This document shows, in pieces, positions 1 through 21,912 of a DNA stretch of 21,912 nt. The first letter of the stretch is position 1, and each line of letters starts with the position of its first letter. The DNA comes from a virus. The stretch is taken from the IMG/VR virus record IMGVR_UViG_3300030110_002889, positions 1 through 21,912 of that record, one strand, 5' to 3'. The notes under the pieces were generated by a model. That model was not told where the DNA came from. It made no database searches and saw only the letters and a list, made by a program, of their open reading frames with translations. A program made the position numbers and the translations under genes.

Positions 1-213
1 GACAAAATTTCAGATAGAAAAGAAATAGACTTTGAACTAATACAGCATATACCACATCATGACTATCAAAGGTCTTTTCGAAAAGATGTCAACAAACTTA
101 TACTAGACAACAAAAAAATTGCACTGCAAAAACCTTGGATAAGAACAAGTAAAAAGTCAAGCTACTTTAAATTTAAACAAAAAGAAAAAACGATATGTCT
201 GAGAAGAAAATAA
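1..213 (+). CDS. C-terminal fragment of an unidentified protein
   Basis: An open frame runs from the first base to a TAA at 211-213, giving 70 residues of the carboxyl end of a protein whose start lies outside the window. The fragment is lysine-rich and basic near its end, with no motif I recognise. It overlaps the next gene by 19 bases, as expected for a densely packed phage operon. Because three sugar-metabolism genes follow directly, a glycosyltransferase or other surface-polysaccharide protein is plausible, but that is inference from position only. The reading frame is clear; the function is unknown. Confidence 0.6.
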   Translation, partial: DKISDRKEIDFELIQHIPHHDYQRSFRKDVNKLILDNKKIALQKPWIRTSKKSSYFKFKQKEKTICLRRK

Positions 214-1103
214 ATTTTTCAAACTACAGATTGTTTTCTACCAATACGCACACGGGAAATCCTAGCGAAGAAGTATCTCTTGAGTTATACTTCTATGAGT
301 ATTATAGGCTTAATAAGCATAGATTCCCAGAAGACTACGAGTACATACCTGTGTTTTGGAGAGCATATGATTATGCAAAAAGGGCGTTCTTTGCACCAGA
401 GGGATTGCAGGAAAAGCTAGACAGCCTAGATAGCACAAAAAAATATTTTACGGTTTCTTCTTGTTTCTCAGATATGCCAGCAAAGCTACCCAAAAGAACA
501 AAGGTATTTTCAGCTGCAAATAACTTTGAGGGATATGATGTAGTACCAATTCCTTTAGCAACATACCAACACGATAAACCTACTGGGCAGCTAAAGAAGG
601 TTAGATGTTCTTTTATTGGTTTGAATCATACCCATCCTTGTAGAGAGATGATGTTCAAGAAGCTCAGAGAAAATTCTGATTTTGTATTCTTTATAAGAAA
701 TAGGAAAAAGCTTTTCGACATAGCCAGTCATAAGATGAAATATTCTCCGGAAGAGTACAAGGAGTATATTGTTTCGATATGCCAAAGCGAGTTTGTTTTG
801 TGTCCAAGAGGTATCGGCCCAACCTCGCAGAGACTGTATGAGGTAATGGAAATCGGAGCAGTTCCCATTTATATTTATGACGAACCTTTTCTGCCGTACC
901 AAAACTCAGTAGACTGGGATAAGCTTGCCATCATGATTCACGAATCTGAAATTGGTAGTCTTCCTTCTGTTGTAGAAAGAAAGTCTCGGGAAGAAATTAT
1001 ACAATACAGAAAAGAGTATGAAAGACTAAGAGATAGCCACTTCACTAGAAATGCTATTTGTGATTACATACTGAAACAACTTCACTCTGTGGAGCCTGAA
1101 TGA
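195..1103 (+). CDS. exostosin-family (GT47-like) glycosyltransferase
   Basis: A 302-residue protein whose second half carries the conserved block of exostosin-type glycosyltransferases: residues 199-250 read FVLCPRG, then SQRLYEVMEIGAVPIYIYDE and a following DWDKLAIMI. In this family the block forms the nucleotide-sugar binding half of a GT-B fold. The likely role is transfer of a sugar from a nucleotide donor to a glycan, or to a phage or host surface molecule, in the cytoplasm. No signal peptide or membrane segment is seen. Its stop overlaps the next start (ATGA at 1100-1103), so it is translationally coupled to the fucose-synthase fusion. No clear Shine-Dalgarno site precedes the start. 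The family call is good; the acceptor and donor are unknown. Confidence 0.8.
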   Translation: MSEKKINFSNYRLFSTNTHTGNPSEEVSLELYFYEYYRLNKHRFPEDYEYIPVFWRAYDYAKRAFFAPEGLQEKLDSLDSTKKYFTVSSCFSDMPAKLPKRTKVFSAANNFEGYDVVPIPLATYQHDKPTGQLKKVRCSFIGLNHTHPCREMMFKKLRENSDFVFFIRNRKKLFDIASHKMKYSPEEYKEYIVSICQSEFVLCPRGIGPTSQRLYEVMEIGAVPIYIYDEPFLPYQNSVDWDKLAIMIHESEIGSLPSVVERKSREEIIQYRKEYERLRDSHFTRNAICDYILKQLHSVEPE

Positions 1104-2803
1104 ATTTATTAGTAAACTTCTTTAAGTCTAATAACGACAAAAGAAATAAGGAGTATCTGTTTGCGCTCAATAAAAATATTGAGAATGAATATATAGATGC
1201 AATTTTCTTGTTTGTAGAGGACATGTCCCACACAGAAGGGATAGAGTCTAAAAAAGTCAAAATTATAGAACTTGATTCTAGGCCTACATTTCAAGACATA
1301 ATTGACTTCAGTAACAAAGAACTCAAAGGCCAGAAGTGCATAATATCAAACACAGATATTTTTATGGACGACACACTCTGTCATGTTAAAGATAATGATA
1401 TATTAAACTTGTTTTTATGTCTGACGAGATGGGACGTTAAGCTAGATGGTACGATTGAATATTATGATGTAGAAAATAAAGGCTGGACTCAAGACACTTA
1501 TATATATGAATCTCCCATAGATATAAAAGACGCAAACTTTTTTGTGGGACTTCCCGGTCAAGAAAATAGACTGGCTTATCTAGCTTACGAGTCTGGTCTA
1601 AATGTAATCAATCCTTCCCTGCTTGTAATTATAAAGCATTTTCATTTAACAGATTACACATCTGACTCAAACTCAAGGCACAGTGAGAACAGGGTACAAG
1701 GTAAATATCTGTATGTAAAGGCATCTAAGACATTTAACCCTCCTCATCATTACGACACGGTTATGTGCCAAGAAAGTGAAGATGGGGAGCTTGAATGGAT
1801 TAGAGACAGGCTAGTTCCAAACTATAAATCTGGCGTTCATACACAGAACAAAAGGCACTCTGGTGTCTTGGTAACAGGAGGTACGGGGTTAGTAGGCAGT
1901 GCGGTAAAGAAACTTGTGCAAGAAAAAAATGATTCTCCATTCTTCTCAATAGATGCTAACTTTTTATCATCTTCAGACTGCGACCTAAGAGATTGGAGTA
2001 GTGTTAACCAACTCTTTGGAGATGAGATGCCTGAAGTTGTGATACACTTAGCGGGCAAGGTTGGAGGAGTGAAAGCAAATAGCGACCAAGTTGCAGATTT
2101 CTATACTGACAATATAATGATGAATACTAATGTTCTTCATGCGGCACACAAGCACGACATACCAAAGCTTGTAAATATGCTTAGCAGTTGTATATATCCA
2201 GACAAAGTAAAGTATCCCATAAAAGAAAAGTATCTACATGATGGCCCTCCTCATGATTCAAACTTTGGATACGCCTACGCAAAAAGGATGCTTGAAGTTC
2301 AGTCTAGAGCTTACTCGCAGCAATATTTTAAGAATTTTATCAGTGTTATACCAAACAATATCTTTGGTGAGAATGACAACTTTCACAGAAATGATAGTCA
2401 TGTTATACCAGCCATCATCAGGAAGATGCACGAGGCGAAGAATAGAGGTTCTAATGTTAAACTTTGGGGCGATGGCACTCCACTTAGACAGTTCACATAT
2501 TCATATGATATAGCCAATATACTTTTTCACATAGTAAACAACTATAATTCTAATGAGCCAATAAACATAGGTTGCTCAGATGAGATATCAATAAATGAAG
2601 CTGCTGAGGCTATTGCAGAAGCGATTGGTTTTGAGGGAGATATAGTCTGGAGAACGGATATGCCTTCCGGACAACATAGAAAACCGTGTGACTACAAAAA
2701 ATTAAAATCAATAGGCTGGAAGACCTTTACCCCTTTCCAAGAAGCAATAAAAAATACCTGCGACTGGTATTCAAAAAATTATCCAAACGTAAGAGGAATG
2801 TAA
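1100..2803 (+). CDS. fusion: uncharacterised N-terminal domain plus GDP-L-fucose synthase (NAD-dependent epimerase/dehydratase)
   Basis: 567 residues in two parts. Residues about 255-567 form a short-chain dehydrogenase of the GDP-L-fucose synthase (Fcl/WcaG) type: a Rossmann motif GGTGLVG at 260-266, HLAGKVGGVKAN near 316-327, the SSC triad at 362-364 (Cys364 matching the catalytic Cys of Fcl), and a YxxxK pair at Tyr391/Lys395. Family members convert GDP-4-keto-6-deoxymannose to GDP-L-fucose with NADPH. Residues 1-250 are a separate domain with NTDIFMDD at 84-91, LTRWD at 108-112 and GLPGQENRLAYLAYESG at 150-166. The repeated acidic motifs look glycosyltransferase-like, but I cannot name the family. 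Normal Fcl is about 320 residues, so the N-terminal half is an addition. No GDP-mannose dehydratase is visible in the window, so substrate may come from the host or from genes upstream. Confidence 0.85.
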   Translation: MNLLVNFFKSNNDKRNKEYLFALNKNIENEYIDAIFLFVEDMSHTEGIESKKVKIIELDSRPTFQDIIDFSNKELKGQKCIISNTDIFMDDTLCHVKDNDILNLFLCLTRWDVKLDGTIEYYDVENKGWTQDTYIYESPIDIKDANFFVGLPGQENRLAYLAYESGLNVINPSLLVIIKHFHLTDYTSDSNSRHSENRVQGKYLYVKASKTFNPPHHYDTVMCQESEDGELEWIRDRLVPNYKSGVHTQNKRHSGVLVTGGTGLVGSAVKKLVQEKNDSPFFSIDANFLSSSDCDLRDWSSVNQLFGDEMPEVVIHLAGKVGGVKANSDQVADFYTDNIMMNTNVLHAAHKHDIPKLVNMLSSCIYPDKVKYPIKEKYLHDGPPHDSNFGYAYAKRMLEVQSRAYSQQYFKNFISVIPNNIFGENDNFHRNDSHVIPAIIRKMHEAKNRGSNVKLWGDGTPLRQFTYSYDIANILFHIVNNYNSNEPINIGCSDEISINEAAEAIAEAIGFEGDIVWRTDMPSGQHRKPCDYKKLKSIGWKTFTPFQEAIKNTCDWYSKNYPNVRGM

Positions 2804-3879
2804 TGATTAACTTAATGGCTCCTGTAAACCCTCTTGGATATGGTGTTGCGGGCTTGAATATAACAAAGGCTCTTGCCGACTTATGCGATGTAGCGTTGTT
2901 CCCTATTGGAGATGTAGAAGTTACTAGTCAAGAAGACGCAGACGCAGTTAAGAGTTGTCTCGATAATAAGTCTAAGTTTGACGCAAAAGCACCTTGTGTT
3001 AGGATATGGCACCAGTTTTCCATGGCTGAACAGATAGGTAATGGTCTCAGGTGCGGCTTTCCAATATTTGAGTTAGACTCTTTTAATGAAACAGAACTGC
3101 ATCATCTCAACAGTCTTGATAAGATTTTTGTTTGTTCTGAGTGGGCTAAACAAGTTGTCTCTGAGAGTTTATATAGTCAGTATAAACGTTTAGACCTTAC
3201 TAAAAATGTGCATGTAGCTCCTCTGGGAGTAGACCTATCAATATTTAATACGACCAAAAAGAGTGAGTCAAGCTCAACTAGATTTATAAATATAGGAAAG
3301 TGGGAATATAGAAAAGGCCATGACATACTAGTCGAAGCCTTTAATAAGGCTTTTGAGTTAGAAGACAATGTTGAACTTTATATGATGAATCATAACCCAT
3401 TCCTAAATAAAGAACAAGAAAGAGAATGGGTAGACTTATATAAGACATCTAAATTGGCAGACAAGATAACAATACTGCCAAGAGTTTCAACTCACAGTCA
3501 AGTTGCTGAGATAATGTCTCAAATGGACTGCGGAGTATTTCCCTCAAGAGCAGAAGGCTGGAACTTGGAGGCGATTGAAATGCTTGCTATGGGTAAACAG
3601 ATGATAATCACAGATTATTCAGCGCATACTGAGTTCTGCAATAACGATAACTCGCTGCTTATTCCTATTGAAAATAAGGAAAGCGCCTATGACGGAATTT
3701 GGTTTCATGGTCAAGGTAGCTGGGCAGAAATAGGCGAGTCTCAAGTCGATGTTATAGTTGAGCATATGCGAAAAGTACACGACTCTGGTAAAATAGTTAA
3801 CGAAGCTGGTATTGAAACTGGCGAGAAATTTTCATGGGCAAATTCAGCGCAGCAGATTTTTGCTAAAGTTTCTGTTTGA
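2803..3879 (+). CDS. GT4-family glycosyltransferase (group 1)
   Basis: 358 residues with the GT-B layout of group 1 glycosyltransferases. The N-terminal half has a glycine-rich acceptor-side loop (NPLGYGVAG, 9-17), then KIFVCSEWAKQVV (107-119) and VAPLGVD (138-144). The C-terminal half opens with the FINIGKWEYRKGHDIL strand-loop (161-176) and contains the donor-binding E-x7-E motif, EGWNLEAIE, at 251-259. The enzyme probably transfers a sugar from a nucleotide donor, possibly GDP-fucose made by the preceding gene. Its start overlaps the previous stop (TAATG), so the two are coupled. It ends the sugar module; a 63-base gap separates it from the sigma factor. Donor and acceptor cannot be read from the sequence. 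Confidence 0.85.
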   Translation: MINLMAPVNPLGYGVAGLNITKALADLCDVALFPIGDVEVTSQEDADAVKSCLDNKSKFDAKAPCVRIWHQFSMAEQIGNGLRCGFPIFELDSFNETELHHLNSLDKIFVCSEWAKQVVSESLYSQYKRLDLTKNVHVAPLGVDLSIFNTTKKSESSSTRFINIGKWEYRKGHDILVEAFNKAFELEDNVELYMMNHNPFLNKEQEREWVDLYKTSKLADKITILPRVSTHSQVAEIMSQMDCGVFPSRAEGWNLEAIEMLAMGKQMIITDYSAHTEFCNNDNSLLIPIENKESAYDGIWFHGQGSWAEIGESQVDVIVEHMRKVHDSGKIVNEAGIETGEKFSWANSAQQIFAKVSV

Positions 3880-3942
3880 CTATTGACGATGGTATGATAA
3901 GATTCAAATTGAACAAGTATTAACACTAATTGAGGCTATAAG

Positions 3943-4593
3943 ATGGACCTAGCAAAAGTACCTACCCCAAAGAACCCTTACCCTGATGCTTCGGAATCTG
4001 AATTTGAGAGCATGGACGCTTACATGACGCACGCAAAAAGGATAATTTGTCATCACGCACCTAGAATCAAGAAAGGTTTGAAGGACGAGATTATGTACGA
4101 TGAGGAGGCATTATCAAATATAGCAACAGCTATAATGATGGCTGACTGGACATACGACGAAGAGAGAGTTGGTAAGTCTGGCTCAAAGTGTACACTTAGA
4201 ACATATAGGACAAACAAGGCAATATGGGCCATGAAGTCTTACATGACAAGACAAACTAGGAAATCTGAACAGAACTTATCTTTAAACTTTGAGCTAAGGG
4301 ATAGCGAGATAGAACTTTATAGTACAATTCAAGATAAGAACTTAAAAAATCCAGCACAAATTGCAGAGGACAGAGAACTGAGAAAGTTCATTTACAAAAT
4401 TATAAACTCTTCACTTCTTAGCAGAATGCAAGGTAAATACGTCAAGCTGAGATTTCTAAAAGGCTTAACAGTCAGAGAGATAGCAGAAATTTCTGGTAAG
4501 AGCCGACAAGGAGTCGGAGAGTCTCTAAAAAAGGCAATACTAAAAATCCAACATAGCGACTTCCAATATGAATATAAAACAAGATTTTGCTAA
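3943..4593 (+). CDS. phage RNA polymerase sigma factor (late-type, region 2 plus region 4)
   Basis: 216 residues. Residues about 55-110 (ALSNIATAIMMADWTYDEER, then LRTYRTNKAIWAMKSYM) look like sigma-70 region 2, the part that grips core polymerase and melts the -10 element. Residues about 165-202 (KYVKLRFLKGLTVREIAEIS, then GKSRQGVGESLKKAI) form a helix-turn-helix of the region-4 type. T4 gp55, the classic late sigma, lacks a true region 4, so this protein is more complete than T4's. It would redirect host polymerase to phage promoters, probably late ones. The start has a GAGG eight bases upstream. The 63-base gap before it (3880-3942) holds TTGACG and TATGAT elements too close together for a standard promoter. 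The next gene overlaps its last 26 bases. Confidence 0.8.
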   Translation: MDLAKVPTPKNPYPDASESEFESMDAYMTHAKRIICHHAPRIKKGLKDEIMYDEEALSNIATAIMMADWTYDEERVGKSGSKCTLRTYRTNKAIWAMKSYMTRQTRKSEQNLSLNFELRDSEIELYSTIQDKNLKNPAQIAEDRELRKFIYKIINSSLLSRMQGKYVKLRFLKGLTVREIAEISGKSRQGVGESLKKAILKIQHSDFQYEYKTRFC

Positions 4594-5056
4594 AGGCAAA
4601 GAAGGTGAAGATATAGTTAAGGCGTTGTTATCTAAGGCCGGAATAGGCTCTATTGATAATAAAGTCAAGAGCAATTTATCTTACTATGATATGTCTTCTA
4701 GCTCTGAGAACACAAAATTTACTGTAGAGGTCAAGAATGACCTGTACGCAAAAAAAAGTGGTAATATAGCAATAGAAACATACAACCCCGTCTCAAAGAA
4801 AAAAAGTGGAATATCAGTTACGAAGTCTGATTTGTGGGCGCATATAGCACTGAATCAGGTTTGGATAGCTAATACAGAAGCTTTAAAAGACTATATTGAT
4901 AACAACAAACCTCTTAGAACGATAAACAGAGCTGGGGATGGCAATGCTACAATAATGCTGTACAAGGCAAATAAAATTTTCAAAGATTGTTTTTTCCGGA
5001 TAGATAACCTCAGCGCAGAAAAAATTTATTCAACAGTAACAAGCCTATTAGAGTAA
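4568..5056 (+). CDS. PD-(D/E)XK-type nuclease
   Basis: 162 residues. The N-terminus has a helix with KGKEGEDIVKALL (9-21), typical of the first helix of Holliday-junction-resolvase-like and related PD-(D/E)XK nucleases. It is followed by Asp41 in YYDMSS and by the E-x-K signature in FTVEVKND (Glu54, Lys56). These are the metal-binding and catalytic residues of the fold. The likely role is a structure-specific or repair endonuclease acting on phage or host DNA. It starts inside the end of the sigma-factor gene in a different frame, with no clear Shine-Dalgarno site, which suggests coupled translation. The C-terminal third has no recognised motif. The fold is fairly sure; the substrate is unknown. 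Confidence 0.65.
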   Translation: MNIKQDFAKGKEGEDIVKALLSKAGIGSIDNKVKSNLSYYDMSSSSENTKFTVEVKNDLYAKKSGNIAIETYNPVSKKKSGISVTKSDLWAHIALNQVWIANTEALKDYIDNNKPLRTINRAGDGNATIMLYKANKIFKDCFFRIDNLSAEKIYSTVTSLLE

Positions 5057-5069
5057 AGAGCAACTTTTT

Positions 5070-5450
5070 ATGGGGTATAATATATTTAGGAAGCTATTCA
5101 GTCGTTCCAAAAAGGAAACGGAACCTGAAGAAACTCAAGAAGATGTCGTAGAAGAGGATGATAGTTTAGTTTCAATATCAATGTCTTATAATGCGGATAT
5201 GGATATAGACATATCCTGCGTATGGAAAGACGATAGTAGCGAAGCTTCTTTTTTACTTGCAGACTTGCTACACAAGATTGATTCTGGAATAGCTGCGACT
5301 TATATAACGAATATACTAATTAAACACGTTTCAAACGAACCAAGTGAATCAGAGTTTGTCGCTAAAGTATTTTCATTGTATGAGACGATAAAGAAGAACT
5401 CAGAAGAAGAAAGACCTCTGGTACGACCTTCTGATGTCTTTAGGAATTGA
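5070..5450 (+). CDS. hypothetical acidic protein
   Basis: 126 residues that I do not recognise. A short basic and aromatic start (MGYNIFRKLFSRSKK) is followed by a very acidic stretch (EPEETQEDVVEEDD, 18-31), then a mixed alpha/beta body with hydrophobic segments and a basic tail. There is no convincing membrane segment or catalytic motif. The only Shine-Dalgarno candidate is AAAGAG about ten bases upstream. The first codons overlap a TATAATAT tract at 5076-5083, which may be a promoter element or just the codons for Tyr-Asn-Ile. It lies between a nuclease and another unknown gene on the same strand. Confidence 0.6.
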   Translation: MGYNIFRKLFSRSKKETEPEETQEDVVEEDDSLVSISMSYNADMDIDISCVWKDDSSEASFLLADLLHKIDSGIAATYITNILIKHVSNEPSESEFVAKVFSLYETIKKNSEEERPLVRPSDVFRN

Positions 5451-5481
5451 TTAGTAATTTCCTAAAACTAAGGTAAAGCTC

Positions 5482-5913
5482 ATGCACCATGAAAAAAAAG
5501 TTGTCTGGGAAAAGTGGTCAGACCCTTATGCCGTAGAAGATACTCACTATAAATTTGAAGACCTAGAGCTGAAGTCAACAGAAGAGGTGGCAGAGTTTGA
5601 AGAACTTGAAGAAGAGTTCCAAGATGTTGACTTTGACGCTGTCGAACAACAGATGTTTAAATTCTTAATTACGGACAATGGAGCCGTCCCCATAAACAAC
5701 AGTCACTCTATTGACAAAATTTTTAATTTTTGGACTGGGCACACTAATTTTTCTATAACACCAAAGATAGCTAGAGAAATTGAGTTGGTTGAAGGTATTG
5801 AAGTTTTAGATGTAATAACAAGATATAGATTTAGAGTTGGTGTTGCAAAGTTATTCAAAGGCAATGAGGTTATGAGTTCTGTTCAAAGAACCATAAAGAA
5901 TTATGTCGAATAA
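5482..5913 (+). CDS. hypothetical protein with acidic N-terminal region
   Basis: 143 residues, not recognised. Residues 29-54 are strongly acidic (EDLELKSTEEVAEFEELEEE, then FQDVDFDAVEQQ) and probably form a helix. The C-terminal half (about 70-143) is more ordered, with FNFWTGHTNFSIT and a KLFKGNEVMSSVQRTIKNY end. There is no signal peptide or membrane span. AAGG lies nine bases before the start. Its last 11 bases overlap the start of the ClpP-like gene, so the two are probably co-translated; an adaptor or partner of the protease is possible but unproven. Confidence 0.6.
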   Translation: MHHEKKVVWEKWSDPYAVEDTHYKFEDLELKSTEEVAEFEELEEEFQDVDFDAVEQQMFKFLITDNGAVPINNSHSIDKIFNFWTGHTNFSITPKIAREIELVEGIEVLDVITRYRFRVGVAKLFKGNEVMSSVQRTIKNYVE

Positions 5914-6562
5914 CAATGGAAGAATAAGTATAGCTCACATTCATGACTATGGTATAAATCTTAATACCAGAGAAATCTACCTGCACAGCCATATTTCTGA
6001 TGGCGAGTATGAAGAACCCGGAGTAGATTATAGAATGTCTGTGCGGTTTGAAAAGAATATGAGAGCCATGAATATATGCTCAAAGAAACATATTCTAGTT
6101 CATATGCACACGATTGGGGGAGAGTGGCATGACGGCATGGGCATATATGACTGCGTAACTTTTAGTAGAAGTGCGGTCACGATACTTGGCTACGGACATA
6201 TAGGCTCAATGAGTAGCATTATATTCCAATCTGCTGATAAAAGAGTTCTAATGCCTAATGCTGAGTTTATGATTCATTACGGCAGCATGTCTGTTGACTG
6301 TAATTCTATTTCGGCAAAGTCTGCTATAGAGCAGAATGATAAGATGAATCAAAGGATGCTAGATATTTATTGCGCTAAATGCAAAGAGTCTGACAGGTTC
6401 TCCGACTGGTCGGAGAAAAAGATTAAAAGTTTTCTAGACAGAAGAATGAAAAGCTCTCAAGAATGGTACATGAACGCTGAAGAAGCTGTTGAATTTGGTT
6501 TTGCTGATTCTATTTTGGGTGACGACAACTCTCCTTCAATAGAAGAGCTAACCAATGTATAA
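5903..6562 (+). CDS. ClpP-like serine protease (S14 family)
   Basis: 219 residues with the ClpP fold. IGGEWHDGMGIYDCV (71-85) matches the GG-turn and helix of ClpP. The nucleophile elbow GHIGSMSS (98-105) puts the catalytic Ser at 102, and the catalytic His is His125 in AEFMIHYGS. The C-terminal NAEEAVEFGFADSI (191-204) is the typical ClpP end. The third catalytic residue, an Asp just before that end, is not obvious: the aligned stretch reads FLDRRMKSSQEWYM, with Asp179 the nearest candidate. In phages such proteins can act as head-maturation proteases or as general proteolytic subunits. No capsid or portal gene is seen nearby, so the role is open. It overlaps both neighbours by 8-11 bases, consistent with coupled translation. 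Confidence 0.8.
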   Translation: MSNNNGRISIAHIHDYGINLNTREIYLHSHISDGEYEEPGVDYRMSVRFEKNMRAMNICSKKHILVHMHTIGGEWHDGMGIYDCVTFSRSAVTILGYGHIGSMSSIIFQSADKRVLMPNAEFMIHYGSMSVDCNSISAKSAIEQNDKMNQRMLDIYCAKCKESDRFSDWSEKKIKSFLDRRMKSSQEWYMNAEEAVEFGFADSILGDDNSPSIEELTNV

Positions 6563-7202
6563 AGAACTTTGTTGTTATGATTCTGACCTTAAAAAACAAG
6601 AGGTTATAAAGTCTTGTTTTCTATCTATTCATAAAGATTTCAATGGTTTCTGTGTTCCAGAACACTTCTTGTCTTCCGTAAGAGAATTCATGCCTCAAGG
6701 TACGGTGTTGGCTGCGCCGATAGACTATCCAAAAGGTTTCTCTTCATCTCAGGCAAAATTACACTCGATAACTAGCTGTATAAGAAAAGGTGCTAATGCT
6801 GTAGATGTGGTTCTCAATAAGAATATCTGCACAGAAAAAGACTTAGATAAGCTAAGTGAAAATGTATCAGCGTACAGTAATTTATGCAAGCAAAAGAGCT
6901 GCTCTTTAAGAATCATGCTTGAGTACAGGTTGTATGAAGACCCAGACTTTGTTTATGACTTGTGTGAAATCTGCCAAGAATGTGGGGCTGATTATATCTT
7001 TGTATCAACAGGCTCGATAGCCGATGACATATATGACCATTTAATCACAGCAAAAATAGTGGAAGAAATGCTAGATATTGATATAATATATAACGCAGAT
7101 ATTTGGACACCAGAACAATACGAAAAAATAACGCTTTCGGAAGTATTCGGTGTTAGAATAAAGAAAGCAACTGCCGTAACTAACATATTCGGTGTATTAT
7201 AG
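6555..7202 (+). CDS. DeoC-like (deoxyribose-phosphate aldolase fold) protein lacking catalytic lysines
   Basis: 215 residues with the TIM-barrel pattern of 2-deoxyribose-5-phosphate aldolase. KGANAVDVVLN (78-88) matches the GADEVDVVIN strand of DeoC and keeps its Asp (Asp84). RIMLEYRLYEDPDFVYDLCE (119-138) matches the VIIE strand and following helix, and ECGADYIFVSTG (142-153) matches GADFIKTSTG. The enzyme family cleaves deoxyribose-5-phosphate to glyceraldehyde-3-phosphate and acetaldehyde through a Schiff base on the Lys of that last motif. Here that position is Phe149. The second conserved Lys, in VGVKxxGG, is replaced in DIIYNADIWT (175-185), and the phosphate-binding glycines are gone too. 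The fold is recognisable, but classical activity is unlikely. It may be a regulator, a decoy, a structural protein or an enzyme with another reaction. The length is close to that of bacterial DeoC (about 220-260). Confidence 0.7.
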   Translation: MYKELCCYDSDLKKQEVIKSCFLSIHKDFNGFCVPEHFLSSVREFMPQGTVLAAPIDYPKGFSSSQAKLHSITSCIRKGANAVDVVLNKNICTEKDLDKLSENVSAYSNLCKQKSCSLRIMLEYRLYEDPDFVYDLCEICQECGADYIFVSTGSIADDIYDHLITAKIVEEMLDIDIIYNADIWTPEQYEKITLSEVFGVRIKKATAVTNIFGVL

Positions 7203-7206
7203 TATA
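7190..7206 (+). promoter_or_regulatory. candidate promoter-like element before the abundant structural gene
   Basis: CGGTGTATTA followed by TAGTATA lies at the end of the deoC-like gene, about 65 bases before the structural-protein start. The same ten bases occur at 9442-9451 in the non-coding segment before nrdA. The TATTAT/TATAGT core resembles a -10 element, but no matching -35 is seen, so any promoter would be of a phage-specific type. This is inference from a repeated short motif. Confidence 0.25.
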
Positions 7207-7209
7207 CGG

Positions 7210-7258
7210 AACAGGAACTAAATCTTTAGGATTAACAGGAAAAATCTTCTTAACAGGA
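7210..7258 (+). promoter_or_regulatory. leader with three AACAGGA copies and a strong ribosome binding site
   Basis: AACAGGA occurs at 7210-7216, 7234-7240 and 7252-7258; the last copy continues into AGGAGGG, eight bases before the ATG at 7269. The final copy is a near-perfect Shine-Dalgarno site. The two upstream copies could act as standby ribosome sites or a protein-binding repeat. The arrangement fits a very highly translated gene. Confidence 0.5.
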
Positions 7259-7268
7259 GGGAATTATT

Positions 7269-7961
7269 ATGCCTGCAGAATCTGCAAACATAGTACAAAT
7301 CGACGGCTCTAGCGCTGTCACAGAAACTTCTACCGTCAATAAAGGCGGGGTAGTTCGTCACGGAGGCAATGTAGCTTCCGACCGTAATCTAACTTCTAAA
7401 GACATCGGAACTTTGTCTGCCGCTAGTGATGTTGTTGGTTCAACAGCTGTATCTGGTACAAACGTAACCCGTTCGGTAACTGGAGACAATCCTACTTTTG
7501 GCATGAACAAAGCTGACGCTCAAGTTAGAATGGTTGGTAACGTAAACTACGACGCCACAACTAGCAATAGAAACGGATTTACTGTTGCTGGAGAAAGCGT
7601 AACAGCCCTTAGAGGTGGAGCTTCTGATTTTGGTCAAAGAAGAAATGTTGCTAGTGTAACTCAAGTTAGAACTGTGCATACCGCAGAAGCCATCAGAGAT
7701 GGCCTATGGAATGAATTCGGTATTGCCGGACAGCGCAACCAGTGGGAATCAGCACCTACAACCAGTACATCTGGAGTGTGGGACTTGGCTGAAAACAACG
7801 CTGCTGCTGCTGATGATGACCATGCTGCTAAAAGCACTATGGGTCGTCCAGACCAAAGCGGTGGTTCTATTACGATTCATCATGGTAGACTTGGGAAACC
7901 AACTAACAGCGATGATGATTCCAATATGGTTTACAAAGCCAAACATGGAACTACTTCTTAA
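7269..7961 (+). CDS. probable abundant virion (structural) protein, Ser/Thr/Ala/Gly-rich
   Basis: 230 residues rich in Ser, Thr, Ala, Gly, Val and Asn, with no cysteine and no catalytic motif. Repeated short beta-type segments (for example GTLSAASDVVGSTAVSGTNV, 47-66) suggest a surface or decoration protein. Codon use differs from its neighbours: arginine is often CGT or CGC instead of AGA, and GGT and GCT are common, as in heavily expressed genes. The ribosome binding site is the strongest in the window and a sharp terminator follows. Together these support a major or minor virion component, for instance a head decoration protein, a fibre-like protein or a scaffold. I do not recognise the family, so the role is inferred from composition and expression signals. 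Confidence 0.6.
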   Translation: MPAESANIVQIDGSSAVTETSTVNKGGVVRHGGNVASDRNLTSKDIGTLSAASDVVGSTAVSGTNVTRSVTGDNPTFGMNKADAQVRMVGNVNYDATTSNRNGFTVAGESVTALRGGASDFGQRRNVASVTQVRTVHTAEAIRDGLWNEFGIAGQRNQWESAPTTSTSGVWDLAENNAAAADDDHAAKSTMGRPDQSGGSITIHHGRLGKPTNSDDDSNMVYKAKHGTTS

Positions 7962-7971
7962 TTTACTTTCG

Positions 7972-8009
7972 GCTGAGCGGGCGAAAGCCCGCCAGCTTTA
8001 TATTTTTTT
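7972..8009 (+). terminator. rho-independent terminator after the structural gene
   Basis: A ten-pair stem, 7972-7982 against 7987-7996 with one bulged A, closes a GAAA tetraloop with the core GCGGGC/GCCCGC. It is followed by TTTATATTTTTTT up to 8009. The next gene's ribosome site (AAAGGA) starts only about four bases later, so the membrane-protein genes probably depend on read-through. Confidence 0.85.
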
Positions 8010-8024
8010 AAAGGAAAATGAAAA

Positions 8025-8213
8025 ATGGAAAAGCTTAAAAACTTAGTGAAGTCACGAAGATTTTGGGTAGCAATCGCAGGTGTTGTAATTGCTGTTTCGG
8101 ATGCTCTCGGACTAGGACTTTCTCCTGAGATGGTAACCAACCTTGTTGTAGTTGGTGCATCTTGGATTGTAGGTGAGTCTCTACGTTCGTCTGATTCAAT
8201 CACTACAGACTAG
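8025..8213 (+). CDS. small two-helix membrane protein (holin-like candidate)
   Basis: 62 residues. A short basic N-terminus (MEKLKNLVKSRR) precedes a hydrophobic helix at about 13-31 (FWVAIAGVVIAVSDALGLGL). A short turn with SPE leads to a second hydrophobic stretch at about 36-51 (MVTNLVVVGASWIVG) and a polar tail. This size and topology match small phage membrane proteins including class II holins, but also other inner-membrane peptides, so holin is only a candidate. AAAGGAAAA precedes the start at good spacing. It is the first of four consecutive genes for membrane or exported proteins. Confidence 0.65.
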   Translation: MEKLKNLVKSRRFWVAIAGVVIAVSDALGLGLSPEMVTNLVVVGASWIVGESLRSSDSITTD

Positions 8214-8224
8214 AAGGTGTAAAT

Positions 8225-8506
8225 ATGCCTTTGTTTAAAAACAAAAAGAACAAAGAGGACAAAGAAGCTGAAAAGCAGGAAAAAGTTGATAGCAAGAAAG
8301 AGAAAACTTCAGATAGAAGAAGCTATAGAATTGAAAAAATTCAGGCTTTGAAAGAAAAAGCTCTAGCTGTTGCAACCAAAAGAAAATGGTTGGTGTTTCT
8401 GCTAGGCCTAGGTCTTGTCATATACTTCGTTGTATCAAGCGGAGGTATGGGTGGGGTTGGGCCAATCTTGGAAAAAGTAAAAGGATTTTTTGGATTTGCT
8501 GCGTAA
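8225..8506 (+). CDS. single-pass membrane protein with long charged N-terminus
   Basis: 93 residues. Residues 1-54 are highly charged (KNKKNKEDKEAEKQEKVDSK at 5-24) and probably form a cytoplasmic helix or coiled coil. Residues 55-72 are a transmembrane helix (WLVFLLGLGLVIYFVVSS). They are followed by a Gly-rich hinge (GGMGGVG) and an amphipathic tail (ILEKVKGFFGFAA). GAAGGTG lies at good distance before the ATG, and the gene starts 11 bases after the previous stop. Possible roles are a lysis accessory such as a holin or spanin-like factor, or a membrane anchor for its neighbours. The family is not recognised. A weak AT-rich hairpin follows its stop. Confidence 0.6.
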   Translation: MPLFKNKKNKEDKEAEKQEKVDSKKEKTSDRRSYRIEKIQALKEKALAVATKRKWLVFLLGLGLVIYFVVSSGGMGGVGPILEKVKGFFGFAA

Positions 8507-8544
8507 GGATTAGTACAAACTAATACTTTTTATAAGTTAGCAAA

Positions 8545-9138
8545 ATGAATAGACGCTATTTCTTTGTAAGTGGCGTGGCAACTTTTTTTATTTCTTTACC
8601 CTTTTTACAAAGCCCAAAAGCTATGGAGTGTTGCATGGAAGGCACAAAAGGCAACTGGGCTATAAAAGACCTCTCTTATTATTTTCTTAAATGGGACAAA
8701 GAAGATATGTCCTATGAAGACTGGTGCTCCGAATGGGTCGCTGGTTTTGAGAGCTGGTCTGATGTTTGCGATTTGAATTTCTCAAGGACTCGGGAGCTTC
8801 ATTCCGCAAATATTATAATATCATGCAATGCAGATAAAAAGCACGGGTTTGGCGAGAAGGCTGGCACATTAGCTAGAGCGCAGTTTCCCGAAAAAGATTA
8901 TTCCGGCAGTGTATTGATATGGACAGATGTTTACGAGGACTGGATAGTCCGTGCTTCAAATGAAGAAGGTATTATTCTTCAGGCCGTCGCTGCCCACGAG
9001 ATAGGACACGCTTTAGGACTAAAACATTCCAAGAACAAAGGTTCTTTAATGTACCCTAGATATAATCCATCTATAATAAAGCCTCAAGAGGAAGATATAG
9101 CTAGGATAGAAACCCTTTATAAATCAACAGGAGTCTAA
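8545..9138 (+). CDS. matrixin-type (M10-like) zinc metalloprotease, exported
   Basis: 197 residues. A basic, hydrophobic N-terminus (MNRRYFFVSGVATFFISLPF, 1-20) looks like a signal peptide, with possible cleavage near 26 (SPKA). The mature part is a compact matrixin catalytic domain: FESWSDVCDLNF (68-79) is the usual matrixin helix; GTLARAQFPE (107-116) is the calcium/zinc loop region; HEIGHALGLKH (151-161) is the HExxHxxGxxH zinc site with catalytic Glu152; and LMYPRY (168-173) supplies the Met-turn (Met169). No PRCGVPD cysteine-switch propeptide or hemopexin domain is present. The enzyme would cleave proteins outside the cytoplasm, such as periplasmic, S-layer or surface proteins. The Shine-Dalgarno signal is weak. 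It sits between membrane-protein genes, which suggests a role in lysis, entry or envelope remodelling. Confidence 0.85.
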   Translation: MNRRYFFVSGVATFFISLPFLQSPKAMECCMEGTKGNWAIKDLSYYFLKWDKEDMSYEDWCSEWVAGFESWSDVCDLNFSRTRELHSANIIISCNADKKHGFGEKAGTLARAQFPEKDYSGSVLIWTDVYEDWIVRASNEEGIILQAVAAHEIGHALGLKHSKNKGSLMYPRYNPSIIKPQEEDIARIETLYKSTGV

Positions 9139-9139
9139 A

Positions 9140-9352
9140 ATGACTGATAAGAAAAAACCAAAAAGAAAATTGTTTATTATACTAGCGATTGTAGCCGCCG
9201 CCCTATTTGTCACATCGGACAAAGGTAAAGAAATCATTGCCAAATATACTGGCAATGCAGATGTCGTTGCTACTGAATGCACGGAAGAAGGTTGCGGACC
9301 TGAGTGCCTTGTTGACGATAGCAATTGTGGTTGCGCTGCTTGTACCAGCTAA
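9140..9352 (+). CDS. small membrane-anchored or secreted cysteine-rich peptide
   Basis: 70 residues. A basic start (MTDKKKPKRK) leads into one hydrophobic helix (LFIILAIVAAALFV, 11-24). A short linker is followed by an acidic tail with six cysteines at 47, 52, 56, 63, 65 and 68, spaced C-x4-C-x3-C-x6-C-x-C-x2-C. The tail would lie outside the cytoplasm and could form three disulfides or bind metal. A strong AGGAG lies six bases before the start. The gene begins one base after the metalloprotease stop and ends at a terminator, so the two are surely co-expressed. It could be a partner, substrate or inhibitor of the protease, or a lysis peptide. The family is not recognised. Confidence 0.65.
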   Translation: MTDKKKPKRKLFIILAIVAAALFVTSDKGKEIIAKYTGNADVVATECTEEGCGPECLVDDSNCGCAACTS

Positions 9353-9375
9353 GTAAATAATTCAACTTTGCCACA

Positions 9376-9417
9376 GTGCGTTAGTGTGATAGAATACCAT
9401 GCTAGCGCACTTTTTTT
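9376..9417 (+). terminator. rho-independent terminator ending the membrane/protease module
   Basis: GTGCGTTAG (9376-9384) pairs with CTAGCGCAC (9402-9410), nine pairs with one G-U, and is followed by seven T at 9411-9417. It lies 23 bases after the stop of the cysteine-rich peptide gene. Confidence 0.85.
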
Positions 9418-9428
9418 ATCTTTCATCT

Positions 9429-9458
9429 AGCAACTTTTACACGGTGTATTAGATAGTA
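9429..9458 (+). promoter_or_regulatory. promoter-like repeat in the non-coding segment before nrdA
   Basis: AGCAACTTTT (9429-9438) followed by CGGTGTATTA (9442-9451) and TAGTA. AGCAACTTTT is also found at 5059-5068, where a TATAATAT follows, and CGGTGTATTA also occurs at 7190-7199. The shared pieces could be a phage-specific promoter. No standard -35/-10 pair is seen, so this is tentative. Confidence 0.25.
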
Positions 9459-9500
9459 GCTGGGACATAAAGAAGCGCAAATAAAATTTGTTTAAGCTAA

Positions 9501-9667
9501 AGCGACACACTCTCGGCACATAAAAATTACATAAGTATGGTTTTAACATTAAAAAAATTGCAGCATGTTTTGGCTGAAAAAAACCTTAACCAAACCTTAT
9601 CTTTTGTAAATCAAACGTGTCGCTAAATACATTACGACCCTGCTCCCCAGTGGAGTAGGGTCTTTTT
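9501..9667 (+). ncRNA. candidate structured non-coding RNA or leader between two terminators
   Basis: The roughly 270 bases between the terminator at 9376-9417 and nrdA hold no convincing open frame. AGCGACAC (9501-9508) is the exact complement of GTGTCGCT (9617-9624), which would close a domain of about 108 bases. GGTTTT (9539-9544) can pair with AAAACC (9580-9585), and AAACCTTA is directly repeated at 9582-9589 and 9593-9600 within a base. The domain ends directly before the hairpin at 9636-9667. This fits either a small phage RNA with its own terminator or an attenuated leader of the nrd operon. There is no similarity to a known RNA that I can name, and no tRNA is seen. Confidence 0.3.
9636..9667 (+). 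terminator. terminator or attenuator hairpin directly before nrdA
   Basis: GACCCTGCTCC (9636-9646) pairs with GGAGTAGGGTC (9652-9662), eleven pairs including one G-U, around a CCAGT loop, followed by TTTTT (9663-9667). The nrdA ribosome site AAGGA begins about five bases later and the ATG at 9688. There is no room for a promoter in between, so transcription of nrdA must pass through this hairpin. Confidence 0.8.
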
Positions 9668-9687
9668 CTGTAAGGAACTTACGAGCA

Positions 9688-12123
9688 ATGACGGACATCA
9701 AGGTTAAGAAGAGAAACGGGCGACTAGAAGAAATAAATCTTGATAAGATTAACAAATGTGTAGAAAGAGCGTGTCAAGGCCTCATGGAAGTTTCTGCTAG
9801 TGAGGTCGTCCTTGATGCAAGCCTTCAGCTTTACAACAAAATAACGACAGCAGAGATAGACAAAGCTTTAATAATGTCTGCTCGCTCAAAGATTGAAAAA
9901 GAGCCTAACTACTCTTATGTAGCGGCTAGGATGCTTTTAAATAATCTGTACAAAGAAGCGTTTGGTCAGACGGTGGACTCAGTCATAGCACACGAGCTGT
10001 GCAAGACAAACTTTGTAAAGAATATCAAAGTCCTCGTTAAACAAGGTCTGTTGGATGAGAGAATGCTTGAATACGACTTAGAGCTACTTTCAGAAAACAT
10101 AGATATAGAAAGAGATAAAAGCTTCAAGTATCTTGGAATTCAAACTCTATATGATAGATACTTCATTCACATAGAAGGCCGCAGGATGGAGACTCCTCAA
10201 GCTTTTTATATGAGAGTAGCGATGGGTCTTTCTCTTCAAGAAGATAACAAAGAGGAAAAGGCTATTGAGTTCTACAATATGATGTCAACCTTTAGATACT
10301 CTCCCTCGACGCCAACGCTTTTTAATAGCGGAACAAGACATTCACAGTTGTCATCTTGCTATCTAAGCACAGTGCATGATTCTATAGATGGCATATTTGG
10401 CACTATTCATAATCAAGCAAGGCTATCAAAATATGCAGGAGGGCTAGGTGTTGATTGGACTGCTGTTAGGTCTACTGGTTCTTACATTAAAGGTACGAAC
10501 GGTCAATCATCTGGCCTAATTCCTTGGTTAAAAATATTTAATGACACCTTGGTTGGAGTGAATCAGGGAGGCAAGAGGAAGGGCGCTGGCTGCTCTTATC
10601 TTGAACCTTGGCACATAGACGTTGAAGACTTTCTAGATTTGAGAAAGAATACTGGCGATGACAGGAGACGATGCCATGATATGAATACAGCTTTGTGGAT
10701 GTGTGACGACTTCATAAAAGCAGCACAAAAAGACTCAGACTGGTATCTGTTTGACCCATCTGAGTTCCCTGAGCTACATGAAAAATATGCAAATGATTTT
10801 AGTAGAGAATATAAGAAAGCAAAGAAAGCCGCCGAAGAAGGCAATGTCAAAAACTTTAGAGTAGTTTCCGCAAAAGAACTTTGGAAGAAGATGTTAAAGT
10901 CGCTTTATGAGACTGGTCATCCTTGGATTACATTCAAAGACCCCTCAAATATAAGATACAGTAACAAGCATGAAGGGGTTGTTCACTCATCAAATCTTTG
11001 CACAGAAATACTCCTTCATACAAAAGCAACAGAATACCAAGATGGCGAAGTTGTTGATGTTGGAGAAACAGCTGTATGTAACTTGGCCAGTGTTAACTTA
11101 GAGAATCATATTAAAGTTAGAACTTTAGACTGGAAGAAGCTACAAGAAACTGTCGAGGTTGCGGTTAGAGGGTTAGACAATGTTATTGATATAAACTTTT
11201 ATCCGACTAAAGAGGCTAGAAATTCTAACTTGAGACATAGACCTGTTGGCCTAGGTATCATGGGCACACATGGCATGCTGCACAAGCTTGGTATTACTTA
11301 TGATTCACAAGAAGCAATTGACTTGTGTGGCAAAATTCAAGAGTTTATCTCTTATCATGCAATATTGACATCGTCAAAGATAGCAAAAGAGAAAGGTCAT
11401 TATGAGTCATACGAACACTCTGAATGGAGCTATGGCAATCTTCCAGTTGACACTTACTGTAGACTAATGAAACATAGAGGGCATAAAGATGTTATCGCTT
11501 CGGACTTAGAGACTATGGATTGGTCTAAGGTCAGAGAGCATATAGCTTTACACGGAATGAGAAACTCAAACGTGATGGCAATTGCACCGACAGCAACAAT
11601 CTCTTATATACAAGGTTGCTCACAGTCAATAGAGCCTGACTACTCTGTTCTTTTTGTATACTCAACATTAAGCGGTGAGTTTACAATGATAAACGAACAT
11701 TTTGTAGAAGCAGCAAAGAAGAAAGGAATTTGGTGCCAACAGCTAATTGATGCCTTGAAAGCTGCAGACGGAGATGTTATGGCTATAGACTTACCGAAAG
11801 ATATACAGCAGAAATTCAAAACTGCGTTTGATGTAAGTGCAGATAGCTTAATATCGGCAGCTGCGTCCCGTCAAATATGGATTGATATGGGACAATCTTT
11901 TAATCTATATAACAAGGGCACCAGTCTTAAATATCTTAATGACATATACACAAACTGTTGGGAGCAAGGTTTAAAGACAACCTACTATTTAAGAAGTAAG
12001 TCTGCAACTAGAGTAGAAAAATCTACAGTAGAGGAATCTGTCAAAGAAGAACAAATAAAAGATTCATTAGAGGGTGTCAAAGCTTGTGCAATAAATGACC
12101 CGGATTGCGAGAGTTGCCAATGA
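9688..12123 (+). CDS. nrdA: class I ribonucleotide reductase large (alpha) subunit
   Basis: 811 residues. NrdA reduces ribonucleoside diphosphates to deoxy forms using a radical delivered from NrdB, supplying dNTP precursors for phage replication. Residues 1-92 resemble an ATP-cone (IKVKKRNGRLEEINLDKI near 4-21), the allosteric activity site. The catalytic set is complete: Cys224 (LSSCYLS), NLCTE at 436-440 with Cys438 and Glu440, and Cys464 (VCNLASVNL). PTATISYIQGCSQSIEPDYS is the conserved phosphate-binding loop. A Tyr-Tyr pair occurs in TYYLRS for radical transfer, and a C-terminal redox pair in CESC (Cys807, Cys810) accepts electrons from thioredoxin or glutaredoxin. AAGGA lies eleven bases before the ATG. 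The stop overlaps the next small gene (ATGA). Confidence 0.97.
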   Translation: MTDIKVKKRNGRLEEINLDKINKCVERACQGLMEVSASEVVLDASLQLYNKITTAEIDKALIMSARSKIEKEPNYSYVAARMLLNNLYKEAFGQTVDSVIAHELCKTNFVKNIKVLVKQGLLDERMLEYDLELLSENIDIERDKSFKYLGIQTLYDRYFIHIEGRRMETPQAFYMRVAMGLSLQEDNKEEKAIEFYNMMSTFRYSPSTPTLFNSGTRHSQLSSCYLSTVHDSIDGIFGTIHNQARLSKYAGGLGVDWTAVRSTGSYIKGTNGQSSGLIPWLKIFNDTLVGVNQGGKRKGAGCSYLEPWHIDVEDFLDLRKNTGDDRRRCHDMNTALWMCDDFIKAAQKDSDWYLFDPSEFPELHEKYANDFSREYKKAKKAAEEGNVKNFRVVSAKELWKKMLKSLYETGHPWITFKDPSNIRYSNKHEGVVHSSNLCTEILLHTKATEYQDGEVVDVGETAVCNLASVNLENHIKVRTLDWKKLQETVEVAVRGLDNVIDINFYPTKEARNSNLRHRPVGLGIMGTHGMLHKLGITYDSQEAIDLCGKIQEFISYHAILTSSKIAKEKGHYESYEHSEWSYGNLPVDTYCRLMKHRGHKDVIASDLETMDWSKVREHIALHGMRNSNVMAIAPTATISYIQGCSQSIEPDYSVLFVYSTLSGEFTMINEHFVEAAKKKGIWCQQLIDALKAADGDVMAIDLPKDIQQKFKTAFDVSADSLISAAASRQIWIDMGQSFNLYNKGTSLKYLNDIYTNCWEQGLKTTYYLRSKSATRVEKSTVEESVKEEQIKDSLEGVKACAINDPDCESCQ

Positions 12124-12254
12124 GATTTATTGAGACTAGACAATCTAATACATCCCCTCTAAAATACGTTCTAGAACTTAAACCGGAAGAAGCGGAAAAA
12201 GTAAAAGACCTCCTGCAAAAAATTATTGAGAGACTAGGAAATGAAAAAAAGTAA
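12120..12254 (+). CDS. 44-residue protein encoded in the nrdA-nrdB junction
   Basis: An ATG at 12120 overlaps the nrdA stop as ATGA and opens a 44-codon frame ending in TAA at 12252-12254, fourteen bases inside nrdB. The product begins MRFIETRQSNTSPLKYVLEL and ends as a charged amphipathic helix (KPEEAEKVKDLLQKIIERLG). The tight four-base overlap is the same coupling style used by proven gene pairs here, and the frame fills the 117-base gap between nrdA and nrdB almost exactly. It could be a small subunit or regulator of the reductase, or a leader for nrdB translation. There is no family I can name. The frame is well supported by layout; the function is unknown. Confidence 0.6.
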   Translation: MRFIETRQSNTSPLKYVLELKPEEAEKVKDLLQKIIERLGNEKK

Positions 12255-13248
12255 AGAAATAATTTCAGACAAAGTAGCAGTTGTGAACCAAATCCTACCA
12301 CATGTAAATAAATGGGCTTGGGATTTATTTATTGATGGCGCGGCTAATAACTGGATGCCAACAGAGGTTTCTATGGCTAAAGATATTGAGCAGTGGAAAA
12401 GTGGGGTGTTATCTGAAAATGAAAAGTTGGTAGTCAAAAGATGTCTAGGATTCTTTGCTGGCAGCGAGTCTCTAGTAGCCAACAATCTGCTGTTGTCTAT
12501 ATTTAAATTTGTAACTGATGCTGAGTGCAGACAATATATTCTTAGACAGGCATACGAAGAAAGCCTACACAATCTAACCGTTGTTTATTGCTGCGACTCT
12601 TTGAGCTTAGATATAGACGAGGTTTATCAAGCGCATATGTCTGTGCCAAGTATAAAATCAAAAGATGATTTTCTAATCGAGATATCAACCGATATCAACA
12701 GGCCAGACTTCAATATAAATACACTGGAAGGCAAAAGAGAATTTTTAAGGAACATGATAACTTACTATGTTATCTGCGAAGGAATATTCTTCTACTCAGG
12801 CTTTGCTATGCTATTATCTTTTAATAGGCAGAACAAGCTACCGGGAGTTGGAGAACAAATTCAGTATACACTGAGGGATGAAAGCCTACATATCAAGTTT
12901 GGTACCACTTTAATCAATAAGATTAGAGAGGACAACCCAAAGATATGGACTAAAGCTTTTGAGGCTGAAACAATAAAGCATATCAATAAAGCTATGGAGC
13001 TTGAAATACAATATGCAAAGGATGTTCTGCCCAATGGAATCTTAGGATTAAATTCGGAGATGTTTATAGAGTATATGTCATTCATTGCCAATAGACGACT
13101 TACGAACTTGGGTATTGATTCTCCTTATAAAGACTCAAAGAACCCGTTTCCTTGGATGAGTGAAATCATAGACTTAGAAAAGTGTAAAAACTTTTTTGAG
13201 ACTAGAGTTACTGAATATCAAGTCGCAAATATAGAAGATGATTTTTAA
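12241..13248 (+). CDS. nrdB: class I ribonucleotide reductase small (beta) subunit, class Ic-like without radical tyrosine
   Basis: 335 residues. NrdB holds a two-metal centre that starts the radical used by NrdA. All six metal ligands are visible: Glu76 (AGSESLVANN), Glu107 and His110 (EESLH), Glu180 (ICEGIFF), Glu214 and His217 (RDESLH). The residue four after His110, which is the radical Tyr in standard class Ia enzymes and Phe in the Chlamydia class Ic enzyme, is Val114 (HNLTV). The surrounding sequence (WMPTEVSMAKDIEQWKS, GFFAGSESLVANN, LRQAYEESLH) resembles the Chlamydia-type R2, so a Mn/Fe or other metal-based oxidant is likely. Tyr116 is nearby but out of register. The C-terminal tail has the Tyr (TEYQ) needed for radical transfer to NrdA. 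It overlaps the small gene before it, and its stop overlaps phoH (TAATG). Confidence 0.95.
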   Translation: MKKSKEIISDKVAVVNQILPHVNKWAWDLFIDGAANNWMPTEVSMAKDIEQWKSGVLSENEKLVVKRCLGFFAGSESLVANNLLLSIFKFVTDAECRQYILRQAYEESLHNLTVVYCCDSLSLDIDEVYQAHMSVPSIKSKDDFLIEISTDINRPDFNINTLEGKREFLRNMITYYVICEGIFFYSGFAMLLSFNRQNKLPGVGEQIQYTLRDESLHIKFGTTLINKIREDNPKIWTKAFEAETIKHINKAMELEIQYAKDVLPNGILGLNSEMFIEYMSFIANRRLTNLGIDSPYKDSKNPFPWMSEIIDLEKCKNFFETRVTEYQVANIEDDF

Positions 13249-13949
13249 TGCCAAGAAAAACACAAAAAAAAACACCGAAATATATGCAGGGCAAATCAGT
13301 CTCGGCAGAAAAAGTATATATCAAAAAAAAGATAGAGGCAAAAAGCACTAACCAAAGAAAGTATATAAGGTCGATAAAGGCTAACGATGTTACTTTTTGT
13401 AATGGCCCAGCCGGAAGCGGTAAAACGCATCTTGCTGTCGCTATGGCTATAGACTTTCTAACCAAGGGACTTGTCGATAAAATAGTCGTGACAAGACCTG
13501 TTATGTCTGCGGGAGAAAGTATAGGCTTCTTGCCCGGAACTGCCGATAGAAAACTTGAGCCTTACATGTGCCCTGTATTTGACGAGTTTAACTACTACGT
13601 CTCCAGACAACAGGTTTCATCATGGAAGAATGAGGGTGCTCTTGAGGTTGTCCCGATAGGCTTTATGAGAGGCCGCAGCTTCCATAACTCGTTTATAATT
13701 GGAGATGAATGTCAGAACCTGTCGATGGAACAAATGAAAATGTTCTTGACAAGAACTGGACTTAACTCTAAACTAGTAGTGACGGGAGACGAATCGCAAT
13801 CAGACCTTCCTTCTTCCCAGAGGGGAGCCTTTGGAACTTGTCTAAGAAGACTGACAGGTTTAGAAGGGGTTGGCGTAATCACCCTGACTAAAGAAGATAT
13901 TGTAAGGAACTCGTTGATTCCTTTAATAATTGAGAGACTCGATATTTAG
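13248..13949 (+). CDS. phoH: PhoH-like P-loop ATPase
   Basis: 233 residues. A basic N-terminal region (1-40) precedes the PhoH ATPase core: Walker A GPAGSGKT at 53-60, the VVTRPVMSAGESIGFLPG block (80-97) that is diagnostic of PhoH, Walker B FIIGDECQN (149-157; Asp153, Glu154), and VVTGDESQSDLP (177-188). PhoH-like proteins are common in marine phages and bacteria. Their biochemical job is not settled; RNA-related NTPase or helicase functions have been suggested. The start overlaps the nrdB stop, so it belongs to the nucleotide/replication operon rather than to a phosphate-regulated unit, and no Pho-box-like sequence is seen. Confidence 0.92.
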   Translation: MPRKTQKKTPKYMQGKSVSAEKVYIKKKIEAKSTNQRKYIRSIKANDVTFCNGPAGSGKTHLAVAMAIDFLTKGLVDKIVVTRPVMSAGESIGFLPGTADRKLEPYMCPVFDEFNYYVSRQQVSSWKNEGALEVVPIGFMRGRSFHNSFIIGDECQNLSMEQMKMFLTRTGLNSKLVVTGDESQSDLPSSQRGAFGTCLRRLTGLEGVGVITLTKEDIVRNSLIPLIIERLDI

Positions 13950-13959
13950 GAGATTTTAG

Positions 13960-14340
13960 ATGTCGGATGTTAATTCTGTGACTATTTCTGGACGACTCAC
14001 AAGAGACCCAGAACTACGTCAAACAAAAAGTGGAGCAAATGTTGCTTCTTTTAGACTAGCAAACAACCTAGCGAAGAAGACTAATTTCTTTGACGTTAGC
14101 CTTTGGGGGCGCTCTGCTGAAACAATTAATCAGTACGGCGGCAAAGGTAGCTGGATTTCTGTAACAGGAAGACTAGAGCAGGAGGAGTGGGAAGATAGGG
14201 ACGGCAATAAACGCACAAGCTATCGCATCACTTCGGAAAACTTCAACTTCATGGGCGGCGGCAAGTCTGATGGAGAAGGAAGTGAAGTAGCTACCAGCGC
14301 TGGTACTCAAGCATTAGAAGATAGTGGAGTTCCATTCTAA
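13960..14340 (+). CDS. ssb: bacterial-type single-stranded DNA-binding protein
   Basis: 126 residues with a full OB-fold of the bacterial SSB family: NSVTISGRLTRDPELR (5-20), ANVASFRLANN (26-36), FFDVSLWG (43-50), GSWISVTGRLEQEEW (63-77) and SYRITSENFNFMG (87-99). A short glycine/serine linker ends in an acidic, Pro-Phe tip (EDSGVPF), the site that recruits partner proteins in bacterial SSBs. It would coat single-stranded DNA during phage replication and recombination. It is smaller than E. coli SSB (178 residues), mainly through a shorter linker. T4-like phages usually use an unrelated gp32 instead. AGGAG lies eight bases before the ATG. Confidence 0.92.
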   Translation: MSDVNSVTISGRLTRDPELRQTKSGANVASFRLANNLAKKTNFFDVSLWGRSAETINQYGGKGSWISVTGRLEQEEWEDRDGNKRTSYRITSENFNFMGGGKSDGEGSEVATSAGTQALEDSGVPF

Positions 14341-14341
14341 G

Positions 14342-14758
14342 ATGCCTGAGTATTCGTATTGCTGCGACCCCCAACAAGGGGGTTGCGGCCATACTTTTTC
14401 TGTTGTACAATCTTTCTCTCAGTACAAAGTTCTTAAGAGATGTCCCAAGTGCAAAAAGCACAAACTTATAAGAGACTATTCTGAGGACAATGTGACTGGC
14501 TCTGTAAAAGGCTCCGGAGGAGCCAGAACTATAGGCCAGCTTGCTGAGAAAAATTCTAGCAGAATGAGTAGTGACCAAAAAGAAGTGCTTAACAAAAAGC
14601 ATAATGACTACAGAGATAAAAAAGATAGCTTGCCAGTTAAAGGCGAAAGAATTAAAAGACCTAAAGGCAGACCTTGGTATACAAGCACCAACGATGTTGG
14701 TTCTATGACGCCTACTCAGCAACAAAATTATGTTAGGACAGGTAAAAAAAATGGCTAG
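14342..14758 (+). CDS. FmdB-like zinc-ribbon protein
   Basis: 138 residues from the ATG at 14342. I prefer this start to the in-frame ATG at 14324 because the family begins MPxYxYxC and a GGAG lies eleven bases upstream. The N-terminus (PEYSYCCD, then GGCGHTFSVVQSF and RCPKCKK) has Cys7/Cys8, Cys15, Cys34 and Cys37, a zinc ribbon of the FmdB/putative regulatory type with a small insertion between the first cysteines. The remaining two thirds are basic and polar, with KGERIKRPKGRPW near the end. It may bind nucleic acid or another replication protein; the exact role is not known even for cellular relatives. Confidence 0.7.
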   Translation: MPEYSYCCDPQQGGCGHTFSVVQSFSQYKVLKRCPKCKKHKLIRDYSEDNVTGSVKGSGGARTIGQLAEKNSSRMSSDQKEVLNKKHNDYRDKKDSLPVKGERIKRPKGRPWYTSTNDVGSMTPTQQQNYVRTGKKNG

Positions 14759-15140
14759 AATCACAGACTCAGATATAGATGGCGCAATATTCAAACCATC
14801 TAAAGGCTTAAAGAATGACATTCAAGACAAAGACGAAAGAGAAGTTGTCGCCTACACAGATAGATTAGAAGAAGTAGATGAAAAATCTGCTGATGCGTAT
14901 GCTAAACGGGTAAAGACAAGTGGTAGAACTTACTACTATGTCAAACAAGATAGCTATGGAAGACTTTACAATCCTAGTGGCATGTACTCTGAGAACAGAC
15001 AGAACAAGCAGCTTAGACACGCAGGGCGACCCAACTGGGTTTTCAGAGAGGTTGAGAAAAAAGTCTATGACCTTTACACAAAATTCTTAGAGACAAAGAA
15101 TGCTGCTTGGCTTAGCAACGCTGAAAGGGAGATGGTATAA
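14751..15140 (+). CDS. hypothetical protein of the replication operon
   Basis: 129 residues from the ATG at 14751, chosen over an in-frame ATG at 14730 because AGGACAGG sits close upstream and overlap with the previous gene is then short. I do not recognise the family. The N-terminal part is acidic and charged (DKDEREVVAYTDRLEEVDEK). The C-terminal part has an aromatic basic segment (RTYYYVKQDSYGRLYNPSG) and a helical end (FREVEKKVYDLYTKFLETKN). There is no membrane span or catalytic motif. Its stop overlaps the next start by one base (TAATG), so it is coupled to the following helix-turn-helix gene. Confidence 0.6.
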   Translation: MARITDSDIDGAIFKPSKGLKNDIQDKDEREVVAYTDRLEEVDEKSADAYAKRVKTSGRTYYYVKQDSYGRLYNPSGMYSENRQNKQLRHAGRPNWVFREVEKKVYDLYTKFLETKNAAWLSNAEREMV

Positions 15141-15496
15141 TGCCAAGAGGAAGACTCAGTAAGCAAGAAAAATATATCATCGAAGGAATGATAAAGGATA
15201 ACCACTCTATTGCAGAGATAGCGAAAGAGCTTGGAAGAACAGAAAAGTCTGTTGAGACCTACGCTAAAACAATAGAAAAGCCAAAGCCGAAAAAGAAAAA
15301 GAAAAAGCAGGAGCCGGCTAAGCCGCTGATTGCAAAAGACCTGATGGTCAATGTGACAGCGATGAAGAAGAGCAAGGGTGTGAGCATGATGACAGAAGCA
15401 GCATCTCAGAGAGGGGATGTGTCTAAGAACAAAGACTCTGTAACAATTTCTAGAACAGCCAGAGATGCAATTTTTAAGATAAACAATGACGAATAA
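15140..15496 (+). CDS. small helix-turn-helix DNA-binding protein
   Basis: 118 residues. Residues 5-45 form a helix-turn-helix of the homeodomain-like/sigma-region-4 kind (KQEKYIIEGMIKDNHSIAEI, then AKELGRTEKSVETYAKTI). A lysine-rich linker follows (KPKPKKKKKKQEPAK, about 48-62), then a polar C-terminal region ending RTARDAIFKINNDE. It probably binds DNA, as a transcription regulator or a recruiter within the replication module. GGGAGATGG lies just before the start, overlapping the previous stop. Its last bases overlap the next gene. No target site can be assigned. Confidence 0.65.
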   Translation: MPRGRLSKQEKYIIEGMIKDNHSIAEIAKELGRTEKSVETYAKTIEKPKPKKKKKKQEPAKPLIAKDLMVNVTAMKKSKGVSMMTEAASQRGDVSKNKDSVTISRTARDAIFKINNDE

Positions 15497-15911
15497 GAAG
15501 TATCCATCGAGATACTCTAGTGGTAAGCAAGTAGGCGCAGCTCAATATATCGCAGAATTAGCCTGTGAAAAAATGGCTAAAAGAAATAAGAAGGAACTTC
15601 CTCAAAAGTTCTGGAATATTCCTGAGTGGAAGAAGAGCTACAAATCGCAACTTTTTGCCGCTAGAGGATTGTTGAAAATTTATAGCGAAGTTGCTATCAT
15701 AAGAGCCTTAAACTCTTCTAGAGCTTTTGGGATATACTCTTTAAGAGCTCCTCAGCTTGACGACATAATTAAAGAGCAGCAAAGACTTTTGGATATTGAA
15801 AAACAAAAGCCTAAAACAACCGAAGTCAAAAGAGCTGACACAACATCGAAGCCTAGAGACAGTATAGTCAAAAAAACAAACCTTGGTAAATTACGGGAGT
15901 TAGACCTTTGA
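15486..15911 (+). CDS. hypothetical protein upstream of uvsX
   Basis: 141 residues, basic, not recognised. Residues 1-100 look mainly helical, with SSGKQVGAAQYIAELACEKM (11-30), a Trp-containing segment (KFWNIPEWKKSYKSQLFAAR) and SLRAPQLDDIIKEQQRLLDI. The last 35 residues are charged and probably flexible. It starts inside the preceding gene and its stop overlaps the TTG start of the recombinase gene (TTGA), so it is tightly coupled to uvsX. A role as recombination or replication accessory factor is plausible from position only. Confidence 0.6.
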   Translation: MTNKKYPSRYSSGKQVGAAQYIAELACEKMAKRNKKELPQKFWNIPEWKKSYKSQLFAARGLLKIYSEVAIIRALNSSRAFGIYSLRAPQLDDIIKEQQRLLDIEKQKPKTTEVKRADTTSKPRDSIVKKTNLGKLRELDL

Positions 15912-16924
15912 GTGTATCTATTGAGAAAGATATTGTTAAACAATTTGGTGATGGGATAATGCGCTCTGGAGCAGCCGTTGTTGACTCAGAGCTTTTAGTT
16001 GTTCCTGTGTCTCCGTCATTAGATGTCGTTCTTGGAGGAGGAATACCAGAGGGTAGCTTCGTGACGTTTACAGGACAACCTAAATGCGGCAAGACTACGA
16101 CCTGTCTGCACTTCGCCGCAAAGTGTCAGGGTGAAGAGTACGGAGGAGAGTTATGCCCAGAAGGAAGGCATGTTTACTTTTTTAACATTGAAGGCCGTCT
16201 TAAGAAAAGAGATTTAGAAGGTATTCCAAATCTAGACCTAGAGAGATTTCATGTAATAGGTTCAGAACCGGGAAGAATACTAACAGCAGAAAACTATCTT
16301 TCAATAGCAGAGAAAACAATCAATGAGGTTCCGGGTTCTGTTGTTATACTAGACTCTTACTCAGCATTATGTACAGAAGCTGAGATAACATCGTCAATGG
16401 ACAAGATGCAGAGAGCAGATGGAGCAAAACTGTTGGCAAAGTTCTGTAGAAAAGTGGCAAATGTTGTTCCTGTAAATAGAAACATAGTCATGGGTATCAC
16501 TCATCTTATGGGAAATCCTACTGGGTATGGAGCAGAATTCAAAGAGAAGTCTGGTCAGGCTGTAGCATATCAAGTCGATGTGAAGCTTAGAGCTAAAAGA
16601 TTTTCTCCTTGGGAAATACAAGACACTCAAGTTGGGCAAAAGATTGATTGGCAGATTGTAACGTCAGCGTTAGGCCCTCCGGGAGGTAAGATAACAAGTT
16701 ACCTTAGATACGGAGCAGGTATAGATGAGGAAACAGAACTCGTAATACTTGGTTCTGACTTAGGTCTGATTAATAAAGCTGGCGCTTGGTTTAGATTTGA
16801 TTTTGTGGAAGGTGAAGATAAGCCTAAGTTTCAAGGGGCAGAAAACAGTCGTAATGCGCTGATAGAAGACCCACAGATGAAACAAAGCTTAAAATCGTCC
16901 GTTCACAATATGTTAGGAATATGA
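15908..16924 (+). CDS. uvsX: UvsX/RecA-type recombinase
   Basis: 338 residues. It forms filaments on single-stranded DNA and catalyses strand exchange with ATP, for repair and recombination-primed replication. Visible are SLDVVLGGGIPEGSFVTFTG (37-56) leading into Walker A GQPKCGKTT (56-64), the catalytic Glu96 in FFNIEGR, Walker B VVILDSYSAL (145-154), and the conserved ITHLMGNPTGYGAEFKEKSG region with Gln near 209-212 contacting the nucleotide across subunits. The C-terminus is shorter than in E. coli RecA. The start is TTG: GGGAG lies eight bases upstream, the TTGA overlaps the previous stop, and the first ATG in frame comes only at codon 17. The stop overlaps the next start (ATGA). Confidence 0.9.
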   Translation: MSVSIEKDIVKQFGDGIMRSGAAVVDSELLVVPVSPSLDVVLGGGIPEGSFVTFTGQPKCGKTTTCLHFAAKCQGEEYGGELCPEGRHVYFFNIEGRLKKRDLEGIPNLDLERFHVIGSEPGRILTAENYLSIAEKTINEVPGSVVILDSYSALCTEAEITSSMDKMQRADGAKLLAKFCRKVANVVPVNRNIVMGITHLMGNPTGYGAEFKEKSGQAVAYQVDVKLRAKRFSPWEIQDTQVGQKIDWQIVTSALGPPGGKITSYLRYGAGIDEETELVILGSDLGLINKAGAWFRFDFVEGEDKPKFQGAENSRNALIEDPQMKQSLKSSVHNMLGI

Positions 16925-17334
16925 GAAAAGTAACTGACTTAGAGAATATTATTAGTAGTTGGAAAATATCGGGACACATACCAAAGAACAACGATGAGAG
17001 AGCCCGTTCCAAGTATCATTTAAAGGCTAGGAAGCTTCTAAAGCAGAAGTTTCCAACTTGCCAGATACTTGAAGAAGTCCCTGTAAAGGTGCGAAGAGGT
17101 CAAGTCTTATATCTAGACTTCTATATTCCGCTACACGACCTCTGTGTTGAGGTTCATGGTGAACAACACTATAAGTTTGTTAGGTTCTACCACAAAACGA
17201 TACTCGGATTTGCACAAGCAAGGAAGAGAGATATGGAGAAGATAGATTGGTGTCAGCTCAATGACATTACAATAGTTGAACTACCTTTTAATGAGTCTGA
17301 AGATGAATGGAAAAAGAGAATTGAAGACCGCTAA
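16921..17334 (+). CDS. small PD-(D/E)XK / VSR-like endonuclease domain protein
   Basis: 137 residues. After a helical N-terminal half, residues 61-86 read QVLYLDFYIP, then DLCVEVHGEQHY. This matches the core of VSR/DUF559-like nucleases: Asp66 and Glu77 as metal ligands followed by the conserved GEQH (80-83). RDMEKIDWCQLNDITIVELP (103-122) is the usual last helix and strand. Such proteins nick or cut DNA in repair. It is coupled to uvsX by an ATGA overlap, pointing to a recombination or repair role. The family is fairly clear; substrate choice is unknown. Confidence 0.7.
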   Translation: MRKVTDLENIISSWKISGHIPKNNDERARSKYHLKARKLLKQKFPTCQILEEVPVKVRRGQVLYLDFYIPLHDLCVEVHGEQHYKFVRFYHKTILGFAQARKRDMEKIDWCQLNDITIVELPFNESEDEWKKRIEDR

Positions 17335-17341
17335 AGAGCAA

Positions 17342-17803
17342 ATGGAGAAATGGGACAAGCTTCTAGACGAGTATGAACTGTCTGTCGGACTACCGAACTT
17401 CATGCCCAATTACAGCAATCACGAAGCTACCACTTACTTACATATGAACAGGGCTCAGATTGAAAAGTTAAGCCCAGAAGACTGCGGTATGGCTGCACTT
17501 ATCCTTAATGAGCTTTCGTTCCATATTCAGAGAGCCTACAATAGAGAGATAGCTAGGGTGAACTGGGCTGATGAAAGCGTAAAAGATGTGATTGCTTCTG
17601 AAGTCGGTGGCTATAAAGGTTATTCTTACCAAGAACGTCTCCACCAAGCTGTAAAAAATAATGAGCACGCAAAGACTCTTTCTAAAATAAAAAAATATGC
17701 AAAACAGAGAGCTGATAGGCTCAGCTTCCTAGCCAGCAGTATGAACAACAGAGCTGACATATTCTTATCTGTGCAAAGGTCTAAGAGGTATAACAATGCT
17801 TGA
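17342..17803 (+). CDS. hypothetical helical protein of the recombination module
   Basis: 153 residues from the ATG at 17342, chosen because AAAGAG lies just before it and the previous gene ends at 17334; ATGs at 17276 and 17303 would give longer products overlapping the nuclease gene. I do not recognise the family. The protein is mostly helical, with LSPEDCGMAALILNELSFHI in the middle and a basic C-terminal region (KTLSKIKKYAKQRADRLSFL, then RSKRYNNA). Position between the nuclease and a zinc-finger protein suggests a replication or recombination accessory factor. Its stop overlaps the next start by eight bases. Confidence 0.6.
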   Translation: MEKWDKLLDEYELSVGLPNFMPNYSNHEATTYLHMNRAQIEKLSPEDCGMAALILNELSFHIQRAYNREIARVNWADESVKDVIASEVGGYKGYSYQERLHQAVKNNEHAKTLSKIKKYAKQRADRLSFLASSMNNRADIFLSVQRSKRYNNA

Positions 17804-18221
17804 TGAAAACACCATACAGCTACTTGAAAACTTAAGCCAGCAAGACCTATTCAAAGTCACTAAGATGATTCAAAAGCTTGCTAACAAGAGAGGTTCTAGA
17901 CCAAATAAAGACAAAGAACCAGAAGACTTTGTCCACCAGATACAAAAAGACAGTCGTTCTGTAAGTAGCCAACGGCCTGAGCAGTCAAATGACGCCCGTG
18001 TCAATTTGTTTGAATCAATGGATGAAATGAACGAACATAAAGAGGACACAGAGATAGACAAGATGCTTAATGTCACACCTCCAACCAAAAGAAACAGAAA
18101 TCCTAATCTAGTAGAGGTTTCATGTGCGTTATGCGGTAGGACTGATAAGGTTTCAGCAGTTCTGGTAACAGATTCAGGTAGGTATACTTGCAATGGCTGT
18201 CAGACCAGAGGAGGTCGTTGA
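17796..18221 (+). CDS. zinc-finger protein upstream of the helicase
   Basis: 141 residues. Residues 1-33 are a predicted helix pair (TIQLLENLSQQDLFKVTKMI), residues 34-100 are polar and likely unstructured, and the C-terminus has a four-cysteine zinc knuckle: CALCGR and YTCNGCQTR, 18 residues apart. The layout (binding helix, flexible linker, zinc finger) fits an adaptor that binds nucleic acid or a replication protein, perhaps in loading the helicase encoded next. It is not a recognised gp59-like loader. It ends two bases before the helicase start, and the helicase ribosome site lies inside its last codons. Confidence 0.65.
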   Translation: MLDENTIQLLENLSQQDLFKVTKMIQKLANKRGSRPNKDKEPEDFVHQIQKDSRSVSSQRPEQSNDARVNLFESMDEMNEHKEDTEIDKMLNVTPPTKRNRNPNLVEVSCALCGRTDKVSAVLVTDSGRYTCNGCQTRGGR

Positions 18222-18223
18222 CA

Positions 18224-19684
18224 ATGGAAGACACAAAGCTCTCTGACCCATCAGCAGAAAGAGCAGTTTTATCTGGAGTTTTTAACTTTGGTACAGACGC
18301 TTATTTTGATGTGTCAGACATCATAACAGAAAAGACTTTTACAGTTGATTCAAATGCTGTGATTTACAAATGTTTGAAACACTTGCTTGAGTCTGACGTT
18401 AAGTCTATAGACATTCCAAGCATGTGGTCTGCTGCCGCTGAACTTGGCCTCAGTCACTTCTTTGATAACAGAGATGAAGTCAAACATCTTACTGCAGTTA
18501 CAAAATTTCCGGTTGAGGTAGAAAATGTAAGAAGATTTGCAGCAAAGATAAGAAAACTGGAAGTCGCCAGACTATTAGACTCCCAGCTTGAATCGGCCAG
18601 AGGCAAGATATCTTCGCTAAATGGCGATGAAACCATATCAAGTATATTTGGTATAGCCGAAGATGCTATCTTTGATTTTAGCAGTCTTCTAGGAGACGGA
18701 GGAGATTCTCCTGAGCTATTAGGTACAGGTATTGAGGATTATGTCAAATATCTTGAAGAAAATCCATGCCAGACAATGGGTATCTCCACAGGTTATCCAG
18801 TCTATGACCAAGCTATAGGAGGTGGTTTACGCAGAGGCACGGTGAATATAATTGGTGCTAGACCAAAAACTGGCAAAACTTTGCTGTCAGACAATATCGG
18901 TATGCACATTGCTTCTGAATTAAACATTCCTGTGCTAAACCTAGACACTGAAATGACAGCAGACGACCATAAGCATAGGTCTTTGGCCATGTTAAGTGAG
19001 GTTGCTATTAACGATATTGAAACAGGAGCATTCTCTGAAAGCCCAGACAAAAAAGACAAGGTTTACAAGGCGGCAGAAAAGCTAACTGATATGCCTTACT
19101 ACCACAAGTCTATCGGAGGCATGGCTTTTGAAGAGCAGTTATCAGTTATAAGAAGATGGCTAGCAAAAGAAGTTGGCATGAATGATGACGGCACTGCTAA
19201 AGAGTGTGTGATTATATATGACTATCTTAAGCTGATGACATCGGACTCAATAAGCAACTCCTTGGCAGAATTCCAAGTGCTTGGCTTCATGATGACAGGT
19301 CTACACAACTTTGCATTAAAGTACAAAGTTCCAGTGCTTTCCTTTATACAGCTCAACAGAGATGGGATAAGTAGAGAATCAACAGACGCAGCCAGTGGTT
19401 CGGATAGAATTGTTTGGCTTTGTAGTAACTTCACGATATTTAAGAGAAAGTCAGATGAAGAGATAGCTGAAGACGGCATAGGTAACGGTAATAGGAAGTT
19501 AGTACCAATTGTGTCAAGACACGGAGGCGGTCTCGATGATGGAGACTATATAAATATGCACATGAAGGGCTATTGTGGTAAGATTGTGGAGGGCAAAACG
19601 TCCTCTGAGTTGAGAAATTCTAGAGAAGAAAGCGACGAAGGTTTTATAGTTGAAGATGAAGAAGACGAAGTCCCATTCAGCTGA
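18224..19684 (+). CDS. replicative DNA helicase, DnaB/gp41 family
   Basis: 486 residues from the ATG at 18224. A GAGGAGGT eight bases before it decides this start over an in-frame ATG at 18188. Residues 7-110 match the DnaB N-terminal helical domain (DPSAERAVLSGVFNFG). The RecA-like motor has GGGLRRGTVNII leading to Walker A GARPKTGKT (211-219), the DTEM motif (241-244), Walker B CVIIYDYLKLM (328-338, Asp333), SFIQLNRDG (373-381; Gln376) and GSDRIVWLCSN (392-402). It would unwind DNA 5' to 3' as a hexamer at the phage fork and bind the primase encoded next. The C-terminal tail is acidic (EESDEG, then EDEEDEVPFS) and ends in VPFS, somewhat like an SSB tip. The next gene begins inside it. Confidence 0.93.
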   Translation: MEDTKLSDPSAERAVLSGVFNFGTDAYFDVSDIITEKTFTVDSNAVIYKCLKHLLESDVKSIDIPSMWSAAAELGLSHFFDNRDEVKHLTAVTKFPVEVENVRRFAAKIRKLEVARLLDSQLESARGKISSLNGDETISSIFGIAEDAIFDFSSLLGDGGDSPELLGTGIEDYVKYLEENPCQTMGISTGYPVYDQAIGGGLRRGTVNIIGARPKTGKTLLSDNIGMHIASELNIPVLNLDTEMTADDHKHRSLAMLSEVAINDIETGAFSESPDKKDKVYKAAEKLTDMPYYHKSIGGMAFEEQLSVIRRWLAKEVGMNDDGTAKECVIIYDYLKLMTSDSISNSLAEFQVLGFMMTGLHNFALKYKVPVLSFIQLNRDGISRESTDAASGSDRIVWLCSNFTIFKRKSDEEIAEDGIGNGNRKLVPIVSRHGGGLDDGDYINMHMKGYCGKIVEGKTSSELRNSREESDEGFIVEDEEDEVPFS

Positions 19685-20774
19685 TAGATTTGAACAAGAA
19701 AAAATCGTTCAGATTGAAAACATAGTTTTGGAAGATATTGAGTCTCTCTTAGAGACGCTCGGGATAGATTCTTACCAAAAGCGTTATGGCCGTATAGACA
19801 TGGCTTGCCCGATTCACGGTGGAGACAACCCAACAGCTTTGAATATGTACTTAACAGGGCATACCAGAGCCGGACACTGGGTTTGCAACACTCATCAGTG
19901 CGAAAAATTTTTCAGACCCACTCTAACAGGTTTTGTAAGAGGCGTACTTTCTCACAATAAGTATGGTTGGGAAAGCCCCGGAGACAAATGTGCTGGCTTT
20001 CATGAAACTATTAAGTTTTTGCTAGCTTTTTCAAAGCAAGATTACGACAAACTTGATATTGACTACCAAGCTATAGAAAAAAGAAAGTTTCAGTCAAGAA
20101 TAAACGTTGCTTTTACCGATAACAAAAGAGAGAAAAGAGGAAAAGTTATAACAAGGCAGCGTATTAGAGACGCTCTTTCTATACCTGCTGAATACTACGT
20201 TGATAGAGGATTTAGCTCACAGATTCTTGATAAATATGATGTTGGCCTTTCCACCAAAGTAGGTTCAAAAGCTTACAACAGAGTTGTTGTTCCTGTTTAT
20301 GATGATGACTATTCATATATGGTAGGCTTTTCTGCTAGGGCTACAAATGAAGACACGAAACCTAAGTGGGTTCACAGTGAAAATTTTGATGCGGGTAAGT
20401 ATCTTTACAATTACTGGTATGCTAAAAAAGAGATAGTTAAGAGTGGTATTGCTATCTTAGTTGAAGGGCCGGGAGACGTTTGGAGACTAGAAGAAGCAGG
20501 TATAAAAAACTCAGTCGCTATGTTTGGTACTTACCTTAGTGAGGGACAGAAAGATTTGCTAGATATGGTTGGAGCAATGTCTCTCATTGTATTGACAGAT
20601 AACGACGAGGCTGGTAAAATAGGTGCTGAAAGCATATATAAACAGTGCTCTAAAACTTACAGGCTCTATTTTCCCAATATAGCAGATAACGATGTTGGAG
20701 ATATGGCTACAGACAGCATAACGTCTGAAATAAAACCTATACTTGACTTGGCTGAAAAAAGCTTGAGGGTTTAA
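19650..20774 (+). CDS. DNA primase, zinc-finger plus TOPRIM
   Basis: 374 residues. It makes RNA primers on the lagging strand with the helicase. The N-terminal zinc-binding region has CPIHGG (Cys53, His56) and CNTHQC (Cys79, His82, Cys84). The TOPRIM catalytic core has ILVEGPGDVWRLEEAGI (269-285; Glu272) and VLTDNDEAGKIG (314-325; Asp317, Asp319), with a third acidic site in NDVGDM (347-352). The DnaG RNA-polymerase-like segment IPAEYYVDRGFSSQILDKYD (178-197) precedes it. It starts inside the helicase gene with no clean Shine-Dalgarno site; ATG 19656 is an equally possible start. The length is shorter than bacterial DnaG because the helicase-binding C-terminal domain is absent, as in T4 gp61. 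Confidence 0.9.
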   Translation: MKMKKTKSHSADRFEQEKIVQIENIVLEDIESLLETLGIDSYQKRYGRIDMACPIHGGDNPTALNMYLTGHTRAGHWVCNTHQCEKFFRPTLTGFVRGVLSHNKYGWESPGDKCAGFHETIKFLLAFSKQDYDKLDIDYQAIEKRKFQSRINVAFTDNKREKRGKVITRQRIRDALSIPAEYYVDRGFSSQILDKYDVGLSTKVGSKAYNRVVVPVYDDDYSYMVGFSARATNEDTKPKWVHSENFDAGKYLYNYWYAKKEIVKSGIAILVEGPGDVWRLEEAGIKNSVAMFGTYLSEGQKDLLDMVGAMSLIVLTDNDEAGKIGAESIYKQCSKTYRLYFPNIADNDVGDMATDSITSEIKPILDLAEKSLRV

Positions 20775-20775
20775 A

Positions 20776-21564
20776 ATGCAACAAAAAATATTAGGATTTT
20801 CTGGAAGAAAGCAAAGCGGTAAAAATACCTGTGCAAATGTAATATTTGGGTGGGAAATGATTTCCTTGGGCATAACAAGAAACTTTAGTATGTCTGACTC
20901 TGGAGAACTAGTGATATCAGATATATTTGGAGACGATAGCAAAGAAGGTATCCTCGATATAATGTCGCCAAGAAAGCCTGTAAGGGACTTTCTAGCAGAG
21001 CACTTGGACTATTTCGTAAAGCTGTACTCTTTTGCGGACCTTCTTAAGAAAAATGTCTGCATGGATATTCTTGGCTTGACAAGAGAACAGTGTTATGGGA
21101 CAGATGACGAAAAAAACACAGAGACTCATGTAGAATGGGGGTTAATGCCCTTTGAAAACAGCAGAGACAAGACCGACAAAACAACAGCTAGAGAACTGAT
21201 GCAGTACGTTGGAACAGATTTTTTCAGAAAAATATATCCGAACGTCTGGGCAGATGCCACTATTAGAAAAATAAAGCAGGAATCTTCTCACACAGCGATA
21301 GTAACAGACTGTAGATTCCCTAACGAGGTTGATGCAATTAAGAACGCAGGAGGCAAGGTTATAAGGTTGTCTCGCAACTCTGACAACAAAGATGCACACA
21401 GCAGCGAAATTGCTTTAGATAAAGATAATTACGATTGGTCAAATTTTGATGCTATTATAGAAAACGAAAGTATTTCAGTTGGAGAGCAAAATAAAATTTT
21501 GTATAACCTACTTAAAGATTGGGGCTGGCTTGAGCTTTCGATATCGCAAGGATTAGAACAATAA
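20776..21564 (+). CDS. deoxynucleoside monophosphate kinase (T4 gp1-like)
   Basis: 262 residues. T4 gp1-type enzymes phosphorylate dNMPs, including modified ones, to dNDPs. The P-loop is GFSGRKQSGKNTCANVI (7-23; Lys16). Further family marks are the TARELMQYVGTDFFRKIYPN segment (about 136-155) with following VWADATI, and IVTDCRFPNEVDAIKNAGGK (about 175-194), the lid/binding region typical of this family. It acts with NrdA/NrdB in dNTP supply. The start lies one base after the primase stop, and the next gene overlaps its stop. No hydroxymethylase or other base-modifying gene is seen in this window, so there is no evidence for modified bases. Confidence 0.88.
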   Translation: MQQKILGFSGRKQSGKNTCANVIFGWEMISLGITRNFSMSDSGELVISDIFGDDSKEGILDIMSPRKPVRDFLAEHLDYFVKLYSFADLLKKNVCMDILGLTREQCYGTDDEKNTETHVEWGLMPFENSRDKTDKTTARELMQYVGTDFFRKIYPNVWADATIRKIKQESSHTAIVTDCRFPNEVDAIKNAGGKVIRLSRNSDNKDAHSSEIALDKDNYDWSNFDAIIENESISVGEQNKILYNLLKDWGWLELSISQGLEQ

Positions 21565-21912
21565 TTATTACATATTTTAGGTCGTCTAGTTTCAACTGTC
21601 ACAGCATGTGCCCTCAGCAATATTTTTGTGAATATGTGCTAGGATGGAGGGGCAAAGGAGGGTTAAAAGCCGACAAGGGCACGATAGTCCACAAAGTCCT
21701 AGAGATAATGTGTTTGGCAAAGAAAGCTGAGCAAGACGGGCTGAATGATTTTGATGACGATGTTATAGGCAAAGTCTCGGCGTCCTCTTACGACATAGAC
21801 AAGATAACTGAACAGGTATACAAATACTACTCGGAAGGCAATCCTCAGCACGACTGGAAGCAAAAGGACTTCAATGACTGCTCAAAGTGGGTCTACAAGA
21901 CACTTGAAATGA
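21564..21912 (+). CDS. RecB/Cas4-like PD-(D/E)XK exonuclease, 3'-truncated by the window, possible non-ATG start
   Basis: An open frame runs to the window end. It encodes TYFRSSSFNCHSMCPQQYFC near the start, then YVLGW and KADKGTIVHKVLEIM, the N-terminal pattern of RecB-family and Cas4-like nucleases: S-x-F-x-x-CP-x-x-Y, then G-T-x-x-H. The catalytic Asp and Glu-x-Lys lie beyond the window. The conserved serines begin before the first ATG in frame (21606), and between the stop codon at 21531-21533 and that point there is no ATG, GTG or TTG. AAGGA at 21548-21552 would serve an ATA at 21561 or ATT at 21564. Either a rare start codon is used, or the protein starts at 21606 without part of the motif, or there is a sequence error. 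It probably processes DNA ends during phage recombination. Confidence 0.65.
   Translation, partial: MITYFRSSSFNCHSMCPQQYFCEYVLGWRGKGGLKADKGTIVHKVLEIMCLAKKAEQDGLNDFDDDVIGKVSASSYDIDKITEQVYKYYSEGNPQHDWKQKDFNDCSKWVYKTLEM

Follow-up and report, generated by a model that had tools for sequence, protein, structure and literature searches.

A phage matrixin gene with a Tat-type signal and a degenerate cysteine-switch peptide in a cassette of small membrane-protein genes

The window (the whole stretch of DNA analysed, 21,912 nucleotides) lies within a 23.9-kb IMG/VR virus record from an uncultivated phage. It contains a cassette composed of a matrixin gene and small transmembrane (TM) protein genes, which is closed by a terminator. 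The features of this cassette are listed below.

8025–8213, plus strand: TM2, a 62-aa small membrane protein, weakly holin-like (phrog_4712 holin, E 0.0049)
8225–8506, plus strand: TM1, a 93-aa single-TM protein directly upstream of the matrixin, from a family found near matrixins
8545–9138, plus strand: matrixin gene, ATG-to-TAA open reading frame of 197 aa, Peptidase_M10 at residues 38–192
8545–8622, plus strand: Tat-type signal, residues 1–26 (MNRRYFFVSGVATFFISLPFLQSPKA), with RR motif and without a good A-x-A site
8626–8643, plus strand: degenerate cysteine-switch peptide ECCMEG (C29, C30), Cys column conserved in class A (defined below)
8995–9027, plus strand: zinc site HEIGHALGLKH, residues 151–161, HExxHxxGxxH intact
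9049–9051, plus strand: Met-turn M169 (SLMYP), invariant among relatives
9140–9352, plus strand: TM4, a single-TM protein of 70 aa whose C-terminal tail is rich in Cys, a possible partner
9375–9417, plus strand: Rho-independent terminator closing the cassette, 14-bp hairpin followed by T7 (MFE -19.6 kcal/mol, z -5.0)

The gene at 8545–9138 encodes a genuine M10 matrixin, kin of the human matrix metalloproteases (MMPs). The protein matches Pfam Peptidase_M10 (PF00413) at an E-value of 2.9e-29 and 102.4 bits (curated cut-off 24), and the aligned residues cover profile positions 2–158 of 159, that is, the whole domain. In sequence comparison against PDB it resembles MMPs (collagenase-3, E 3.7e-17), and its AF2 model has the MMP fold, with prokarilysin (4r3v) as the top match (Z 20.9), proMMP-9 at Z 20.5, and Z of 19–21 across 150–168 residues against karilysin and MMPs. 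The original prediction described a minimal MMP-like enzyme with a complete HExxHxxGxxH site and Met-turn, carried by a phage, and had staked itself on conservation of the zinc site. Both parts hold: the zinc ligands, Glu and Met show no variation across 20 aligned relatives, and the Pfam match, the fold, the virus record and the phage genes nearby agree with the rest. The absence of a hemopexin domain was also predicted correctly, since the Pfam scan gave M10 and weaker metzincin matches only, and no hemopexin, other C-terminal or propeptide domain. No peptidoglycan-cleaving domain was found by Pfam either, so that the protein, with M10 as its sole domain, does not count as an endolysin. The PHROGs search returned no meaningful match.

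The dN/dS of the matrixin is 0.33 (window against relative L002), which is purifying, while the neighbours are at 0–0.034, so the matrixin is less constrained than they are. Because it has 52 viral relatives and is under purifying selection, the gene is not a chance reading frame. A ClpP-like head-maturation protease gene lies beside it (phrog_94, E 8e-27), and the other neighbours encode ribonucleotide reductase (RNR) subunits, PhoH, SSB, RecA-like and DnaB-like proteins, a primase and a dNMP kinase, as read from translations and from the relatives L115, G001 and G002. The window also carries sugar-nucleotide and glycosyltransferase genes, namely an exostosin GT47 gene at 195–1103 (E 1e-18) and, at 1100–2803, a fusion protein whose C-terminal domain is a GDP-fucose-synthase-like epimerase (E 5e-55).

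The predicted placement among membrane-protein genes was confirmed, with the order TM2, TM1, matrixin, TM4 and then the strong terminator. Members of the TM2 family match holin phrog_297 weakly (E 0.002–0.003, best 0.002). Four small-TM families recur near class A matrixins, across several lineages: TM1 at 10 loci, TM2 and TM3 at 8 each, and TM4 at 6. No family match was found for TM4 in Pfam or PHROGs; its dN/dS is 0.03, yet its synonymous divergence is unusually high compared with the neighbours (dS 0.93). A second terminator-like hairpin (9636–9662; 11 bp, then T5) stands just before the ribonucleotide reductase gene. The promoter scan gave no more sites than were found in shuffles.

In a scan with the single protein, two loci were detected (87% identity), and a scan with the alignment profile identified 52 relatives in viral contigs. 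These fall into two main classes and a few others. Class A, which includes the window protein, comprises proteins of about 195–225 aa with a twin-arginine motif, then a Cys and then the catalytic domain. Class B proteins have a PG_binding_1 prodomain, PRCGCPD and M10, without a signal; their loci are L165:5012–7603, L164 and L155–L163, and the L165 copy, directly behind a Baseplate_J gene, may be virion-borne. The proteins of L153 and the first copy of L150 possess the switch, with neither signal nor prodomain. The L150 phage carries two different adjacent matrixins (7007–7579 and 8141–8779), one with a Tat motif and the other signal-less.

When the phage rows are placed in one tree together with 22 cellular matrixins, they form a single clade (100/100), including a long-branch planctomycete row (L204), and class A is monophyletic (98/89), where the row L150_0 is the signal-less L150 copy though labelled class A. 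A recent capture from a cellular matrixin was considered and rejected, as the nearest cellular proteins are only about 24–37% identical over long stretches and the single phage clade holds just one planctomycete row. Among 50,697 isolated-phage records there is no close relative of the window matrixin, only weak local matches, and no close match of the class A member L134. The phage homologues sought as a check on the original prediction were found in viral contigs, while isolated phages gave nothing beyond these weak matches. The gene is accessory, being absent from 21 contigs that carry a related RecA, all of which are fragments; it is therefore unnecessary for lysis in general.

The N-terminus of the window protein, MNRRYFFVSG, has a twin-arginine n-region and, after it, a stretch of moderate hydrophobicity. 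This Tat-type motif is conserved throughout class A: the RR motif is present in all 20 aligned proteins, while shuffling of residues 2–31 gave a mean of 0.6 and a maximum of 5. Among cellular homologues, a loose RR pattern occurs in 1 of 48, a protein of 865 aa, and in none of the 20 planctomycete matrixin homologues among the matches fetched from 294 planctomycete genomes. An A-x-A-like site precedes the switch Cys in most class A members, and the window protein has no clear one, so its signal may remain as a membrane anchor. Judging from this N-terminal sequence, the matrixin would be exported through the host Tat pathway. The original prediction of a probable signal peptide was right about an export-type N-terminus, but it overlooked the Tat type and the lack of a good A-x-A site.

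After the signal, one Cys column is invariant in the 20 and 21 sequences of the wider alignments A2 and A7, from which the switch region was read. In relatives, the motif is PRCGV (L134, L135 and L147), CRCG (L131), CLCGVPD (L157) or CKCG (L152). The window protein has ECCMEG in place of PRCGxPD, and its linker to the catalytic domain is shorter; its Cys is less surely placed in the switch column because the placement crosses an alignment gap. In the L134 model, confidence is 78 in the switch-bearing block and 42 and 61 on either side, and the leading fold matches are proenzymes. With registers taken from the ends of the aligned ranges and gap-free first aligned residues assumed, C35 of L134 falls on C75 of proMMP-3 and C99 of proMMP-9, and C29 of the window model on C75 of proMMP-3 and C102 of proMMP-2, at a pLDDT of 53–67. 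We take these three to be the cysteine-switch residues of the human proMMPs. From alignments and models, class A likely keeps a working cysteine switch, while it is uncertain that the switch works in the window protein, where the motif has shrunk to ECCMEG; latency of the matrixin through the switch is partly supported by the same two sources. The earlier statement that the enzyme has no propeptide stands for the propeptide domain; the cysteine-switch Cys after the signal is nevertheless kept in the clade, in degenerate form here.

The hosts of this phage lineage are probably Planctomycetota, because related phages carry planctomycete DUF1501 genes. DUF1501 proteins are encoded by 8 of 12 related contigs, and the one from L228 shares 70% identity across 406 residues with a Planctomycetota MAG protein, whose gene lies on a cellular contig next to PSCyt2/PSD1 and M50 genes. 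For comparison, matches number 92, 139 and 5 in the three planctomycete genomes, against 0, 2 and 1 in the genomes from Pseudomonadota, Bacteroidota and Chloroflexota; the DUF1501 family is vastly expanded in planctomycetes. Phages of the lineage have 1–3 such genes, with RR signals (for example L129:5683–6936, L133:7220–8446 and L228:1396–2622). No DUF1501 gene was seen on the window, and no host pointer was obtained from its glycosyltransferase; by extension from its relatives, the window phage would also infect a planctomycete. The planctomycete envelope includes an outer membrane and peptidoglycan, and the periplasm can expand greatly (PMC5394234).

Taken together, we read the window protein as a Tat-exported latent zinc endopeptidase that cuts host envelope proteins in aid of lysis, with a probability of roughly 0.4. 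In this mechanism, the matrixin would fold and bind zinc in the host cytoplasm, where the Cys beside the signal sequence would keep it latent, and the host Tat translocon would export it folded. Outside, the switch Cys would be displaced, oxidised or cut away, and the active matrixin could then cleave envelope proteins of the infected bacterium, weakening the envelope together with the holin-like and membrane proteins of the cassette and leading to lysis and virion release. We infer its late timing, envelope substrates, activation and role in lysis. The choice of envelope proteins rather than peptidoglycan, already made in the original prediction, fits M10 enzymes as protein endopeptidases and the Mtz-Tim precedent discussed below. 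Against this reading stand the weak holin matches, the degenerate switch with its low model confidence, and the lack of a clear cleavage site after the signal.

That the matrixin might be the only lysin of these phages was also considered. None of 12 related contigs, which are fragments, contains Amidase_2, Phage_lysozyme or M23, and for two related phages no lysin appeared among the families, 25 at most, that Pfam listed for selected ORFs. A wider version of the lysis reading, which we think rather doubtful, is that the whole clade consists of latent, folded, Tat-exported MMPs of Planctomycetota phages that promote lysis or break the envelope by cutting proteins, while a membrane-anchored Cys-rich partner controls the zinc site.

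The partner may instead be the substrate. TM4 begins 2 bases past the matrixin stop, and its family is linked to phage matrixins at 6 loci from about 3 lineages; the matrixin might cleave the Cys-rich tail of TM4, or the TM4 cysteines might restrain the matrixin in trans, as a regulated pair. The Listeria prophage protease Mtz does cleave its neighbour Tim (PMC8235301). However, most class A matrixins have no TM4 nearby, TM4 lacks any TIMP-like or lipoprotein feature, and in L127 two genes separate TM4 from the matrixin, and we regard such a pair as unlikely.

About as improbable, in our judgement, is a role in superinfection exclusion or surface remodelling, in which the exported protease would strip surface proteins such as phage receptors and would not aid lysis. 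The export signal and the accessory nature of the gene agree with this role, and so does its dN/dS, which exceeds that of the neighbours as in host-interaction genes. Moreover, two relatives have exported-looking Trypsin_2 proteases near their matrixins (L115:11676–12680, minus strand, and L133:1862–2551), which are also possible zymogen activators. Yet the holin-like and small TM neighbours favour lysis at least equally, and in a Gram-negative cell a Tat product should reach the periplasm first and not the surface.

An auxiliary nutrient protease or a virion-carried entry protease would suit the many metabolic genes of the related phages and the position of class B relatives behind a Baseplate_J gene (L165). 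Class A, however, has Tat motifs and no adjoining baseplate genes, and the class B proteins are signal-less, which makes either role quite improbable for the window protein. Decay of a captured cellular matrixin is very unlikely, because in spite of the degenerate switch, the accessory distribution and a dN/dS above the neighbours, selection at 0.33 remains purifying, the zinc ligands, Glu and Met are all invariant, and the phage clade is old and excludes almost every cellular matrixin sampled (100/100).

If the lysis reading is true, the phage exports its protease already folded and with zinc bound, locked by the cysteine device that human MMPs also use. This would be an unusual instance of a phage exploiting the host Tat pathway, with a lysis aid that cuts protein instead of peptidoglycan. 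The probable hosts are Planctomycetota, a phylum in which phages and lysis have received little study. The matrixins are a known enzyme family; for a Tat-exported phage matrixin, or a phage clade that combines the Tat motif with the cysteine switch, no report was found in the literature searched. Present annotation misses class A because none of about 50,700 isolated-phage records holds a close member and no PHROG covers it.

Compared with M10A matrixins (the vertebrate MMPs and karilysin of Tannerella forsythia), the window protein shares the catalytic domain, zinc site, Met-turn and fold. It differs by its Tat-type signal, by the lack of a propeptide domain or hemopexin, and by a switch of which only a few residues remain behind the signal. 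Karilysin also has a short propeptide, but with Asp where the window protein has Cys. Class B phage matrixins such as L165 are a sister group, in which M10 likewise occurs in phages and the cysteine switch is shared with class A, but they differ from the window protein in their PG_binding_1 prodomain, the missing signal and, in L165, the baseplate gene ahead. An M10-like domain in a phage is also found in Lactobacillus phage 3-521, Acinetobacter phage MD-2021a and Maribacter phage Colly_1, whose matrixin-like proteins give only weak local matches (E 0.004–0.1) or fold matches to the window protein.

A further comparison is the Mtz-Tim pair, found near lysis genes in Listeria prophages (PMC8235301). 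Mtz is a secreted metzincin whose signal is predicted to be of Sec/SPI type, and its neighbour Tim is a membrane-attached, TIMP-like lipoprotein. Through its catalytic activity, and in concert with Tim, Mtz sensitises cells to holin-lysin, enhancing their lysis and increasing the release of virions about five-fold (PMC8235301). In both systems a phage-borne metzincin adjoins a membrane-attached partner. Unlike Tim, the partner in the window is a TM protein that looks uncleaved and ends in a Cys-rich tail; no TIMP-like lipoprotein was found next to the window matrixin, which matches Listeria phage records only weakly and locally (E 0.07). By analogy, Mtz may be a model for how the window protein works, though the latter lies outside the Mtz-Tim pair.
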